Shown: positions 1 to 64,000 of the stretch, piece by piece | Layout of the letters: the number at the start of each line of letters is the position of its first letter | How positions within the stretch are numbered: the stretch's first letter is position 1 | Source of the DNA: an uncultured archaeon | GTDB taxonomy: Archaea > Thermoproteota > Bathyarchaeia > 40CM-2-53-6 > CALIRQ01 | Assembly (NCBI GenBank): GCA_938042195.1 | Contig: CALIRQ010000004.1 | Location: 1-64,000 of the forward strand | Length of the DNA stretch: 64,000 nucleotides | Direction of reading: 5' to 3' | Made by a program: the position numbers and the translations under genes | Notes under the pieces: model-generated | The model's input: the letters and a program-made list of their open reading frames with translations, nothing else | Told to the model about the DNA's origin: nothing | The model's database searches: none

Positions 1-48
1 GCATGGATCAACGCCTCCTTGGGCCCGAGGCCAGCCCGGGCATGGCGC

Positions 49-900
49 TCACTTCCCCAACCCGGAAATGGCTCTTGCCAATCGCCTATATTTATAGGGC
101 GTAAGGGCCACGAGAAGGGCCATGAGAAGCTCCTTTAAAAAGCCCCTCCCCTGCCCCATCTCCTTGGCTTCATACTCGAAGAGCTGAGCCGCGTTGGCAT
201 CGTTCTTTAACCATATCTCAAATAGATCGGTGAACAATGGGTAGACGATCCCATACGGGGTCATTGCGAGGGTAAAGGACTTCATGCTTGGGTCTCTTTT
301 CACCTTCATAAAAGCTTGGATCGTTTCCTTATCCAAGAACCTGCGCAATTGACGAAGTTCATATTCCTGCGTCGGTATTCCTCGAATCAGGAGGAGATCC
401 CAATTATCCTTGAACGCCTTGGCGAGCCCTTTCCCGAGTTCATGCGTTGCGAAGATGGTGTAAACGAGGCCGTTACCCTGCAACCGCCCTAAAAAATGCC
501 TTATCCTAAAGAAATTCTTGAAATCCTCCTTCGTGAACGGGGCATAGGTGGCATCGTCCATGAATAGAGCGTAAAGGTAGGCGACAGAGCCAAGTTTGGC
601 CAAGGTGGCCAAGGCAGGAGTAAGGCCGTGGGAGGAACGGATGAAGCAACATCCATCGGAGGGATAAAGGGTTCTCATGACCGATATCAAATGCCTCGCC
701 AGCGTGGTTTTTCCAGATCCCGGCGGGCCGTAGATGATTAAGTTCCGATGGAGGATGCCGTCCTCATCTGGGAAGAGGCGGTAATCGTTGATGAAGCTCT
801 TCGGCCCCCCCGCGAAGGCGTTATCCACGAAGATCCTTTCCGGGCCCGAGAATTGGTTCAGGGCCCTATTCCTTATTTCCAATACTTCCTCGAATTCCAT
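49..900 (-). CDS. P-loop ATPase of a probable mobile-element replication module
   Basis: A 283-residue nucleotide-binding protein. Walker A GPPGSGKTT is at about residues 58-66 and a Walker B-like MDD at 114-116. The C-terminal half is basic and unassigned. I start it at the ATG at 900 because GGTGAG lies 5 nt upstream; a GTG at 909 is also open. It overlaps the 3' end of the PriL-like fragment by 35 nt, so the two look like one former transcription unit. ATPase plus archaeal primase domain is a pairing seen in archaeal plasmids and integrated elements, so a replication role in a mobile element is inferred, not shown. After its stop an ATG at position 4, preceded by GGAGG, suggests another minus-strand gene leaving the window. 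Alternative: a host AAA ATPase of unknown role. Confidence 0.75.
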   Translation of the reverse strand: MEFEEVLEIRNRALNQFSGPERIFVDNAFAGGPKSFINDYRLFPDEDGILHRNLIIYGPPGSGKTTLARHLISVMRTLYPSDGCCFIRSSHGLTPALATLAKLGSVAYLYALFMDDATYAPFTKEDFKNFFRIRHFLGRLQGNGLVYTIFATHELGKGLAKAFKDNWDLLLIRGIPTQEYELRQLRRFLDKETIQAFMKVKRDPSMKSFTLAMTPYGIVYPLFTDLFEIWLKNDANAAQLFEYEAKEMGQGRGFLKELLMALLVALTPYKYRRLARAISGLGK

Positions 901-1135
901 CTTTCTCACCCAAAAAATACTCAGATGGGTTATTGATCTTTTTACATCTTTCGTCCGGGATATAGCAAAGGCCTCTCAAGCCCATCGTTTCGCAAGAGGG
1001 AGGGAGGTATCCCCCTCTGGCTATATGATCCACCTGATAGCTCGTCTTCGTTTCCTTATAATCCGGCAAGGCCTTCAAAAGCTTTTTGATTTCATCGGCA
1101 TCGGCCCCCGAGGCGAGGAGGTTGGTCACTTTCAA
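866..1135 (-). pseudogene. Truncated PriL-type primase Fe-S domain (C-terminal fragment)
   Basis: The 89-residue frame carries PPSCETMGLRGLC, then a Cys in DERC and NPSEYF. This matches the C-terminal [4Fe-4S] domain of the archaeal/eukaryotic primase large subunit. The intact PriL in this same window (55732-56820) shows the equivalent order YQVEHI, PPKCDTM, GLC, GEC, HPMAYY. The first cluster cysteine, which precedes this stretch in PriL, is absent because the frame begins inside the leader-distal CRISPR repeat: the only upstream starts are TTG at 1135 (inside the repeat) and GTG at 1129. I read it as a primase or primase-polymerase gene of a mobile element cut by the CRISPR array. It might still be translated as a small protein, but could not build the four-cysteine cluster. 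Confidence 0.7.
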
Positions 1136-1468
1136 TTCCCTGTATTATGGGATTTCCATTGCAACAGATCCTGAGGATTTTGAGGGATTCAGCCGAGATC
1201 TGGGCTTTCAATTCCCTGTATTATGGGATTTCCATTGCAACGTTCTTCTCAGCAAATGTATCGTATTCTATCAGGTTGACTTTCAATTCCCTGTATTATG
1301 GGATTTCCATTGCAACTGGGTCGCGGCGGATTCGTGGGGGCGCGTGGCCGGCGACTTTCAATTCCCTGTATTATGGGATTTCCATTGCAACGTCACTAAT
1401 TGGATGGTGGATAACGCTACTGCTTTGGCGACTTTCAATTCCCTGTATTATGGGATTTCCATTGCAAC
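1129..1468 (-). CRISPR. CRISPR array, five 37-bp repeats, four spacers
   Basis: Five identical 37-bp repeats lie at 1129-1165, 1205-1241, 1280-1316, 1355-1391 and 1432-1468. Spacers are 39, 38, 38 and 40 bp. On the minus strand the repeat begins GTTGCAATGG and ends GGGAATTGAAAG, a form usual for archaeal type I/III arrays whose crRNA 5' handle is AUUGAAAG. Transcription is therefore predicted on the minus strand with the leader to the right of 1468. The most leader-distal repeat (1129-1165) is not degenerate and runs straight into the truncated primase frame. No cas gene is visible in this window, so the array depends on loci elsewhere or is orphan. Confidence 0.97.
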
Positions 1469-1567
1469 CGAGCCTTTTCGGCCCCCTTTCCGCCAAATCC
1501 GCCCGCTTCGGGCATCGCCGAAGAGGGGCCCCTCGATTATTGATGGATTGTAGGATGCTTTATAAAG
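1469..1567 (-). promoter_or_regulatory. CRISPR leader with TATA box
   Basis: The minus-strand leader side of the array contains CTTTATAAAG at 1558-1567, about 90 bp before the first repeat, placed as expected for the array promoter. The element is palindromic and could also fire rightward. From here to 1799 I see no convincing gene: a plus-strand frame from an ATG at 1607 carries one CxxC but has no supporting signals. Confidence 0.6.
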
Positions 1568-1799
1568 ATAATCGAATTGCAAAACACGCTCCCGCTTATA
1601 GGCGACATGCGGCCCCCCTGCCTTTTCTGTATGGGTTCCCCGGGCATCATGGAGGCCATGCGGATGAGCTTTGCCCTCGGGCGCTCCAATTCATATAAAA
1701 TCTGGGCTGAAAAGGCGAGAATTATGCGGCCGATGAGGAGGGCGCTAGTTGCAAGAACCGTTTGTAGAATACCTATAAGGGCTTGAAACCCGATCCTTC

Positions 1800-2645
1800 T
1801 TACACCCTCTTTTGCTTACCGATGGGAATGGCCCCCAATGCGGCGAATCCCAAGGCCGATAGCGCGATCCCGCTTCCGTAGAACATTATTCGAATCAGCT
1901 CCATTATGGCGGGCGTGAAGGTCCTCGAGAAGTTCGTCGCCAAATAATCCCCGAACGCCGTGCTCGTCGCCAGCCCCATCAGGAGCATGGCGATCCCTGG
2001 GATCGCCAACGATAAGCCGAATGCCCTTTGCGGGATCTCCCCCCTTAAGGAATGGGCCCTCATCCCCCCCGGCACGATGCCCGGGAAGGATGTGGCGACG
2101 GCCCTTATGATCGGGGGCGCCATCAAGAGGACGAAGGGCAGCATCGTTATGAACCAGAAGATCGTCAAACCAATCGATAGCAAGGTCAAGGCCTCCATCG
2201 ACATCGGGAGGGCTTTCGCATAAAGCGCCTTAAACACGAAGACATATAGGAAGGCCACGATCAGGTTCCCAATGGCCAAGGAGGCATTCGATGCCATTAT
2301 GAACCGCCTCCACGAGAACCCCCTTCGGACGATGTGGCCGAAGAGGAAGAAGCCTATGAAGTTCCCGGGCACGGCGGCTAGGAGGCTGCCCATGTAAAGG
2401 CCTCCGTGCTTCACCGAATCGCATATGAGCGTTCCCAAGGCCGCCCCAACCCCGCCGACCCAAGGCCCGAAGATCGTGGCGAAGAGCGCCGGTATGACGA
2501 CCGCCGGCCGGAACTGGCCCATGCCCCAAGGGGATTGGATATAGGCGGTTGCGTAAGAGCCGATAGCGTATAGGGCGGCGCAAAACGCCGCGGAAATGGC
2601 CTTAAGCGAATCCGGTGGCCCCGCCTCCCTATCCATCGAAGGCAT
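1800..2645 (-). CDS. Polytopic membrane protein, ECF S-component-like
   Basis: A 281-residue protein with about seven or eight hydrophobic helices. The N-terminal half, with FRPAVVIPALFATIFGPWVG followed by a Gly/Ala-rich helix, resembles substrate-binding S components of ECF vitamin transporters, which capture a small ligand for a shared energising module. No ECF ATPase or T component is adjacent, and the second half (helices around 130-280) is longer than a typical S component. I start it at ATG 2645 (second ATG at 2636): hydrophobic sequence begins just after, a TATA box lies 60-70 bp upstream, and sequence further upstream in this frame is not protein-like. Substrate unknown. Confidence 0.65.
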   Translation of the reverse strand: MPSMDREAGPPDSLKAISAAFCAALYAIGSYATAYIQSPWGMGQFRPAVVIPALFATIFGPWVGGVGAALGTLICDSVKHGGLYMGSLLAAVPGNFIGFFLFGHIVRRGFSWRRFIMASNASLAIGNLIVAFLYVFVFKALYAKALPMSMEALTLLSIGLTIFWFITMLPFVLLMAPPIIRAVATSFPGIVPGGMRAHSLRGEIPQRAFGLSLAIPGIAMLLMGLATSTAFGDYLATNFSRTFTPAIMELIRIMFYGSGIALSALGFAALGAIPIGKQKRV

Positions 2646-2705
2646 CTCAGCTTCCCGAGCGGCATTGGGCCCTCTTAAAATTTCTCTATAGATAATTTTA
2701 TTGCC

Positions 2706-2716
2706 TTTATATAATT
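2706..2716 (-). promoter_or_regulatory. TATA box for the ECF-like membrane protein gene
   Basis: Minus-strand TTATATAAAGG in the 90-bp A+T-rich gap between the surface-protein gene and the membrane protein gene. A second A+T stretch (AAATTTTAAG, about 2675-2684) lies closer to the ATG and could be the element used. Confidence 0.5.
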
Positions 2717-2734
2717 TAAAGGAGAAATCGATCC

Positions 2735-5700
2735 TCATTCCGGCTCTAGGTAAAAGTCGTATCGGGTGCTCGAGCCCTCGCTCGCATGGATCGAGGCCCG
2801 CCCAAGGCGATAGCCGCGGGCGCTCACCGTCAATACCAACGGCCCGGGTTCCGCATAGGAATCGAAGAACCCGTCGAACGTATGGATTCGATGCCCGAAG
2901 CCCCCGGCACCGATCGATTCGATCGATGCAGTGGCCCAGCTGACGGTCCTCGGCAATCCCTTCCAATTGAAGCCGTAAACCGAGCCCGATAGATAGGCCC
3001 TTTCATCCAAAACGATCGTCAGGCTCGCCCCGGATCCGAGGTCGGCCCCTTCGATCCTGGCCCGATGCCTGAGCCCGAACGGGCCGAGGTGGTTATAGGG
3101 CAAAAGGGCCGTTAAGTTGGTCAAATGGAGCTCCCCCTGCAAAAGGCCCGGGGCGGGCGGATGGAAGCCCGATGGCCTATACCAATTCGTCAGCTCGACC
3201 ACCACGGTCCATCCGCCCTCGTAGGATCCGGCGATCGGCGCTCGGGCCCTGCCCCAAACGCCTTGATCCGCTTGGAAGAGCATCGCCGCCCTCCTCCTCT
3301 CGGCCCCCAGGCTCGGATCCGCATAGCCGAACAGGCCCGCCAACCTCAAGTATTCGACCCTTCTCGTGCCCGCCGGGATCGGCGGGACGGAGCATCCCGC
3401 GAAGGCCACCTTCGCTCCATCGGCGAAGAACCCGGATCCGGCCCCGAGGTATCCGCCCGGGTCGCTGGAGGTCGAGGCCGCCGCCACCAATAGATCCCTA
3501 TCGTCATAGATCCTTATCCGCATCGAGGCGTTGAAGGGCAGGGCCGTGAAAACCCCCTCCTTCCTGAACAGGATCGTGAGGTTGAACTCCACGCCCCTCA
3601 TCAGTTCCACCCCCACATCCGAGATGGAGCCCATCGATGCGCTAACGATCCGCCTCCCGAGGTCCCCGAGCGCCGCGACGCCCTCTTGGACGTACCCATA
3701 GGTCCAAGCGCTTATCGCGTATTGGCCCGGGTAAAGGGCCAGGGACGATTTGAAGCCCCTCCCCCTATAGTACGACTCGGAATAGAGGAAGCCGAGCCTG
3801 AGCTGGGCTTGGAGGAATAGGTTCGTCTTGGAGCTCGGCTCGAGTGTCGGGATTGGGGGGGATGGGAGATCTGGGCCGATCCGGTCCACGAGGACCGATC
3901 CATTCGTGATGAGCATGGATGAGGAGGGCCCGAAGGCATCGCTCCAGCCCGGCCATGGAATCGTCGAATGGGCCGAATGGGTGATCGGCAGGCCCCAGGA
4001 GTTGGCGTAGGAGCTCCAGAAATAGGCGACATCGGCGAAGGCCCGCGAGGCTACATCGTACGCCAAGACGGCCACCTTGGAGGCATTCCAAGCCCAAGGC
4101 CTTTCCACCGCCGGCCTTTGGGCATCGATGGATCTTATCGTCACGTTCAACCCCGCCCCCCGATACATGTGGAGGCTGATGTGGGATACGGCGCCGTACA
4201 TGCCCGCCGATGCTTGGAGCGGTTGATCCAAGGCTTGGAGATCGGAGCCGGGGAAGGGGGCCTGTATATATCCGCGGGCGTAGGCCCTTATCATATAAGG
4301 GCCCGGGTATAAGCCATAATCCCTCAGGCCCCGATACCTGAAGAGGGAGTATTTGATGCCCCTCCTTGGGTCCAATGGAGACGTCGGGCCCGCCATGCCC
4401 AGCCCATTCAACGCCACCGTTATGGATGAAGCGCTCGAGGGGACGTGGGTGAAGTTGAAGGCCGCGATCGAATCATCGTAGTCGAGGGCCTCCACCAAGA
4501 TGAAGCGATGGGGGTCCGGGCCGCCGATGGGGGAATCCGCCGCCTCCCCGGGCCGATCGTGGAAGTGGATCGTTACGTTGATGATGCCCGAGCGCCTTAA
4601 TGAGATATGGATCGATAGATCGTATCCGAAGGCCCCATCCGGGATCGTGAAGTATGAATGCTTAAACCTGGTCCCGCTCGCATCGGTTTGAACGTAGCCA
4701 TTTACGAAGGCCCTGACGAAGTAGTTCCCCGGCCCCAGCCCATCGATCCATGTCGCGAACACTTGCGGGACCATCCCGCTGAGCCTGCTCGGGATCCCGA
4801 AGTAGCCCTTCGCCCCGAATTGGAACCTGAACTCGCATCGATCGGATCCCAAGCCCGTTATCGGATCCGGGGCCTCCCCCGGCCCAACCCACCACCTCTG
4901 GGCCGGGCCGACGCCGTTGAAGAGGCCGAAGGGGTCCCTATGCGGCGGCGCGGCCGTATATGGGTTATAGCCCCCGGGCCCCTCCCATGGGAAGGCGACC
5001 GGCTTTGGCGAATTTGGGGGCATTAGGCCGTGGGGCCCGAAGACCGCGTTCCCATGGACATGGGGGACATAGGGCGCGTGGGTCAGGTTGATCGGGGATT
5101 GGCAAGCGAGGTTCCGCTCTACGTAGTAATCGCTATCGTATATGGCTACGGTTATCGGCGATTGGGAGCTCCAGGGAATCGGGCCCATGGCCCCCTCCGA
5201 GCGGACGATCCCATGGAGCTGGGGCCCCGGGCTCAGATAGACATCGATGCTGAGGGATTGCCCCCGATGGACCCTGATGCCCTCCGCGACCTTCCGCTCC
5301 GGGAAGCCGGCCGCGCTGGCGTAAAGATCGTAAAGCCCCGGGGCCAAGCCCTCGAGCTCGAAGCGCCCTTGGGAGCTTGCGTTGAAATACGCCCTAGCCT
5401 CCACGGGCCTATCGGTCAACCTCCCGGATAGCGGATCCTCCGCCAGCCCCACGGCCCTCACCCTCCCGGCGAGGCGGATCGGCTCGCCGTATAGGCCCGG
5501 GGCAGCCCCCCTGCCATACCTGATGACTCCATATATGATCGCCGGATCCGGGTCGGCCTTGACGAGCAGGACGGGCCAATTCTCGGCGGGCATGGCGGCG
5601 CTTATCGGGGCCGATGCGGATTGGGAGGCAATCGGATAGCGATCTCCGAGGAAGATCTTGAAGAAGTACCTGCCGGCGACGACCGGGGCCCTGATCTGAT

Positions 5701-6454
5701 TGATCCTTACGTAATACCATTCCCCCCAACCCCTCTCCGGAGTGAACTCCATCCCCCTCCCCGAGGCCTCTATCCTTATCGTCCACCAACCCGGGCCGAA
5801 GGGATCCAGCTCATCCGCCTTGGAGACGAAGATCCTGCCATAATCATCGGTCAGGGTCGTGACTATGTTGGAGGAATCCCCCATATCCCACCTTATGGTT
5901 CCCGCGGGCTCGAACCCGTCCTGGATCAGCTCCCCGCCCTTCCCCATGATCGGGGCCGGTATGTAAACGGTCAGGTTCCAATAGCGAAATATCGGGCGGG
6001 GTTTTGAGGGGCTCGCGAAGAAGGAGGGTTGGGAGAAGTTTATGGCTAGGATGAGATCGCCAACGCTGTCCCAGCGCGGCTCGGACGCCATTATGGCCCC
6101 TTCCGGCGAATATGAGCAACCCTCGACTTGGAGGGGGCGCTCGAAGGTCGCGAATGGGGATTGATATCCGGGCGGAAGCGATGGCTCGCCCAAGTAAAGG
6201 CCTTGGCCGGCCCCGGGCCAAAGGTGGGCCAATGGGCCCGGCGCATGGGCTCGGCCGAAGGAGTTCCTCGGATTCAACTCGTGGTCATCGGATCTGAGGA
6301 GCGGAGGGATGCCATCGGGGCGGCCTAAGGTGGTATGGGCCATCGATCCGGGGATCGATGCCGAAAGGATGAGGGCGATCAACCATAGGGCCCTCGGGAG
6401 CGCTCTGGCGATCCCCCTCACCCCCATCCGGAGCCCGAAGGCCCAGCCCCTCAC
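2735..6454 (-). CDS. Giant secreted surface protein with carboxypeptidase-regulatory-like repeats
   Basis: A 1239-residue predicted exported protein. A hydrophobic signal segment (about residues 20-40, LWLIALILSASIPGSMA) follows a basic start. The body is Gly/Pro/Ser/aromatic-rich with many N-x-S/T sites, as in archaeal S-layer-type proteins. CarboxypepD_reg-like beta-sandwich units can be seen, for example around residues 340-420 and at the very end (GSVYGFNWKG to YDFYLEPE). Three internal repeats share a Gly-x-Tyr strand followed by GYVQ or GYIQ (VNGYVQ, ARGYIQ, YGYVQEG), each next to an NVTI or NLTI strand. There is no C-terminal membrane helix. Its ATG overlaps the upstream gene's stop (ATGA), so it is the last gene of the ABC-exporter operon. 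Cell-surface role inferred; ligand unknown. Confidence 0.8.
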   Translation of the reverse strand: MRGWAFGLRMGVRGIARALPRALWLIALILSASIPGSMAHTTLGRPDGIPPLLRSDDHELNPRNSFGRAHAPGPLAHLWPGAGQGLYLGEPSLPPGYQSPFATFERPLQVEGCSYSPEGAIMASEPRWDSVGDLILAINFSQPSFFASPSKPRPIFRYWNLTVYIPAPIMGKGGELIQDGFEPAGTIRWDMGDSSNIVTTLTDDYGRIFVSKADELDPFGPGWWTIRIEASGRGMEFTPERGWGEWYYVRINQIRAPVVAGRYFFKIFLGDRYPIASQSASAPISAAMPAENWPVLLVKADPDPAIIYGVIRYGRGAAPGLYGEPIRLAGRVRAVGLAEDPLSGRLTDRPVEARAYFNASSQGRFELEGLAPGLYDLYASAAGFPERKVAEGIRVHRGQSLSIDVYLSPGPQLHGIVRSEGAMGPIPWSSQSPITVAIYDSDYYVERNLACQSPINLTHAPYVPHVHGNAVFGPHGLMPPNSPKPVAFPWEGPGGYNPYTAAPPHRDPFGLFNGVGPAQRWWVGPGEAPDPITGLGSDRCEFRFQFGAKGYFGIPSRLSGMVPQVFATWIDGLGPGNYFVRAFVNGYVQTDASGTRFKHSYFTIPDGAFGYDLSIHISLRRSGIINVTIHFHDRPGEAADSPIGGPDPHRFILVEALDYDDSIAAFNFTHVPSSASSITVALNGLGMAGPTSPLDPRRGIKYSLFRYRGLRDYGLYPGPYMIRAYARGYIQAPFPGSDLQALDQPLQASAGMYGAVSHISLHMYRGAGLNVTIRSIDAQRPAVERPWAWNASKVAVLAYDVASRAFADVAYFWSSYANSWGLPITHSAHSTIPWPGWSDAFGPSSSMLITNGSVLVDRIGPDLPSPPIPTLEPSSKTNLFLQAQLRLGFLYSESYYRGRGFKSSLALYPGQYAISAWTYGYVQEGVAALGDLGRRIVSASMGSISDVGVELMRGVEFNLTILFRKEGVFTALPFNASMRIRIYDDRDLLVAAASTSSDPGGYLGAGSGFFADGAKVAFAGCSVPPIPAGTRRVEYLRLAGLFGYADPSLGAERRRAAMLFQADQGVWGRARAPIAGSYEGGWTVVVELTNWYRPSGFHPPAPGLLQGELHLTNLTALLPYNHLGPFGLRHRARIEGADLGSGASLTIVLDERAYLSGSVYGFNWKGLPRTVSWATASIESIGAGGFGHRIHTFDGFFDSYAEPGPLVLTVSARGYRLGRASIHASEGSSTRYDFYLEPE

Positions 6455-7716
6455 TTCGAGGGGCGCTTCCGCCTCCGCCTCAAAACCATGAGGGCCGCGA
6501 GGGCTACGATGCCCAAAAGCACAAGCGCCACCACGATCGGATAGAGGGATGGGAGGACCTCCACCTCGATCCCAATCGTATCGCTTAGGCTATATCTCCC
6601 ATCCTGTACCCAGTCGAATTTGAGATCCATCGAATAGGTTTGCGGGACGGCCTTCCCATCGACGTCCAACGTGAAGAAGGCCGTTCGAACATCGCCGGGG
6701 TTCATCGTGCCTATAAGATCCGTCAGGGTCCCGGAGAAGAAGTTCCCAGCCAAGAGGCGGACCCGGACCGATTCTGCCTTGACGTTGGCGGCGCTCCTTA
6801 TCCTAACCGCCATCGTCACCCCGGAGTCCCCAGCCCGGACCTTCGATGGCGATATCTCGAGGATCTCGAACCTAGCCTTCTCGGCCACCGTCAGCTGGAT
6901 CCGGCCTATGAGCGATGAGGGGCGGTTGGGGCTCAGGGCGTATATCGGGAGGCTGTAGTTCCCGGGCCCAGCCCCTTCATCGATATCGATGAGGAAATCC
7001 GCCTCGGCGATTTGATTGGGTTGAAGGGTCCCCAAGAAGGCCCTATCGGAGGAGCTCGACGCCATCCTGAAAGGCCCTTCGAGGCCGAGGCGCAGCTCCA
7101 AGTCCCTTATCCCGCCTTGGCCGGAGTTTATCACGAAGACCTTTAGGGTCGCTTGGGAATCGCCGGGGAAGATCTTGGCCGGCACCGTTAGCATCCTATG
7201 GATGCGCACATTCCCGGCCCAGATGGGCACGTCGATGTAAACGCTCTTCGAAACGGCCCGTAGCTCCCTCGCGCTCCTATACCTCAGCTCCAACCTCAGC
7301 CTATAAACGCCCTCCTCCGCGCCGGGATCGATATTGAGGATATAGCGGAACGTGAAGGTCCCGCCGGGCGGCATGTCGCCGGCGCCCCGGGTCACATTCT
7401 CCGCCCTTATCCACTCGTCGCTGGAGCGATACCTATGCCAAAATGGGCGCTCGAGCCATAGGATCCCCTCTACGTCTCGAGCGAAATCGTCGCCGGCGTT
7501 CGCAACGACGACTGAGAGAGTAATGCCCTCATCCCCGGGCTTGGCCGCCATCGGCGAGGCCGGGTTCGATCCCCAATATACGCTGGCCGGAACGAGGTTC
7601 GCTACCCCTAGGCCCTTGGCCTCATGGGCCATCATCGGGAGCGCGGCCCATGCGATCGCCAAGGCCATCAGGAGGAGGGACCGTTCGAGCCCGATGCGCC
7701 GAATCCCTTCGCCCAT
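6451..7716 (-). CDS. CARDB/S-layer-like membrane-anchored surface protein
   Basis: A 421-residue protein with an N-terminal signal (about residues 12-30), three consecutive Ig-like units of the CARDB/NEW3 kind (each opening with a strand such as VVANAGDD, VFVINSGQGG or VRIRSAANV), and a C-terminal helix YPIVVALVLLGIVALAALMV followed by RRRRKRPSK, which anchors it in the membrane with the repeats outside. Such proteins often sit beside ABC-2 exporters in archaea (COG1361 type). It starts 7 nt after the permease stop and its own stop overlaps the start of the giant surface protein, so the two are probably made and used together. Confidence 0.8.
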   Translation of the reverse strand: MGEGIRRIGLERSLLLMALAIAWAALPMMAHEAKGLGVANLVPASVYWGSNPASPMAAKPGDEGITLSVVVANAGDDFARDVEGILWLERPFWHRYRSSDEWIRAENVTRGAGDMPPGGTFTFRYILNIDPGAEEGVYRLRLELRYRSARELRAVSKSVYIDVPIWAGNVRIHRMLTVPAKIFPGDSQATLKVFVINSGQGGIRDLELRLGLEGPFRMASSSSDRAFLGTLQPNQIAEADFLIDIDEGAGPGNYSLPIYALSPNRPSSLIGRIQLTVAEKARFEILEISPSKVRAGDSGVTMAVRIRSAANVKAESVRVRLLAGNFFSGTLTDLIGTMNPGDVRTAFFTLDVDGKAVPQTYSMDLKFDWVQDGRYSLSDTIGIEVEVLPSLYPIVVALVLLGIVALAALMVLRRRRKRPSK

Positions 7717-7723
7717 ATGAGGA

Positions 7724-8929
7724 TCACCTCGAAACGGATCTAACGAATATCGGAATGGCCGCCGAGAGCGTTAGGAGCGAATATAGGGCGAGCACGATCA
7801 AATCCGGGGCTATGTGGTGGATCTGGGCGTTGAGCACAATTATCTTCCTTAGGGCATCGGCCGAGTAATATAGCGGCAGGGACTTCCCAACGACCTGAAG
7901 CCACCAAGGCAGCTGCTCTATTGGGAAGACGACATTGGAGAGGAAGGTCATGGGCATGTTTATGAGCATCAGTGACGTCATGGCCGTTTCCTGTTCCCCC
8001 GATATTGCGGTTATTATTATCCCTATCCCCGAGAAGCTCAGCACGGCCAAGAACATCGTCAAGACCATTAGGAGCGGGCTCCCGTATACCCTAACCCCGA
8101 AGAAGAGCATGGATACGGCCAGTATTATGAAGCTCTGAATCATGCCCCTCACGGTCTGAGCCAGAACCTTGCTGACCACAACCGTATACCTAGGGACCGG
8201 GGAAACCATTATGCCATCCAACGTTCCCTGCTCCTTCTCCCGCGATATGGTCGCCGCCAATCCGGAGAGCGTCCCCAAGGTCACCGTGAGCGCCATGAAC
8301 CCCGGGGCTAGGAATTGGAAGGTCGTCGCGCTGCCCCTCACGAAGGGCCTCCTCTCCAATCCGATCGGCTCCAAGAGGGCCATCGGATCCGCGCCGGCCC
8401 CTAGGCCGGAGATCCTGGACGCGGCCACGCCCTCCGATATGATCCTAACCAAGGACGATGCTTGGCCGAATATCGACGAGGCCGCTTGCGGATTCGTGTC
8501 ATCCACGATGATCGTCAGGATGGCCTGCCGGCCCGAGGATAGGGATTCGGTGAACCCCTGCGGGATCACCAAAACGCCCTTCAACTTGCCCTCCGTCATC
8601 CTCTCCTTGGCGGCCTCCAAGCTGGCGAAGTCCCTCACCTCGAATAGGCCCGTCGATGAGGCTAGTTGGGCGAATCGATCCGCGATCTCCTCGCCCGCCC
8701 GCCCGCCATCCTCGTTGACGATGGCGATCGGCAAGCGGCCGTACGGGCTGGAGAACTTTCCGGCGTAGGGGTTGGCGGAGGTTATGGAGGGGAACATGTA
8801 GCCGAAGATGGCCATCATCACTATTGGGAACAATGTAAACGCTACGACCAGCATCTTGGCCTTCCAGAAGTCCAAGAGGTCCTTATGGGCCATCACCATG
8901 GTGACGTATGCGATCCTTTTGAAACCCAT
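7724..8929 (-). CDS. ABC-2 type exporter permease
   Basis: A 401-residue permease. One N-terminal helix (about 26-48), an extracytoplasmic domain of roughly 170 residues (PYGRLPIAIVNEDGG and VIPQGFTESL are typical of the ABC-2/YhfE-like external domain), then five or six C-terminal helices with the conserved cytoplasmic TISREKEQGTLDGIMVSP segment. It pairs with the ATPase encoded 15 nt upstream. The exported cargo is unknown. Linked surface proteins suggest lipid, glycan or protein export at the envelope. Confidence 0.9.
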   Translation of the reverse strand: MGFKRIAYVTMVMAHKDLLDFWKAKMLVVAFTLFPIVMMAIFGYMFPSITSANPYAGKFSSPYGRLPIAIVNEDGGRAGEEIADRFAQLASSTGLFEVRDFASLEAAKERMTEGKLKGVLVIPQGFTESLSSGRQAILTIIVDDTNPQAASSIFGQASSLVRIISEGVAASRISGLGAGADPMALLEPIGLERRPFVRGSATTFQFLAPGFMALTVTLGTLSGLAATISREKEQGTLDGIMVSPVPRYTVVVSKVLAQTVRGMIQSFIILAVSMLFFGVRVYGSPLLMVLTMFLAVLSFSGIGIIITAISGEQETAMTSLMLINMPMTFLSNVVFPIEQLPWWLQVVGKSLPLYYSADALRKIIVLNAQIHHIAPDLIVLALYSLLTLSAAIPIFVRSVSR

Positions 8930-8944
8930 TTGGCCCGACCCCTT

Positions 8945-9724
8945 TCACATCCTCCCGACGGCCCTTATCGGGATCCTGTTCTCCGCCCTATCCCTGAGAT
9001 CCCTACCGGTGAGCTCCAAGAAGACCTCTAGGAGGTTCGAAACGCCCAGCTTCGACTTCAACCCCTCCGGGGTATCGACGACCAATATCCTCCCATGATC
9101 GATTATCCCCACCCTATCGGACAGCTCCTCCGCCTCCTCCATTATATGCGTCGTCAGGATTATCGTCCTGCCCCCTTTCCTCAAATCCTTTATCAGATCC
9201 CTGACGAATCGGATGCTTTGCGGATCGAGCATGGCCGTCGGCTCATCCAAGAATAATATCCTCGGGTCGTGCAACAAGGCCCTTACGATGTTCAAGCGCT
9301 GGCGCATACCGGAGGAATAGCCGCCTATCGGGAAATCCTTGAACCCCTCCAGCCTGACCATCTCTATCAATTCATCGACCTTCCGCCTCAGCTCCTCCCC
9401 CTCCATTCCATAGAGGCGCCCGAAGAACATGAGGTTCTCAACGGCGTTGAGCCTCGGGTAAAGGATCAGCTTCTCGGCCACCAAGCCTATGGCCTTCCTG
9501 ACCTCGTCCGGCTCCCTCAAAATATCGTATCCCCCGACCTTGGCGGTCCCCTCCGTCGGCCTCATGAGCGTCGTCAACATTCTAACGAGCGTTGTTTTGC
9601 CGGCCCCGTTGGGCCCCAGGAGGCCGAATATCTCCCCCTCTCTGATCGAAAGATCCACGTGATCCACGGCCGTGAAGTTGCCGAAGCGCTTCGTGAGGCC
9701 GAAGGCCTCCACCGCCAATCCCAA
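8945..9724 (-). CDS. ABC transporter ATP-binding protein
   Basis: A 259-residue nucleotide-binding domain with Walker A GPNGAGKTT (about 36-44), ABC signature YSSGMRQRL, Walker B ILFLDEPTA and the H-loop TTHIMEE. Closest in form to DrrA/NatA-type ATPases that power ABC-2 exporters. The start is TTG at 9724 with GGTGG just upstream. First gene of the four-gene minus-strand operon ending at 2735. Confidence 0.93.
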   Translation of the reverse strand: MGLAVEAFGLTKRFGNFTAVDHVDLSIREGEIFGLLGPNGAGKTTLVRMLTTLMRPTEGTAKVGGYDILREPDEVRKAIGLVAEKLILYPRLNAVENLMFFGRLYGMEGEELRRKVDELIEMVRLEGFKDFPIGGYSSGMRQRLNIVRALLHDPRILFLDEPTAMLDPQSIRFVRDLIKDLRKGGRTIILTTHIMEEAEELSDRVGIIDHGRILVVDTPEGLKSKLGVSNLLEVFLELTGRDLRDRAENRIPIRAVGRM

Positions 9725-9767
9725 GTGCCACCAGCCCCGGCGTTGGAAAAGGGTACATGGAGTTCAA

Positions 9768-9779
9768 CTATATATTTTA
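9768..9779 (-). promoter_or_regulatory. TATA box of the ABC exporter/surface-protein operon
   Basis: Minus-strand TAAAATATATAG, about 45 nt upstream of the TTG start of the ATPase gene and the only A+T-rich element there. Confidence 0.6.
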
Positions 9780-10325
9780 CTTTCCAAGCTTTAAGGGAAA
9801 TCGGGCCGAACGCATTTGGATGGCCCGAGGAGCTGAAGGGGGGTTATTCGAAGCCCTCATATCGGCGCCGCCGGCGCGGGGCCCACGCACGGCTATGGGA
9901 TAATGAGGGGGCGGCCGAACGGGCCTTTTGGGATTTGGAAGCCGACCGCCGGTGGGACCTATCCGCTCCTAAGGAGAATGGAGGAGGGATGGTAAGGGCG
10001 AACGGAGGATTTCGGGGGCAGGAGGAGGGCATCGGGATAACGAGCAAGGGTGGCGCGAAGCTTAAGAGGATTTTGGGGATCCATGGGGCCTTTTTGAAGA
10101 TCGCCCATAGGATCCATTCGGAGCTCGAGGAGGGGCGTCCGAAAGCGCAGCCCTGAAGGAATGGATCGAATGAAAGCGATCCTTAAGGCCCAACTGAGGC
10201 CCGGGGTTTGAAGGGCCTAAGCGAAGAGGAGAAAGCGGAGGTCCTTTGCCTTGAGGAGACAATGGCCCGCCCTTGGGGCGCGCAAATATGGGGAGTTGGC
10301 CCCAGCCCGCCCCATGATTTATGAA
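9780..10325. other. Intergenic region, possible 55-residue small ORF
   Basis: About 545 bp between divergent genes. The only gene-like item is a plus-strand frame from ATG 9989 to TGA 10156, 55 codons, preceded by GGAGGAGGG placed too close to the ATG for a normal ribosome site. Its C-terminal half is a basic amphipathic stretch (KLKRILGIHGAFLKIAHRIH). I do not recognise it and treat it as unproven. Nothing else is seen. Confidence 0.25.
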
Positions 10326-10337
10326 ACTTAAATAAGC
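10326..10337 (+). promoter_or_regulatory. TATA box for the KaiC-like gene
   Basis: ACTTAAATAAGC ends about 28 nt before the TTG at 10365, the spacing expected for a leaderless or near-leaderless archaeal transcript. Confidence 0.55.
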
Positions 10338-10364
10338 TTTTATCCCCCGAACGCAATTCGTTCA

Positions 10365-11807
10365 TTGCGGGATTCGATTTTGGATAGAAGGGTCCCGACG
10401 GGCATCGAGGGCCTCGATGGCGCCATCGAGGGCGGATTCCCCGAGGGCAGCCTGATCGTGGTGGCCGGCAACCCCGGCACTGGGAAGACGTCCCTCGCGG
10501 CTAAATTCCTCCTCACCGGTGCCGAATTGGGTGAGCCGGGCGTATACATTTCGTTCGCGGAGAGGCGCCAAGCCCTCCTGGAGAACCTATCGAGGCAATT
10601 CGGCCGCAGCCTTTGGAAATTCGAGGAGGAAGGGAGGCTCAGGATATTGGATATGGCGACGATGAAGGGGGAGGCGGTCCCAGAGATCTCGGAGGCCATA
10701 ATCAACGAGGTCCAAGCGATGGGGGCCAAGAGGCTCGCCATAGATTCCTTCACCGCTATGGCCCAAGCCTTCAAGGAGCCCATAGATGTCAGGGCGATGC
10801 TCCATTCGATCTTCAGCAAACTCGTTAGCCAACTCGGCTGCACTACCGTGCTGGTCTCGGAGGTGCCGTTCGGCTCGGAGCGCATAGGATGGGGCTTGGA
10901 GGAGTTCGTGGCCGACGGATTGATAATCCTAAGGCGGATGCGCTTAGAGGATCGACCGTTCAGGGAGTTGGAGATCGTTAAGCTCAGGGGCACCAAGCTA
11001 ACCCAGGAGAAGATCGCATTCACCTTGGAAGGGGGCTTCCAAGCCGTCCCGGCCTTCAGGGAGAGGCCCATTGAGGGGCCTGGGCGATTCCAGCCCATCC
11101 CGGATCCGCCGGGGAAATTCTCCTCGGGCTGCGCCGAGCTGGATCGGATCTTGGGCGGCGGCTACGAAAGGGGCTCTACGGTCCTTTTCGAGATCGAACC
11201 CTGGATATCGACTCGGCAGCATCAATTGTTGATCAGCCCAACCATTTGGAACTTCCTATCCCAAGGGAGGGCCCTGATAATGGTGCCATCCCCGAGCGTC
11301 GATCCCTCGCTCGCCAAGGGGTGGATCTCGGAGGGCGGGATCCCGGAGGCCGAGATCGGTGCGCTCATCCGAATCTGCATCCAAAGGGAGGTGGGCGCTC
11401 AAGCGGATCCCTGCATCCTCCAAATGGAGGGGAGGGACATTTGGGAGGATTATCGCAAATGCCTGGATGCAGCGGAGGGGCTCACCAAGGAGGGCCATGG
11501 GCCGATCCTCAGCGTGATCGAGGTGGTATCGCTCGCGAACCGCTATGGCTCGGATCGGGCCATCAACGTATTGGGAATCGAGGCCACGAAGACGAGGATG
11601 GGAAGGGGCTTGATGATCCTCCTGCTCAAGCCCTGCCGCGAGGACCTCCGCGGGAATCTTGGGGCGATGGCCAACGTGCACCTGAGGATCATGAGGGAGC
11701 ACGGCGCCGTTCTCCTCCGCGGGATAAAGCCCAGGACCCATTTATTCGCGATTGAGATGGACGTTTCCAAGGGCTACCCGATGCCAAAGCTGATACCCAT
11801 CTCGTGA
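10365..11807 (+). CDS. KaiC/RadA-superfamily ATPase, tandem domains with inactive second domain
   Basis: A 480-residue protein with two RecA/KaiC-type domains. Domain 1 (about 1-240) is complete: PTGIEGLDGAIEGGFPEGS, Walker A AGNPGTGKTS, Walker B-like RLAIDSFTA. Domain 2 (about 245-480) keeps the KaiC opening CAELDRILGGGYERGST, but the phosphate loop is replaced by FEIEPW, so it cannot bind ATP normally. Archaea carry many such KaiC/GvpD/RAD55-like proteins in signalling roles; no partner is adjacent. The start is TTG, supported by the nearby TATA box. Confidence 0.85.
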   Translation: MRDSILDRRVPTGIEGLDGAIEGGFPEGSLIVVAGNPGTGKTSLAAKFLLTGAELGEPGVYISFAERRQALLENLSRQFGRSLWKFEEEGRLRILDMATMKGEAVPEISEAIINEVQAMGAKRLAIDSFTAMAQAFKEPIDVRAMLHSIFSKLVSQLGCTTVLVSEVPFGSERIGWGLEEFVADGLIILRRMRLEDRPFRELEIVKLRGTKLTQEKIAFTLEGGFQAVPAFRERPIEGPGRFQPIPDPPGKFSSGCAELDRILGGGYERGSTVLFEIEPWISTRQHQLLISPTIWNFLSQGRALIMVPSPSVDPSLAKGWISEGGIPEAEIGALIRICIQREVGAQADPCILQMEGRDIWEDYRKCLDAAEGLTKEGHGPILSVIEVVSLANRYGSDRAINVLGIEATKTRMGRGLMILLLKPCREDLRGNLGAMANVHLRIMREHGAVLLRGIKPRTHLFAIEMDVSKGYPMPKLIPIS

Positions 11808-12033
11808 AGGAGCCGATCCATTGATAAATGGCAAGAGCAGCCCGATCCCCGGGATAGCCTGGCGCCCAATCGGGCGGCCTTAAGCCCCTCGGGCTCATGG
11901 GATTTAGTTCAGCAAGGCCTTAATATGGGACCAATCTCCTCGTCAGCCCATCATCTTTTACGAACGTTAGCCTCCAAGATCGATTATCTGAAACCGATCC
12001 GCCCCGCGGGCGATAATGAGGGTAAGGTTCGCT

Positions 12034-13416
12034 CTACCCCCTCAGGCTCGAGATGGGAGGTGGAATCTGCCCGCCGCGCTCCACGAACCCCGAGGACGAG
12101 AACCGGCTCACCGGCATCACGATCGCCGAACCGAAGAGCCCCCCGAACTCCACAACCTCGCCCGCTCCCTTCCCCGGCACCGGTATGAGCCTGACCCCGA
12201 TCGGCTTATCGTTCACAACGCCTATCGCCATCCCATCCATTATTATGGCCGATATGGTCTCCGGCGGCGTATCCCCGGGTATGGCTATCATGTCCAGCCC
12301 AACCGAGCAAACGGAGGTCATGGCCTCGAGCTTCTCCAACGAAAGCGACCCCGCCCCCAGGGCATCCCTCATGCCCGCATCCTCGCTAACGGGTATGAAG
12401 GCCCCGCTCAATCCCCCCACGAAGGAGGTGGCCATCGCGCCGCCCTTCTTTACGGCATCCGTCAGGAGCGCCAGCGCGGCCGTGGAGCCCGGGGCACCGC
12501 AGGATTCTATCCCCATCGCCTCTATTATATCGGCGATGCTCTCTCCCGCCTCCGGCGTGGGCGCGAGGGATAAATCCACTATGCCGAACCTAACCCCGAG
12601 CCGCTTGGCCATCTCCCTGCCCACGAGCTCCCCGACCCTCGTTATCTTGAAGGCGGTCCTCTTGATGCGCTCCGCGAGCACTCTGAAATCCTCTCCCCGG
12701 CTCTGCTCGACGGCCGCCCTGATGACCGCGGGCCCGCTTATCCCAACGTTTATGACGCTCTCGGGCTCGCCCAGCCCGTGGTAGGCCCCGGCCATGAATG
12801 GGTTGTCCTCGGGCGCGTTCGCGAAGGCCGCCAATTTGCAACAGCCGATCCCATTCCTATCGGCGGTCGCCCGAGCCGTTTCTAGGACGATTTCCCCCAT
12901 GGCCCTAGCGGCGTCGACGTTTATGCCGGCCTTCGTGCTCGCTATGTTGACGCAGGAGCACACCCTCTCCGTGGAGCTCAATGCCTTCGGTATGGAGCGC
13001 ATCAATATCGAATCGGCTCGCGTGCAACCCTTCTGGACCAAGGCCCCATAGCCGCCGATGAAGTCGACGCCGACCCTCCGGGCACCCTCCTCGAACGCCC
13101 TCGCAAGCCCAACCGCCAGCTCGATGGCCCCCTCGTCCGGGATTCCCCTTATGGCCGGTCCCAGTAACGCCGAGGCGGGCGTAACCGCGATCCTCTTATT
13201 GACTATCGGTATCCCGTATTTCCCCTCGACCGCCTTAGCCTCCTCCACGAAGCCCTCCGCCACCTCCGAGATCTTTCGCTCGATCCGATCCCTCATGGTG
13301 TCGAAGTCGTCGCTTACGCAATCCAAGAGGCTTATGCCCAACGTCACCGCTCGGACGTTCAGATGCTCCACCAGGATCATCCGTATCGTTTCGATTATCT
13401 CCTCCTTGGAGAACAA
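12034..13416 (-). CDS. UPF0210 (DUF711/PFL-like) family protein
   Basis: A 460-residue member of UPF0210, a family related in fold to pyruvate formate-lyase-type barrels but lacking the glycyl-radical motif. Diagnostic stretches include [36 protein letters not shown] and [12 protein letters not shown]. Function is unknown; the family nearly always sits next to an ACT-domain UPF0237 protein, as here (14-nt gap). TTG start with GGAGAGGG upstream. Length matches the family (about 450). Confidence 0.92.
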
Positions 13417-13430
13417 GCGCCATCCCTCTC

Positions 13431-13709
13431 CTAGATGCGATGCATGTAGCGGAAGACGTCCTCGTGTTGCACCATCGCCTGTACGCCCAACGCCTCCCCC
13501 CTCCTTTGGAGCCTCTCCTTGAGCTCCGCGAGGCTCACCCCCATCTCGCTTATATCTATCAGGATCGTCATGACGAAGAGGTCGCCCATCTTCGTCGATG
13601 CCAAGTCCAATATGTTGGCGTTGACCTCGGCCAGCTCGCCCGATATCCCGGCCACTATTCCGACCCTATCCCTTCCCATGACCGTCACGACGGCCCTGTC
13701 GGTTGACAA
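13431..13709 (-). CDS. ACT-domain protein, UPF0237 family
   Basis: A 92-residue single ACT domain ([20 protein letters not shown], then ANILDL), the small-ligand-binding module used for amino-acid sensing. It is the standard upstream partner of UPF0210; together they are presumed to be a regulatory and a catalytic or structural subunit. Start TTG at 13709 behind a G-rich CCGGGGGGC stretch. Confidence 0.92.
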
Positions 13710-13787
13710 TGGAAGCCCCCCGGGGGAGGGCTAGAGGCGATGTATAAAACGGTTATCCAGCCCGCCGCAATATCGAGTGATCGGGCC

Positions 13788-14744
13788 TTATTGTCCCGGC
13801 CCGTACTTGGCCTCGAATAGGGCGAGGGCCAAGCGTTCGAGCCGATCCGCATCCTCCAGCCGGGCGAGCCAGCCTTGGGGGATTCCCCTGGCCCCTAGGT
13901 AGGCGCCCGATATCGCGCCGGTCATGGCGCCTATCGTATCGGTATCGCCGCCCAAGCCAATAGCGTAAAGGATGGCCCTTGGGAAGCTCCCAAAGTTGGC
14001 CAAGAAGGAGAAGATGGCCGTCGGAACCGAGTTGAAAGCCTCGACCCCGTTTCCCAGCTCCGCAACGACGCGCCTCGGATCGGCCCCCTCCTTGAGCAAT
14101 CGATCGATCGCCTCGAGCCTTTCCGCGTAAATCCCTTGGGAAACGATCCCCCTCAGGATCCCGAGGAAATCCCTCGGATCCAATGGGGCCCCCTCCCCGG
14201 AGCGGACGGCCAGCGCGACGGCAGCGGCTTGGAGGACGGCCCCCTCGATCCCCAGCGGATGCGTATGGGTTATCCCGCTGGCCTCCTCCGCGGCGCGCTT
14301 GAGGGTTCGCAAGTCATCGTTATAGAAAAGGCCCAGCGGGGCGATCCTCATGGCCGCCCCGTTGCCGAAGGAGCCCCCTGGGTAAACCAAGCGGGCCGCC
14401 CTCCTCCAATCGACCCCGGCCCGCATCATGCGGAATATCCGCGGGGGGCCCGGCCCATAGCCCCTATATGGCTCCCTTTCGTAGTTCTCGGCGAACCTCG
14501 CCGCCATATGATCGGCATCGAGGCCCCGCCTCTCGATCAGGGATTCGGCCACGCCTATGGCCATGTGGGTATCGTCGGTGTAGCAAAGGATCTCCGGGGG
14601 TTGGGCCTCGGCATCCGCGTTGCCGCGGCGGGCGAGGGCCCTTCCCCAGCCCGATGCCCCCAGGGCATCCCCGAGGGCCGTCCCGAGGAGCGATCCCGCA
14701 AACTTATCCCTGAGATTCCCCAACCGCCCCTCCGCCCAATCCAT
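13788..14744 (-). CDS. ADP-ribosylglycohydrolase family protein
   Basis: A 318-residue ARH-family hydrolase, which removes ADP-ribose from proteins or small molecules using two Mg2+ ions. Metal-binding motifs are present at both ends: YTDDT (about 55-59) and GGDTDTIGAM (about 263-272), with the N-terminal GSLLGTALGDALGA helix. ATG 14744 lies inside the upstream HAD gene (41-nt overlap), so the two are translationally coupled. Confidence 0.9.
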   Translation of the reverse strand: MDWAEGRLGNLRDKFAGSLLGTALGDALGASGWGRALARRGNADAEAQPPEILCYTDDTHMAIGVAESLIERRGLDADHMAARFAENYEREPYRGYGPGPPRIFRMMRAGVDWRRAARLVYPGGSFGNGAAMRIAPLGLFYNDDLRTLKRAAEEASGITHTHPLGIEGAVLQAAAVALAVRSGEGAPLDPRDFLGILRGIVSQGIYAERLEAIDRLLKEGADPRRVVAELGNGVEAFNSVPTAIFSFLANFGSFPRAILYAIGLGGDTDTIGAMTGAISGAYLGARGIPQGWLARLEDADRLERLALALFEAKYGPGQ

Positions 14745-15390
14745 CTATCAGGGCCGGTAGCCCGTCTAGGCGATCCAAGATGAAATCGGCCCCCGCCGCC
14801 TCGAACTCCCCCCGGCCCCTGGAGGTCGTAAGGGCCACGGCGATGCAACCGGCCGCCTTTCCGGCGAGGACGTCGACGATGTTATCGCCCACGTAAACCG
14901 CCTCCCCCGGCCCCACGCCGAGCCTCTCGCAAGCCAATAGGATCGGATCCGGGCTGGGCTTCGGCCTAGGGGCCTCCCCGCCCCTCACGAGGGCATCGAA
15001 ATACTTCGCGATCCCGAAGCGCTCCAGGATCCCCTCGGCCAGCCCCGGGACCGTATGGGTGGTTATGGCCAGCTTCAATCCCCTCGCCCTAAGCGCCTCC
15101 AAAACCCCCAAGGTCCAAGGGTAAAGCCTCGCCTCCCCAATGAACTCCCACCTCATCCTATTGTATAGCTCCATGGCCCCCTTGGCCGCATCATCCCCCA
15201 GATCCCCGACGAGGTCCTTGAAGATATCCCCGCTGTAGCGCCCCCAAGCCCTTCGCATGAAATCCTCGAAGCTCAGCTCGGGCCTCCCGAACTCCCTGAG
15301 GGCGGCGTTCGCCGCCATATGCGCCGGCTTGGCCGTGTCGACCAATACGCCATCGAGGTCGAATATCACGGCCCTTATGATTCGCCCCAA
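14704..15390 (-). CDS. HAD-superfamily phosphatase, phosphoglycolate phosphatase-like
   Basis: A 228-residue HAD hydrolase with all four motifs: FDLDGVLVD (nucleophile Asp near residue 11), TTHT, the Lys in RPKPSPD and GDNIVD. A helical cap sits between motifs I and II, subclass I as in Gph/beta-phosphoglucomutase. TTG start at 15390. Substrate not determinable. Coupling to the ADP-ribosylglycohydrolase suggests a nucleotide-sugar or ribose-phosphate salvage role (inference). Confidence 0.88.
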   Translation of the reverse strand: MGRIIRAVIFDLDGVLVDTAKPAHMAANAALREFGRPELSFEDFMRRAWGRYSGDIFKDLVGDLGDDAAKGAMELYNRMRWEFIGEARLYPWTLGVLEALRARGLKLAITTHTVPGLAEGILERFGIAKYFDALVRGGEAPRPKPSPDPILLACERLGVGPGEAVYVGDNIVDVLAGKAAGCIAVALTTSRGRGEFEAAGADFILDRLDGLPALIDGLGGGAVGESQG

Positions 15391-15460
15391 GCCCTCCGGG
15401 CCTCCAAGCCCTCGGATGCCCGATCCGAATCCGGGGCAACGGCCACGGGAGCGCGGCCCC

Positions 15461-16132
15461 TCACGGGTACTCGGCCGACTCCCCCGGCTTCAGCACGATG
15501 ACCCTGACGGACGGCGCTAGCCTCTTGGCCTCCTCCACGAACGCGGATGCCTCCCCGTAGAGGACCGGGAACGTCCCATAATGCATCGGGATGGCGACCT
15601 TGGGCTCCAAGAGGGTCAGGGCCACCGCGGCCTCCTTGGGGCCCATGACGTAGTGGCCCCCTATGGGCAACAGGGCCACATCGGGCGAATAGAGGCGCTT
15701 TATCAGGGCCATATCGCCGAACAGGGCCGTATCGCCGGCGTGGTATATGGCGATGCCATCGCCCTCGATCACATAGCCCACCGGGCCGCCCCTGTTGGCC
15801 GTATGGGCGGCCGGCACCATGGCCACCCTTATGCCCTTCCCAAGGTCCACCAGGGATCCCATATTCATTTGGACCCTCTTCAGATCCCCTCCTAGGGCCC
15901 CCGCCACCTCAGGTATGGCAACGATTGTGGCTCCCGTCCTTCGGGCAATCGCCTCGGCATCGCCCAAATGATCCATATGGTCATGGGTCACTAGAATGAA
16001 ATCTGCCTTCTCGACCTCCCCCGCTTTGATCGGGGCCTTTGGATTATCGGATATGAACGGGTCCACGTAGACCCTCGCGCCCCTATAGGCCAGCTCGAAG
16101 GCCGAATGCCCGAGCCATCGTATCCTGACCAA
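15461..16132 (-). CDS. UPF0173 metallo-beta-lactamase-fold hydrolase
   Basis: A 223-residue metal-dependent hydrolase of the UPF0173 family. It shows VRIRWLGHSAFEL at the N-terminus, the zinc motif THDHMDHLGD, PAAHTANRGG, YHAGDTALFGDM and PMHYGTFP. I start it at TTG 16132, directly before VRIRWLGHS with AGGTGGGG 4 nt upstream; the in-frame extension to 16213 is not conserved-looking. Cytoplasmic; substrate unknown. Confidence 0.9.
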   Translation of the reverse strand: MVRIRWLGHSAFELAYRGARVYVDPFISDNPKAPIKAGEVEKADFILVTHDHMDHLGDAEAIARRTGATIVAIPEVAGALGGDLKRVQMNMGSLVDLGKGIRVAMVPAAHTANRGGPVGYVIEGDGIAIYHAGDTALFGDMALIKRLYSPDVALLPIGGHYVMGPKEAAVALTLLEPKVAIPMHYGTFPVLYGEASAFVEEAKRLAPSVRVIVLKPGESAEYP

Positions 16133-16536
16133 GCTTCCCCACCTCGGCCTATTCGATGCCGCGGGGCGATAATAAGCGTTCCGAGGTCCGGCCAGGATTT
16201 GATGCGATCCCATCGGCAGAGGGGCTCCGCCGATCCCTCCGGCGCTTAGATCCTATTGGCATATAACGCCGTAGTCCCTATGGGGTCCGAAAGGAAGGGC
16301 CATCTTGATAAAATCAAATTCCGAAAAAGGGCCGAAAATGGAAGTCTTTCTTGGAAAAATGGTTAAAAAGATTGGAATCTGGGCGAAATGAACGGGGAGA
16401 TATCCGACCCCTCCAAAACCTTGTCAAACCCTTGGGCGAAGGCGATCCTAGGGGATGGGGATCGAATCCCCTCGCCGCATCGTTGAGTCGGCGCTCCGAT
16501 CGGATCCGCTGCGGGTTGGATAACTCGGCCTGATTC
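16133..16536. other. Intergenic region without a recognised gene
   Basis: About 400 bp upstream of the UPF0173 gene and downstream of the small basic protein gene. A run of A+T at 16308-16380 is followed by GC-rich sequence with short self-complementary pieces (CGCCG and CGGCG; GGGGATTCGATCCCC on the minus strand). A tRNA was considered and rejected. Confidence 0.5.
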
Positions 16537-16543
16537 AAAAAAA
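16537..16543 (-). terminator. Poly-T terminator of the small basic protein gene
   Basis: Seven A residues on the plus strand (T7 on the transcribed strand's RNA-like sequence) lie 34 nt after the stop codon of the basic protein gene, the usual archaeal termination signal. Confidence 0.5.
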
Positions 16544-16576
16544 GGAGGAAGGGGGTTCCGAGGCTCAGGCCCCGAC

Positions 16577-16747
16577 TCAGGAGGCCGGCTTGGGCTCGGC
16601 CCCGGCCGGCGGGGCCTCCGGAGCTGGCGCCGGCGGGGCCTCCGCCGGAGCTGGCGGGGCCTTCGGCTTGGCCTTTCTCTTGGCCTTCGGCTTGGCCTTG
16701 GCCCTCGCCCTCCCCTTAGTCTTCCCGGACCTCTTGCACCTTGGCAT
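16577..16747 (-). CDS. 56-residue Lys/Ala/Pro-rich basic protein, histone H1-tail-like
   Basis: The minus-strand frame reads MPRCKRSGKTKGRARAKAKP and continues with alternating KAK/KPKA steps, then a Pro/Ala/Glu-rich tail ending EPKPAS. The first 30 residues are strongly basic, the last 25 proline-rich and mildly acidic. Signals are convincing: AAATTTTTTAAG promoter at 16779-16790, GGAGAG 4-5 nt before the ATG, and a T7 terminator after the stop. Composition resembles H1-type tails and other DNA-compacting peptides; I do not recognise a family. A nucleic-acid-binding role is inference from charge alone. The opposite strand is open but only as a Gly/Ala-rich shadow. Confidence 0.75.
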   Translation of the reverse strand: MPRCKRSGKTKGRARAKAKPKAKRKAKPKAPPAPAEAPPAPAPEAPPAGAEPKPAS

Positions 16748-16750
16748 AAT

Positions 16751-16790
16751 CTCTCCTTTTTTGTTTATTCATAACTGACTTAAAAAATTT
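16751..16790 (-). promoter_or_regulatory. Promoter and ribosome site of the basic protein gene
   Basis: TATA-like AAATTTTTTAAG at 16779-16790 and the ribosome site GGAGAG at 16751-16756 precede ATG 16747. This is one of the clearest promoter plus Shine-Dalgarno pairs in the window, consistent with strong expression. Confidence 0.65.
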
Positions 16791-16940
16791 ACATTCGTTT
16801 TCATCCGCCGAATCCGTGATGCATCGACCCATTGGATCCGAGGGCCGGGTGCCGCCCTATTGCGGGATTCGGGATAAAGGATTTATACCGTTCGGGAGAA
16901 GTCAGCGGGATGTCGCCCGGATCGGCCGACGCACGATCCG

Positions 16941-17390
16941 ATGGGCCCAGAAGCGAAGGGGTTTTGGCCGAATATGGATAGGACCTGCAGGGACTACGTC
17001 TGCCCCGTATGCGGCAAGGCGATACCGAGGGGCACCGAGGCCTCGGAGCTTGTGATCGAATCCCTCAGCGCGACCCTCGGCGGCGTCCAAGGCCAGCGCG
17101 AGGAAGCCGCTCGCTTGGATCATCGAAGGGTCTACCATAGGGATTGCGCAATAGCGGAGGGCTTGGCGAGCAAGAGGTCCAGGTGGTCGAGGGACTTATG
17201 GATCCAAAGGGGCGTGACCGAGGTCGTATATCACATAGGCGGCAAGGAGGAGGTTCGAATACCGCTCATAGCGGGCGAGGGGGCTGGCTCCGAGGCTTGG
17301 GAGAGGGCCGTGGCGAAATATAGGAGGATGCGGAGCCTCGAATCGAGGGGGTTCGGGCTCAGATCCGAGAAGGGGAGGGCAGCCGAATAA
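16941..17390 (+). CDS. Small zinc-binding protein, unknown function
   Basis: A 149-residue protein with an N-terminal zinc-finger-like cluster, CRDYVCPVCGKAI (about 16-28) with a later YHRDC (about 67-71), then a basic region (SKRSRWSRDLW). The fold is like a treble-clef or zinc-ribbon; I do not recognise the family. ATG 16941 is used; ATG 16974 (residue 12) is an equally possible start and still includes all cysteines. A TTTATA box at about 16879-16884 fits either. First of three small plus-strand genes. Confidence 0.65.
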   Translation: MGPEAKGFWPNMDRTCRDYVCPVCGKAIPRGTEASELVIESLSATLGGVQGQREEAARLDHRRVYHRDCAIAEGLASKRSRWSRDLWIQRGVTEVVYHIGGKEEVRIPLIAGEGAGSEAWERAVAKYRRMRSLESRGFGLRSEKGRAAE

Positions 17391-17469
17391 GGGCGCCCGA
17401 TCCCCGGGTTGGGATGGATCGGATCTTAATAAATGGGGAGGAGCCCGCTTAAATGGGATGATGAGGTAA

Positions 17470-17718
17470 ATGTCGGAGGAAAAGCTCCCGATTTCGGAGG
17501 AGTTGAAGGTGCTCGAAGGCACTACCCTGTACAAGACGGGTAAGTGGTGGTCTGCCGTAGCCCTGGTGGATTCGTTCGGGAGGAAGCAGGTTGCGCTATA
17601 CCTATGGCTGAATAAGGAGGGCAAGTGGAAGCGGCAGCAGAAGTTCGTCATCCATAGCAGGGATGAATGGCTGAGGGTCAAGGAGGCCGTCGATAAGCTC
17701 AGCGAAAAGCTGCCCTGA
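17470..17718 (+). CDS. Conserved-looking 82-residue basic protein
   Basis: A compact alpha/beta protein: a strand-rich, aromatic centre (TGKWWSAVALVDSFG, KQVALYLWLNKEGKWKRQQK) followed by a C-terminal helix (DEWLRVKEAVDKLSEKL). Lysines and aromatics on strands suggest nucleic-acid binding, and small archaeal ssDNA-binding-type proteins look like this, but I cannot assign a family. GAGGT lies just before ATG 17470. Followed 61 nt later by a zinc-ribbon mini-gene on the same strand. Confidence 0.7.
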   Translation: MSEEKLPISEELKVLEGTTLYKTGKWWSAVALVDSFGRKQVALYLWLNKEGKWKRQQKFVIHSRDEWLRVKEAVDKLSEKLP

Positions 17719-17779
17719 GCCGGGGCGCCTTTTCGGGCCGGGGGATGGCGAGCCCTTCAAGATCCGGGGAGGAGCCGAT

Positions 17780-17884
17780 TTGGCTTGGTATTGCCCAAAT
17801 TGCAAAGTGGAATTTTCCGATTATCAGCCCTTTTGCCCGTATTGCAATAAGCCGTTGAGGAGGTCGAAGAGGGTCGAGTGGTAG
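17780..17884 (+). CDS. 34-residue zinc-ribbon mini-protein
   Basis: TTG-initiated frame with AWYCPNCKVEFSDYQPFCPY ending in CNKPLRRSKRVEW: two CPxC knuckles 15 residues apart form a complete rubredoxin-like or zinc-ribbon site, followed by a basic tail. GGGGAGGAG lies 7 nt upstream of the TTG. The tiny size means it is easily missed. Likely a nucleic-acid or protein-binding accessory; co-directional with the two small genes upstream. Confidence 0.65.
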   Translation: MAWYCPNCKVEFSDYQPFCPYCNKPLRRSKRVEW

Positions 17885-17978
17885 GGCGTTCGCCGCGCCC
17901 CCAGGGGAGCCGGAATGCGCGCGGGGCTCGGCGAGGGCAAGCGCATTTGTAAACTTCCAGATATCGGGCCCCGATCAC

Positions 17979-18409
17979 TCATGGGGCCCGCCGGGATCCC
18001 GGCAACCGCCACGCCCGGCCCTCCTTCACCAACCCGCGCTCCTTTAAACATCCCCGATAGACCCTCATGGCCTCATCGTAGAATCCGTCGTCGTAAAGGA
18101 CCTCGCCCTCCGATAATATATCATGGTCCAAGAGGCGCAGGCCCCTAACGTAATCGATGGATTCCCCGGGATGGAACCCGATGGCCCTTGGGCGTCGAAT
18201 AAAAACCCCTTGGATTACCTCCTCTCGAACACGCCCTCCGGGAGGCCCTCGGCCACGACGCATACATCTATATCGCTCGATCCTCTGAAGTCCCCCCTAG
18301 CGTAGGAGCCGAAGAGCAGGACGCACCTCGGCCGGAGCGGCCTTATCTCCTCGAGGAACCTTTTAAGAAGAAGATCCGCCTCCTCCCTGAGCTTTTTCTT
18401 TGGCAACAA
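17979..18409 (-). pseudogene. Frameshifted MNT-type nucleotidyltransferase (antitoxin)
   Basis: The first frame (18409-18215) carries the minimal nucleotidyltransferase motif GSYARGDFRGSSDIDV and stops just after GVFERR. The rest of the domain continues in another frame (to 17979): EEVIQGVFIRRPRAIGFHPG, then a region matching the C-terminal part of MNT proteins (DILSEGEVLYDD). The break is around 18218-18235. MNT proteins neutralise HEPN RNases by AMPylation; the HEPN partner directly upstream is also frameshifted. Either the locus has decayed or the assembly carries errors. TTG start inside the HEPN 3' end. Confidence 0.7.
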
Positions 18410-18795
18410 TCGCCCTCACCCTCTCGAATATCTCCTCCGCATACCTCAGGGCATCCCGGGCTTGGGATTCGGTATAATGGCTCTTAGCGGAGCCGCTGTA
18501 GAAAGCGTTCGCGCACCCTAGTGGGAATATAGTATTGGTCGAGGATCTTCGCCTTGTCCTCGAGCCCCTCCAAGCCCTCGACGTATCTTGACAGCTCCCT
18601 CAATAGCTCGCCTAGGTCGTGTCCCTTCATCTCAACGCCCAAGTAATTTAGGGCCGCCTTCAGGGCCATCTCGGCGCATTGTTGGGCGCAGAGGCAAACC
18701 TTGGACCATCGCCCGGCCCTGAAAAGGTCGAGCGCAGCCCCGAGGAAATCCTCCGCATCCTCCAGAAGGTCCATGGATCTGTCCAAAAGCCTCAC
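18363..18795 (-). pseudogene. Frameshifted HEPN-domain protein (toxin)
   Basis: HEPN four-helix-bundle protein: LLEDAEDFLGAALDLFRAGR, then CAQQCAEMALKAALNYLG and QYYIPTR. The reading frame ends early in VRERFLQRLR, but shifting by one base near 18511-18515 restores the family C-terminus ANAFYSGSAKSHYTESQARD followed by ALRYAEEIFERV, to a stop at 18363. I start at GTG 18795, about 29 nt from the TATA box; ATG 18816 is also open. HEPN/MNT pairs are type VII toxin-antitoxin systems, the HEPN protein being an RNase. With both members interrupted the pair is probably inactive. Confidence 0.7.
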
Positions 18796-18816
18796 CGAAT
18801 TGACCCCCAAGGCCAT

Positions 18817-18830
18817 TTTTAAATATATTT
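18817..18830 (-). promoter_or_regulatory. TATA box of the HEPN/MNT pair
   Basis: AAATATATTTAAAA on the minus strand about 25-30 nt upstream of GTG 18795, giving a leaderless transcript for the HEPN gene. Confidence 0.5.
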
Positions 18831-18899
18831 TGATTTGACCCCCCTCAGCTTTGGATCCGGAAAATTTGGAGGCGAGGCCATATCCCATCAGCGCCCCCC

Positions 18900-19553
18900 T
18901 CAGGCCTCGTAGGCGACTGGGTCCTCGATCCCCGCCTCCTCGAAGGCCCTCTTCCTATTCAGGCAGGATTCGCACCTTCCGCAATGCCTCTCCCCGCCCG
19001 AATAGCAGCTCCAAGTCAGCCCATAGGGGACCCCGAGCTCCGCGCCCAGCTCGATGACCTCCGACTTCTTCATATCGTGGAATGGGGCCTCGATCCTGAT
19101 CGAGGTCCCGGTCCCCAAGCGGGCGGCCCTTTCGAACGCCTCGAAGAACTCCCTCCTGCAATCCGGGTAGAAGGGCGCATCCGATCCCTGGGCCCCGTAG
19201 AAGACCGCCTCAGCCCCTATGGAGGCCGCGTAGGCGACGGCTATCGAGAGCATTACGGCGTTCCTGAAGGGCACTATGAGGGAGGGCTCGAATGCGGAGG
19301 GCATGGGCATTCCTTCATCGCATAGGGCCGTGGCCCCGGCGTAGACCTCCTTGAGGGCCGATAGGTCCACGATCTTGAGGGGGATCCCGAGCCCCTCGGC
19401 GATCCTCTTTGCGCTATCGATTTCGGCCCTCGAAGCCCTTTGGCCATAATCGAAGGTCAATCCGTGGACCTCGTAGCCCTCCCGCTTGGCCCAATAGGCC
19501 ACCGTGGAGCTATCCGGGCCGCCGGATAATATTACGATCGCCCTCTTCCTCAT
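18900..19553 (-). CDS. queC: 7-cyano-7-deazaguanine (preQ0) synthase QueC
   Basis: A 217-residue enzyme converting 7-carboxy-7-deazaguanine to preQ0 with ATP and ammonia, the precursor of archaeosine in tRNA. It has the PP-loop SGGPDSST near residue 10 and the C-terminal zinc site built from CYSGGERHCGRCESC, all four cysteines present. ATG 19553 overlaps the stop of the upstream queT-like gene (ATGA), so an in-frame extension to 19712 is rejected. Full length for the family. Confidence 0.95.
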   Translation of the reverse strand: MRKRAIVILSGGPDSSTVAYWAKREGYEVHGLTFDYGQRASRAEIDSAKRIAEGLGIPLKIVDLSALKEVYAGATALCDEGMPMPSAFEPSLIVPFRNAVMLSIAVAYAASIGAEAVFYGAQGSDAPFYPDCRREFFEAFERAARLGTGTSIRIEAPFHDMKKSEVIELGAELGVPYGLTWSCYSGGERHCGRCESCLNRKRAFEEAGIEDPVAYEA

Positions 19554-20035
19554 CGATCGCGCCCCCATCCCCTCAAGGCCCCGGATCTGGAAAGGTAAAG
19601 GTGGAGCGGATATCCGAGAGCAACGGTCGCGGCCGAAACCCCGGCCAGGACATAGGCGAAGCTGGCTAAGTATGGGAGGCCGAGCACCAGGTGGAGCATG
19701 AAGGCTATCCATATCGAGATGATGAGGCTATAAAGCCCCAGGCCCAGAAGGACGCTTTTCCTCCTCAGCCAATATATCGCCAATAGGCCCGCGAACGACG
19801 GCGCAGCGCTCAGGAGATCCATCGGCCCGAGCGGGCTGAATAAATTCCCGATGAATACGCCGAGCGCGATGCCGCATGCGGCCGGGATGCCGAACGTCGG
19901 GACGGCGCCCATCAGGGCGTTGGCCACGCGCAATTGGATTTGGAGGAAGCTTATCGGAGCCAAGAGGTAAACCAGGGCCGCATAGGAGGCTGCGAAGAAG
20001 GCGGCTATCGTTAATCCCCTTGCGCTCGCTCTCAT
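19550..20035 (-). CDS. queT: QueT-type deazapurine precursor transporter (ECF S component)
   Basis: A 161-residue membrane protein with five or six helices and the QueT-family segment QIQLRVANALMGAVPTFGIP followed by IGNLFSP. QueT proteins are predicted S components importing queuosine/archaeosine precursors. Coupling to queC by a 4-nt overlap supports this strongly. I start at ATG 20035, where the membrane protein begins (MRASARGLTIAAFFAASY); a GTG at 20083 is also open. No ECF ATPase is nearby. Confidence 0.88.
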   Translation of the reverse strand: MRASARGLTIAAFFAASYAALVYLLAPISFLQIQLRVANALMGAVPTFGIPAACGIALGVFIGNLFSPLGPMDLLSAAPSFAGLLAIYWLRRKSVLLGLGLYSLIISIWIAFMLHLVLGLPYLASFAYVLAGVSAATVALGYPLHLYLSRSGALRGWGRDR

Positions 20036-20114
20036 CCCTCCCCAACCCGGGGTTTGTAAAGCGGAACGGGTGGGAGGACCCACTCACCCGCTCTGACTTC
20101 TATGGGATTCCGGC

Positions 20115-20125
20115 CCATTTAAATC
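20115..20125 (-). promoter_or_regulatory. TATA box of the queT-queC operon
   Basis: Minus-strand ATTTAAATGGG, about 80-90 nt upstream of ATG 20035 and about 32-42 nt upstream of the alternative GTG 20083. Confidence 0.45.
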
Positions 20126-20195
20126 TTGTTTGGGTCGCCGGTCGGACTTGGGGCTCCTTAGCCCAGCCAGCGAAGCCTTCCGAACCGGTTGAATT

Positions 20196-21305
20196 TTAGG
20201 CCTCTATGATGGCGGCCACTGGTCCCCCGCCCGGCGGCCCCTGATGCTCCGATCCGCCCGATACGTAGACCATCGGGTCTCCAACTATTGATGCAATAAC
20301 AGCGTTCACAACAGCCCGCATATGCCTCGTGCTGCTGATATCCGAGTCCGTCAGGAGCGTCGTCCGCCTCCCTCGGACCCTCCCGGTTGGGTGGGCCCCT
20401 CCCTTCGCGAAGACGTTCACGACCCTCTTCTGTAGGGCCGGGGGAGGGCAACAGTCGAACTTAAGGCCCGCGCTCCTTAAAGCCTCCTTGACGCCTTCGG
20501 CATCTATCCCATCCCTCATCACGCTGTGCCCAATCCTGTATTTGCTGATGGATTTCGTCGAGTTCCCCATCAGTATTATCTCATCGTTAAGTAGCTCGAT
20601 GCCCGCAGAGGTCGATGCGGTCGTGGAGTAGAGGCTCCAATCCATGCATATTACGGAATCGTTCAACTTCTCCTCATCGATCTCTCCTAGGGCCAAGGCT
20701 ACGCCCAGCGCGGACGCGCCCCTGGAGTAACCCATGGACTTTAGGGTATCCGTGGTGACCACCGACTTCCCCCTCTTCATGGCGTCGTTGATCCTCTCGG
20801 AGGTCAAGAGGGGGCATTTGATCTGCACAAAGTGTACGTCCTTGGGGTCCTCTATCTCAGCATCCCTCATCGCCTCCTTTACGGCCTTCGCGACCTCCCG
20901 AACTTGGACCATCGTCCCTATCTCCTCGGGAAGGAAGTCCCTAGTGAAGGCCACGCCGATCGCGAGCCTCTTGTCCTTTCCCTCCGCCGCCCTAACCTCC
21001 TTCTTGGTGAAGATCGTTGCGTGTGGAGACGAAACGCCCTCGCACCCCCCAGAATTGACCAAGGCGACCCTCTTGCTCACCTGCTCTCGCGAGATGCCCA
21101 ACTTCTCCGATAGGAGTAATTGGAATGCCAGCGTGGCGAGGCCCCTTGTGAAGTCGTTGACGAGCCCGTTGCCCTCGGTCTTTGTTATTATGGCGACTAT
21201 GTCCCTCGGATCGATCTCTCCGGAATCGATCAACCTTCTCAGCTGGGAAACGTCGTCGGGGGAATCCATTGGGATCTTATAAACCCCTACGTCCATAACC
21301 TTCAT
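20196..21305 (-). CDS. Ring-opening amidohydrolase, cyanuric acid hydrolase/barbiturase family
   Basis: A 369-residue member of the AtzD/TrzD/barbiturase family, which hydrolyses one amide bond of cyanuric or barbituric acid. The fold has three repeated domains, each giving a Lys-Ser pair, and all are visible: K42 in IITKTEGNG with S85 in [13 protein letters not shown]; the Lys in [10 protein letters not shown] with the Ser in [12 protein letters not shown]; the Lys in [11 protein letters not shown] with the Ser in [15 protein letters not shown]. Length fits the family (355-370). ATG 21305 follows GGTGAGGG by 8 nt. It is the third gene of an operon after FdrA and DUF1116, 10 nt downstream. 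Cyanurate and barbiturate specificities cannot be told apart by eye. Confidence 0.93.
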
Positions 21306-21315
21306 AATCAAACCC

Positions 21316-22713
21316 TCACCCGAACTCCTCGGCCAACCTCTTTAAAGCTTTTTCAAAGCACTCCATCGGTGCCCTCGTCAGCCCCGCGCCTATCTGGCCG
21401 ATCCCCGGCTCCCTATGGGCTATCCCGGTGTTTATGAATGGCGCGATTCCGGTCGCGATGACCTTCCTTACGTCTATGCCCGTGGGGGTGCCCTCGAAGT
21501 TGAGGTTTGGGATCGTGAAGTTCCCGTTCTTGGCAACGGTGATCTCGTACATCTCCCTCGTGTAATCGATGGCCTCTTGGGGCGATCCGCCGACGAACTG
21601 GACTATGGCCGGCGCGGCCGCCATTGCGAACCCCCCTATCCCGGCCGTCTCCGCGATGCTACTGTCGCCCAGATCCGGGTTCGCATCCTCGGCCTTGTAG
21701 CCCGGGAAGTAGAGGCCCTTGACGAACGGCGCTGGGGCCGTGAACCATTCCTCGCCCGTCCCAGCGACCTTCAGGCCGAACTCCGTCCCGTTCCGAGTCA
21801 TCGCCCTGACGAGGGATGAGCCCTCGAGGCCGGCCAGCGAGTCCATCATGGCCTTACAGGAGGCCATGGAGAGATTCAGGAAGAAGTGATCCGTCTCCGA
21901 TAGGTATTTGGCCACCTCCCCCACGATGTCATTCGATAGGCCCGCCCGGAGTAGGTGGGGCATGAAGGCCCTGGTGAAGAGCGATGTGGCCGCCACGTTC
22001 CTGTTGTGGCACTCGTCGCCCATGTGAAGCGCCCGCGCTATTAGGTTCCTAAGGTCTATCCCGCCCGCCTCCTCGATGCCCGCCGCCAGGGCCGGGGCTA
22101 GGGTCCCCTCGATCCACCGGAGCCTCTTAATGACCTCGGGCCCATAAGCCCCGAACCTCAGGACCTTCCCGAAGCCCTCGTTTATGTTCGAGTAGGCATA
22201 GTTGCCCAGCGCTTTATCCTTGACCACGAATACGGGCATGCTGGGCGATATGACGCCGGCCATCGGGCCCACCGCCGAATGCTCGTGGCATGGTTCGAAA
22301 ATTATCTCTCCAGACCTCAGGAGCCTCTCCGCCCCTTCGGGGGAATCCGCCAAACCTTCGAGCAAGGCCGCGCCGATCATGGCACCCCGCATGGGGCCGC
22401 ACATCCTATCCCAAGTCACGGGAGGCCCGGCGTGGAGGAACATATCCTCGCGCATCCCCGGAATGGCCTCCAAGGCCTTTTTGATGCCCACCAAGACGGG
22501 TTGGCTCTTCAGGACCCTCTCGATCCCCTCCCGGTTCGCCCGATCGACCTCGTCCCTCTCGAGCAGCGAGAGGAGCTTTATCTTCTCCGGATCCCCTCCC
22601 GCGGGCGGCCGCCATTCCACGTGTATAACTCCGACTTTTTGCTCCTCCAAGCTCTTGGCGAAAGATTCCAAGCCCAGATTAACTACCGAGATCCCCGCTC
22701 TCGTGATCCCCAT
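21316..22713 (-). CDS. DUF1116/YlbE (AllG-like) carbamoyltransferase component
   Basis: A 465-residue DUF1116 protein, homologue of E. coli YlbE/AllG. In E. coli allantoin degradation AllF, AllG and AllH (FdrA, YlbE, YlbF) together with carbamate kinase AllK serve the oxamate carbamoyltransferase step. Family stretches seen: [46 protein letters not shown] and [19 protein letters not shown] 22713 is preceded by AGGTGAG; the FdrA stop is 6 nt upstream. Here it precedes the ring-opening hydrolase, suggesting action on the carbamoyl group of the opened product. Confidence 0.92.
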
Positions 22714-22719
22714 CAAGGC

Positions 22720-24300
22720 TCACCTCAAACCAAAGGCCCCCTTGAGCTTCCCCCTCGTGGCGATCAAGGAGGCCATCCGTACGGCCTGGGCATTGCTCGG
22801 CATCACTATAACGCCCGCGTCCTCCAGCTTCCTCACTTGGGCGCTAAAGCCTTGCGGGTCCTCCTCAGTTCCCACCACGGATGCGACGAAGGAGAGGTAG
22901 CGGCCCTTCCTCTCGGCCGTGGCCCTCGCCTCCTCTATGAAGGGCTTAAGGGCGCCCGCCGGATCCGGGTGGGCCCCGTAACCCAAGACCACGTCGAACA
23001 ATATGACGGCCACGCTCGCATCCCTCGCCTCTCGGAGGATCCGCTCCTGCCTCTGTCCCGGATCTATCATCGGGTGGGGCTTGCCCTTGGTGAACTCCTC
23101 CTCGCCCATGTCGATGCACGTATTGCCCTTGCCGGGTTGGAGGCCGGAGATTTTGAGCTCAGGGTCCATGGGGGTATTTGAGTAGACCGGACCAATCAAT
23201 CCCGTCAGGATCGCTATGGATTCCTCGCAAAGGGATCCGCCGGAGAATAGGCCGCGCACGAACCTCTGCCTCCCGGAGAAGCGCTTATACTCCGCCTTGG
23301 CCTTCGAAAGTATCTCCTCCCCCCTCATGGTGAAGGCCTTCGGAACGTACCTCCTCTTCGACGCGAGCGAAACGGCTCGGAGGGCCGCCTCCTCCAAGGT
23401 CCCGGCTGGGATCCCACCCGCCTCCCTGATGAGCGTTGGGTTCCCGCCGATGAAGTCCACAACAACGGGCTTCTCGATCCTCTCGATCGCGTTGGCCAGC
23501 TTCCGCTCCACATCCGGGTGAGGGAGCTTCGAAACTAGGACGATTACCTCCGTTTCTGGATCTTCTTCGAGCAGCTTCATACCCTGTAACATAGTAATGC
23601 CGCCGACCTCTCGCCAAAGATCCCGTCCCCCCGTGCCTATGGCTTGCGTGATGCCCGAGCCGCTCCTATGGATCAGCGTAGTGACCTCCTGTAGGCCTGT
23701 CCCGGCGGCCCCGACGACCCCTATTGGCCCCTTCCTCACGGCATTCGCGAACGCCAAGCCGGCTCCATCGATGATCGCGGTGCCGCATCCGGGCCCCATC
23801 ATCAGGAGGCCCTTCTCCTTGGCGAGCCTCTTCAGCTCGATCTCATCCTCGAGGGGGACGTTGTCGCTGAAGAGGAGGACGTGGAGGCCCCTCCTCAACG
23901 CCTTGAGGACCTCGAGCTTCGCGAACTCCCCCGGGACCGATATGAGCGCGAGGTTCGCTTGAGGGTTTCGGTCCAAGGCGCTTTCGAGGCTCTTGGGCCG
24001 GATCAGGCGCTCCCGCGGGGCTGGCCGCCCCGCCCGCAGGAGTTCCTCTGCAGCCGCCAATGCGCTCCGAGCGGCATCCTCCGATATCGCCTCGATCACT
24101 ATGACCAAGTCGTTCGGGGCGGCGGATTTGGCCTCATCGGTGAGGAGCCCCGCCTCCCGCAAAAGCTTCTTGTTCTGCTCGGTCGCCATGACCGCGCCGA
24201 CCTGCTTGATGCCCTTGAGCGAACCGAGCTTGCTGGAGATCGTCATGAGCGAGCTGGAATCCCAGTACGTATTCTTCTTCACCATCGTGCTTAAAACCAT
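22720..24300 (-). CDS. fdrA: FdrA (AllF-like) carbamoyltransferase component
   Basis: A 526-residue FdrA protein with a succinyl-CoA-synthetase-like architecture: VKKNTYWDSSSLMTISSKL at the start, a nucleotide-type Rossmann segment GVVGAAGTGLQEVTTLIHR followed by SGITQAIGTGGRD, and a ligase-like C-terminal domain with LFSGGSLCEESI. FdrA is the AllF part of the phosphorolytic oxamate carbamoyltransferase. First gene of the operon FdrA, DUF1116, ring-opening hydrolase. ATG 24300 sits about 10 nt after the predicted transcription start; ATG 24285 is a second candidate. Confidence 0.92.
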   Translation of the reverse strand: MVLSTMVKKNTYWDSSSLMTISSKLGSLKGIKQVGAVMATEQNKKLLREAGLLTDEAKSAAPNDLVIVIEAISEDAARSALAAAEELLRAGRPAPRERLIRPKSLESALDRNPQANLALISVPGEFAKLEVLKALRRGLHVLLFSDNVPLEDEIELKRLAKEKGLLMMGPGCGTAIIDGAGLAFANAVRKGPIGVVGAAGTGLQEVTTLIHRSGSGITQAIGTGGRDLWREVGGITMLQGMKLLEEDPETEVIVLVSKLPHPDVERKLANAIERIEKPVVVDFIGGNPTLIREAGGIPAGTLEEAALRAVSLASKRRYVPKAFTMRGEEILSKAKAEYKRFSGRQRFVRGLFSGGSLCEESIAILTGLIGPVYSNTPMDPELKISGLQPGKGNTCIDMGEEEFTKGKPHPMIDPGQRQERILREARDASVAVILFDVVLGYGAHPDPAGALKPFIEEARATAERKGRYLSFVASVVGTEEDPQGFSAQVRKLEDAGVIVMPSNAQAVRMASLIATRGKLKGAFGLR

Positions 24301-24334
24301 AGTTTATTCCTCACAGCTGTCTGCGGACGGCTTC

Positions 24335-24346
24335 AAATTTAAGCTT
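24335..24346 (-). promoter_or_regulatory. TATA box of the fdrA operon
   Basis: Minus-strand GCTTAAATTTGA about 35-45 nt upstream of ATG 24300. The 156-bp gap is shared with the divergent DUF2877 gene, so a regulator could control both sides from here. Confidence 0.5.
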
Positions 24347-24456
24347 TTCCAATCGGATCGGCCGATCGAAGAGCCATGGCCACCGAGCGACTCGCCCAGA
24401 AGCGAAAAACTTTTGGATCCGTGGCTCGGAATTAAGCCATAGGTCAGCCGAGTTCG

Positions 24457-25422
24457 ATGTGCGGCCATTTGATGCAAGCCTTCGGAATCTCCATGGGCTC
24501 ATCCGCCAAAAAGGCCCTCAATAAGAGGGGCGAGATCGGACGGGTCCACAGCATCTTCCAGAATACCTTGTATATCCTGACGGGGAATCGGAGGCTGATC
24601 GGGGTAGTCGGCCCTAGGTCTTACAACATGCCGATCAACCTCAAGGTTTGGCTTCCAGAAAGATTGGCGATTGGGGATTTGGGGTTGAGCCAGGGGATCC
24701 CGGTGTGGCGCTCTGGCGATCTGTTAATGATTGGCGGCGGTCTTTCGGTAGACCTCCGCGGGATCAGGATCTGGAAGCCCGTCGGGAGGAAGCGCTTGGT
24801 TTTGGATGGGGCCAAGCTCCTCCGTTCCATTGAGGAGGTCGAGAATGCCGCATTGGAAAGGGCCTCCGCCGAGGGCTTCGGGCCATTGATCCCCCACAGG
24901 GAGGGTTTGATCGCCAACGACCTATATGGAGTTCCTTCGGGCGAGCCGGTGATATCGAATGCTGCTAGATGTATTGCCAACCTCTTCAAGGCCGTCAAGG
25001 AGCATGATCCGATCGGAATCGATCGGAACGTGATCGGTTTGATCGGCTTGGGCCCCGGGCTTACGCCTTCCGGTGACGATTTCCTGACGGGATTTTTGGC
25101 GAGCCTGATATTCGGGGTTAGGAGTTGTCCCCATCGATTTAGGTTCCCGATCGGAAGCCTACGGGAATCGATTCTGAGGGCGAGGATCTCGACGACGCTC
25201 GTGAGCCAAGAGTTCCTCCTACACGCGGTCGAGGGGCACGTTGCCGAGCCGGTCAATGACCTCATAGCGGCCCTCTTCGATGGGGGCCCCCAGTTGCGCC
25301 TGCTGACCCATAGGGTGGTCGATATGGGTGAAACTTCGGGCAGCGATATAATACTAGGCATCCTTATCGGGGTTTCGTTGCTCATTCAAACGATGGAGTC
25401 GGCACATGAGCTCAAGTTTTGA
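24457..25422 (+). CDS. DUF2877 (YlbF/AllH-like) carbamoyltransferase component
   Basis: A 321-residue DUF2877 protein, homologue of E. coli YlbF/AllH, the third protein of the AllFGH set. Family signatures GLGPGLTPSGDDFLTGFLAS (about 195-214) and GETSGSDIILGI near the C-terminus are intact. It is transcribed away from the fdrA operon. ATG 24457 is used; ATGs at 24472 and 24493 are possible. All three components plus carbamate kinase are therefore present on about 5.6 kb. Confidence 0.9.
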   Translation: MCGHLMQAFGISMGSSAKKALNKRGEIGRVHSIFQNTLYILTGNRRLIGVVGPRSYNMPINLKVWLPERLAIGDLGLSQGIPVWRSGDLLMIGGGLSVDLRGIRIWKPVGRKRLVLDGAKLLRSIEEVENAALERASAEGFGPLIPHREGLIANDLYGVPSGEPVISNAARCIANLFKAVKEHDPIGIDRNVIGLIGLGPGLTPSGDDFLTGFLASLIFGVRSCPHRFRFPIGSLRESILRARISTTLVSQEFLLHAVEGHVAEPVNDLIAALFDGGPQLRLLTHRVVDMGETSGSDIILGILIGVSLLIQTMESAHELKF

Positions 25423-25881
25423 ACCCAAAGCCCGACTTCTTGACCGTCTCTTTAACCGATTGTTTTCGATTATTTAGGACGGATTTATCGATCAATTTTT
25501 CGAAAAAGAGGATTAATGAACCCCTCCCTAGCGCATGTAAAAACTGTTTTCCAAAAAAAGAAAGTCTTTCAAGCGCGTGCTTTCGAAGGGGCTAAATACG
25601 TATTCTTTTGAAATTGAAATGCCACGTTTTTATACGTTCCCAATGGGGCAACCGGGTTTATTCTTCACTTTGAAAAGGCGTTTGATTAATGCGCCGATAA
25701 TGCTGGCCTTCGTGGTTGCCTATTGATTTACATATTTAAGGATTATGTGGGGTAAGGGAAACATGAGGGCAAGAGAACATTGGTTCGGAATTTGGGCTCA
25801 AATTTTAAATAAAAGGGGGATTTCGTTTCGCTCCGCGCTGCGGTAAATCGCTCCGGAACGGAGCCGGATGACCGGTGGGTA
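25423..25881. other. A+T-rich intergenic region with hairpin and a possible 27-residue ORF
   Basis: A 459-bp gap between convergent genes, clearly richer in A+T than its flanks. A perfect stem-loop GCTCCG-GAA-CGGAGC at 25850-25864 sits 18 bp beyond the stop of the minus-strand permease and may aid termination. A plus-strand 27-codon frame (ATG 25763 to TAA 25846, MRAREHWFGIWAQILNKRGI...) follows ACATATTTAAGG and GGTAAGGG, but I do not recognise it. No RNA gene was recognised. Confidence 0.4.
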
Positions 25882-27243
25882 TCAGCGCATGGCCCCGGCG
25901 ATCAGAGACAACACGATGGCGATCACCAAGGCGATGGGCATATAGGGGGTGTTGTTCTTTATCACTTTTGGAATCTCCGTCTTAAAGCCGTGAGCGGTAG
26001 CGGCGACGTTTATCTGGACCGGGCTTATCATGGCGCCATAAGCTATCCCATAGTTGACGAACCCAAAGGCCCATATCGGGATCCCCGCCTCCTTAAGAAC
26101 GGGAAGGATCAAGGACATGACCATCACCGTATAGGCTCCGGCCGGGACGCCGACGGCGAAGCCTATGATGATCGCTGCCACCACAACGACTTGCAAGGGA
26201 ACGGCCCTCACGAGATTTGCCAAGGTCGTAAAAGTCCCGATCTCCGCTATGATATTGATGAACCCCAAGAAGAACCCGGCATAGAACAGGTACCAAAGGA
26301 TCGTCCTGCCCCCCTCGATGAGCCACTCGCCGATCTTATTCGGATGGACCTTGAGGCAGAGGGCCGTGACGATTATGACGAGGAATGGTGTCGAGATTAT
26401 CGTGAAGATCGTCTGCTTGGTTATCTGGTTTATGGCCGGGCCCAATACGATCATTATGAGGAAGAAGATGAAAGGAAATGCCCTCAGGAGCATTGTGGAT
26501 AGAGGCTTCTCCTCTCCGACGGCCGCACTGGCTACCTGGGCGGGGTTTTGCTGAATTGGAGAGGCCGCTTGGGCCTCGACCATGCCCGGCCTGATCAGGC
26601 CCCTCTGGGCTGCCCTTCTGGTCGAGTAAACGGCTATCGCGATGCCAACCGCCCACATGAAGAACGTGAACGGCCGCATCATATCAGCGTAGACCGGGAC
26701 TTCGATCCCAGCTATCTTCGCCGTTACGGCCGATTCGGCCGAGGAGGGCGAGGTCGTCCAGGATGTGGGAGAAACGATCGAAAGCCCAGCGACGACCCCT
26801 GGTATCCAGCCTACCGTAGAATATATCAGCGGGGCCGTGATCAGCGTGTTGGCAGCCCCACAACCGGCCATATAGACCGCTGCCGCTTGAGTGAAGACCA
26901 TCAAGCCCACGACGACCTCGATCCTTTTCTTGAATATCCTCTGTATGAGCTCCACGAAGGCCCTCGTCCCGCCAGCGGTGGCGACGAACATCGCAGTTGA
27001 GGCGTAGATGATCACCGAAGCTATCCCGAGGATCCCGGTGATGCCTCCAACGAAGACGGAAGTTATCTTTGGGATTGTTAAGGGCTTATCCAAGAAGAGC
27101 CATCCGAAGATTATCGCGAGCAAGGCTCCAGTAAAACCCGCTACTTGGACTTGGGCCCTTTTGCCCCTCCAGCCTATTGCCATGAGCAATATGACCACAA
27201 GGGGAACGACCCGAAGTACCTCCTCGAGTGCCAAAAGCCACAC
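25882..27243 (-). CDS. Ion-transporter-superfamily permease, probable carboxylate/anion type
   Basis: A 453-residue integral membrane protein with about 11-12 helices and two pseudo-repeats. The loop VYMAGCGAANTLITAPLIYS and the later MISPVQINVAATAHG resemble the substrate-binding hairpins of IT/DctM/CitM-like carriers. It is flanked by AllFGH components and carbamate kinase, so import of an acidic ureide or export of a product (for example malonate, oxamate or an amino acid) is plausible. GTG 27243 start with AGGTG immediately before; ATG at residue 21 is less likely because it would remove a helix. Substrate unknown. Confidence 0.7.
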   Translation of the reverse strand: MWLLALEEVLRVVPLVVILLMAIGWRGKRAQVQVAGFTGALLAIIFGWLFLDKPLTIPKITSVFVGGITGILGIASVIIYASTAMFVATAGGTRAFVELIQRIFKKRIEVVVGLMVFTQAAAVYMAGCGAANTLITAPLIYSTVGWIPGVVAGLSIVSPTSWTTSPSSAESAVTAKIAGIEVPVYADMMRPFTFFMWAVGIAIAVYSTRRAAQRGLIRPGMVEAQAASPIQQNPAQVASAAVGEEKPLSTMLLRAFPFIFFLIMIVLGPAINQITKQTIFTIISTPFLVIIVTALCLKVHPNKIGEWLIEGGRTILWYLFYAGFFLGFINIIAEIGTFTTLANLVRAVPLQVVVVAAIIIGFAVGVPAGAYTVMVMSLILPVLKEAGIPIWAFGFVNYGIAYGAMISPVQINVAATAHGFKTEIPKVIKNNTPYMPIALVIAIVLSLIAGAMR

Positions 27244-27333
27244 CTTCTTTTCCTTAGTATATTTTACAATGCTAGAGGAGATAATAAAGTTTTCTCAGAA
27301 ATTTTATTAGTTCCCTCTTTAAAGTCAATCTAT

Positions 27334-28281
27334 ATGAACGAAATTCTCGTGATCGCACTAGGAGGAAATGCAATCAAAAGGGCTGAACAATTGGGAACCG
27401 CGGAGGATCAACTCCGCAACTTGCGGGTCACCTGCGATCAAATATCCGAAGTGGTGAAAAGGGGCTATAGGCTTGTCATCACCCATGGCAATGGCCCGCA
27501 GGTTGGAGACCTCTCGTTGCAACAGGAATTGGCGAAGGGCATGGTCCCGCCACAGCCATTGGACATCCTAGGGGCCATGACCCAGGGGCAGATCGGATAC
27601 ATGATCCAGCAATCTTTAGGAAATGCCCTAAGGGGGCGGGGGTTGGACGTGCCGGTGGTCACGGTACTCACGCAAGTCATCGTCGACCCGAAGGATCCGG
27701 CCTTCGAGGATCCAACGAAGCCCATAGGGCCTTTCTATGATGAGGAGGAGGCGAAGAAGGCATCTGAAGAGAGGGGCTTCTTCATCAAAGAGATAAAGGA
27801 GTTCGGAGATAAACGCTTCAGGAGGGTCGTCCCATCGCCGGAGCCCCAAGAGGTTGTCGAGAGAGATGCCATACGAAAATTACTAGAGCTCGGATTCATA
27901 GTCATATCGGTCGGAGGAGGGGGCATACCGGTCATCGTGGAAGATGGTCGTCTGAAAGGCATTGAGGCGGTCATAGATAAGGACCTCGCAAGCGAGATAC
28001 TCGCAGAAAGCATAGGTGCGGATGTTTTGATGTTTTTGACGGATGTGGACGCGGCCCGCTTGAACTATGGGAAGGCCAATGAGGTCAAGCTTGGTCGCGT
28101 GAGTGCGGCAGAGATGGAGAGATACTACCAAGAGGGGCATTTCCCACCGGGCAGCATGGGGCCCAAAGTCCTAGCCGGGATCAGATTCGTGAAAAGGACT
28201 GGGGGCAAAGCGATAATAACTTCGCTAGATAAAGCCATAGACGCCCTAGAGGGTAGATCCGGGACGTCGATCTTCAGATGA
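27334..28281 (+). CDS. arcC: Carbamate kinase
   Basis: A 315-residue carbamate kinase (carbamoyl phosphate + ADP to carbamate + ATP). Motifs: ALGGNAI at the start, THGNGPQVG, GPFYDEEEA, VISVGGGGIPV, VIDKDLASE and HFPPGSMGPKV. Standard length. In E. coli the equivalent AllK (YbcF) works with AllFGH, and here it sits among the same partners, so it is probably the ATP-yielding step of ureide breakdown rather than arginine deiminase metabolism; no arginine deiminase or ornithine transcarbamylase is present. ATG 27334 lies about 27 nt from a TTTATTAG element, giving a leaderless transcript. Confidence 0.96.
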   Translation: MNEILVIALGGNAIKRAEQLGTAEDQLRNLRVTCDQISEVVKRGYRLVITHGNGPQVGDLSLQQELAKGMVPPQPLDILGAMTQGQIGYMIQQSLGNALRGRGLDVPVVTVLTQVIVDPKDPAFEDPTKPIGPFYDEEEAKKASEERGFFIKEIKEFGDKRFRRVVPSPEPQEVVERDAIRKLLELGFIVISVGGGGIPVIVEDGRLKGIEAVIDKDLASEILAESIGADVLMFLTDVDAARLNYGKANEVKLGRVSAAEMERYYQEGHFPPGSMGPKVLAGIRFVKRTGGKAIITSLDKAIDALEGRSGTSIFR

Positions 28282-28353
28282 GGTAATCGCAACTGGAGCG
28301 AGGAGCGGGGCCACGCCCTGGCAAATCCTTTAAGGAAAGGAGCGGCTTCCGGG

Positions 28354-29034
28354 TCACTTTAGGCCGCGAATCGCTTCGATGAACCTCTTCGAGTCCGAAA
28401 CCCAGCCGAATATTCCGCCCTGCGCTTTGATCATCTTTATGCCAACCTCGTGGAACTCCGGGAAATAGGAGGCAACGCAATCCTCGAGCACTAGGCATTC
28501 ATAGCCCCTGTCATTCGCTTCCCTGACGGTCGTATGTACGCACACTTCGGTCGTAACCCCGGTGATTACCAAGTATTTAATTCCCCAATTTTGCAGGATG
28601 AGATGGAGGTCCGTAGCATAAAACGATCCCTTTCCAGGCTTATCGATTACAGGCTCGCCCTCCAACGGCTTCAGCTCATCTATGATCTCATGGCCCTTTT
28701 GTCCCCTCACGAGGACCCTCCCCATTGGGCCCTCATCCCCGATGCGTATCTTCAACCTCCCCCTCCTGAGTTTGCTGGGAGGGCAATCCGATAGATCTGG
28801 GCGGTGTCCCTCGCGGGTATGTATCACCTTGATCTCAGTCCCGCGTACAGCGCTGAGGACGTTTCTTATGGGCTCTATCGCCCTCCTAAGAAGGGATACG
28901 TCATTGCCCAAGAACTCTCCAAATCCCCCAGGCTTGAGGAAGTCGTTCTGCATATCGATAACCATAAGGGCCGTTGCCCGTGGCTCAAATTCAAAATCAT
29001 ATGGCTCCGCCTTTACTACTATTTTCTCATTCAT
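28354..29034 (-). CDS. Isochorismatase-fold cysteine hydrolase, biuret hydrolase-like (copy 1)
   Basis: A 226-residue cysteine hydrolase. The Asp-Lys-Cys triad of the superfamily is visible: D27 in VIDMQNDF, K132 in VIDKPGKGSF, C165 in GVTTEVCVHTT. The Lys-Cys spacing of 33, HTREGHRPDLSDCP and QGGIFGWVSDS match biuret hydrolase/ureidoacrylate hydrolase relatives. Proposed role: removal of ammonia from an opened ureide such as biuret. ATG 29034 overlaps the stop of the upstream NCS2 permease (ATGA); ATG 29043 is also possible. Coupling to a nucleobase-type permease supports the catabolic role. Confidence 0.88.
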   Translation of the reverse strand: MNEKIVVKAEPYDFEFEPRATALMVIDMQNDFLKPGGFGEFLGNDVSLLRRAIEPIRNVLSAVRGTEIKVIHTREGHRPDLSDCPPSKLRRGRLKIRIGDEGPMGRVLVRGQKGHEIIDELKPLEGEPVIDKPGKGSFYATDLHLILQNWGIKYLVITGVTTEVCVHTTVREANDRGYECLVLEDCVASYFPEFHEVGIKMIKAQGGIFGWVSDSKRFIEAIRGLK

Positions 29035-30575
29035 CTCGACCATCCCCCTCCGGCTTCGGATTTTTTAAAGAATTTGATCAATAGGAAAATGACCGTGAGG
29101 ATCGCATATCCAATTGTGACTTCCCAGGCCGCAGCGAAAGCCACCCTTCCGCTATGGATGATCCCGACGAATGACAGGGCTGCCCCGAACGAGGAGAATA
29201 TGGCCGCTTTGCTCCAATCCCTATCGATTACGAATGCTCCAATAGCCCCCCAGATCAAGCCGACGAGGATTGCGCCACCGCTCAATATCTCCAAGCCTTT
29301 ATACGCGATTCCCGCCGAGGCCAACGTCCCATATCCGACCTCGGCCGCCGTCTTCCCGACAGTTCCCAAGGCGCCATCAACCAGATTCTTCCCCCAAGAG
29401 GCGAAGTTGGGGATCAGGGCCAGGACGATGGCCGGCGCATGCTTCAATGGGCTGGCTTGGAAGGCTTGGGCCCCTATTACGGCTCCAATGTATACGAGTA
29501 TTGGGAGGACGCAAACCAAGGGAATTATTGACAGTACTAAGGGCAGTATGCCGAGGAGGCATACGATACCTATGGCGATCCCGGTTCCGAGGGAGTAGCC
29601 GATGCGCCCGCCGATGGATTTCCATCCGGGATGGCCGATGTACACCGCGGTTGGGAATGGGCTTCCCAAAACCGCTCCCGCCAAGGTCCCGACCCCATCC
29701 ACGAAAATTACTTCGGAAACGTTATATTCGTCTCCAGCTGCGGCTGCGCTCTCGACGTTGTTAAAGGCCTCGGTGAAGTTGTAGATTCCCATAGGTATGG
29801 CAGTGGATAGGAGCGGAGCGAACTCCCCTAAACCCTGCAGTAAGTCGGAAACGGCGAGGGAGGGCAAGTATGGAGCGAAGCCCGCGATGGCCTCCATAAG
29901 GGGCTTCGGCTTCATATATCCCGTGAGCCACCCTACGGCGGTACCTATGAGGATCATCAGCAGGCCGCCTGGCATTTTGAGGGGCATTGGGACTATGGCG
30001 AACCAGGCCACCAAGATTATCCCGAAGGAGATGAAACCGATCCAGGGGACTTCCGACATCTGCATCGCGGGCGTCATGCTGATGAAGGCGATCGAAATCC
30101 CGGCGAGCGTGCCGAGCATTGCGGCGCGCGGCGTATGCTGGCGTATTACTTTCCCAAAATATGCGCCGGAGACCTCAATGAGACCTTCGATGAAGCACCA
30201 CGCAAGCCCTATGCGCCATGCGAGCACCGGATCGCCCGTCTTGAGGACTACCGGGAGCATTATCACGAGCGTGACGAGGAAGTAATGGGGAACGCTGGGG
30301 CCGTATGGAAGGGCGGTCACATCGTCCCTCTTCTCCTTCTTCGCCAATCTTTTTGCCATATGGGCATAATAAAAATTCCCAACTATGAGGGATATGCCAA
30401 CGGCCGGGATGATGCGGCCGAAGACGATCTCCGCGGGCATCCTCACGACGAAAAGCATCAGGCTGCTAAGGACCATGACGTTCATTAGGACGTTGGTCCA
30501 TAACCCAAAGAAGGCATTCCAGTCGCCGGACACCCACCATGAGCCGTACTTTCCTTTCGACGCTTCCGGGTTCAT
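29031..30575 (-). CDS. NCS2-like (AzgA-type) nucleobase/ureide permease
   Basis: A 514-residue permease with about 12-14 helices, of the purine/xanthine/uracil permease superfamily. The central segment NFTEAFNNVESAAAAGDEYN followed by GTLAGAVLGSPFPTAVYIG corresponds to the AzgA-type substrate-site region. Translationally coupled to the downstream cysteine hydrolase, so it very likely imports that pathway's substrate. GGTGAG is 9 nt before ATG 30575, and TATA CTTATTAATAAG lies 24 nt upstream. Exact ligand unknown. Confidence 0.85.
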   Translation of the reverse strand: MNPEASKGKYGSWWVSGDWNAFFGLWTNVLMNVMVLSSLMLFVVRMPAEIVFGRIIPAVGISLIVGNFYYAHMAKRLAKKEKRDDVTALPYGPSVPHYFLVTLVIMLPVVLKTGDPVLAWRIGLAWCFIEGLIEVSGAYFGKVIRQHTPRAAMLGTLAGISIAFISMTPAMQMSEVPWIGFISFGIILVAWFAIVPMPLKMPGGLLMILIGTAVGWLTGYMKPKPLMEAIAGFAPYLPSLAVSDLLQGLGEFAPLLSTAIPMGIYNFTEAFNNVESAAAAGDEYNVSEVIFVDGVGTLAGAVLGSPFPTAVYIGHPGWKSIGGRIGYSLGTGIAIGIVCLLGILPLVLSIIPLVCVLPILVYIGAVIGAQAFQASPLKHAPAIVLALIPNFASWGKNLVDGALGTVGKTAAEVGYGTLASAGIAYKGLEILSGGAILVGLIWGAIGAFVIDRDWSKAAIFSSFGAALSFVGIIHSGRVAFAAAWEVTIGYAILTVIFLLIKFFKKSEAGGGWSR

Positions 30576-30598
30576 TCCAATTTTCTCACCTAAATTAT

Positions 30599-30610
30599 CT
30601 TATTAATAAG
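30599..30610 (-). promoter_or_regulatory. TATA box of the NCS2 permease/hydrolase operon
   Basis: Palindromic CTTATTAATAAG 24 nt upstream of ATG 30575, followed by the ribosome site GGTGAG. Confidence 0.55.
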
Positions 30611-30770
30611 CTTTTGCAAAGGCGGATGTGAGGCTCATCTATGCGCTACACCGGCACATAGGCCCGCTCGATCGCCGCCCATCCAAGGCATCACTGGACC
30701 TGATGGTTGGGTTGAGAGTGGCCAATGGCCATATAGTTAAAAATAGTTTAAGGGAGGCTAAGCTTTTAGA

Positions 30771-32072
30771 TCAAGCGGAAGGCCTTGGCTTTGTGAATAT
30801 CATTCGTTCCAATATTATCACAACGATTATGACCGATATTACTGGATTGCTGAATACCGTGGCCACCAATCTCGGCACTTGGGCCCAGAACCCAGTGGGC
30901 AATGTGCTCAAACCGAAGCAGAGGAATACCGAGAATCCAACTATAAATATCTCCCTGCGACCGAACTCCTGGCTCCTCCAAATATCCGCCCCTATGCCGA
31001 TCACCGTAGATGCGATCCCGATCAAGATCGCCCCGGCCACCGGTTTCGGCATGGCCGCCATGAATCCGCCCATGGGCCCGAAGAACCCCACTATGATGAA
31101 TATGATGGAGCCCACGAGCAAGAAGTATCGGGATGCGACCCTAGTCAGCGTGATTATGCCTAGGTTCTCCCCATATGGGACGAGGCCTGGGACACCCAGC
31201 AACCCAGCTAGGGACGTCTCGACGAGGCCCAATACGGAGAACGATCGCCTCGCTTGGGGCTTTGAGACCGTATGGCCAACGATCGAGCCCCATCCCGTTA
31301 TATTCCCATATAGGTTCAATGCGGCCATGAGGTTCACGATGGTCATCGTCACTATTAAGTCGGCGGGGGGAATACCGGCTCCGTAGGGGAAGAACTTCGG
31401 TACGGCTATGAGGGGCAATCGCGTGACCGTTTCCCAGTCAAACATTCCAGCCCCGATGAAGATCGCGTAGCCCGCAACGATTACGATCAGCGTGGGGATA
31501 GTGGATATGAGGCCCTTCCCCTTAATCGAAACGATGCCAGCGGCCAATGCGAGACCGATGCCGACCAATAGTGGCCATCCCGGGCCATGCGCCGCGATCA
31601 GCGACGCTCCCAAACCCGCTATTGCCAATCCGACCATCATGACCATGGAGCCCAAGACCAAGGGGCTCCAAACCTTGGAGATATATCCCACCACTCCAGC
31701 TGCACCGAGTACGAATACGACGACCCCGGCGATCGCTTGGGCATTGAATGATAGAAGCGCGTATTCCCTCCCGCCTATCGCCAGCGCCGAGAGTATTGCT
31801 AGGGAGGGGATTATGTTCGGCCCGGATACCATGGCAAACCTATGCCCGGCATAGGCCTGGGCGAATGTCGATAGGCCGATCATCAGGACGACCGTGGCCA
31901 TATATCCAGCCATGACCTCCCCCGTGAACCCGAGGCCCAGGCCAACGACCGCGTAACCCCATACGACGCAGTAGAAAAGGGTCACGACCCATTGGAAGCC
32001 GTATATGGCTATATCCCTAGCCGACCTTGGTTTCTCATCCACATCATAGACCAGTTCGAACGATTTACCCAT
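30771..32072 (-). CDS. NCS2 family uracil/xanthine-type permease
   Basis: A 433-residue permease of the UraA/PbuX branch: about 12-14 helices, HRFAMVSGPNIIPSLAIL in the helix-3 region, and the helix-8 to helix-10 area NLMAALNLYGNITGW with PGLVPYGENLGIITLTRVAS. UraA-type carriers are proton symporters for uracil and related pyrimidines. A second nucleobase permease beside the ring-opening hydrolase island suggests that more than one cyclic substrate is taken up. It lies between the two cysteine hydrolase genes and starts at ATG 32072. Confidence 0.9.
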   Translation of the reverse strand: MGKSFELVYDVDEKPRSARDIAIYGFQWVVTLFYCVVWGYAVVGLGLGFTGEVMAGYMATVVLMIGLSTFAQAYAGHRFAMVSGPNIIPSLAILSALAIGGREYALLSFNAQAIAGVVVFVLGAAGVVGYISKVWSPLVLGSMVMMVGLAIAGLGASLIAAHGPGWPLLVGIGLALAAGIVSIKGKGLISTIPTLIVIVAGYAIFIGAGMFDWETVTRLPLIAVPKFFPYGAGIPPADLIVTMTIVNLMAALNLYGNITGWGSIVGHTVSKPQARRSFSVLGLVETSLAGLLGVPGLVPYGENLGIITLTRVASRYFLLVGSIIFIIVGFFGPMGGFMAAMPKPVAGAILIGIASTVIGIGADIWRSQEFGRREIFIVGFSVFLCFGLSTLPTGFWAQVPRLVATVFSNPVISVIIVVIILERMIFTKPRPSA

Positions 32073-32326
32073 TCGAGCTCTCCCAGGGTATGGCCAACGT
32101 CTCCTTTAAGCTTTTGGCCCCTCTCTTCGGCGCTGTTGCTTTAAGCCGCCTTTATGGATCGCCTTCTGCGAATCCCTCACGTCCAAGCTTTGATGGGCCA
32201 GATTTCAACCCCGTCGATTCGAGGAAGCCTATTCTGAGCCCCTTTTGGATTTGGATGCGCCCGAGAATGGCCCGGAGGTGGATTCCCATAGCCACCTTAA
32301 GGCAAGTGCCCCCGTTTAGGCTTACA

Positions 32327-32340
32327 TTATATATAAATAA
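32327..32340 (+). promoter_or_regulatory. Strong TATA box upstream of the second biuret hydrolase-like gene
   Basis: TTATATATAAATAA is the best TATA match in the island. The predicted start (about 25 nt on) falls on an ATG at 32358 that opens a 29-codon frame ending at 32447, overlapping the first codons of the hydrolase in another frame. Confidence 0.6.
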
Positions 32341-32433
32341 TCGTTCCCAATATTATCATGTGGCTACCGCTGCCGTTCCAGCGTTGGCTTGGAATATGGC
32401 AGTTGGTGGCCGAGACAATGGGAAGTGAAGAAA

Positions 32434-33297
32434 ATGGTCCAGATTAGGACTTATGAACCCTTTATGACCAAAGCCCGCGATGACCGCTTAAAGAAGGTGG
32501 AGGAGGCTTATGAGCAATTCAAGAAGGATAGAACCTTTCATTTTCCCACATGGCTCTACGGGGAGCCTCTCGGGAAGTTATTCAAGGTCGAGGTCGAGGA
32601 TTGCCCAAGGTTTGGAGACACCGCTTGGCTGGAGTTTGATTCGGCGAGGACTGCGTTCTTGGTCATAGATATGCAGATAGATTTCTGTGGGAAGAAGGGA
32701 TATGTCGATGTAATGGGGTACGATCTATCCCTAACGGCGGCGCCGATCAAACCCATCAGGGCTTGCCTAGACGCCATTCGGGGGACGGATATCAAGGTAA
32801 TATACACGAGGGAGGGCCATCTGCCCGATCTGTCGGATTGTCCGTTCAACAAGATCCTGAGGAGCAAGATAATTGGGAACGGCGTTGGCATTGGGGATAC
32901 GCCGCCGGGTGGCCTTGGCAGGCTCTTGATCAGGGGCGAAAGGAACTGGGACATAATAGAAGAGCTCTACCCGATGCCGGGAGAGTACGTCGTCGATAAG
33001 GCCAGCAAGGGCGCTTTCCACCAGAGCACCATGCTCCAGCAACTCTTGAATATCTTCCCCCCGCCAACGCACCTGGTCATAACGGGGATCACTACGGACG
33101 TATGCGTGCACACGATCATGAGGGAGGCCAATGACTTCGGATACTGGTGCCTATTGCTGAAGGACTGCACGGGAGCTACCGACTACGGAAACTACGAAGC
33201 GGCCATAAAGCAAATCAAGATGCAGGGCGGCGTATTCGGCTGGGTTTCGGACTCGAAGAGGTTCATCGAAGCGGTCAAGGGAGCGGGGCTGAAATAA
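32434..33297 (+). CDS. Biuret hydrolase-like cysteine hydrolase (copy 2, N-terminally extended)
   Basis: A 287-residue isochorismatase-fold hydrolase with D79 in VIDMQIDF, K189 in VVDKASKG and C224 in TTDVCVHT. The stretches DFCGKKGYVDVMGYDLSL, TREGHLPDLSDCP, CTGATDYGN and KMQGGVFGWVSDSKRF are close to biuret hydrolase. About 60 extra charged residues precede the domain, unlike copy 1. ATG 32434 was chosen with GTGAAG upstream. It ends the island and is probably the amidase acting after ring opening: biuret to allophanate if the substrate is cyanurate, or a malonamate-type amide if it is barbiturate (inference). Confidence 0.88.
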   Translation: MVQIRTYEPFMTKARDDRLKKVEEAYEQFKKDRTFHFPTWLYGEPLGKLFKVEVEDCPRFGDTAWLEFDSARTAFLVIDMQIDFCGKKGYVDVMGYDLSLTAAPIKPIRACLDAIRGTDIKVIYTREGHLPDLSDCPFNKILRSKIIGNGVGIGDTPPGGLGRLLIRGERNWDIIEELYPMPGEYVVDKASKGAFHQSTMLQQLLNIFPPPTHLVITGITTDVCVHTIMREANDFGYWCLLLKDCTGATDYGNYEAAIKQIKMQGGVFGWVSDSKRFIEAVKGAGLK

Positions 33298-33379
33298 TCC
33301 CAAAACGCGCCGAAACATGCCGATCGCATGTTTCGGCACCTTTCTTTACCATGGCAGTTCCATGCCTTTGACATGGGCA

Positions 33380-33964
33380 TCAAGTCGATCCGCGAGGGGA
33401 TCGTTTCGGTATCGGCTTGGGCAGGAACATGGGCACCCTCCGCCTATATCTCCGATATTCGTCCCCAAACCTCTCTTCTAACATCTTCTCCTCTCGTATA
33501 GCCAACCTATAATACAAAAGGGCCAGGATCGGCCACATCAGCAGGGTGGGGATCGTCGGCCACTGAATGAGCAGGCCCAGCGTCAGCAGGATTATCCCAA
33601 GATACTGCGGATGCCTGACCAAGCCATAGATCCCAGTTGTAACCAAACCGCTCGCACCGTAGATGCGCCGCCATCCCAAGAATACGAGGGCCATCCCGAG
33701 GATCATTATCGCGAATCCAATCCGATATGCGATGGGGAAGGCGCTTCCAAACCGGAGGATCAAATCCTCCCCCCCCAGTAGGGAGGTTATGATGAAGACC
33801 GATAATGGGAACCCGTACATTTCGGCGAATAGGGCTATTATGAAGGACAGGTATGGGCCGGCCGAGATCTTCGCGTTCTCCTTCTTGATCGGGATCAGGA
33901 CTAGGAAGGCGGCGAAGGAAACGGCGTTCAGGAGGAAGAGATCCCATCTCTGGGAGAAGTCCAT
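33380..33964 (-). CDS. ICMT/PEMT-family membrane methyltransferase
   Basis: A 194-residue integral membrane protein with five helices and the isoprenylcysteine carboxyl methyltransferase-like C-terminus: GIYGLVRHPQYLGIILLTLG, then REEKMLEERFGDEYRRYRRR, where S-adenosylmethionine binds in this family. The prokaryotic substrate is unknown; lipids or prenyl groups are likely. ATG 33964. A TATA-like GATAAATATC about 125 nt upstream is rather far away. Confidence 0.88.
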   Translation of the reverse strand: MDFSQRWDLFLLNAVSFAAFLVLIPIKKENAKISAGPYLSFIIALFAEMYGFPLSVFIITSLLGGEDLILRFGSAFPIAYRIGFAIMILGMALVFLGWRRIYGASGLVTTGIYGLVRHPQYLGIILLTLGLLIQWPTIPTLLMWPILALLYYRLAIREEKMLEERFGDEYRRYRRRVPMFLPKPIPKRSPRGST

Positions 33965-34181
33965 GGCATCTCATCGCCTCATTCCCGATATCCCCTCGAG
34001 ACGCGATTGGCGAGACGAGGGGCCATGGCGGACGACCCGCAACGATGCCACCTGCAAACGAAGTGGCTTGAATTTGCCAAGGCCGATATTTATCTCTTCT
34101 GAGGGCGAGGGCGCTCATCCATTCGCAAATCCCAACGCTCCCGTCGAAGCTTTTATCTGGCGCGCCTCGTAGAGTCGGGCG

Positions 34182-35039
34182 ATGCCGAAGGTCGGGGTGC
34201 ACGTATCCATAGCCGGCTCAGTGGATAGGGCCGTCGATAGGGCCATTGCCCTTGGCTGCGATACCTTCCAGATCTTCACCAGGAACCCGAGGGGGTGGCG
34301 GCGGAGGAGGCTCGGGGATGGGGAGGCCCGGGAGTTCGCTAGGAAGCTCGGGGCATCGGGCATCGGCCCGGCCGTGGGCCACATGCCCTACCTCCCGAAC
34401 CTGGCATCGCCGAAGAGGGCCGTATACGCCAAATCGGTCGAAGCCCTCGGGGCGGAGCTGGCCACCTGCCGAAGGCTTGGGATACCATATTTGGTTGCGC
34501 ATCTGGGCAGCCATTTGGGCGCGGGGGCCGAGGAGGGATCGAGGCGGGTTATCGCGGCGATCAACTCGGCCCTCTCGGAGGGCCCGGGCGATGTTATGCT
34601 ATTGCTGGAGAACGGCTCGGGCTCCAAGAACGGCATCGGCTCGACCTTCGAGGAGATCGCCCGAATAATCGATGGGGTGGATGCGAAGGAGCGGGTGGGC
34701 GTTTGCCTCGATACATGCCACGCCTTCGCCGCCGGCTACGATCTGAGGGATGAGGGCTCCCTCGGGGAAACGATGGACGAGTTCGAGAGGGCGCTGGGCT
34801 TGTGGAGGCTGAAGGTCGTTCACATAAACGATTCCAAGGGCGGCTTGGGCTCGGGCGTGGATAGGCATGAGCATATAGGCATGGGGCGGATAGGGGATGG
34901 GGGGTTCAGGGCCATATTGCGCCATGGGGCGCTGGCCCGGCTCCCGATGATCCTCGAAACCCCGCTCGATGGGCGCCGGGACGATGTGGAGGAATTGAGG
35001 TGGGTCCGCAGGCTGGCGGGGGAGGCCGGCCCGGCTTGA
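34182..35039 (+). CDS. nfo: Endonuclease IV (AP endonuclease)
   Basis: A 285-residue TIM-barrel DNA repair enzyme cleaving 5' to abasic sites using three zinc ions. Metal ligands lie in VGHMPYLPNLASP, HLGSHLGAG, ENGSGSKNGIG, CLDTCHAFAAGYD, VHINDSKGGLGSGVDRHEH and the terminal ETP. Full length. AAGCTTTTATC about 25 nt upstream of ATG 34182 predicts a leaderless transcript. Confidence 0.96.
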   Translation: MPKVGVHVSIAGSVDRAVDRAIALGCDTFQIFTRNPRGWRRRRLGDGEAREFARKLGASGIGPAVGHMPYLPNLASPKRAVYAKSVEALGAELATCRRLGIPYLVAHLGSHLGAGAEEGSRRVIAAINSALSEGPGDVMLLLENGSGSKNGIGSTFEEIARIIDGVDAKERVGVCLDTCHAFAAGYDLRDEGSLGETMDEFERALGLWRLKVVHINDSKGGLGSGVDRHEHIGMGRIGDGGFRAILRHGALARLPMILETPLDGRRDDVEELRWVRRLAGEAGPA

Positions 35040-35102
35040 GGAAGGGGCCGAGCGGATTAAAGGATATATACCCCAACCCGGCCAATCCTATACGGACCGC
35101 CC

Positions 35103-35579
35103 ATGGCTTCATCGAAGCGGCTTCCCCCGCTCCTGTTATTGATTCTGGCCGCCTCATTGGCGGCTCATGCGATCCCCCGAGCCATGGCCCAAGCTTGGGC
35201 CGAAGGGGGAGGCGTTGTATGGGGCTACGTCTATGGGTATGATTGGAGGGGGCGCTTGAAGCCCATATCTTGGGCCAGGATCGAAACGGCCGATGGCCAA
35301 TACTCCGCCACTTCGATGGACGGCTTTTACGAGCTCGTTTTGCCCTCGGGGACGTTCGTCATAAGGGTTATCGCCCCCGGCTATGCCGAGCAGGTGGCCA
35401 CGGTGGCCGTGACCAGCGGCTCCTCCTCCTCTATCGACTTTTACTTGGAGCAGAGCCGGACGCCCATACCGGAGTACCCGGCCCTCGCGATGCCCGCCTT
35501 GATGGCGCTGGCCTTGGCAATGGCCCTCATGATCGCGAAGAGGAGGATCCGGGCGGGCGCCCCGGGCTCCCCACCTTGA
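35103..35579 (+). CDS. Small surface protein with CarboxypepD_reg-like domain and C-terminal anchor
   Basis: A 158-residue exported protein: signal sequence (about 8-28, LLLLILAASLAAHAIPRAMA), one beta-sandwich domain (GYVYGYDWRGRLKPISWAR to IDFYLEQ), then IPEYP followed by a hydrophobic helix and KRRIRAG. The single domain is clearly related to the last domain of the 1239-residue surface protein (GSVYGFNWKG to YDFYLEPE). IPEYP-helix-Arg/Lys resembles archaeal C-terminal sorting or anchor signals. TATA GGATATATACC lies 30-40 nt upstream of ATG 35103. Its 3' end overlaps the convergent dehydrogenase gene by 53 nt. Confidence 0.8.
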   Translation: MASSKRLPPLLLLILAASLAAHAIPRAMAQAWAEGGGVVWGYVYGYDWRGRLKPISWARIETADGQYSATSMDGFYELVLPSGTFVIRVIAPGYAEQVATVAVTSGSSSSIDFYLEQSRTPIPEYPALAMPALMALALAMALMIAKRRIRAGAPGSPP

Positions 35580-36456
35580 CGCCATTTATGGCCTCGTAGA
35601 CCTTTATTATCGATCCCCAATCCTCCTCCCCTAGCCCGAATGCCTTGGCGGCTTGGAGCAGCTGGTATACAAGGCCGGCCAAGGGCGTGAAGAGGTTCAG
35701 CTCCCTGGCCTCCTCCAAGAATAGGCCTATGTCCTTATGCATCAAGCCGGTCTTGAAACCCGGCGAGAAGTCCCTGGCTAGGAGCTTCGGGAGGCGGTTC
35801 CTGAGGGCCCACGAATCCCCGGTCCCGAACCTGAGCACCTCAAGGGTCTTGGGATCGATTCCGTACTTCGAGGCCCATAAGGCGGCCTCGAAAAGGCCGA
35901 GCGTGTTTATGGCCGCCATGAGGTTGTTCGCGAGCTTCACTGCCTGCCCGCTGCCCACCGGGCCAACGCGGACCACGACCTTGCCTATCTTCGAGAGTAT
36001 CCGCTCGGCCTCCTCGAAGGCGCCCTCCTCGCAGCCCACGAGGATCGTTAGCTCGCCCCTCTCGGCGGCCAGATACCCCATATAGGGCGCCGTGATCGGC
36101 GCGTCGATGAACTCGATCCCCATCGCCCTTAGCCCCTCCCCAATCTCGATCGCCGCCTTGGGCCCTATGGTGCTCAGGTTGATGACCATTCGGCCCCTAC
36201 CCAGGCCATGGGCCGCGCCCTCCTCGCCGAAGAGGGCCTCCTTGACCTCCTTCGGCGACGGCAGGCTCAATAGGATGGCGTCGGACCGCTCGCCAACCGC
36301 CTTCGGCGAGGAGGCCCTTGCGGCACCCCTCCCGCAAGCCCCCTCCAAGGCCTCCTCCCTAATATCGAAGACCGTCAGCGGATAGCCGGCTTTGAGCAAG
36401 TTCGCGGCGACCCTGCTCCCCACTATGCCCAACCCTATGAGCCCTAATCTTTTCAC
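35527..36456 (-). CDS. Beta-hydroxyacid dehydrogenase (3-hydroxyisobutyrate dehydrogenase family)
   Basis: A 309-residue NAD(P)-dependent dehydrogenase: Rossmann start RLGLIGLGIVGSRVA, substrate region FIDAPITAPYMGYLAAERGE (the usual GG of this family's motif is replaced by PY) and catalytic lysine in GSGQAVKLANNLM. Family members oxidise 3-hydroxyisobutyrate, tartronate semialdehyde reductase substrates and related acids. GTG 36456 with AGGTG 6 nt upstream marks the start. The C-terminus ends in a Ser-rich tail within the convergent overlap. Could belong with the acid-metabolising genes that follow. Confidence 0.9.
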   Translation of the reverse strand: MKRLGLIGLGIVGSRVAANLLKAGYPLTVFDIREEALEGACGRGAARASSPKAVGERSDAILLSLPSPKEVKEALFGEEGAAHGLGRGRMVINLSTIGPKAAIEIGEGLRAMGIEFIDAPITAPYMGYLAAERGELTILVGCEEGAFEEAERILSKIGKVVVRVGPVGSGQAVKLANNLMAAINTLGLFEAALWASKYGIDPKTLEVLRFGTGDSWALRNRLPKLLARDFSPGFKTGLMHKDIGLFLEEARELNLFTPLAGLVYQLLQAAKAFGLGEEDWGSIIKVYEAINGVKVGSPGRPPGSSSSRS

Positions 36457-36611
36457 GGGAAGCACCTGAGGGTTTTTGGCCGCCCGAGATTTTAAGCTTT
36501 CCCGTCCTGGGCGAATCGCGGTTAATCCATACGCAGAAATTCTCATCACGACTTAAAACGATAAGATTCTTTAGTTTTTTAAAAAAAGGGTGGGGTTTGT
36601 AAGATCCTCTG

Positions 36612-38057
36612 TTACAGCTTGATCCCGAAGAAGCCCGCGATCACCGTACCAGTTAGGAAGATGTAGAATGCGATTCCGCCTATGAGGATTATTGTGTGGA
36701 TCGGGTGCGGCCAATACTCCTTCGGCAGGCCCTTATAGGTTACGTAGAGGACGGAAATCATGGTGATGAACATGAAGGCGGCCCCAAGCGTCGATCCTAT
36801 CTGGACCAGTACTGCGGGGCTTGCAACGAGTGCAAGCACGAACGCGCAAATAGTGAAGATCGCCACCCACATATAGTACCAATCCCTTTGCGGCCTCCTC
36901 CTCACGGCCGGTATGGCTTGCCACATCCCCTCGGCCATGACGCGGCTGTTCCCATCCATAACGGACAAAAACGTATCCCAAAGGGTTACGGCGGCTAGGA
37001 AGAGGAATAACGCGAAGCCCCAGGGCCCCACGTATTCGCCGAAGTATCGCGCTTGCTCAACGGCCGTTTTGATGCCCGCCGGCACCAACCCCAATGGCCT
37101 CAGGATCGTCATCCCGCTGAACATGTAGCTCAAGGAGCCGAATAGCGCCAAGGGCGTATAGACATAGATCATATCCGTTCTCAGCAGGGATAGCCAAGCC
37201 TTGAAGTTCTTAAGGCTCTCCGGGCTGGTGGAGGGCATGAACCCCTTTACCGGGATCTCCTCCGGCTTCGCCCTGAGCCCGGTGATCTTTGCCACATATT
37301 GCCCCATCGCATAGCCCTTCTCCCTGGCGTATATGGCGTATCTGGTCATCTCCAGCTGGCCCCCTCCGAACGCCCAGCCGAACATCGTGACCATGAACGC
37401 CAAGGCGCCGGGCTTTGGAGGTATGTATCCGAAGCTGAACATGCCCCTTATGAACTCCCCGACCGCCTCGGGATAACGAGCCCCCGTTGCTATGACCACC
37501 CCCATCATGCCGAAAGTGAGCATCAACGAGGTAACCGTTACTATTTTTTCAATGACATTATATATGACCTTTGGCCCTGCCAACGTGATGACGGCGATTA
37601 TGGCAATAACGTAGCCCCAAAGCATATAGGTTCCGGTTTTCGTCAACTCGAACAAGGCCGTTCCCGCGGAGGACGAGCAACCGGCGAAGAACCAGGCATC
37701 GCTGATGATGACGGAAAACATGTAAAGCCATACCAGCCATAGGAATGGGCGTATCCTCGCGAATAAGCGCATTGGGGATTCTCCGGTGGCTATCGTATAC
37801 TTGGACCATAGGTAGTTATTCGTCACTTTGATTAGGGCGCTCAAGAGGATGGTCCATGCGAAGGCCGCCCCATACATGGCTCCCGCGATGGAGCATATTA
37901 TCAGCTCTCCCGTGCCGACCTCCAAGCCGCTCACGATGAACCCTGGCCCGATCCACCTCACCTTTCCCCTAAGGGTGTCCCATCCAGATGGCGGAGCCGG
38001 TATCTCCTTGACCTCATATTCTTCGCCCTTCGAAATTACCGTCTTCTTAGCCTCCAT
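36612..38057 (-). CDS. Divergent Nramp-family transporter
   Basis: A 481-residue, about 11-12-helix transporter related to Nramp divalent-metal carriers by its N-terminal VRWIGPGFIVSGLEVGTGEL and overall layout. The metal-binding DPGN of helix 1 is replaced by SGLEVGTG, and the helix-6 MPH motif by a GGGQLEM-type sequence, so metal transport by the standard mechanism is unlikely. Such Nramp relatives may carry other cations or organic substrates. It is divergent from the Fe-S hydratase genes with an A+T-rich 194-bp gap between them. Confidence 0.8.
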   Translation of the reverse strand: MEAKKTVISKGEEYEVKEIPAPPSGWDTLRGKVRWIGPGFIVSGLEVGTGELIICSIAGAMYGAAFAWTILLSALIKVTNNYLWSKYTIATGESPMRLFARIRPFLWLVWLYMFSVIISDAWFFAGCSSSAGTALFELTKTGTYMLWGYVIAIIAVITLAGPKVIYNVIEKIVTVTSLMLTFGMMGVVIATGARYPEAVGEFIRGMFSFGYIPPKPGALAFMVTMFGWAFGGGQLEMTRYAIYAREKGYAMGQYVAKITGLRAKPEEIPVKGFMPSTSPESLKNFKAWLSLLRTDMIYVYTPLALFGSLSYMFSGMTILRPLGLVPAGIKTAVEQARYFGEYVGPWGFALFLFLAAVTLWDTFLSVMDGNSRVMAEGMWQAIPAVRRRPQRDWYYMWVAIFTICAFVLALVASPAVLVQIGSTLGAAFMFITMISVLYVTYKGLPKEYWPHPIHTIILIGGIAFYIFLTGTVIAGFFGIKL

Positions 38058-38105
38058 TCTCCCACCACGAAAATAACTTCACATTTTCAAGGATTGTTTG
38101 AAATT

Positions 38106-38117
38106 CATATTTATAAG
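38106..38117 (-). promoter_or_regulatory. TATA box of the Nramp-like gene
   Basis: Minus-strand ACTTATAAATAT in the A+T-rich divergent gap, about 50 nt upstream of ATG 38057. Confidence 0.5.
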
Positions 38118-38211
38118 TATTTCGCTTAACAGCTTTTCTTAATCATCAAAAAATCATTAAATCTAAAACGTAAAATTAACATGAATTTTAAAATTCAAAC
38201 CGATCGAATCC

Positions 38212-38223
38212 AAATCTTTATTA
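38212..38223 (+). promoter_or_regulatory. TATA box of the Fe-S hydratase operon
   Basis: AAATCTTTATTA about 30-40 nt upstream of the TTG start at 38252; GGTGG at 38237-38241 is the likely ribosome site. Confidence 0.5.
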
Positions 38224-38251
38224 ATGCGCCCCTTTAGGTGGCTATGGAAAC

Positions 38252-39151
38252 TTGCCAATCCCAGAGGAATTGATCAAGGATACCGCTTCGAAACTTTATG
38301 AGAGGGCCTTGAAGGAGCTTCCAGGGGATGTCCTCGAGGCCTTGCAAAGGGCCCATGAAAGGGAAACGAACGCCATCGCCAAAGGGATCCTTTCGGCGAT
38401 CGTGGAGAACTCGAAAATGGCCAAGGAGAGGGATTTGCTCATATGCCAGGACACTTGCATCCCGGCTTATTGGGTGAGGATCGGGACGAGGGCGGTTTTG
38501 GAGGGGGATCCCATCAAGGCGATTGGGGAGGGATCGCGAAGGGCGACCCAAAGAATCCCCCTAATACCCCATTGCGTCCACCCGCTTACGAGGGCGAACA
38601 CCGGGACGAACGTGGGCATCCACGTCCCGGTCCTCCACATAGACCTTTTGCCAGGGGCCGATTACGTGGAGCTCGTGGCTATGCCGATAGGCTCGGGCTC
38701 CGAAACCGCCCCCAGCGCGCTTAGGATCTTCTCCTATGCGGATCCCATATGGGCAGTTAAGAAGTTCGTTTTGGATACGGTCGTCGAGGCGGGGGGAAAA
38801 CCATGTCCTCCGATAATCGTCGGGGTCGGCATGGGGACCTCCTTCGATTATGTCGGATGGTTGGCCAAGATGGCGGCCTTCCGCCCGCTCAACATGCGGA
38901 ACCCGGATCCGGAGGTGGGGAGGATGGAGGAGGAACTCCTTAACGCCATAAATGGCACCGGCATAGGACCCATGGGCATGGGCGGGGATACGACGGCCTT
39001 GGCGGTCAACATCGAGATAGGCCATACCCATACGACCGAGATGCCCGTCGCCGTGAAGCTGTTATGCTGGGCCGCTAGGAGGGCCTCGGCGAGGATATAT
39101 TCCGATGGGGGGGTCGAATACTTAGTTGGGGATGGGATATGGGGAACGTGA
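38252..39151 (+). CDS. Fe-S hydro-lyase alpha subunit (class I fumarase/L-tartrate dehydratase type)
   Basis: A 299-residue alpha subunit of a two-subunit [4Fe-4S] dehydratase. Cysteines that can hold the cluster: C65 (ICQDTC), C108 (PHCVHP) and C185 (GGKPCPP). Also NTGTN and IGSGSE. Two family positions are unusual: QDTG is QDTC here, and the GGKTT segment is GGDTT ([14 protein letters not shown]), so the substrate may not be fumarate or tartrate. TTG start, because the nearby ATG at 38244 is out of frame. Overlaps the beta subunit. Confidence 0.9.
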
Positions 39152-39744
39152 TTAGGCTGGAAACGCCCTTGAGCGAAGGGGACGCGAGGGCCTTAAGGGT
39201 TGGGGACGTAGTTTATCTCACGGGGACCATTTACCAGATCAGGTTGGGAGGCCACCTGAAGGCCCTCGAATGCGCTGAGAAGGGGGAGCGGCCCCCATTC
39301 GACCTCGAGGGCTCTGTGATCTATCACGCATTTTCCTCCATAGCCCGAACCGATGCCGGATGGAAGCTCAATTATATCGGCGCGACCACGAGCGCTTTGC
39401 TAAATAAATATGAGCCACCGCTCATCCGAGGGTTCAAGATCAGGGGGATCGTAGGCAAGGGTGGGATGGATAGGGCGACGTTGGAGGCCATGAGGGAGAT
39501 TGGATGCGTCTACTTGGCCCAAGTGGGAGGAGCCTCGGCCCTTTACACCTCGAGGGTGAAGGGGGTTCATGCGGCGTATTGGGAGGAGCTGGGGGCCGAA
39601 AAGGTCTTCGCCCTCAGGGTTGAGGATTTCGGTCCCCTCCACGTCGGCATGGATGCCCACGGCAACAGCCTATACGAAAACGTAAGCTCGGCCGTTAAGA
39701 GCAAGCTCCCGGAGATCTATAAAGCGTTGAAGATAGTCGTTTGA
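39139..39744 (+). CDS. Fe-S hydro-lyase beta subunit (class I fumarase/L-tartrate dehydratase type)
   Basis: A 201-residue beta subunit: LRVGDVVYLTGTIYQIRLGG, IRGIVGKGGMD and LAQVGGASALYTSRVKGVHA are typical of the FumA/TtdB C-terminal domain. ATG 39139 overlaps the alpha gene by 13 nt; GTG 39148, overlapping the alpha stop as GTGA, is an alternative. Forms the active enzyme with the alpha subunit. Confidence 0.92.
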   Translation: MGNVIRLETPLSEGDARALRVGDVVYLTGTIYQIRLGGHLKALECAEKGERPPFDLEGSVIYHAFSSIARTDAGWKLNYIGATTSALLNKYEPPLIRGFKIRGIVGKGGMDRATLEAMREIGCVYLAQVGGASALYTSRVKGVHAAYWEELGAEKVFALRVEDFGPLHVGMDAHGNSLYENVSSAVKSKLPEIYKALKIVV

Positions 39745-39839
39745 AAGCGGAGCGGGCGATGCTCTGATCTCTGGCGATGGAAGACCCCCGCTCTTTATCG
39801 AGGGATCGTTGGCATCCGTGAAGAGCGATGAAAAAGGTT

Positions 39840-40751
39840 TCACGCGATTTTCACAGGAACGTTTAATGCATCCGAGATGAGTTCCTTATAGTATAAGAGC
39901 TCCTCCCCTTCGACTGGGTTGACGCATCCTAATTGGTAGTTCCTCCCCAATAACCTATATTTCGGTACGCCAAATGCATGGTACGGACGGAGAACGACCC
40001 CCTCGACGCTCTTCAGATCGGATATCAACCTCACGATTCCATCGATGACCCCCTTGGACATATTAACGGTTGGTACGAGGGGTATAGAGATTATCATCCT
40101 TCTCCCATACGCATCAATCAATTTTAGGTTCTTTAAGATCAACTCGTTAGACTCTCCGGTATACCTTTTATGGGCTTCTGGATCGCTATGTTTTAAGTCG
40201 TACAGGATCAAATCGGCATAAGGCAAAAGGGGCTTGACCGCCTCCTCCCAGGGGGCATGCCCACACGTTTCGATGGCGGTATCGATGCCCATCCTTTTGG
40301 CGCCCCTCATGATCTCCATGGAGAAATCCGGTTGATAAAGCGGCTCCCCGCCAGATAACGTTATTCCGCCGCCCGAGTCGCGATAGAACTTCACATCCCT
40401 CCCCGCCACCTCCAGCACCTCCTCAGCATTCTTCACCTCCCCGACCATTTCCAACGCGCCATTCGGGCAAGATTCCACGCACTTGCCGCATGAATCGCAT
40501 CTTTGCCTGTTTATGACAAGCCCTTCATCCCTCGCCTCAATAGCCCTTTTGGGGCAAATGGCTACGCAAATAAAACATCTCTTACATCTATCTTCGTAAT
40601 ACAGCACCTCGGGGAATGGATTTTGTCCCTCCGGATTGGAACACCAAATGCACCTCAATGGGCAACCCTTCAAGAAGATAACGGTTCTAATCCCGGGGCC
40701 GTCGTGAACGCAGTATCTCTGGATATTAAATATAACTCCGCGTGCCTTCAT
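39840..40751 (-). CDS. Glycyl radical enzyme activase (radical SAM)
   Basis: A 303-residue PflA-like activase that uses S-adenosylmethionine to place the glycyl radical on its partner. The radical SAM motif CPLRCIWC (about 30-37) is followed by two ferredoxin-type clusters (CKRCFICVAICP and CDSCGKCVESCP), then SGGEPL. The inserted ferredoxin domain marks the class serving dehydratase- or decarboxylase-type glycyl radical enzymes rather than plain pyruvate formate-lyase. It starts 17 nt after the enzyme gene, same operon. Confidence 0.96.
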   Translation of the reverse strand: MKARGVIFNIQRYCVHDGPGIRTVIFLKGCPLRCIWCSNPEGQNPFPEVLYYEDRCKRCFICVAICPKRAIEARDEGLVINRQRCDSCGKCVESCPNGALEMVGEVKNAEEVLEVAGRDVKFYRDSGGGITLSGGEPLYQPDFSMEIMRGAKRMGIDTAIETCGHAPWEEAVKPLLPYADLILYDLKHSDPEAHKRYTGESNELILKNLKLIDAYGRRMIISIPLVPTVNMSKGVIDGIVRLISDLKSVEGVVLRPYHAFGVPKYRLLGRNYQLGCVNPVEGEELLYYKELISDALNVPVKIA

Positions 40752-40768
40752 TTACAAGCACTTATGAT

Positions 40769-43084
40769 TCAAAGTATATGCTCCGTCCTTCTTATGATCT
40801 CATCCTGTAAGCTCTTCGGCAAATCCACGAATCTCGCGCTATATCCTGAAACCCTGACCAAAAGCCCTTGATATCTCTCCGGATATCGCTGGGCATCCCT
40901 GAGGACCTCGGATGTAATTATGTTCATCCCTATGCCAAACCCACCAAGCCTGAAAAACGTTCTGACGAATGCGATTAACTTCCGAACATCGTCATCCGAC
41001 CTCGCCACCGAGGGGTGAAACGTTATGGTCAGCGCCGTTCCATTCGATATCAAATAATGGTCGATCTTTGATGCGGATTTAGCCGCCGCCGTTGGGCCCT
41101 GTAGATCATATACTGGGGATATATTGTTCGCCAGCGGCTCCCCGGCTCTCCGCCCGCTTGGGAGGGCCTTTGTATTTGCGCCGGCGCTGGCGTGGGCTGC
41201 TACCGAGTAGAGCCCGGGCCTATATACGCCGCCCCTGGGATTTCTATATCCGCTCACTTCCGCACAATATCTTTTCGCAACCTCCTTGGCGTATATGTCC
41301 GCCTCGTCCATGTCGTTTCCGTATTTGGGCGCTTTCAATAGCTTCTGCCTCAAGCCCTCCCTTCCCAAAAAGTTTTCCTCAAGCACCTCAATCAATTCCC
41401 CCAATGGAACGATACCATCCTCATAAACTACCTTTTTGATGGCCGCAAGGGAGTCGGCGACATCCGCCAAGCCTATCCCTTGCGGGCCCGTATAGTTATA
41501 CCTTGCGCCTCCGGCCGTAATATCCAATCCCTTTTCGATGCAATCATCGACCAATAGCGAAAGGTATGGGGTTGGCGCGCGCTCTTGATGGGCCAAATCC
41601 CAAGCATTCAACATCGCAATCATATGCCTTACATAGTAGTTGAGCTTTTCATAGAATTTCCCGATTAGCTCATCAAAGCCTATCCCTGGGCTCTCTTTTA
41701 TCTCTTTCAATGTAAGTTCCAGTACTTTAGCTAAGTTTAGGAATGCTGCATTCGTCCATCCGTAAGCGTTCCCAACTGTGGTCGGCTCTTCGCATCCCAC
41801 TATCGCATATCCCCTGGCCTCCCTAAGCGGTACGCCCAGCGAAAGCAATGTCGGGATTATCACATGGTCATTGAAGAATACCGGTTTTCCGGTGCCCCTC
41901 TTCAGCAATTTGATCGCCTCGAACATGAGTTCATCGGGGGTACTTTCATTAACTCTGACGCACAGAGTGGGTTGCTCCATCATTACGTCTCCATCGACCT
42001 TCAAAAACAGGTATGATAATTCGTTGGTTGCATCGCCCCCATCATCGTTTATGCCCCCCAGCGTTATCATTTGGGACATTGTTACCCCACCATACACCCC
42101 TCCTTTCGGAGGCTCATTGACCTTCCTAACTTCGTTAAATTTCAGCCATAAGCATTGAATGAGCTCTTCCGCCTCGCGTTCCGTTACAATCCCCTTTTCC
42201 ACATCGTGTTTAAAGTATGGATAGAGATACTGATCCATGCGGCCTGGGGAAATGGCCAGCCCATCGCTCTCTATTTGAATGATCAAGTGAGTGAACCAGA
42301 GGGCCTGAAGGGCCTCGTGAAAAGTCCTCGCGGGGTTGGCTGGGACGCTTTCGCATATTTTTGATATTTTCAACAGCTCCTCCTTCCTTATGGGATCCTT
42401 GCACATTTCGCTCAATTCCATTGCCAACTTGGAGTATCTCTCGGAGAATTTTATAACGGCATCGCAAACGATCGATGCAGAATTATAAAAGGCCAATTTT
42501 CTAAGGCCCTCGGGATCTGAGGGATCGGTTCTTTTAATCTTTTCTTCGACATCCATTTTGATGCGTTTGAATCCATTCTTCAGAACCTTTTCATAATCTA
42601 CAACTATGTGCCCAACCCCGTTACGCAAGAAAAGCGTAGAGATTATCGGATTGTCTTCGTCATGAAAAACCCTCTTTGCCTCACCTTCCAAAATGGATAA
42701 GCCGAGCTCTTCTACAGTTTTCCCCCTCCAATATGGGAATACGTTCCTTAAATTTTTTTTAGCCTCCTCGCTGATTTCAAATGCATAAAGGGGCCTCTCG
42801 CTCACGGAATCCAATTGCGTTTCCATCCAAGTGCCAAATTCTGGGAATATCGGAGCGGCTTTTGGCTTGCTGGCTTGATTTCCGACTATCAATTCCCCCT
42901 CATTGATATAAATGCTCATATTGGTGAGGATCCTATCCAATGCCTTCGCTCTTTTTATAATGGTCGGCTCATCTTCGCTTTCCATGTAGGCTTGGGTGAT
43001 CAGGAGGGCCCTCTCATGGCATATGGAAGGTTTCGTCGAAGCGAGGAGATCCCTGATCCTTCGGGTCCTCGGAGTCAGCCCCAT
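40769..43084 (-). CDS. Glycyl radical enzyme, dehydratase/lyase type, substrate unknown
   Basis: A 771-residue PFL-superfamily enzyme. The radical glycine is about G747 in RVSGYSARF, and the active-site thiol about C431 in VGCEEPTTVGNAYGWTNAAF. Having one cysteine with a glutamate two residues on (C-x-E) rather than adjacent cysteines marks the dehydratase/decarboxylase/C-N lyase branch (glycerol, propanediol, choline, hydroxyproline enzymes and relatives), not formate acetyltransferase. The residue between them is Glu instead of the usual Val. Strictly anaerobic enzyme. Gene and activase are more A+T-rich than neighbours. The TATA box at about 43110 gives a leaderless ATG 43084. Confidence 0.94.
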   Translation of the reverse strand: MGLTPRTRRIRDLLASTKPSICHERALLITQAYMESEDEPTIIKRAKALDRILTNMSIYINEGELIVGNQASKPKAAPIFPEFGTWMETQLDSVSERPLYAFEISEEAKKNLRNVFPYWRGKTVEELGLSILEGEAKRVFHDEDNPIISTLFLRNGVGHIVVDYEKVLKNGFKRIKMDVEEKIKRTDPSDPEGLRKLAFYNSASIVCDAVIKFSERYSKLAMELSEMCKDPIRKEELLKISKICESVPANPARTFHEALQALWFTHLIIQIESDGLAISPGRMDQYLYPYFKHDVEKGIVTEREAEELIQCLWLKFNEVRKVNEPPKGGVYGGVTMSQMITLGGINDDGGDATNELSYLFLKVDGDVMMEQPTLCVRVNESTPDELMFEAIKLLKRGTGKPVFFNDHVIIPTLLSLGVPLREARGYAIVGCEEPTTVGNAYGWTNAAFLNLAKVLELTLKEIKESPGIGFDELIGKFYEKLNYYVRHMIAMLNAWDLAHQERAPTPYLSLLVDDCIEKGLDITAGGARYNYTGPQGIGLADVADSLAAIKKVVYEDGIVPLGELIEVLEENFLGREGLRQKLLKAPKYGNDMDEADIYAKEVAKRYCAEVSGYRNPRGGVYRPGLYSVAAHASAGANTKALPSGRRAGEPLANNISPVYDLQGPTAAAKSASKIDHYLISNGTALTITFHPSVARSDDDVRKLIAFVRTFFRLGGFGIGMNIITSEVLRDAQRYPERYQGLLVRVSGYSARFVDLPKSLQDEIIRRTEHIL

Positions 43085-43109
43085 TTCTGGTATCGGCTCC
43101 CTTAGCGCC

Positions 43110-43120
43110 GCTATTTAAGG
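43110..43120 (-). promoter_or_regulatory. TATA box of the glycyl radical enzyme operon
   Basis: Minus-strand CCTTAAATAGC 26-36 nt upstream of ATG 43084. Confidence 0.6.
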
Positions 43121-43278
43121 TTAACTCGATTTCGTGAGGTCGTCAACTTAGGGGTTGAGGGACCGGGGCCATCGCCAGCTCTTCAGCGCGGCGCCGCCCG
43201 GCCAACTCTCTTAAAGCCATTATTTGTCAAGCGATCCCTATAACTGCCAGCGATCCGAAGGGCTGGCTGAAAGCTCAA

Positions 43279-43731
43279 TTATCGGCCGGATGAGTCCCCC
43301 ATTCGATTTGCCCCTATGCGCTCCCTCAGATAGATCTCATATGCCCTCCTGCTGAGCGAATCGGCCTCCGAGTTTTCCTCCCTTGGTATCCACAGGAAGG
43401 ATATCCTATCGAACTCCCGGGCCAGTTTCAGGGCTTCGAGATGCTTCGGCGCGTAGAGGCCCCCCCGAACCCTCCATCGCCCGCTCATTTGGTTGACCAA
43501 CAAAAGGCTATCGGATTTAACGATCACCTCCTCCCCCTGCCAGCCCCGCTTCAAGATCCACCTCAGGGCCTCGCATAGGGCATGGTACTCGCTGAAGTTG
43601 TTCGAAACGCTCTCCCCAACGAACCCATATGCCTCCTTAACCCTCTCCCCGTCCCGGTAGATCACGAACCCAAAGGTTCCTATGCCAGGATTCGTTGGCT
43701 CCGCGAGGCCGTCTATGAAGACCTCGAGCAT
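43279..43731 (-). CDS. rnhA: RNase HI-like nuclease
   Basis: A 150-residue RNase H fold with the D-E-D-D set: Asp in VFIDGLAEPTNPG, Glu in FSEYHALCEAL, Asp in VKSDSLLLVNQ and Asp in EENSEADSLSR. Archaeal type RNase HI degrades RNA in RNA-DNA hybrids. ATG 43731 precedes the first beta strand directly; the in-frame extension to 43773 lacks conserved features. Confidence 0.88.
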   Translation of the reverse strand: MLEVFIDGLAEPTNPGIGTFGFVIYRDGERVKEAYGFVGESVSNNFSEYHALCEALRWILKRGWQGEEVIVKSDSLLLVNQMSGRWRVRGGLYAPKHLEALKLAREFDRISFLWIPREENSEADSLSRRAYEIYLRERIGANRMGDSSGR

Positions 43732-43845
43732 TGGCGAGACCCCGGGTTCCCGCTCGCCATCGGCAAGCCCCACTGGCCCATAGGATGGCCGCCCCTAAGG
43801 CGATAAATATGGCTTCCCCAACAATCCCATGGAGGGAAGAAGGAA

Positions 43846-44136
43846 ATGGGGATAAACATCCGGAGGTTATTGATAGAGGCCTCGAAGCCGCGCGAAACGG
43901 CTTTGGTAGACCTCTCCAAGGCCATTTGCTCAGTGAACGGCGTGGAGGAATGCGATATAGTCGTCACCGATGTCGATGCTAGGACCGAGACGGTGAAGCT
44001 GACCGTTAGGGGCCCGAACATAGGATATGAGGAGATAATGAGGATCTTGCGCGATAGCGGCATGTCCATAAAGGGCGTGGATGAGATAAGCGTATCGAAA
44101 TCCAAGCAGGTCCCGCAGAGGCCGGCCTCCCAGTAG
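43846..44136 (+). CDS. DUF211 family protein
   Basis: A 96-residue ferredoxin-like-fold protein of the archaeal DUF211 family (RRLLIEASKPRETALVDLSK, VNGVEECDI, TVRGPNIGYEEI). Members form oligomeric rings; function unknown. ATG 43846 used. Convergent with the VIT1-like gene, 21 nt between stops. Confidence 0.9.
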   Translation: MGINIRRLLIEASKPRETALVDLSKAICSVNGVEECDIVVTDVDARTETVKLTVRGPNIGYEEIMRILRDSGMSIKGVDEISVSKSKQVPQRPASQ

Positions 44137-44157
44137 CTCCATTACCCAATTATTGGC

Positions 44158-44778
44158 TCAAATGAGCGAGTCGAGGAGGAATCCGGCGGCGAAGGCGATC
44201 AATCCGAACCCGACCATCCTTAGGCCCCTGATCCAAGGGTTTCTATCCCCGGCCCTCCCCATATAGGCGCCGGCCGCGAACAGCATCCCCAGCGCCAGCG
44301 CTATCGAGGCCCAAGCGGCCTCCTCAAGCCCTAGGGCCTTCAGGGCGACCAATGCGAAGGGCGATATCGCCACCCCGCATGAGAGGAGGGGGGTGGAGAA
44401 GTTGACCAAGGCCAGCAGCAGGGCTATCGACTTGGCCGACCTCTCGATCCAAGTCCCATCGAGGTCCCTGAAGAGCGCCATCTCTAGTTCCGATATCTCC
44501 CTCTCCCTTTCGAGGAGCTCCGACTCGTAGACGCTTACGCCGGTCGAGATGCCGAGGGCTAGGCTGCTCGTCGCCATCGTGAGCACGATGGCCCTTAGGC
44601 CCGCCCCCGATGCATGGGCCACTCCGACGACTATGCCGAGCAACATGAAAGTGGAATCGAAAAGGGTATTCGTGAAGGATCTGCGAAGGAGCGGAGCGAC
44701 ATCCCCCCTAGAGAGCAGCCTCCTAAAGCCCTCCAATCCCATGGCCACCTCGACCGAGGACCTCCTCCGAGGGCTCAT
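44158..44778 (-). CDS. VIT1/CCC1-like membrane transporter
   Basis: A 206-residue membrane protein with five helices, of the VIT1/DUF125 family that moves Fe2+ or Mn2+. Family features include RSFTNTLFDSTFMLLGIVVG in helix 1 and an amphipathic charged insert (ESELLEREREISELEMALF). ATG 44778 is close to the start predicted from the TATA box (TAATATATAAGC at about 44816-44827); ATG 44742 (MGLEGF) is the alternative. A much longer in-frame extension overlaps the divergent protease gene and is rejected. Confidence 0.82.
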   Translation of the reverse strand: MSPRRRSSVEVAMGLEGFRRLLSRGDVAPLLRRSFTNTLFDSTFMLLGIVVGVAHASGAGLRAIVLTMATSSLALGISTGVSVYESELLEREREISELEMALFRDLDGTWIERSAKSIALLLALVNFSTPLLSCGVAISPFALVALKALGLEEAAWASIALALGMLFAAGAYMGRAGDRNPWIRGLRMVGFGLIAFAAGFLLDSLI

Positions 44779-44953
44779 GAACCGAATGGGCGGCTGAGCG
44801 GGAGCTCGCTCTAGCTTATATATTAAGCTTGTTTCGAATGCGGAAGGGCCTCCCCACAACTGCTCTGGGATCGAGCCCAGCGAAGGGATAAGGCATGGAA
44901 AGTTTAAGTTGCGGTCTTGGCTAGCCTCGCCAAGAAATCGAAAGTTGAGGCGT

Positions 44954-47668
44954 ATGGCCGAACATAGGATGAGAGTGCGAGAACCACGCACGCGGCTTAC
45001 CCTCCTATTGTTGGCCCTTTTAATGCACCCCTTAGCCCAAACTTCCTCTGCTAAGGCATTGGAATTGCCCATCCGAGCCCAAGGGACCGGATCGGGCGAA
45101 GGATCGGTCAACCTATTGGGCTTGATGGGCGGATGGCCGGCCAGGGTTATAGTGGAGTATGAGGGCGAGTTGCCCCCGCTCCCGCCCGGGGCCAGGCTTT
45201 TGAGCAAGTATGGTTCGTTGGGAATGGCCTTGCTCGAGGTGGATCCCCAAGGCTTGGAGAGGCTCTCGCGCGGAGCGGGCATATTGGGCATATATCCCGA
45301 CCTGAGGATCCGGATGGCTGCGGAGGCCTTCGATGTGGGGAGGGATTATCCATTCCTCGGCCGATATCCTGCTTTCCTAAACGAAACCGTTGAAATGATA
45401 GGCGCGAGCGGGCTTTGGAAATTGGGCTTCAGGGGCGAGAACATCACGATCGCCGTCTTGGACAGCGGCATAGACAAAACCCATCCAAACTTCGCGGACC
45501 CCTTGATGAACAAGACCAAGGTGATCGGCGAGGTTTCCTTCGCCCCCGGCGAGGAGAAGGATGCGAACGATTACGTTGGCCACGGGACCTTCGTGGCCGG
45601 CATAATAGCCGGGACCGGCGCGGCGGATGCGAAGGGCTTCTATGGATACTTCGCTGAGAAGGTCCTCAATGCCACAATCGTGAAGGGGACCCAGAAGGGC
45701 GTGGCCCCGATGGCCAAGCTCTATAATATCAAGGTCTTCAATAAGCTGGGCGCCGGCCAAATCTCCGGCGCCGTCGCCGGCATCGATTGGGCGATCGAGC
45801 ATAAGGCCGACGTCATAAACCTCAGCCTCGGCCTCCTGCCGATATCGATTGGCGATGCGCTGCTAAGGGCGGCCGAGAAAGCCGTTAGGGCGGGCATAAT
45901 CGTCGTGGCCTCGGCCGGGAACTACGGGCCCAGCACCTTCACGATCACCAGCCCCGCCCTATCCCCTCACGTCATAGCGGTCGGCGCCTGTTATCGAAGC
46001 GGGGGGATCGTTTACTTCAGCGGCAGGGGCCCCGCGCCGTATACGGTGGTCGAGAAGCCTGACATCGTGGCGCCGGGGGCCGCCGTGATTTCATCGGTCC
46101 CAATTTCGAAGTTCAAATCGCCGTACGGGGAAATGTGGGGGACCTCGGTCTCGGCGCCCTTCGTCTCCGGGGCCGCGGCCCTCTTGAAGCAGGCCGCCCC
46201 GAATGCCTCCAGGAGGAGCCCATATGCCATAAAGGCCGCCCTAATGGCCGGTGCCAAGGATCTTGGCCTTGACCCCAGCGCTCAAGGCGCCGGCCTCCTA
46301 AACGCGACCGCCGCTTATTTGGCCCTAAGGGATAAGCCCTCCCTAACCAGGTTCGCCATAAGGGCCCTCAATTCCACGACCGCGCCGCTCATCTGCCTCT
46401 ACCCGGGCGACTTCAAGGTCGCGAACCTAACGGTTATAGCGCCGGAGAGGCTCGTTAACGCGACGCTCGAGATAACCGGCAGCGTGGCCTCCATAGCGTC
46501 CTTCTCAAACGCCTCTCGCATCTCCGTTCATAAATCGCTCAAGGCGGCCACCGGAGAGGTCTTGGATCCGACGCCCGACTACTTCGTGGTCGGGGATCGC
46601 TATCGGAACTCCACGTCCCGCTTCGTCGCGAACGCCACCGGGATCGTATCGATCCCGATCCAGATCCAAATCCCTGAGGGATCCAGCCCCTTGACGTATA
46701 GGGGGCGCTTGAGGCTCCTAAACGGGACGAGGCCCATCGATGAGATCGAGATCAGGATAGATTGCAAGGCGGCGAAGGCCAAGGTCCTCTTCGATGACGT
46801 CTTCCAAGGAAGGATAGATGTTCAATATCATCAAATCATACCGTTCGATGCGGAGAGGCTCTGGGGCGGATCGCTGATATCCGCCTATGCCAACATCTGG
46901 CCGCTCGGGGCATTCGATTTGTGGAGGATCGCCTCCGAGGGGGGATATGATGTGGATTCCCTGAGGCAGGCGATGAACTCCACGGGCATGGGCGATCCTT
47001 GGGGCCTAATGATGAGCGGTAGCTACAATGCCATACTCCTCTTCGACACGGAGCTCCACGAGGGCAGCGCCTCCATGTTCCCAAAGATCCTCGAGAGGGG
47101 CACGAGCCTCCTGATCCTATATGACGCGGACTTCGCTTATCAGAGGATAGAGGAGTTCGTCAGGCCGGAGGAGGTCGAGCGCCCCCCGGCTACTGGGATA
47201 ATGGAGAACTTCAACCGAGAGCACCCGATCTCCGAGGGCATCAGGAACGCGACCTTCTTCGGCGGGATATTCCTCACGGTCAGGGATCCAGCCGAGGTCG
47301 TCGCCACCGGCTATGAGTACGGCGACCCCGCGTTCAGCGGCGTCATGATAGCCACCTACCAAGCCAACTCAGGGGCCAAGTTGATCGCCGTTGGGGATTC
47401 GAACGCCTTCGACATAGGATTGGTCAGGGACTATGTATGGTTGTACCATCGCATAAGGGGGAGAAGGGAAGTCCTCTCGACCGATAACGATAGGCTCGCC
47501 CTGAACCTCCTGAGGCACTCGATCCCGGAGAAGCCGCGGGGCTTGGGCTATTGGCCCCACCCGGCAATCGAAGCGATCCTATCGATCGCCCTCGCGATCG
47601 CCCTAGGGCTGGCGCTCCGTTATAGGCGCATGGCCCGAACCGCTTTGGCATCCCAAAGGGGGGATTAA
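44954..47668 (+). CDS. Secreted subtilisin-like serine protease, membrane-anchored
   Basis: A 904-residue S8-family protease. Signal segment (LTLLLLALLMHPLAQTSSA), an N-terminal propeptide-like region (to about 120), then the catalytic domain with D170 (AVLDSGIDKTHPN), H210 (DYVGHGTFVAG), oxyanion Asn in SAGNYGPS and S398 (GTSVSAPFVSGAA). About 350 residues of Asn-glycosylatable beta-rich sequence follow, ending in a C-terminal helix and RRMAR. The active site would face outside. ATG 44954 or 44969 (MRVREP) are both possible; GAAAGTTTAAG at about 44898 fits either. Neighbouring AglB could glycosylate it. Confidence 0.92.
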   Translation: MAEHRMRVREPRTRLTLLLLALLMHPLAQTSSAKALELPIRAQGTGSGEGSVNLLGLMGGWPARVIVEYEGELPPLPPGARLLSKYGSLGMALLEVDPQGLERLSRGAGILGIYPDLRIRMAAEAFDVGRDYPFLGRYPAFLNETVEMIGASGLWKLGFRGENITIAVLDSGIDKTHPNFADPLMNKTKVIGEVSFAPGEEKDANDYVGHGTFVAGIIAGTGAADAKGFYGYFAEKVLNATIVKGTQKGVAPMAKLYNIKVFNKLGAGQISGAVAGIDWAIEHKADVINLSLGLLPISIGDALLRAAEKAVRAGIIVVASAGNYGPSTFTITSPALSPHVIAVGACYRSGGIVYFSGRGPAPYTVVEKPDIVAPGAAVISSVPISKFKSPYGEMWGTSVSAPFVSGAAALLKQAAPNASRRSPYAIKAALMAGAKDLGLDPSAQGAGLLNATAAYLALRDKPSLTRFAIRALNSTTAPLICLYPGDFKVANLTVIAPERLVNATLEITGSVASIASFSNASRISVHKSLKAATGEVLDPTPDYFVVGDRYRNSTSRFVANATGIVSIPIQIQIPEGSSPLTYRGRLRLLNGTRPIDEIEIRIDCKAAKAKVLFDDVFQGRIDVQYHQIIPFDAERLWGGSLISAYANIWPLGAFDLWRIASEGGYDVDSLRQAMNSTGMGDPWGLMMSGSYNAILLFDTELHEGSASMFPKILERGTSLLILYDADFAYQRIEEFVRPEEVERPPATGIMENFNREHPISEGIRNATFFGGIFLTVRDPAEVVATGYEYGDPAFSGVMIATYQANSGAKLIAVGDSNAFDIGLVRDYVWLYHRIRGRREVLSTDNDRLALNLLRHSIPEKPRGLGYWPHPAIEAILSIALAIALGLALRYRRMARTALASQRGD

Positions 47669-47703
47669 GGGTTCAGGAGCCGTTTCAAGATCCCCTGGCC
47701 CGC

Positions 47704-50454
47704 TCAGCCCGGCTCAACGGTGAGGACTATGGTGGGGCTTATCGAGGAGAGATAATTCCTGTTCCCGGACCACCTCGCCCTTAGCAGGTAGCTGCCCGGG
47801 GCGATCGGCTTCCAAGAGGCCGTGAAATCGCCATCCTTCGGAAGGCCATATAGGAGCGGGCTCCACGTCCCATTGCCCAGCCTATGCTCGATTATCACTA
47901 AGCCATTCGATGCATTGACGCCCAATAGGGCCTTCAGCCCTATGGCTTTGCCGACCGATGTGGAATTGGCGCTGGCGAATAGGTCTATTCGGCTATTGGC
48001 CCTCTTGACCTCCGCGTCCACGCTCGTGCTTAGGGCATCGGGGATCCTCGGATCCCCGGATCGCCACCTCGCCCTTATGGAGTATGCCCCTCCCTCGGGC
48101 CTCCATGAATGGCTATAGGTCCCATTCGCCCCGCTCTCAACGCGGGCCAACTCCCTCCAATTCAAGCCGCCGTCCTCGGAGATTTCAATGCTCACGGGTA
48201 TCCCCTCTATCGGGGCATCGGGCTTGGTGGAGTTGAGCTGGCCGGAGATCTCGATCCCCTCCCCATAGGTTATCGTGGCTTGGCTGAGCGTGCATGTAAC
48301 CGAGTAGGGGCTCGGGTAATTCACCTTGTAAACGAAGACGAAGTTGTTCTTGGAGGAGAAGGCCATCTCGAAGTATGGCCCCGCGGGGAGCATCATGGCC
48401 CCCCTGTTTATTAGGAGGCCGAGCATGGATTTCACGTTCAGCCTATTCCTCTCGACGAACGTTTCATTGGAAACGAGCCTATTCCCTTCGTAGACGAGCC
48501 TGAAGTAGCTTGACCCGCCCTCCGCCCTCCTCTCTATGAAGTAGGTCCTCTCCCCTCCCCAGCTGGACCCGTTGCCTATCCTCGCCATCCAATACCATTT
48601 GGAATCCTCGCCGAATCCCAAGAAGTTAGGCTCGAAGCCCGCCCCTCTCGTATAGGTGGCGAAGACGGCCACGTGGGAAACGTTGTAATACTTCAATATC
48701 GGCAAGGCCCTTGTTTCGTTGGAGAGGAAGGCTAGGGCGATCATGGCTATCTGGGTCGCGTTTATGGTGCCGTTATCCGCGAGGCTGTAGCGCTCCCCGA
48801 TGGCCGTGATCCAATAGCCGTAGTCCCACCAGGAGAACACGACCGCATCCTTCGGCAGGCCGTCCCTCATCCATAAGCAGGCCTCAAGCCAATCCGAATA
48901 TTTGTGGGGCTCGCCGGGCGGCGGGCTCGCCGGGATCGAGGAGGTAACGATCGTCGCTGGCGAATAGGCGGCCCTGGCCGCCGAGTGGAAGGTCGGCGCC
49001 GATGCCAATAGGAGTATTAGCAACGCGGCGGCCCCGAACTCCCTCCCGACCCTTGGCATATGCCTGGTCCTCTTGGAGGGCCAGATGACCGCCTCCCTTA
49101 TCACATCGACGGATGGCCTCGCTATTTCCACCAGCGCCATCCCTCCGGCCAAGGAGAGGGCCGGAGCTAGCAGGAGCGAGAGCCTGATGAACGATGATGC
49201 GAAGTACAGCGTCGTCAAGCCGTAGATGAGGAGGAATATATCGGAGTTCCTCAGCCTCCTCGCGGCCACGGCGAATCCGAATATCCCGAGGAAGCAGAGG
49301 ACGCCGAACTCGTAATATAGGGAGGCCCAGGTCGCCGGCCTATGCTCCGCCACCGATTCGATGAGGGGCATCTGGGCCCTCGTCAGGGGCTGGAGCACGG
49401 TCCAGAACTTCGCCTCCAAGCCTCGGATCCTCCCGGTGGCCCAGAGGGCCGCGTAGGCGATCGCGAGGGCCGCGAGGAACCCAAGGGCGACGAGGGCCCT
49501 AGCCCTCCCCCCCTTTGCCCTGGAGAATAGATGTGCCATTAGTATTATCGCGAAGGCCGCCGGGATCGAAAGCGTGGTCCATTCCAAGAGGAAGCCATGG
49601 CCGAGCCTAGGTAGCTGGCAGGCGGTCCCGATGCCGAAGGCCATCGCGAGCGAGTAGGACAGCAATAGCCTCGTGGAATGCCGGCCTAGGAGCGCGAGGG
49701 CCATTGAGAAGAGCGCTAAGAGGACGAGGGCGTATCTGAACGCCCCCCAGCTCGCGCAGAGGAATGACATCGAGAGGCCCGCCATGAGGGAGTATATAAC
49801 GGCGGATCGGAGGGACCTCTCGGGCGATATGGACCTCAGGAAGAAGGTGAACATTATTATCGCGGCGAATATCCCCACGCTCTCGTCATCGAAGAACCCC
49901 AGGGACGTCCTGCTTATGTAGGCGGAGTTGAAGGCGAGGAATAGGGCCGATATGAGGCCCGCGGGCCTGCCCCAAAGCTCCTTGCCGAGGAAATAGATCG
50001 CAAGGGCGGATAGGGCGCCCATTGCAACCGGGAAGAATACGACCGTTCGATATAATCCCGGGTCGATGCCCAAGGAGAGGAGGAACCTATAGAGCGCGGC
50101 GGCCGAGAACGAGAGGCCGGGGTAGGAGGTGGAGAAGATGTCCCTGCCCCAAGGGTACCAGCTCATGGAATCGCGCCAGCTGAAGAAGGAGGTATAACCG
50201 TTCCTGACGAGATGATCGGCAATCCTATATTGGAAATAGGGGTCGAACTCGCTCAGATAGGCGCCCCATCGCAGCGGCAGGAGCCTCAGGGCTACGGCCG
50301 AGGCCGCTATCAGGGCTAAGGCGATCGCCGTTAGGGCATCGGCTCTGGGGATCGAGCGCAAGGAGCTAATGGTAGACCTAAGCGCATCCCCGAACCTCCC
50401 CTTTGGGGCGAAGCGGCCCAAGGCCCCCCTGAGGACCTTGATATATTTCGACAT
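47704..50454 (-). CDS. aglB: Oligosaccharyltransferase AglB (STT3 family)
   Basis: A 916-residue membrane enzyme transferring lipid-linked glycan to Asn of secreted proteins. First external loop acid motif SEFDPYFQYR (D71), about 13 helices, SVGIFAAIIMF region, and the catalytic-domain signature WWDYGYW near residue 543. The C-terminal 200 residues form two Ig-like units (ITYGEGIEISGQLNSTKP; STSVGKAIGLKALLG), an extension beyond the standard AglB fold. ATG 50454 (MSKYIK) fits the family; the open frame upstream overlaps the divergent gene and is not real. Confidence 0.94.
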   Translation of the reverse strand: MSKYIKVLRGALGRFAPKGRFGDALRSTISSLRSIPRADALTAIALALIAASAVALRLLPLRWGAYLSEFDPYFQYRIADHLVRNGYTSFFSWRDSMSWYPWGRDIFSTSYPGLSFSAAALYRFLLSLGIDPGLYRTVVFFPVAMGALSALAIYFLGKELWGRPAGLISALFLAFNSAYISRTSLGFFDDESVGIFAAIIMFTFFLRSISPERSLRSAVIYSLMAGLSMSFLCASWGAFRYALVLLALFSMALALLGRHSTRLLLSYSLAMAFGIGTACQLPRLGHGFLLEWTTLSIPAAFAIILMAHLFSRAKGGRARALVALGFLAALAIAYAALWATGRIRGLEAKFWTVLQPLTRAQMPLIESVAEHRPATWASLYYEFGVLCFLGIFGFAVAARRLRNSDIFLLIYGLTTLYFASSFIRLSLLLAPALSLAGGMALVEIARPSVDVIREAVIWPSKRTRHMPRVGREFGAAALLILLLASAPTFHSAARAAYSPATIVTSSIPASPPPGEPHKYSDWLEACLWMRDGLPKDAVVFSWWDYGYWITAIGERYSLADNGTINATQIAMIALAFLSNETRALPILKYYNVSHVAVFATYTRGAGFEPNFLGFGEDSKWYWMARIGNGSSWGGERTYFIERRAEGGSSYFRLVYEGNRLVSNETFVERNRLNVKSMLGLLINRGAMMLPAGPYFEMAFSSKNNFVFVYKVNYPSPYSVTCTLSQATITYGEGIEISGQLNSTKPDAPIEGIPVSIEISEDGGLNWRELARVESGANGTYSHSWRPEGGAYSIRARWRSGDPRIPDALSTSVDAEVKRANSRIDLFASANSTSVGKAIGLKALLGVNASNGLVIIEHRLGNGTWSPLLYGLPKDGDFTASWKPIAPGSYLLRARWSGNRNYLSSISPTIVLTVEPG

Positions 50455-50518
50455 GGCGGCAATCCCCTTCGCGAGCGCCCCAAGCCCTTGCCGGGAGCGA
50501 TGGTTTAGGGCCTTCAAG

Positions 50519-50529
50519 GATTTTATAAG
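50519..50529 (+). promoter_or_regulatory. TATA box of the NAD kinase-like gene
   Basis: GATTTTATAAG about 50-60 nt upstream of the chosen TTG 50579. Confidence 0.5.
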
Positions 50530-50578
50530 CCTTCCCCAAGCCTCAAACGCGATTAAGGGTTTCGGCGGCGATGGCGGC

Positions 50579-51697
50579 TTGGGCGGAAGGCTTGGCCTAT
50601 TGGTCAATCCCATAGCCGGCATGGGGGGGAGGGTCGGGCTGAAGGGGACGGATGGCCCCGAGGCGCTGAAGAGGGCGATCGAGCTCGGGGCCAAGCCCGT
50701 TTCGCCCAAAAGGGCCGAGGAGTTCCTCAAGGAACTCGTCGGATTGAAGGCCCATGCGAGCCTATTGGTCGGCGCCGGGGAGATGGGGGAGGAGGAGGCC
50801 GTATCCTGCGGCATCCGGCCGGAGGCCGTATTCGGCGAAAGGAAGGGGGAAACGAGCGCGGAGGATACCAAGGCGATAGCGGGAAAAATGGCTGAGGAGG
50901 GTGCGGACCTGATCGCCTTCTGCGGGGGGGATGGGACCGCTAGGGATGTGATGGATGCGATCGGGCGAGCCGCGCCGGCCCTTGGGATACCGTCCGGCGT
51001 GAAGGTCCATAGCGCCGTTTTCGCGATAAACCCGATCCAAGCGGCCAGGATCGCGGCCCGATTCCTGAGGGGGGAAATAGCCGCAGTTGATGCGGAGGTC
51101 CTCGATATAGATGAGGAGGCGTATAGGGCGGGGAGGCTCGGGATCAGGCTCCACGGATACCTCAAGGTGCCCTCCGAGGATTCCCTGATGCAGAGGAGCA
51201 AATCCATCGGACCGGAGGTTGAGGATGAGGAGGAGAACAAGAGGGCCATAGCTAGATACGTTTCCGAGCTCATGGGGGATGGATCCGTTTACGTGGTGGG
51301 CCCCGGGACTACGACGAAGGCCATCTTGGATGAGCTTGGGTTGGAGAAGACCTTGCTGGGAGTCGATGTGATCCGCAATGGGAAGCTATTGGCGAAGGAC
51401 GCCGGCGAGGGCGAGATACTCAGGGCCGTAAGGGGCTCGCCGGCGAAGATAATAGTCTCCCCCATAGGGGGCCAAGCCTTCCTATTCGGAAGGGGGAACC
51501 AGCAGATATCCCCTGATGTGATAAGGGAGGTCGGCCTTGAAAATATAATGATAGTGGCCACGAGGCGGAAGATCGCCAGCCTGAGCCCCCAGAGGCTTTT
51601 GGTGGATACGGGGGACGCGGACCTCGATGAGGCTTTGAGGGGCTACGCCAGGGTAATAATCGATTACGGGGAGGAGCTCGTGATAAGGGTCGAGTGA
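50579..51697 (+). CDS. ATP-NAD kinase-like protein (COG3199 type)
   Basis: A 372-residue protein with the NAD-kinase/diacylglycerol-kinase fold: GLLVNPIAGMGGRVGLKGTDG at the start, the GGDGT loop in FCGGDGTARDV, and VGPGTTTKAILDELG followed by GVDVIRNG in the C-terminal half. Proteins of this group are annotated as ATP-NAD kinase-like or AcoX-like; direct NAD phosphorylation is not proven. TTG 50579 is taken because it precedes the conserved N-terminus; no ATG or GTG is available nearby. An ATT at 50552 lies close to the predicted transcript start. Confidence 0.82.
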   Translation: MGGRLGLLVNPIAGMGGRVGLKGTDGPEALKRAIELGAKPVSPKRAEEFLKELVGLKAHASLLVGAGEMGEEEAVSCGIRPEAVFGERKGETSAEDTKAIAGKMAEEGADLIAFCGGDGTARDVMDAIGRAAPALGIPSGVKVHSAVFAINPIQAARIAARFLRGEIAAVDAEVLDIDEEAYRAGRLGIRLHGYLKVPSEDSLMQRSKSIGPEVEDEEENKRAIARYVSELMGDGSVYVVGPGTTTKAILDELGLEKTLLGVDVIRNGKLLAKDAGEGEILRAVRGSPAKIIVSPIGGQAFLFGRGNQQISPDVIREVGLENIMIVATRRKIASLSPQRLLVDTGDADLDEALRGYARVIIDYGEELVIRVE

Positions 51698-51703
51698 AGC
51701 CCC

Positions 51704-52465
51704 TCAGGAGATGTACCTGGGCCCTTCGTCGGCCCTTCTCATGGCCCTCTCCATCCTGAGCTCGGCCTCCTTCAATTTGGCCTTCAGCTCGACCATCCTC
51801 TCTATATCGGGGTCCAAATTGGATAGGTTCAGCTCCAAGCCGAGCAGGCCCCTAATGACCGAGAGCACGGCCTTGGCCGCCTTGGGATCGGGCATATAGC
51901 CCACGGTCTCCCCGAGGAGGCAGAGGGCATCGAGGCCCTCGGATCTCGCCAGGGCCGGGATCAGGCCCGCCATCCCCACGATCGGGACCCCGGAGACATC
52001 GACCTCCACCCCGAGCCCCTTGAGCCTCTCCATCCAAACGGGGCTATTGGCCGCGCCATATACCCTCGGCCTCTCCCTCTCCTCCGAGCTATAGCCCCCT
52101 ATCATGGCTATCAATTCGACCGATTTGGATTTGGCGTACTCCAAGATCCTCAGGGCCACCTCATATTGCCCCCTGGGGCTCTGGGGCTGGCAATCCCCCG
52201 TTAATATCAAAAGCTCCGCGCCATCCGATCCCCCCCTCCAATAGTAGAACTCGTTCTTGGGCAATCTCACAACGCCCTTGGAATTGACGATCCCGTAATG
52301 CGGGAAATGGGGGGAATATAGTACGGCAACCCTCCTAGCGCCCAACTCCCTTATGAGGAAGCTGGCGGCTATCCTCCCGACGGAGCCTAGGCCGGGGAGG
52401 CCCCCTATCAATACCGGCCTATCCATCCTCACCGGCGCTTCCCTTATCAGGGTCCTCAATTCCAA
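51704..52465 (-). CDS. PAC2 family protein (proteasome-assembly-chaperone-like)
   Basis: A 253-residue PAC2/COG1938-type protein (PVLIGGLPGLGSVGRIAASF, TGDCQPQSPRGQYEVA, GLDALCLLGETVGYMPDPKA, C-terminal coiled helix). In archaea this gene regularly follows aIF2-alpha and Nop10, as here. TTG 52465 lies within nop10 (47-nt overlap). Confidence 0.92.
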   Translation of the reverse strand: MELRTLIREAPVRMDRPVLIGGLPGLGSVGRIAASFLIRELGARRVAVLYSPHFPHYGIVNSKGVVRLPKNEFYYWRGGSDGAELLILTGDCQPQSPRGQYEVALRILEYAKSKSVELIAMIGGYSSEERERPRVYGAANSPVWMERLKGLGVEVDVSGVPIVGMAGLIPALARSEGLDALCLLGETVGYMPDPKAAKAVLSVIRGLLGLELNLSNLDPDIERMVELKAKLKEAELRMERAMRRADEGPRYIS

Positions 52466-52607
52466 TCGACCTAGCCCTATAATCCGCGTATTTATCCTGC
52501 GGGGAGAACTTCGGTGGATGGGGCGAAACGGTCCTGCCCCCGCAAGCCGGACAGAGATCCTTGAGCGTATAGACCTTGCAAACTGGGCACTTCCTCAACA
52601 GCCTCAT
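52419..52607 (-). CDS. nop10: H/ACA ribonucleoprotein subunit Nop10
   Basis: A 62-residue Nop10 with the zinc site CPVCKVYTLKDLCPACG and the PHPPKFSPQDKYADYR segment that binds the Cbf5 pseudouridine synthase. It acts in rRNA pseudouridylation. ATG 52607 overlaps the end of aIF2-alpha by 4 nt. Confidence 0.97.
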   Translation of the reverse strand: MRLLRKCPVCKVYTLKDLCPACGGRTVSPHPPKFSPQDKYADYRARSIGIEDPDKGSAGEDG

Positions 52608-53377
52608 CTCAGGAGGCTCCCCCTCCCCCCAGCCCCCTCTATCGCCTTGAGGGCCGTTTCCACCGCCTCCCTCAACCTCCTCTCCGCCTCCTGATATCCC
52701 TTGGCCTCGACCTCGATTCGGTACTTCGGAGCCCCTATCGTATATATCCTAACCAAGGAGTCCTGGCCCTTCTTGGCCTTCTTGGCCTTGCTCAAGGCCT
52801 CCTTTATGAGCTCGATCCCGTTGGGCTTATGGCAACTCATCTCCAAGGTCGCGGAGACCTTCACCCTCTCCGGCTTTATCTTCTCCTTCGCGGCCTCGAC
52901 CAAAGCATTGGACCATTGGGGAGGGATCCCGAGCTTCTCCAAGGGGGTGGCGCCCCTTTCCGCGCACTCCTTCAGTGCCTCGAAGAGGGAATCGTATTTC
53001 TCCACGAGCTTCGCCTTGATGCCCTCCGCCTCCTCGGCGCTGGCCCCGAGCGATTCGACAACTTCCCTGAAGATGGTTTCGGCCCTCCTCCCCTTCTTCC
53101 ATTCGACCATCTTCTCGGTCCTTTCCCTGCCCGTGACCCTCCTGATCGAAAGATCCACCTCCCCCCTGCTCGGATTTACCCTGATGACCTTCAGGACTAG
53201 CTTCTGCCCCTCCCTCAGGTGATCCCTTATGTTCCTAACCCAGCTGGTCGAGACTTCGGAGATGTGGACCAGCCCCTCCTTTCCGTATTCGTCCAAGAGG
53301 GCGTACGCTCCATAATCGGTTATCCTTTTGATGGTCCCTATTACCAGATCGCCTTCCTCCGGGTATTCCTCGGACAG
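52604..53377 (-). CDS. Translation initiation factor aIF2 alpha subunit
   Basis: About 257 residues. The N-terminal S1 domain requires EEGDLVIGTIKRITDYGAYA followed by LLDEYGKEGLVHISEVS, which is encoded upstream of the first TTG (53296). No ATG, GTG or TTG exists in frame between that TTG and the upstream in-frame TAG just above 53395. The best fit is a CTG at 53377 with GAGGGGTGG 5-6 nt upstream. Helical and C-terminal domains (IGAPKYRIEVEAKGYQEAE) are complete. Overlaps nop10 by 4 nt. A base error near the start is the alternative. Confidence 0.9.
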   Translation of the reverse strand: MSEEYPEEGDLVIGTIKRITDYGAYALLDEYGKEGLVHISEVSTSWVRNIRDHLREGQKLVLKVIRVNPSRGEVDLSIRRVTGRERTEKMVEWKKGRRAETIFREVVESLGASAEEAEGIKAKLVEKYDSLFEALKECAERGATPLEKLGIPPQWSNALVEAAKEKIKPERVKVSATLEMSCHKPNGIELIKEALSKAKKAKKGQDSLVRIYTIGAPKYRIEVEAKGYQEAERRLREAVETALKAIEGAGGRGSLLR

Positions 53378-53402
53378 GGCCCGCCACCCCTCAAACGCGC
53401 GA

Positions 53403-53597
53403 TTACCCTAACTCCTGCACGACCTCCGCCTTTATCTCGGCCTTTCCCCCCTTCGGGATCAAGAGCGGCTCCTCGCATACATTGCAGCTCAAGGCCATTG
53501 AGGCCCTATCGAAGGCCGTCTGCTCGTTACCGCACTTCGGGCATTTGACCCTGAGGAATTTGCTTCGCGGCTTGGGTATTAGCTCCCCCATGCGCAT
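53403..53597 (-). CDS. rps27e: Ribosomal protein S27e
   Basis: A 64-residue small-subunit zinc-ribbon protein: KFLRVKCPKCGNEQTAFDRA and LSCNVCEEPLL give the C4 site. ATG 53597 or 53591 (MGELIPKPRSKF). Six nt after L44e; typical archaeal L44e-S27e-aIF2-alpha order. Confidence 0.97.
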   Translation of the reverse strand: MRMGELIPKPRSKFLRVKCPKCGNEQTAFDRASMALSCNVCEEPLLIPKGGKAEIKAEVVQELG

Positions 53598-53603
53598 GGC
53601 GCC

Positions 53604-53879
53604 TTACACCAACTCCATCTTCTTCAACCTTATGCCGAGCCTGTAGACCTCATAGTTGCATGCCTTGCACCTAAGCCTTAGCAATTGTTTCTTGGTGGTC
53701 TTGGCCGATCGCTTGAGCTCCGGCCACTTCTGCCCGCCGTAGCCGTGCTTCTCCCTTTCGTGCCTCCTGACCCCATGGGCCAACGCCCTCTCCTTGCCCT
53801 TCTTGTAGATCGATACCGCATGCTCGGTGTGGGCGTTGCACTTGGGGCAATAGGTGGATATCTCCTTTGGCACCTTCAT
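53604..53879 (-). CDS. rpl44e: Ribosomal protein L44e
   Basis: A 91-residue large-subunit protein with CPKCNAHTEHAVSIYKKGK, GYGGQ and the C-terminal LRCKACNYEVYR zinc knuckle. ATG 53879 (MKVPKEISTYCPKC) agrees with the family; ATGs at 53885 and 53903 are upstream options, the latter upstream of the start expected from the TATA box. Confidence 0.97.
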   Translation of the reverse strand: MKVPKEISTYCPKCNAHTEHAVSIYKKGKERALAHGVRRHEREKHGYGGQKWPELKRSAKTTKKQLLRLRCKACNYEVYRLGIRLKKMELV

Positions 53880-53915
53880 ATCCATCGCCGGAGGATCATG
53901 CACAGGCGGGCGGGC

Positions 53916-53927
53916 TTATTTATGTAT
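53916..53927 (-). promoter_or_regulatory. TATA box of the L44e-S27e-aIF2alpha-Nop10-PAC2 operon
   Basis: Minus-strand ACATAAATAAGC about 37-48 nt upstream of ATG 53879, the only A+T-rich spot between GINS and L44e. Confidence 0.55.
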
Positions 53928-53950
53928 TGTTTCCTATGGGGCCCATGCCC

Positions 53951-54499
53951 TCATATGGGCGATCGGATCCTCTCCGCTACCCCCCTCCTGATGAGGGCCT
54001 CCGCGTTCTCCAAGGGGAGTGCCGCTACCTCCTCGCGCTTGAAGGGCCCATACTCCTTCATATCGATCCCCATTATCGCTGGGACATCCTCTAAGAACCT
54101 GACGGCGAGGACCTTGGTGCCGATGGGCCATGGGCCCGGGGGCTCCCTCCCCTCCTCGACGGACCTCTTGAGATCCTCCACGTACATCGCCAACTCAAGC
54201 AACATAACCCTTAGCCGCTCCTCCTCGCGGGCGATCGAGCTTGGGAGGGCTCCCCCATTCAATACCGCCCTCATCAACTTCTCGAAGCGCAAGCTTATCA
54301 GATCCGATGCCAGCCTCCTGGCCCTGCCCAGCTCCTCCGCCATCAGCTGGGCCTTGAACGATTTCTCATCCAAAAGCCTCAGCCCATCCACGAGCTCGGC
54401 GATATAGGAACTCAACCTCCTGTAGAAGTCCTCGGGCAGTGGCTGAAGCGCCTCGGACAGCTTCTCCCCCTTCCATCGCTCGAAGAGCTCCTCGTACAA
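53951..54499 (-). CDS. GINS complex subunit, Gins51 type
   Basis: A 182-residue replication factor of the archaeal CMG helicase. Order is helical A domain (YEELFERWKGEKLSEALQPL, FYRRLSSYIAEL) then small beta B domain (VRFLEDVPAIMG, YGPFKREEVAALPLENAEAL), the Gins51 arrangement. I start at TTG 54499, which follows GGTGGA by 8-9 nt and lies 5 nt after the primase stop; longer in-frame starts run back through primase coding sequence. Clustered with PriS, PriL and PCNA. Confidence 0.9.
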   Translation of the reverse strand: MYEELFERWKGEKLSEALQPLPEDFYRRLSSYIAELVDGLRLLDEKSFKAQLMAEELGRARRLASDLISLRFEKLMRAVLNGGALPSSIAREEERLRVMLLELAMYVEDLKRSVEEGREPPGPWPIGTKVLAVRFLEDVPAIMGIDMKEYGPFKREEVAALPLENAEALIRRGVAERIRSPI

Positions 54500-54503
54500 G
54501 CGC

Positions 54504-55739
54504 TCAATCCACCGCCGGGTAAGCTTTCCCCTTGCAAACCAGAAGCAGCGCGACCGATGCGGGGAGGTCCACCGTTTCATCCTCATAGGGCCCGAAGCTC
54601 TGCCCCCCGAGCTTGAGCTTGGGGGCCTCGATCACGTGGATCCTCTCCTCCCCATCGAAGGCCGCGGCATCGAGGAAGGGCTCGAAATCCTCCACCCGCT
54701 CAATCCCCAGGGGAATGACCATCAAGCCCGTCTTCCCATTAAGGCTGCCGGGCAACCGGATGAGCCTATGCAGGTCGGTCGTCACGACGGCATCTATATT
54801 AACCGATGCGAGCTTAATGGCCCCTCGAAGGATCGCCTCCCATCCCTTGCTCCCCGCCCGCCTCCTCAGCCCCCATCCCCTCCCATCGAGCCAATCCCTC
54901 AGGAGCGAATCCCTTCCCTCCACTATTGCCTTTATCGCCTTTGGCGCCAAGCCGAGCGCCCTGAGCCCCTCCTCATCGAAACGGGCCAATATCTCGGATA
55001 TGGCCTTGGAGAGCCTCCCCGCCCAGCCCGGGGAAAGCGGCGAGGGGGTCGGCCCCCCTCCCGATGCGGCGAAGCCATGAGCGGAGGGATCCATCCCGAT
55101 CCCCATCAAATAATCCACTATCTCCCTCCTCTCCGATTCCCCCAATTTCAAAACTTCCTCGGATCTAACGTGGAGGTGATATCCCCTATGCCCCGAGAAA
55201 TAGGCGGACATCTCGGACTGGGTCATGCCGAAATCCGAATGGAGGATCTCCATGAGCTTCATGAGCTCATCCCTCGCCCTTTCTAGGCAGGATTCGCACA
55301 TCCACGCCTCCTCCCTGAGCCCCTCGGCCCCGCATTTGGGACAAGCCCTCGGGGCCGGGCCCGAGCCGGTCGCACCGCATGCGCAGGCCCATCGGTCATG
55401 CTCGAACTTGCATGGTGCATCCAAGCGATCCGCGTCTATATCGAAGCATAGCTCCGCCCCAAGCCATCCCTTCCTCTCCATCTCCGCCTCCGGATCCCTG
55501 TAGATGGCTGTGGAGTGATAGGCGTCGGAGGGGACCCTCTCCCTCAAGAACGCGATGAGCTCCTCCCCCGATGAAAAGCCCTTATGCCTAAGCATGAACT
55601 TCTCCCCGAAGAAGAGGAAGCCGAATTCCCTTCTAGCCAACTCGCTCGGCACCCTCAATTGGGTCGGCCCCCTAGCGTAATACTCGCCGAACTTCCTCTT
55701 GGCGAATGAGATGGAGAGGGCCCTCTTCCGCTCATCCAT
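54504..55739 (-). CDS. priS: DNA primase small subunit PriS
   Basis: A 411-residue catalytic primase subunit. Catalytic Asp pair D100/D102 in CFDIDAD, the zinc-knuckle module with CACG, CPKCG and CESC (about 115-165), SGHRGYHLHV and DLHRLIRLPGSLNGKTGL for nucleotide binding. ATG 55739 (MDERKRALS) overlaps the end of PriL by 8 nt. Makes primers with PriL. Confidence 0.96.
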   Translation of the reverse strand: MDERKRALSISFAKRKFGEYYARGPTQLRVPSELARREFGFLFFGEKFMLRHKGFSSGEELIAFLRERVPSDAYHSTAIYRDPEAEMERKGWLGAELCFDIDADRLDAPCKFEHDRWACACGATGSGPAPRACPKCGAEGLREEAWMCESCLERARDELMKLMEILHSDFGMTQSEMSAYFSGHRGYHLHVRSEEVLKLGESERREIVDYLMGIGMDPSAHGFAASGGGPTPSPLSPGWAGRLSKAISEILARFDEEGLRALGLAPKAIKAIVEGRDSLLRDWLDGRGWGLRRRAGSKGWEAILRGAIKLASVNIDAVVTTDLHRLIRLPGSLNGKTGLMVIPLGIERVEDFEPFLDAAAFDGEERIHVIEAPKLKLGGQSFGPYEDETVDLPASVALLLVCKGKAYPAVD

Positions 55740-56820
55740 CTCGATCGGGGCTCGGAGTGGCTTTAACAGCTTCTGTGCCCCCGGCCCGGCGGGTGCGGCG
55801 CATCCCAAGCCTCCTTTCGTAATACGCCATCGGATGCCTTATCCCGCCGCATTCGCCCTCGGGGCCGACGCAAAGCCCATGGGTCCTCATGGTATCGCAT
55901 TTCGGGGGCTTGTACCTTATGCGGCTCCCCCTCAAGCCGAATATATGCTCCACTTGATATTTGGTCTTCCTCCCATCGAAATCGGCCGAGGATTGGAAGA
56001 CCCGGATTATGTCCTCCTCGCCCAACCCGGCCCCGGCCAAGAAGGCCGTGAGGGCGAACCTGCCCATGTGGGATATATTCCTGCCATGGATGGCCCCCTC
56101 GTAGAGGCTCTTGATGCATGGCGGCATCGCCTCGAGGATCAGGCCCTTAGGCGCCTCGAGGTATTCCGCCGTGCCCCTCGCGGATTCCGCCAGCCCCCTG
56201 AGGCCGCTCACGATTGGCTTAAGGAACTCCGGCTCTCCATCTATGGGGGTTGAAAGCCTTTCGAGTATCCTCCTATAGACCTCCTCCTGTATGAGCCTGG
56301 CGAGCTCCTCCCTCGTTAGGCTCACCCATCCGCTCGATAAGATCCTATTGCAAAGCTTCCATTTCCCATGCCTTAGGGAGGCGGTGTCCTTGAGGTAATC
56401 GGCGAAGTATAGCTCAAATTCGTAGAACCTATTGGAGCGGCTCTCCCCCGCGGTCCGTATCCTCATCCCGAAGGTCCCCTCCCCTATCCTCAATATCTTC
56501 TCGGACGAATCCTCCCTGAGGAAGCCGTATGCCCTCTTGGCCTCGGCCAATGCGAAGCGCCTCTGGACCCCTTGATCCCTCACTAGGCTCATGAGCATCA
56601 GGGCGATCGGATACGATATGATCTCCATCTCCTCCTCCCCCCTCCTCCACTCCGGGATCCTCCCTTCGAGCATCGCTCCCCTAGCGCGCTCCTCGGCCTT
56701 TGCCAAGATCGGGCGGAACTCTTGGGAGGCGAGGTCCTCCAGCATCAGGCCCTTGGACTTGATGTACTCGGCCGCCTCCGCCGAGAAAGGATACTTCGCC
56801 AGGTCTATCTTCCCGAACAT
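55732..56820 (-). CDS. priL: DNA primase large subunit PriL
   Basis: A 362-residue regulatory subunit. Helical N-terminal domain, then the [4Fe-4S] domain with all four cysteines: MPPCIKSL, PPKCDTM, THGLC and EGEC, plus HPMAYY. This is the intact counterpart of the truncated domain beside the CRISPR array. Starts 3 nt after the PCNA stop. Confidence 0.96.
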   Translation of the reverse strand: MFGKIDLAKYPFSAEAAEYIKSKGLMLEDLASQEFRPILAKAEERARGAMLEGRIPEWRRGEEEMEIISYPIALMLMSLVRDQGVQRRFALAEAKRAYGFLREDSSEKILRIGEGTFGMRIRTAGESRSNRFYEFELYFADYLKDTASLRHGKWKLCNRILSSGWVSLTREELARLIQEEVYRRILERLSTPIDGEPEFLKPIVSGLRGLAESARGTAEYLEAPKGLILEAMPPCIKSLYEGAIHGRNISHMGRFALTAFLAGAGLGEEDIIRVFQSSADFDGRKTKYQVEHIFGLRGSRIRYKPPKCDTMRTHGLCVGPEGECGGIRHPMAYYERRLGMRRTRRAGGTEAVKATPSPDRDG

Positions 56821-56823
56821 CGC

Positions 56824-57585
56824 CTATTCCGATTCTATCCTCGGGGCTAGATAGTAGAGGAGCCTCCCCCCGCTTGGGGGCTCGAAATCGAGCCTAAGCG
56901 GCATATTGGTCGAGAGCTCCACGGTCACGAGCTCCGATGTCGATGCGCCGGCCTTGACCATCTCCGAGAGATAGCTTAGGGCGAAGGCGGCCCTCGAGGG
57001 CTCCTTTACCTCCAGTTCTATGATCCCCCCATCCTTGGTTAGCTCTATCGATGCGCTACTGAGCTCCGATGAGCTTTTGAGCATGAACCTCCCGGGCTCC
57101 ACCTCGAACCTAACGCTCTCGCTTATCAGCTTGGCATCCTCGATCACCTCATTTAGGAGCTGGGATGGGAGCTTCACTTTGGCGTTGAAGCTTATATTCG
57201 GGGTCGGGACCTCCTCCTCAACGTGCTCCAATGTTGGGAGGGTGAACCTCTTCACGACCTTTCCCTTGAAGGTCAATTCGAGCTTCTTAGTCCTCCCGTC
57301 ATATGAAAGCTCCAGCTTTTCATCGCTCTTGGCCCTCCTCAAGAGCTTCAAAAGATCGGAGAGCCCGATCCTTATCCTCTCGGGCACCGGGCAACTATAG
57401 GATTCGAAGGCCGAGCTCGGTAGCTCGAAATCCACCATGGCTACGTGAGATGGATCCATGGACCTCAGCTTTATCCCGCTTGGATCGGCTTGGAAATCGG
57501 CCTCCTCCACGAGGGTCGATATGGCGGCCATGAGGTTTCGGAGGAGCCTCGCGTCCGAAACGGTGACGTTGAACAATCCCCTCAA
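56824..57585 (-). CDS. pcn: DNA polymerase sliding clamp PCNA
   Basis: A 253-residue clamp subunit with the two-domain repeat: LRSMDPSHVAMVDFELP in domain 1, the interdomain loop around LEHVEEEVPTPNISF, and the C-terminal LLYYLAPRIE. TTG 57585 (MRGLFNV) or TTG 57576 (FNV) are both plausible. First gene of PCNA-PriL-PriS-GINS, driven by its own TATA box. Confidence 0.97.
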   Translation of the reverse strand: MRGLFNVTVSDARLLRNLMAAISTLVEEADFQADPSGIKLRSMDPSHVAMVDFELPSSAFESYSCPVPERIRIGLSDLLKLLRRAKSDEKLELSYDGRTKKLELTFKGKVVKRFTLPTLEHVEEEVPTPNISFNAKVKLPSQLLNEVIEDAKLISESVRFEVEPGRFMLKSSSELSSASIELTKDGGIIELEVKEPSRAAFALSYLSEMVKAGASTSELVTVELSTNMPLRLDFEPPSGGRLLYYLAPRIESE

Positions 57586-57622
57586 TCCCCGGGCAATTCC
57601 CCGGCAATCGAATGGCCTGGGC

Positions 57623-57633
57623 CCCTTAAATAG
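57623..57633 (-). promoter_or_regulatory. TATA box of the PCNA-primase-GINS operon
   Basis: Minus-strand CCTATTTAAGG about 40-50 nt upstream of TTG 57585/57576, inside the short gap after the TFS gene. Confidence 0.5.
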
Positions 57634-57642
57634 GATTTGGAG

Positions 57643-57966
57643 CTAAGTGATCTCCCTCCACGTATAGCCGCATTTGGTACATCTGAAGAATTGGGTCGAG
57701 GATTCATCCGCCCCCCGCGTCTGCACAATCCAATAGAAGGCCCTCTTGTTGCCGCATTTGGGGCATTCCGCCTTGGCCGTCGGGAGGGTCCTCAGCTTCT
57801 GCTCCTCCCTCCCTATAACCACCACGTTCTCCTTCTCCCGCTTTATCTCCCTAACTTCCTTCTCCTTCGAGCTCAGCTCGTAGCCGCACTTCGGACATAT
57901 GAACGCGACGGCCCCCTCCTTCTTGGTGGGGGATAGCGCCATACCGCATTTCGGGCAGAACTTCAA
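57643..57966 (-). CDS. tfs: Transcription elongation factor TFS
   Basis: A 107-residue TFIIS/RPB9-like RNA cleavage factor. N-terminal ribbon KFCPKCG and CPKCG, C-terminal ribbon CPKCGNKRAFYWIVQTRGAD with FRCTKCGYTW; the catalytic acidic pair Asp-Glu is present in RGADESS. TTG 57966 precedes KFCPKCG exactly as in other TFS proteins, and TATA GCTTAAATTTC lies 35-45 nt upstream. Confidence 0.95.
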   Translation of the reverse strand: MKFCPKCGMALSPTKKEGAVAFICPKCGYELSSKEKEVREIKREKENVVVIGREEQKLRTLPTAKAECPKCGNKRAFYWIVQTRGADESSTQFFRCTKCGYTWREIT

Positions 57967-57999
57967 TGGCGCATCAATCCCATCCCGGGATATGGATTC

Positions 58000-58010
58000 G
58001 AAATTTAAGC
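58000..58010 (-). promoter_or_regulatory. TATA box of the TFS gene
   Basis: Minus-strand GCTTAAATTTC overlapping the last codons of the DUF99 gene. Confidence 0.5.
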
Positions 58011-58469
58011 ATTGCGGATCGCCCTCGCGAGCAGGGCCGCCACCCTTATGGGCTCCGGGAGCCCCCCTTGGGCAACGCAGGTGAGCTCCAAAACCTTCGA
58101 TGCCGCGTCTCGGGAAATCCCCTCCAAGAAGGCCCTGACGGCCTGCCGCCCCCTCGCCCGGATCTCCAATCCCCCCTCCGCGATCGCCATGATGGGCAGC
58201 CCGGTCATCGAACGGAGCCTCTTCGGATCCAGGGCTTGGCCGGCTAAATCGAGGCTGGGTAACATGAGGAGCCTCAGTTGGCCGAAATGCTTCGACCCGA
58301 GCACCATGGCCCCCAATGCCTCTCCCGGATCCGAGCCCATGGGAACATTGCGCCACATCGCCCCATCAAGCCAAAGGCCGCCGCGGAAGACAACCCCCGC
58401 CAGCGCAATCCCCTTATGTCCCCGGAGGGGGGCGGCGCCGATCCCGAGTATCCTCAGCTCCCTCTTCAC
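58005..58469 (-). CDS. DUF99 (UPF0215) family protein
   Basis: A 154-residue protein of the archaeal DUF99 family, an endonuclease V-like fold: VKRELRILGIGAAP, GIALAGVVFRGGLWLDGAMW, LRLLMLPSLDLAGQALDPKR, TGLPIMAIAEGG. It is shorter than typical members (about 180-200), and the acidic residues expected after ILGI are replaced by GAAP, so catalysis is doubtful. GTG 58469 lies inside the upstream RNase III-like gene (56-nt overlap). Confidence 0.85.
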   Translation of the reverse strand: MKRELRILGIGAAPLRGHKGIALAGVVFRGGLWLDGAMWRNVPMGSDPGEALGAMVLGSKHFGQLRLLMLPSLDLAGQALDPKRLRSMTGLPIMAIAEGGLEIRARGRQAVRAFLEGISRDAASKVLELTCVAQGGLPEPIRVAALLARAIRNA

Positions 58470-58848
58470 GGCCCGGATCTCGCGAGGGCCCTTGGAGCCC
58501 GGCCAAGGCCCTTTGGAGGAGCCCGGAGAGGGCATCCGGGGATGGCCCACCGGCCCTGCAGATGAGCTCGACCGCATCCCCCATCTCCTCGATCCCGACA
58601 ATCCAAGCGTATACCAACAACGCCTCGGCGGCGTTCGCTATGTCTCCCCTCTTGGAGCGCTTCGGCAGGAGCGCCCTAGCGCCGCACCTCTTGGCGGCCT
58701 CCGCCAATACGGCATCGCTGACCTTGAGGCCGCGCGGCCTGCCCTCCGATATCGAGGCCGCGAGCGAGCAGATGAAGTTCACGTAAGCATCGCCGAGCTG
58801 GGCGAGGCCCCTATCCCTTAATACCTCCTCCAGCGCCCTTCGTCTCAA
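58414..58848 (-). CDS. Ribonuclease III-like fold protein
   Basis: A 144-residue helical protein resembling the RNase III-like family found beside rpoL in TACK archaea: RGLAQLGDAYVNFICSLAAS, then LAEAAKRCGARALLPKRSKR and ANAAEALLVYAW. The usual acidic RNase III signature is weak, so a structural role is possible. The last 35 residues are low-complexity and overlap DUF99 in another frame. TTG 58848 overlaps the end of rpoL by 38 nt. Confidence 0.7.
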   Translation of the reverse strand: MRRRALEEVLRDRGLAQLGDAYVNFICSLAASISEGRPRGLKVSDAVLAEAAKRCGARALLPKRSKRGDIANAAEALLVYAWIVGIEEMGDAVELICRAGGPSPDALSGLLQRALAGLQGPSRDPGREEGAEDTRDRRRPPPGT

Positions 58849-59128
58849 CCCATTCCCTCATTGCCCTATCGAATCCATCGGCCAATTCATCCATGGTCGA
58901 TTGGATCCTCTTCAAGGCCCTCTCGATCGCCTCCCTGGGCTTCCTAGGCTTTCGCGTCCTCACGTAGAATATCGCCGATGGGATGAGCGGATGCGGGATA
59001 TCGTATCCCGCCAGCTCCACCGACTCGTCCTCGCATAGGAAGCCTTGGAGCAGGCTGCAAAAGGTGTGCCCTTCATCTATCTCGAACTTCAGCTCGTTCC
59101 CATCCTTTTTGATCAACTTGAGCCTCAA
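58811..59128 (-). CDS. rpoL: DNA-directed RNA polymerase subunit L (Rpo11)
   Basis: A 105-residue Rpb11-like alpha-type subunit that dimerises with Rpo3: EGHTFCSLLQGFLCEDESVE, AGYDIPHPLIPSAIFYVRT. TTG 59128 overlaps the stop of csl4 by 4 nt. Confidence 0.95.
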   Translation of the reverse strand: MRLKLIKKDGNELKFEIDEGHTFCSLLQGFLCEDESVELAGYDIPHPLIPSAIFYVRTRKPRKPREAIERALKRIQSTMDELADGFDRAMREWVETKGAGGGIKG

Positions 59129-59709
59129 GGGGCTCCCCTCCGCAGGGTTCCGTAATCGGAAGATATCTTCCTAATTTCCTTATTGCCGCAATTGGGGCAG
59201 TGGAGCGAGCCGGATTTCGCGATCAATTCCCGGCCGCACTTGGAGCAGAAGGCCTTGATCACGCCGAGCTCCCTGCCGATTGTGCTGAGGATCGGCAATC
59301 TGTTCCTAGTATTTATGACCTTGGCCTTCACGAAATCCCCCATCCTGCATACGTCCATCATGCTCCTCTCGTACCTGGTGCTCGATTCGGCTATGTTGAG
59401 GGCCCCCGTGAAGGGATTCGGGAGCCTCTTCCCCTTTACCTCGATTATGCTCACTATGGCCATTTTGTCCTGGACCCCGGTGACCTTCCCGATTACGACG
59501 TCGCCAGCCTCGATCACGATCGGCGTTTTGGTCAAGGGCCTCACGAGGACCATCCGCCTCCTTTGATCGATCGATGCCAGCCCGGTTACGGTGGAATAGA
59601 TGTTGCCATCCCCCTCGATCGTCCAAGGCCCCGGATAGAACTCCTCCACGACCGCGAGCTTCTCCCCGGGCAGGACGGGCCATTCGCCGAGGGTCTTGGG
59701 CCTAGGCAT
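59125..59709 (-). CDS. csl4: Exosome RNA-binding subunit Csl4
   Basis: A 194-residue cap protein of the archaeal exosome: N-terminal domain (VLPGEKLAVVEEFYPG, YSTVTGLA), S1 domain (AGDVVIGKVTGVQDKMAIVS) and C-terminal zinc ribbon (CSKCG, CPNCG). ATG 59709 overlaps the methyltransferase gene by 8 nt. Confidence 0.96.
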   Translation of the reverse strand: MPRPKTLGEWPVLPGEKLAVVEEFYPGPWTIEGDGNIYSTVTGLASIDQRRRMVLVRPLTKTPIVIEAGDVVIGKVTGVQDKMAIVSIIEVKGKRLPNPFTGALNIAESSTRYERSMMDVCRMGDFVKAKVINTRNRLPILSTIGRELGVIKAFCSKCGRELIAKSGSLHCPNCGNKEIRKISSDYGTLRRGAP

Positions 59710-60334
59710 CGAGCACCACCCTATAGAGGTCCACCGCCACCCTATGCCTCCTTCTAATATGGAAATCGAATGTGGGGGGGATATACATATTCATTTGGTA
59801 CAAATGCGTTATCGCGCCCCCCTGCTTTTCAACGAGCCTTTTAATAAATTCTCTGCCGCCCGGATCGCTTTTATGGAGCGAATAAACCACCCGGCCCAGC
59901 TCGAGGGCCCTTTCGAGGAATCCCCGATCCGCCCCCCTCCTCCTCACGCCGAATGGCGGGTTCTGGATCACCGTATCGAAGCGGCCCCTCAGGGCCGATA
60001 TATCCGAGACGACCCATTGGATCCCGCGGACCCCAAGGGATTCGCCATTGCGCACGGCGACGGCTATTGCCTCGGGGTCTATGTCAACGCCCACCACGAG
60101 CTCGGCCCCCAGCAGCGCGGCCCCTATGGAGAGCCTCCCGGTCCCGCAGCCCAGATCAGCGACCCTCTTCCCCTTCAAGTCCCCATGGACCGCTTGGGCC
60201 AAGAACAGGACCTCGGCCGCCGTCCTCGCCGGTATCGTATATTGTTCCAAGGCCTCCTTTGGGTTGGGGTGGGGCCTCACCCTCTCCAATATCATCTCAA
60301 GCCTTCTCTTGCGGAGCCCCGGGGCGGCGCTCAT
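59702..60334 (-). CDS. METTL5-like RNA/DNA adenine methyltransferase
   Basis: A 210-residue Rossmann methyltransferase: ALEQYTIPARTAAEVLF, SAM motif VADLGCGTGRLSIGA, acidic VVGVDIDPEA, catalytic NPPFG. COG2263-type; eukaryotic METTL5 modifies an adenine in 18S rRNA, so rRNA m6A formation is likely. ATG 60334 is used; ATG 60295 (MILERV) is possible. First gene of the string METTL5-Csl4-RpoL-RNaseIII-like-DUF99. Confidence 0.92.
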   Translation of the reverse strand: MSAAPGLRKRRLEMILERVRPHPNPKEALEQYTIPARTAAEVLFLAQAVHGDLKGKRVADLGCGTGRLSIGAALLGAELVVGVDIDPEAIAVAVRNGESLGVRGIQWVVSDISALRGRFDTVIQNPPFGVRRRGADRGFLERALELGRVVYSLHKSDPGGREFIKRLVEKQGGAITHLYQMNMYIPPTFDFHIRRRHRVAVDLYRVVLDA

Positions 60335-61355
60335 GCCATTCGCCGGACCCTTCGGCCCTTTGGCAGCCCCTCCCGCCTCAGCTCCCCGAGGGGCGCTTCG
60401 CCTTAAGGCTTTCCCCTCCCAGCCGGCTGGGGCGGCGAAGCGTTCCGGAGGGGGATGAGGACCGGCGAGCCCCTGCCGCTTGGCTTGGGATGGCTGCCCG
60501 CATGGCCGATTGGATCCAATAGGCGATATTTTCGGAGGACTATATGATTGGGCCATAATTCTTGAGTTGGATGAATGATGCAAAATCATGCCCAAGGCGA
60601 TTGTTCGGATCCATCCGGCCCACGCAGAGCCCCTCGCCATTGAGGATCGATGCCTTCGGGCTCGCCGATGCGGATGGGATCCCATTCGACGATGGCGAGG
60701 GTCCTCTATAACTCCGTTGACCCCCCCTATAGGGGGGGTGGTCGCAAAAGGGCCTTCTTGAAATCTTGAATGAAATCAAAATAAATCAAATGAATCGAAT
60801 CCCGGCCGAATGAAGCCCATTTTCGGCTTCGTTTCGGAGAAAGGTCCGCAAAGAATCAAAGAAAATCAAAAATCTAGGCTAAATGAATCGTAGGAGGCAT
60901 CGAGGATGAGGGGAAAAATCCGGGCCGATCGCATCGGCCATTTGCGAGGTTGGCACGGCAGTCTCTTCAGGCCGCCCTAGTAATGGAAAGGTCTGGGCAA
61001 TAACAACGGGTATGGCATGCAGCAGCCGCATGGGCCTATGCGAGAAGGACCCGGATCCGAGAGTGGACGGTGATGGAATGATTGCGAGGCCCCTCGCATC
61101 TCAAATGCCGAACCCAGCGAGTTATATCCTTAGAGATAAGCCACCCCATTTTCTGGGAATCCTCGGGGACGTATTATGGGCGAGGGCCTTCCTGAGCCGG
61201 TTCGTAGTACGCGATGGTCGTGGGCCTCGCTTTCCCTAAAGCTCGGATGCGAATGGGGATGGTGCGATATTCCGGGCTTGAGCGAGCGGAGGGGCGGACC
61301 AGGTGGGGCTTTCGATACGCCCTCAATGGCCTCATGAATGCCGCCCCTAGGCGCC
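60335..61355. other. 1-kb non-coding region
   Basis: The longest gene-free stretch of the window, inside an otherwise gene-packed block. It has a GC-rich left part, the palindrome at 60721-60738, then about 150 bp of A+T-rich sequence with repeated AATCAAA/AATGAAATC words (60765-60900), then mixed sequence to the Dph2 stop. Open frames here are short and lack ribosome sites or recognisable domains. I could not identify RNase P RNA, SRP RNA or tRNA by their conserved cores. A structured RNA or a replication or partition site remains possible. Confidence 0.5.
60721..60738. repeat. Perfect 18-bp palindrome C7-TATA-G7
   Basis: Seven C, TATA, seven G: a perfect self-complementary element flanked by TTGA on the left and TGGTC on the right, so pairing extends to GACC...GGTC if one base is bulged. 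Such long pure C and G runs occur nowhere else noticed in the window. Confidence 0.9.
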
Positions 61356-62366
61356 TTAACCCATCGCTTGGGAAAAGGGATCCCTCCGATACTCCTCCCA
61401 GGAGAGCTCCCCGAGGGCTACCATCACCTCCCTCACGTTCAATATGGGCCTCCCGATGGCCGGCTGATCCTCGATGGCTATCCTGGGGCAGGCCGTGTTC
61501 GCGAACGCCTCCAGCTCCGAGAAGGAGAGGAGCGCCTCCGCCCTGAGGTCCCTGAACGAGAGGATGATGGCCTTTTTCCCCTTGCGCTTCAAAAGGGCCC
61601 TTAAATCCCATGCCCCCCTCAAGCGCTTTTGGGAGCCCTTAAGGCCCACCAGGACGCCGATGCGCTTGGCCCCTTTGAACGCCTCCATGGCGGCGAATCT
61701 AGCTCGGAGCAGCCTTTTGGAATCATCCATGAGATCTACGACCTTCCCCTCGTATGGGTCGGCCGCCAAGACCCTCTTATCGGTAGAGATCCCCAGCCCC
61801 AAGGCGTGGAAGCGCCCGCCCCCGAAGAACAGGAAGGCATCGACCTCCTCCGCCACGGCCTTGGCGGCCGAGTAATCGCAGCCCAAGACCTGCCCCTCGT
61901 GGGCGGCCCAGCCCGTGGGGCGCCCGATCCTGACCTCCTTTGAGGAGGCCTCGAGGATCCCCCTGATCCGATCGAGTTGATGGATATGTTGCGCGGTAGT
62001 CGCCAAGCCTATGATTCGCTCCGACTTGAGCAGCTTGAGGGCCTCTTCGATCAAAGGGCCCGGATCCTCTTCGGCCATCGTTTCGATGATAACCGCATCA
62101 TCTCTGGCGCGCCCCCGCATTGGCGAATGTCCGATCTGGACCACCAAGTCGGCCCCAACCGCCTCGGCATCCTCGGGGGATATATCGCAAGCGCCGTAGC
62201 ATGGATCCGCCGATGCTATTACCTCGGCGCCCGTGGCCTCGGCGATCGATTCGGCTATCGCCGCGCATTTGGGCCTGAGCCCCTCCGGGAGGCGCAATAG
62301 TATGAGCTTCGGGGATCTCCGCCTCAATTCCTCGATCAATTTGGGCGGGAGGGGATCATGCGACAA
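61356..62366 (-). CDS. dph2: Diphthamide biosynthesis protein Dph2
   Basis: A 336-residue non-canonical radical SAM enzyme starting diphthamide on EF-2. The three cluster cysteines are in DPCYGAC, LGCDYSA and NTACPRIAIED; also GHSPM and the glycine-rich FFGGGRFHALG. TTG 62366. Confidence 0.95.
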   Translation of the reverse strand: MSHDPLPPKLIEELRRRSPKLILLRLPEGLRPKCAAIAESIAEATGAEVIASADPCYGACDISPEDAEAVGADLVVQIGHSPMRGRARDDAVIIETMAEEDPGPLIEEALKLLKSERIIGLATTAQHIHQLDRIRGILEASSKEVRIGRPTGWAAHEGQVLGCDYSAAKAVAEEVDAFLFFGGGRFHALGLGISTDKRVLAADPYEGKVVDLMDDSKRLLRARFAAMEAFKGAKRIGVLVGLKGSQKRLRGAWDLRALLKRKGKKAIILSFRDLRAEALLSFSELEAFANTACPRIAIEDQPAIGRPILNVREVMVALGELSWEEYRRDPFSQAMG

Positions 62367-62459
62367 TCCGAGGGATCGCCCCGAAATGGGGATTGCGATC
62401 TCGGCCCATCTCGGCGCCGGCCTGAAAAACCTCGTTATTCAGGCCGCGCCTCCTCGGGC

Positions 62460-62990
62460 TTAGATTGGGAGCTCGGCTTGAACCCCCTCCGCCCCCTTGA
62501 GCTCCTCAACCAGCACCTTGTAGGTAGTTGGGAGCTTCGACGCGGCGACCTTGAGCGCCCTCTTCGCGGCTTCGATCCCCCCCTCTTGGACCAGGACTTG
62601 CATAACGGGCTGACCGGGCCTTAGGATCGCCGCTCTCCCGATGGGCTTTCCGAAGGATTTCCTCATCCCCTCCTGTAGCCTATCCGCGCCCGCGGTAGCT
62701 ATCATCTTGTTCTCCCTAAGGACTATGTGGGGATACGGGAAGACTTGGAGGAGATACGAATCCTCGCTAAGGGATTCGGCAATGGCCTTGTTCGCGGCCA
62801 CCCTCGCCGCCTCGAGGGCGTTGTGGCGCGCTTGGACCTCGTTCTCGGCGATCAGGACGACCCTATGCGTATAGGTCGCCCTCGGGTTCCCGATCACGAA
62901 TTTGGATATCTTCGGCTGGGGGGCTCCATGTATGTACTCGACCCTTACGTAGGGGCGGTTCTTCGGCCTCCTGTAATTCTTTCCCCTCAT
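62460..62990 (-). CDS. rpl10e: Ribosomal protein L10e (L16 homologue)
   Basis: A 176-residue large-subunit protein: RPYVRVEYIHGAPQPKISKF, VQARHNALEAARVAANK, QVFPYPHIVLRENKM and ADRLQEGMRKSFGKPIG. ATG 62990. 93 nt upstream of dph2, likely cotranscribed. Confidence 0.97.
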   Translation of the reverse strand: MRGKNYRRPKNRPYVRVEYIHGAPQPKISKFVIGNPRATYTHRVVLIAENEVQARHNALEAARVAANKAIAESLSEDSYLLQVFPYPHIVLRENKMIATAGADRLQEGMRKSFGKPIGRAAILRPGQPVMQVLVQEGGIEAAKRALKVAASKLPTTYKVLVEELKGAEGVQAELPI

Positions 62991-63030
62991 TATCCCATCA
63001 ACCCTTCGGGGCCATTTGGCCGGGCCGATA

Positions 63031-63777
63031 TTAAACGCTTCGCCTGCCCCCTAGGGCCCTGTCGGAGGCCTTCCTGAGGACCCCGAGGAGGAGCGAGGCC
63101 TCCCTCTCCGTGGCGAAGGATCTCGAAACGACGTTCCTAAGGGCCCTCGATGCCAATTTGGCCCTGTGGCTTGGGATCCCGGCCAGCTCGGCCAAATCCA
63201 GGAGCCGATCCTCGAGCCTTCGCTTGATGTCCTCGCTCGCGATTCGCCTTCGCGGCCATCCCATCGAAAATCCCCTATGGATCTCGTAGAGGATTATGGC
63301 CGCCGATGCGGCCACGTTGAGCACCGGATATTCCTCGCTCGCCGGTATGGATACGATGAGATCGCACTGCTCCACCTCCTCATTGGTCAGCCCTATGCTC
63401 TCCCTGCCGAAGATGAGGGCGACCGCGCCCTTGGCCCTCCCCAATCTCTCGGCGAGCTCCTCCGGGGCCAAGGGGATCCTCTTCAGGTTGGACCTCCCGA
63501 AGGATGGCTTCGAGGTCGTCCCGATAACTAGGTCGACATCCCGTATCGCTTCCCGAAGCGCCCCAACGTTCTTCGCGCCCTCCAGGACATCGATCGCGTG
63601 CGCTGCCATGGCCCTAGCCGCCTCATCGATCCGGGCCTTGGGATTCACCAGCCATAGGTCCTTGAGGCCGAAGTTCTTCATCGCCCTTGCCACGGAGCCG
63701 ATGTTCCCTCCGCTCTCCGGCTCTATCAAAACCACCCTTAGGCGCAAGCCCTCCCTAAGCCCCATGGCCCGCTCCAC
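63031..63777 (-). CDS. TrmJ-like SPOUT RNA methyltransferase
   Basis: A 248-residue SpoU-class methyltransferase: LIEPESGGNIGSVARAMKNF, VALIFGRESIGLTNEE and YPVLNVAASAAIILYEIHRG form the knotted SAM site. TrmJ makes 2'-O-methyl at tRNA position 32; the long helical C-terminal extension matches archaeal TrmJ. ATG 63777 overlaps ksgA by 23 nt; ATG 63765 is the alternative. Confidence 0.92.
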   Translation of the reverse strand: MERAMGLREGLRLRVVLIEPESGGNIGSVARAMKNFGLKDLWLVNPKARIDEAARAMAAHAIDVLEGAKNVGALREAIRDVDLVIGTTSKPSFGRSNLKRIPLAPEELAERLGRAKGAVALIFGRESIGLTNEEVEQCDLIVSIPASEEYPVLNVAASAAIILYEIHRGFSMGWPRRRIASEDIKRRLEDRLLDLAELAGIPSHRAKLASRALRNVVSRSFATEREASLLLGVLRKASDRALGGRRSV

Positions 63778-64000
63778 CCATGAGCTCCTCCAATTTCGAG
63801 CAAATCTCCTCCAGTTCCCCCACCTCGAGCTCGAAGACCCTCTTATCGGGCGCTATCGAATGCGCCAGCGCCTGGTCCAAACCCGCGGAGCTCAGGTAGC
63901 CCCTCAGGACGCTCCTCGCGAGCCGCCTCCTTTGCGAGAACAGATATCTGGTCAGGTCTTGGAATAGGCCCTCATCGAGTTCCCGGACCGATGACCTCAT
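63755..64000 (-). CDS. ksgA: rRNA adenine dimethyltransferase KsgA, C-terminal part (gene leaves window)
   Basis: Only the last 81 residues or so are in view; the gene continues past base 64000. LFSQRRRLARSVLRGYLSSA followed by APDKRVFELEVGELEEIC is the C-terminal helical domain of KsgA/Dim1, which dimethylates two adjacent adenines in small-subunit rRNA. The apparent first Met at the edge is not the true start. Confidence 0.85.
   Translation of the reverse strand: MRSSVRELDEGLFQDLTRYLFSQRRRLARSVLRGYLSSAGLDQALAHSIAPDKRVFELEVGELEEICSKLEELMGGAGHGA

Follow-up and report, generated by a model that had tools for sequence, protein, structure and literature searches.

Results

A truncated primase gene abuts a CRISPR array

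The window, a stretch of 64,000 nt, is the first 64 kb of a 123,977-nt contig (C4) from the genome of an uncultured archaeon that probably belongs to the class Bathyarchaeia; this genome of 1.27 Mb is assembled in 24 contigs and is 93.6% complete. The contig starts at window position 1, and the features found near this end are collected in Table 1. On the minus strand, 49–1135 holds a second PriL-type primase gene, of which only the 3′ end is left, and an ATPase gene that overlaps it. At its truncated end the primase gene is joined without a gap, as assembled, to a small CRISPR array (R1), at the last repeat of that array. The truncated frame and the adjoining repeat lie 0.9–1.2 kb from the contig start, with the junction at about 1.1 kb. 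Neither an integrase nor a capsid gene was found on the 1.1 kb left of the array, up to the contig end, no tRNA was found at the site, and no continuation of C4 was found among the other contig ends compared, which did not include those of C22–C24.

Table 1. Features at the left end of contig C4
Feature	Position	Strand	Remarks
Segment absent from congeners G022 and G023	1..1790	not assigned	contig begins at 1
P-loop (AAA+-like) ATPase, rare family	49..909	-	start ATG 900 or GTG 909
89-codon remnant, C-terminal part of PriL-type primase Fe-S domain	866..1135	-	Cys2-Cys4 kept, Cys1 and all before it missing
Junction	1129..1135	-	3′ end of leader-distal repeat gives the first codons of the frame, TTG AAA G
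CRISPR array R1	1129..1468	-	5 identical 37-nt repeats, 4 spacers of 38-40 nt
Presumed R1 leader, TATA-like TTTATAAAG	1469..1600	-	sequence read by eye
Single copy of second CRISPR repeat R2 (GTTTGTAGAATACCTATAAGGGCTTGAAAC)	1760..1789	+	divergent from R1

R1 has the properties of a CRISPR array, namely identical repeats, unique spacers of even length and a leader. The repeat, which reads GTTGCAATGGAAATCCCATAATACAGGGAATTGAAAG in minus-strand orientation, is present in five perfect copies (1129–1165, 1205–1241, 1280–1316, 1355–1391 and 1432–1468), and the array reads toward the 89-codon frame, with the leader-distal repeat at the junction. When up to three mismatches were allowed, the repeat was detected nowhere else in the genome and in none of the 256 other genomes of the class (257 in total); being confined to a single locus, it is not shared with a host array. 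No exact match to the repeat was present in viral contigs. Protospacers were not detected when two spacers were searched exactly in viral contigs, when the whole array was compared with phages and plasmids, or when all four spacers were compared with the loci examined. A cas gene search that covered Cas1 did not find it in the 93.6% complete genome.

An earlier note on the window had claimed that the last repeat runs without a gap into a PriL Fe-S frame lacking its N-terminal part and first cysteine, and this was borne out: the repeats end at 1129, and from residue 2 onward, two codons or fewer from the repeat edge, the frame resembles the PriL Fe-S domain in a profile that includes the fragment itself. 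An independent pairwise match to the full-length PriL of another genome showed 46% identity (E = 7e-17), and the match to PF04104 (E = 8e-4) scored 19.2 bits, under the 22.4 cut-off for this partial domain. The fragment corresponds to the domain from about 25 residues past Cys1 through the domain end, the Cys1 region having been lost at the junction. The note had further placed the only starts of the frame in the repeat. TTG 1135 lies inside the repeat and GTG 1129 straddles its edge, but later in-frame starts do exist (TTG 1078, TTG 1069, GTG 1033 and ATG 985), all of them within the conserved domain. The frame is open, without decay, and is closed upstream by an in-frame TAA at 1147. In its 89-aa product one of the four cysteines for the normal 4Fe-4S cluster is missing; this product is probably dead, and a transcript of the frame, if any, would be pre-crRNA read-through. 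None of the similar PriL-domain frames examined adjoins an array. Short PriL frames in G020, G014 and G223 were considered as stand-alone proteins and rejected, as they are contig-end or frameshift pieces.

The fragment has the short loop of mobile-element primases

The host's own intact PriL gene lies in the same window (55732–56820), beside those for PCNA and PriS, and its product is 39% identical to the fragment, which is therefore a second PriL copy. The stretch from a conserved His to Cys2 comprises 15 residues in 38 of the 38 cellular PriL domains of this class that were compared, and also in the yeast structure 3lgb, as counted by eye on the PDB alignment. In the fragment it comprises 10 residues. 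The same length was obtained by script count for two element-borne domains (L057 and L052), each of which has an integrase in its neighborhood. Two haloviral fusions whose annotation is small-plus-large-subunit primase (HVTV-2 and HCTV-16) share the five-residue gap in alignment, with Gln replacing His. The fragment thus carries the short loop of mobile-element PriS-PriL fusion primases (10 versus 15 residues), a mobile-type marker that was found in this analysis and is not taken from a published definition; the survey behind it drew on this class, on four element or virus sequences and on one eukaryotic structure. Fusion primases with the short loop occur in integrated elements of two related genomes, represented by L057 and L052. 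In G176 the integrated element at L057 (2–5100) has, besides a phage-type integrase, genes for a PriS-PriL-like primase (342 aa) and for an unidentified protein (654 aa).

The base composition supports a foreign source for the fragment, since its GC3 is 0.53 compared with 0.75–0.80 in host genes; that of the ATPase gene is 0.66. Against a mobile source, the Cys3-Cys4 spacing and an NPxxY-like tail are chromosomal-like, and the fragment is 35–49% identical to chromosomal PriLs versus 27–29% to the element-borne fusion types. A tree placed it near the fusion types, but on a very long branch with weak support. A match to PHROG 9660 was considered as a sign of viral origin and dropped, as chromosomal PriL matches it too. 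The frame has no N-terminal PriS-like catalytic domain, the region upstream being occupied by the array. Judged from these sequence comparisons, the fragment is likely of mobile origin.

The searches suggested in the earlier note turned up no close relative of the fragment or of the ATPase among virus and plasmid proteins, with weak P-loop matches for the ATPase; an intact gene and the array junction were not found in related genomes, nor was the distant N-terminal half of the primase found. An intact close relative of the fragment was likewise absent from the contigs of viruses and of genomes and from the records of phages and plasmids.

The ATPase belongs to a rare family with members near mobile-element genes and CRISPR loci

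The downstream P-loop ATPase gene overlaps the 89-codon frame by 35–44 nt, in agreement with what had been noted earlier. Its frame is intact and encodes 283–286 aa with the Walker A motif GPPGSGKTT; the protein may or may not be in use. Structure prediction of the protein alone gave a mean pLDDT of 40, too low to be informative. Generic P-loop matches were all that Pfam and PHROGs returned, and in comparisons with viral and genome contigs and with phage and plasmid records the matches, G031 excepted, were weak P-loop ones only. Relatives were detected in 6 of the 257 class genomes at E ≤ 1e-5 (this genome included) and, by profile search, in 7 of the 398 genomes of a phylum sample. In gene contexts that were read partly by eye from ORFs, tyrosine-recombinase-like and RFC-like genes lie near the relative in G085, a TerL-like gene lies near that in G014, the surroundings in G451 are virus-like, and an archaeal phage integrase is near the relative in G498. 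The family is patchily distributed and often found in mobile-element contexts.

Three other genomes have a relative of the ATPase near a CRISPR locus. In G031, a genome from the same order, it follows an array of the same strand at a distance of 358 nt; it lies 3 kb behind an R2 mini-array in G023, and 1.6 kb behind cas6 in G026, in a cluster with cas7, cas3 and cas5 (the last recognized by eye only). Exact-repeat scans detected no arrays near the remaining relatives, and no PriL domain was found beside any relative other than the one described here. We regard the proximity to CRISPR loci as a candidate association, that is, as a lead. Several of the relatives have peculiarities of their own. 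The G031 array (L049, 1–1894) has eight forward repeats and one reversed repeat at the contig start, after which the ATPase relative follows. The ATPase relatives in G016 (L115, 7342–9663) and G013 (L116, 2–1213) carry an apparent intein in the Walker A motif. In G023 (L048, 15918–16790) the motif is degenerate (GAPGPDLAE), and ATP binding may be lost. The G228 relative (L055, 1–4854) adjoins small membrane proteins and a basic protein without family matches, and the locus is possibly a virus.

The segment is missing from two congeners

Synteny with the two congeners sets in near 1805 for G023 and near 1831 for G022, and an AhpD-like gene and further genes occupy the place of segment 1–1790 in both; the AhpD-like gene was not found in the genome studied here. 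Because the segment is absent at the same place in both congeners, it is probably derived in this lineage, and if their arrangement is ancestral, its arrival postdates the split. No empty site was found at the locus. The single R2 copy ends 15 nt before synteny with G023 resumes, near the edge of the congener-missing segment, and in G023 itself cas1 and cas2 are followed by an R2 mini-array with 28 of 30 bases identical. At that locus (L048, 11411–12919) cas1 is split over two overlapping frames, followed by cas2 and a two-repeat R2 array. The stretch just upstream of the R2 copy at 1760–1789 resembles the G023 R2 leader more closely than did almost all of 300 shuffles.

Discussion

We conclude that the locus is probably the truncated remnant of a mobile-element replication module, fused to the array perhaps through recombination or deletion at the repeat end, a case that rests on one genome and a short fragment with a contig end 1.1 kb away. 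The primase and ATPase genes would be what is left of a replication module that belonged to an integrated virus or plasmid; the part that was lost would have comprised the N-terminal PriS-like domain and the start of the Fe-S domain. The array would have been brought beside or into the element, with loss of the 5′ part of the primase gene. Spacers are acquired at the leader end of arrays, and acquisition leaves the break of a gene at the leader-distal end unexplained; more tentatively, recombination or deletion at the repeat end may have produced the fusion. The proposal in the earlier note that the array cuts into a truncated mobile replication gene holds up in part. A truncated mobile primase is the most likely identity, supported by the loop length, GC3, the presence of a second copy, the ATPase family and the absence of the segment from two congeners. 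Counting against it are the higher identity to chromosomal PriLs, the chromosomal-like tail and Cys3-Cys4 spacing, the weakly supported tree position, the failure to find an intact relative or an empty site, the lack of a PriL domain next to the other ATPase relatives, and the open frame, which is free of decay. Array insertion as the cause is not singled out, however: the findings agree as well with a deletion or recombination ending at the repeat, or with an array that the element carried.

The carried array would be a reasonable reading of the comparisons, although we give it a minor chance. It holds that R1 travelled on a mobile element as a virus- or plasmid-borne mini-array, and that segment 1–1790, with R1, R2, the primase remnant and the ATPase, is one degraded element. 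The privacy of the R1 repeat, the failure to find Cas1 in a 93.6% complete genome, the absence of the segment from both congeners and the G031 arrangement of an array with an ATPase relative next to it are in its favor, as are the published mini-arrays of four repeats on the Bathyarchaeia viruses Chiyouvirus and Fuxivirus (PMC10848311) and the virus-borne mini-arrays and stand-alone repeats of archaeal viruses and plasmids (PMC6858448). R1 is like such mini-arrays in being short, without adjoining cas genes, among mobile-element gene neighbors and near a stand-alone repeat; unlike them, it is on a chromosomal contig, ends inside a gene, has four spacers, and has neither an adjoining viral hallmark gene nor a detected protospacer. 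No viral gene or protospacer ties R1 to a virus at this locus, and its repeat, spacers and genes are in none of the viral or plasmid records searched. Moreover, a broken primase would persist only in a virus that was already degraded, and the cas genes may sit in the missing part of the genome. A narrower form, which we also consider unlikely, is that a degraded integrated virus or plasmid had its own R1 mini-array between replication genes, and that the ATPase of this family, recurring leader-distal of arrays (G000 and G031) and near CRISPR loci also in G023 and G026, marks elements that carry arrays or that settle beside them.

An assembly chimera at the repeat or near the contig end is improbable. 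The contig begins 1.1 kb from the junction, and composition shifts there, but usual reads and k-mers are longer than the 37-nt repeat, and no second array was available for a false join because R1 is at no other place in the genome. Least probable is a functional small protein of 89 aa, with translation of a stand-alone PriL-type domain from TTG 1135 or GTG 1129: the frame is open, retains Cys2–4 and overlaps the next gene like an operon partner, but it lacks Cys1, it could start only at the end of the repeat or within the domain, and most of the short PriL frames checked elsewhere proved to be cut by contig ends or frameshifted. The earlier note had named an identical short frame kept next to arrays across many genomes as the finding that would refute a remnant; it was looked for and did not turn up, as the repeat is unique in the class and none of the related frames examined adjoins an array, which argues against a conserved small protein.

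The favored remnant of a fused replication module has partial counterparts among known systems. PriS-PriL fusion primases (PolpTN2 of plasmid pTN2, PMC3973330; HVTV-2 and HCTV-16) have the same short 10-residue loop before Cys2 with Gly-Tyr, a likeness checked for HVTV-2, HCTV-16, L057 and L052, and not for PolpTN2. Compared with them, the fragment keeps only the last ~85 residues, without the N-terminal catalytic domain, and its tail and Cys3-Cys4 spacing resemble those of chromosomal PriL. Like an orphan chromosomal CRISPR array, R1 has a leader, identical repeats and distinct spacers, and no Cas1 was found; it differs in that a truncated coding sequence directly abuts its leader-distal end and its repeat is private within the class.

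We read the locus as a fossil in which a mobile element and an immune-memory array are joined, and not as a new kind of system. The preserved junction between a CRISPR array and the replication gene of a mobile element bears on the exchange of DNA between arrays and elements, both through virus-borne arrays and through recombination at repeats. Within this class at least, loop length tells mobile-type PriL domains from chromosomal ones, even where only a fragment remains, and the repeated occurrence of a rare ATPase family close to CRISPR loci is a lead that can be tested.

Follow-up and report, generated by a model that had tools for sequence, protein, structure and literature searches.

In the anaerobic allantoin pathway of E. 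coli, AllF, AllG and AllH constitute an oxamate carbamoyltransferase (oxalurate + Pi <-> oxamate + carbamoyl phosphate), and together with the carbamate kinase of the allFGHK operon they allow a compound with a carbamoyl-NH-CO arrangement to be phosphorolysed to carbamoyl phosphate, from which ATP is formed (PMC11326118). The AllFGH substrates tested so far are oxamate and carbamoyl phosphate only, the KM for oxamate being high. Cyanuric acid is degraded by the atzDGEHF system of Pseudomonas sp. ADP and by the AtzD-BiuH-AtzF route, in which AtzD opens the ring to carboxybiuret and BiuH converts biuret to allophanate, and triuret is degraded in Herbaspirillum by the TrtA-TrtB-BiuH-AtzF pathway (PMC7948467). 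In ammonia-oxidising archaea and comammox bacteria biuH is found together with allFGHK; no atzD was found in these nitrifier genomes, and biuret and oxalurate degradation were read as separate pathways (PMC12625717, 2025). This report is the nearest that we found in the open-access literature, in which searches returned no earlier proposal linking AtzD or biuret to AllFGH, carbamoyl phosphate or carbamate kinase.

The window analysed here, a stretch of 64,000 nucleotides from an uncultured archaeon of the Bathyarchaeia, carries a gene cluster that shares AllF, AllG, AllH and carbamate kinase with the E. coli system, and for which a similar phosphorolytic chemistry is proposed. The upstream genes differ, being allantoin enzymes in E. 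coli and a putative cyanuric acid hydrolase with triuret and biuret hydrolases in the window, and a segment of 45 residues that forms the C-terminus of AllF in E. coli has its homologue at the N-terminus of AllG in the archaeon. The cluster has the AtzD and BiuH steps in common with the two cyanuric acid routes, but AtzE, AtzF and urease are lacking from the genome, which encodes AllFGH and carbamate kinase instead. TrtA-type and BiuH-type hydrolases with the signature residues are shared with Herbaspirillum, whereas AtzF is again missing and the triuret genes are joined to AtzD and AllFGHK; the association of biuH with allFGHK is as in the nitrifiers, which also include archaea. The combination of AtzD and TrtA with AllFGHK thus seems to be an undescribed pathway variant. 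The genes that had been listed from the sequence are all present at 20196-33297, with strong family matches for all but two permeases, which belong to no named family:

20196..21311, minus strand: atzD, putative cyanuric acid hydrolase, the ring opener (PF09663 541 bits; NF052395 540 bits, cut-off 360)
21316..22716, minus strand: allG, carbamoyltransferase subunit AllG, formerly DUF1116 (PF06545 323 bits)
22720..24300, minus strand: allF (fdrA), carbamoyltransferase subunit AllF (NF004760 507 bits, cut-off 433; E. coli FdrA structure 3dmy 288 bits)
24457..25422, plus strand: allH, carbamoyltransferase subunit AllH, formerly DUF2877, divergent from allFG-atzD (PF11392 82 bits, cut-off 25)
25882..27243, minus strand: permease perm5, by association a candidate importer of cyanurate (INDY-like predicted fold; adjacent to AtzD in many bacterial loci)
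27334..28281, plus strand: arcC/allK, carbamate kinase (TIGR00746 423 bits, cut-off 358; start set at the ATG at 27334, longest ORF from 27145)
28354..29043, minus strand: trtA-type triuret hydrolase (best solved relative TrtA 6xix; signature residues)
29031..30575, minus strand: permease perm8, by association a candidate importer of triuret (overlaps trtA; UraA-like predicted fold)
30771..32072, minus strand: NCS2-family permease (PF00860 161 bits)
32434..33297, plus strand: biuH-type biuret hydrolase (best solved relative BiuH 6azo; signature residues; longest ORF from 32389)

The genes allF, allG and atzD form an operon on the minus strand and are separated by 3-4 bp. The flanks of the cluster look unrelated to it, with queC on the left and a methyltransferase-like gene on the right. 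As archaeal PriS, Dph2 and STT3 are encoded on the same contig, it is not a bacterial contaminant, and a binning artefact was ruled out by these genes together with the presence of the same cluster genes in a congener, G136. In the latter AtzD-AllG-AllF, perm5-carbamate kinase-TrtA-perm8 and NCS2-BiuH lie on three contigs with 81-94% identity, and gene order matches that of the window as far as the contigs reach.

The ring opener is likely to be a cyanuric acid hydrolase rather than a barbiturase. It is 66% identical to the proven and crystallised cyanuric acid hydrolase of Moorella, and in Azorhizobium numbering it keeps K40, R52, S79, K156, R188, S226, E230, K285, R314 and S333, so that the three Ser-Lys dyads and the three active-site arginines are all retained; the same ten residues are conserved in 21 other AtzD sequences aligned from the loci described below. 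This identity and these residues, Arg188 among them, point to cyanuric acid as the substrate. Barbiturases do belong to the ring-opener family, and pyrimidine-like rings could be imported by an NCS2 permease. It had been suggested from the sequence, as one of two options, that barbiturate is opened to ureidomalonate, from which phosphorolysis would give malonamate and carbamoyl phosphate. Barbiturases, however, carry Gln in place of Arg188 (PMC4051656), the window enzyme scores 506 bits to the Moorella hydrolase as against 314 bits to a barbiturase, the NCBIfam cyanuric acid model is matched far above its cut-off, and TrtA-type and BiuH-type genes lie in the same cluster. Barbiturate was therefore rejected as substrate on active-site residues and identity, and we regard this branch as highly improbable. 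A paper of 2019 states that cyanuric acid hydrolase occurs only in bacteria and fungi (PMC6557486), and the present finding places such a gene in archaea.

Two isochorismatase-fold hydrolases, both called biuret-hydrolase-like in the sequence-only reading, match the BiuH model with 287 and 273 bits, the latter score being that of the 32434-33297 protein, and both thus fall below the NCBIfam equivalog cut-off of 370. TrtA and BiuH can be told apart by five positions (PMC7948467). At these the 28354-29043 protein has the TrtA signature (F35, N41, E160, Y187, I205) with the catalytic D24, K129 and C162, and it carries Ser at A134, a substitution that in a published TrtA mutant was neutral for triuret activity (PMC7948467). 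The 32434-33297 protein has the BiuH signature (Y, Y, D, T, V) and keeps the catalytic Asp, Lys and Cys, and the best solved relatives agree with both assignments. The earlier description consequently held for the second gene, while the first is better described as TrtA-type, and from the presence of one gene of each type triuret is a probable second input of the pathway.

In our reading the cluster quite probably specifies a route from cyanuric acid and triuret to ammonia and CO2 in which part of the energy is kept as ATP. AtzD and TrtA would hydrolyse cyanuric acid and triuret, respectively, both to 1-carboxybiuret, which would lose CO2 spontaneously to give biuret, this decarboxylation being known to have a half-life of about 20 minutes (PMC7948467); BiuH would then hydrolyse biuret to allophanate. 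A heat-driven decarboxylation found no support, since no reverse gyrase was detected above cut-off in the genome. AllFGH would cleave either allophanate with Pi to carbamoyl phosphate and carbamate, or carboxybiuret with Pi to carbamoyl phosphate and allophanate, and carbamate kinase would convert carbamoyl phosphate to ATP, ammonia and CO2. AllF, AllG, AllH and the nearby carbamate kinase are all present with family matches over cut-off, and allophanate and carboxybiuret are similar to oxalurate in having the carbamoyl-NH-CO arrangement and a carboxylate. As for the hydrolytic end of the known routes, no urease was found in either the window archaeon (93.6% complete) or congener G136 (95% complete), each of which encodes a single amidase, and that of the window archaeon is GatA (603 bits, beside gatB), from which it follows that a known allophanate hydrolase is missing. 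Searches of the genome for a hidden AtzF or urease, either of which could have formed the downstream path, thus returned neither. The classes of AtzD, TrtA and BiuH, the presence of AllFGH and carbamate kinase, the lack of a known hydrolytic alternative and the recurring linkage described below are all read from sequence comparison; the substrate of AllFGH we infer from them, and since BiuH is present allophanate is the most likely one in the archaeon.

A part for AllFGH in the route was further suggested by other genomes. One genome per species was scanned at the protein level, an approach that recovers only relatives near the query; this gave 23 AtzD loci, mostly bacterial, and in 16 of these allF or allG lies within 10 kb of atzD, often together with allH, carbamate kinase and a perm5-type permease; three of the remaining seven (L004, L020 and L023) stop at or just past atzD. 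AllG was encoded in 19/19 AtzD genomes examined, against a background of about 6% (16/245 in the class of C. ultunense; 22/398 in the archaeal phylum). AtzD itself is rare, occurring in 1/391 genomes of one set and in 2/398 of the archaeal phylum, both of the window archaeon's genus. The linkage of AtzD with AllFG is far beyond chance by a naive calculation, with the reservation that related genomes are not independent. The neighbourhood is therefore not unique to this assembly, given the congener and the bacterial loci, and the route is not peculiar to archaea but belongs mainly to bacteria (among them Bacillota, Chloroflexota and Pseudomonadota), the gene combination recurring in many unrelated, mostly anaerobic bacteria. 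In Halolactibacillus the TrtA-type genes are in one operon with allHFGK, and Melaminivora alkalimesophila, a melamine degrader, has allF-allG-atzD in the same order as the window, with an AtzD that is almost identical to the TrzD whose crystal structure is known (785 bits). BiuH, present in the window archaeon, is absent from most relatives. Seven bacteria with AtzD and AllFGH (G398, G399, G400, G403, G404, G408 and G416) have no close BiuH (best match at most 80 bits, versus 274-288 for window-type enzymes), only short weak matches to urease, and at most one amidase each, GatA-like by score. As no other known downstream enzyme is present in these seven, AllFGH should take carboxybiuret or biuret in them, and on the same grounds the probable reaction of AllFGH is the release of carbamoyl phosphate from carboxybiuret, biuret or allophanate, after which carbamate kinase would make ATP. 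In a Lachnospiraceae locus (L022) an allophanate hydrolase in split form is encoded close to AtzD and AllFGHK, a gene set that fits the conversion of carboxybiuret to carbamoyl phosphate and allophanate. Two other archaeal AllFGH loci that were scanned have a molybdenum hydroxylase nearby.

It could be argued that two pathways run in parallel, AtzD, TrtA and BiuH freeing the nitrogen of cyanurate and triuret and AllFGHK separately degrading imported oxalurate, as E. coli AllFGH works on oxamate and oxalurate and as the co-located biuH and allFGHK of nitrifiers have been read (PMC12625717). Such an arrangement, however, would leave allophanate without an enzyme in the window genome, and would explain neither the AllG of all AtzD genomes examined and the repeated operon-level pairing nor the seven bacteria that lack another downstream enzyme; moreover, the cluster showed no genes of the allantoin pathway. 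We consider it unlikely. An allantoin or hydantoin route was likewise rejected, as the only two Amidohydro_1 proteins of the genome resemble an SAH/MTA-type deaminase and a dihydroorotase, the latter also scoring, below cut-off, to allantoinase models.

A single pathway in which AllFGH acts downstream of AtzD and TrtA could also operate as proposed and yet serve nitrogen supply, or the provision of carbamoyl phosphate for the synthesis of pyrimidines and arginine, rather than energy. Carbamoyl phosphate is a pyrimidine precursor, and the dihydroorotase of the genome makes pyrimidine synthesis likely. We nevertheless infer energy gain and hold a biosynthetic purpose to be rather unlikely, as the clusters of the window archaeon, of the congener and of many bacterial loci include a dedicated carbamate kinase, as does the catabolic E. 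coli allFGHK operon. For cyanuric acid, comparative genomics gives good support to the proposal that a ring is opened by hydrolysis and the product then cleaved by phosphate, phosphorolysis being the presumed cleavage step; for barbiturate the proposal was abandoned.

In the AtzD tree, whose rooting is uncertain, the archaeal sequence is the sister group of a clade made up mainly of Bacillota (bootstrap/SH-aLRT 89/88), which is consistent with acquisition by transfer from bacteria. The archaeal AllG falls near other archaeal AllG in the tree, without strong support. The AtzD-linked AllG sequences do not form one clade (AU p = 7e-53), and a single inherited AtzD-AllFGH unit was thereby rejected for AllG; the pairing was probably assembled more than once, and repeated assembly argues for a working link between the two. 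On balance we favour the view that AllFGH is here an allophanate/carboxybiuret (or biuret) carbamoyltransferase, and that the fermentation of cyanuric acid and triuret yields one, possibly two, ATP per molecule by substrate-level phosphorylation. On this view the pathway, so far undescribed, came together several times and now occurs in one archaeal genus and in several phyla of bacteria. If this is true, it explains how AtzD organisms without allophanate hydrolase or urease complete the breakdown, gives AllFGH a second role, and offers a single-pathway reading for the biuH-allFGHK clusters of ammonia-oxidising archaea and comammox bacteria. It also suggests that cyanurate and triuret, mainly viewed as pollutants, may be energy sources for anaerobes, and isolates in Tissierella, Proteiniclasticum, Amphibacillus, Halolactibacillus and Melaminivora make the route directly testable.

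Of the two permeases that had been assigned to the NCS2 family, that at 30771-32072 is recognised by Pfam, and that at 29031-30575 matches no family of Pfam or NCBIfam, yet its predicted fold resembles UraA. The permease at 25882-27243 also belongs to no Pfam or NCBIfam family, and its predicted fold matches the INDY/ion-transporter superfamily; confidence in these two structure models is medium (mean pLDDT 76-77). By association only, perm8 is a candidate triuret importer, as a permease of this type adjoins all 7/7 bacterial TrtA-like genes found, and perm5 is a candidate importer of the cyanurate anion, its type tracking AtzD across the bacterial loci.

In Halolactibacillus the carbamoyltransferase genes are associated with a gene for a triuret hydrolase (TrtA)-like protein, in a cluster distinct from the one that holds atzD in this organism:

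L095:7826-16505, TrtA-like gene flanked by two permease genes of the perm8 type, followed by allH, allF, allG and the carbamate kinase gene arcC

This cluster appears to be a triuret version of the module. The TrtA-like proteins of this locus and of L004, L007, L011, L093 and L094 carry His and Phe at the positions of the TrtA signature residues E160 and Y187, a pair which differs from TrtA and from the biuret hydrolase BiuH alike, and the substrate preference of these proteins may be different. A further arrangement, in which allophanate hydrolase is co-located with AtzD and AllFGHK, was found in a Lachnospiraceae locus:

L022:9463-14840, allophanate hydrolase split into two genes, one for the amidase part and one for the C-terminal part

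In 14 bacterial AtzD loci (e.g. L005:8068-9765), atzD is found together with a PucR-type regulator. In eight loci (L003:11129-12331, L007:7079-8251, L015:11097-12437 and five more) atzD is adjoined by a gene for a cytosine-deaminase-like amidohydrolase, possibly an ammelide deaminase supplying cyanurate. In an alphaproteobacterium two genes next to atzD (L017:5852-9892) resemble those for the caprolactamase alpha and beta subunits, with scores below the cut-off.

In some other archaea that lack AtzD, a molybdenum hydroxylase of the xanthine dehydrogenase family is encoded close to AllFGH (L072:12014-15821 and L074:10964-13315), which suggests that their AllFGH draws on another ureide source.

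E. coli AllF (L102:1681-3348) ends in a stretch of approximately 45 residues that is homologous to the N-terminus of the window AllG (21316-22716), with 40% identity. Between E. coli and the window this segment has changed subunit, suggesting that AllF and AllG are in close contact within the complex.

Elsewhere in the window, a glycyl radical enzyme gene is adjoined by that of its radical-SAM activase:

39840-43084, minus strand, PFL2/glycerol dehydratase-family glycyl radical enzyme (778 bits, cut-off 678) and radical-SAM activase
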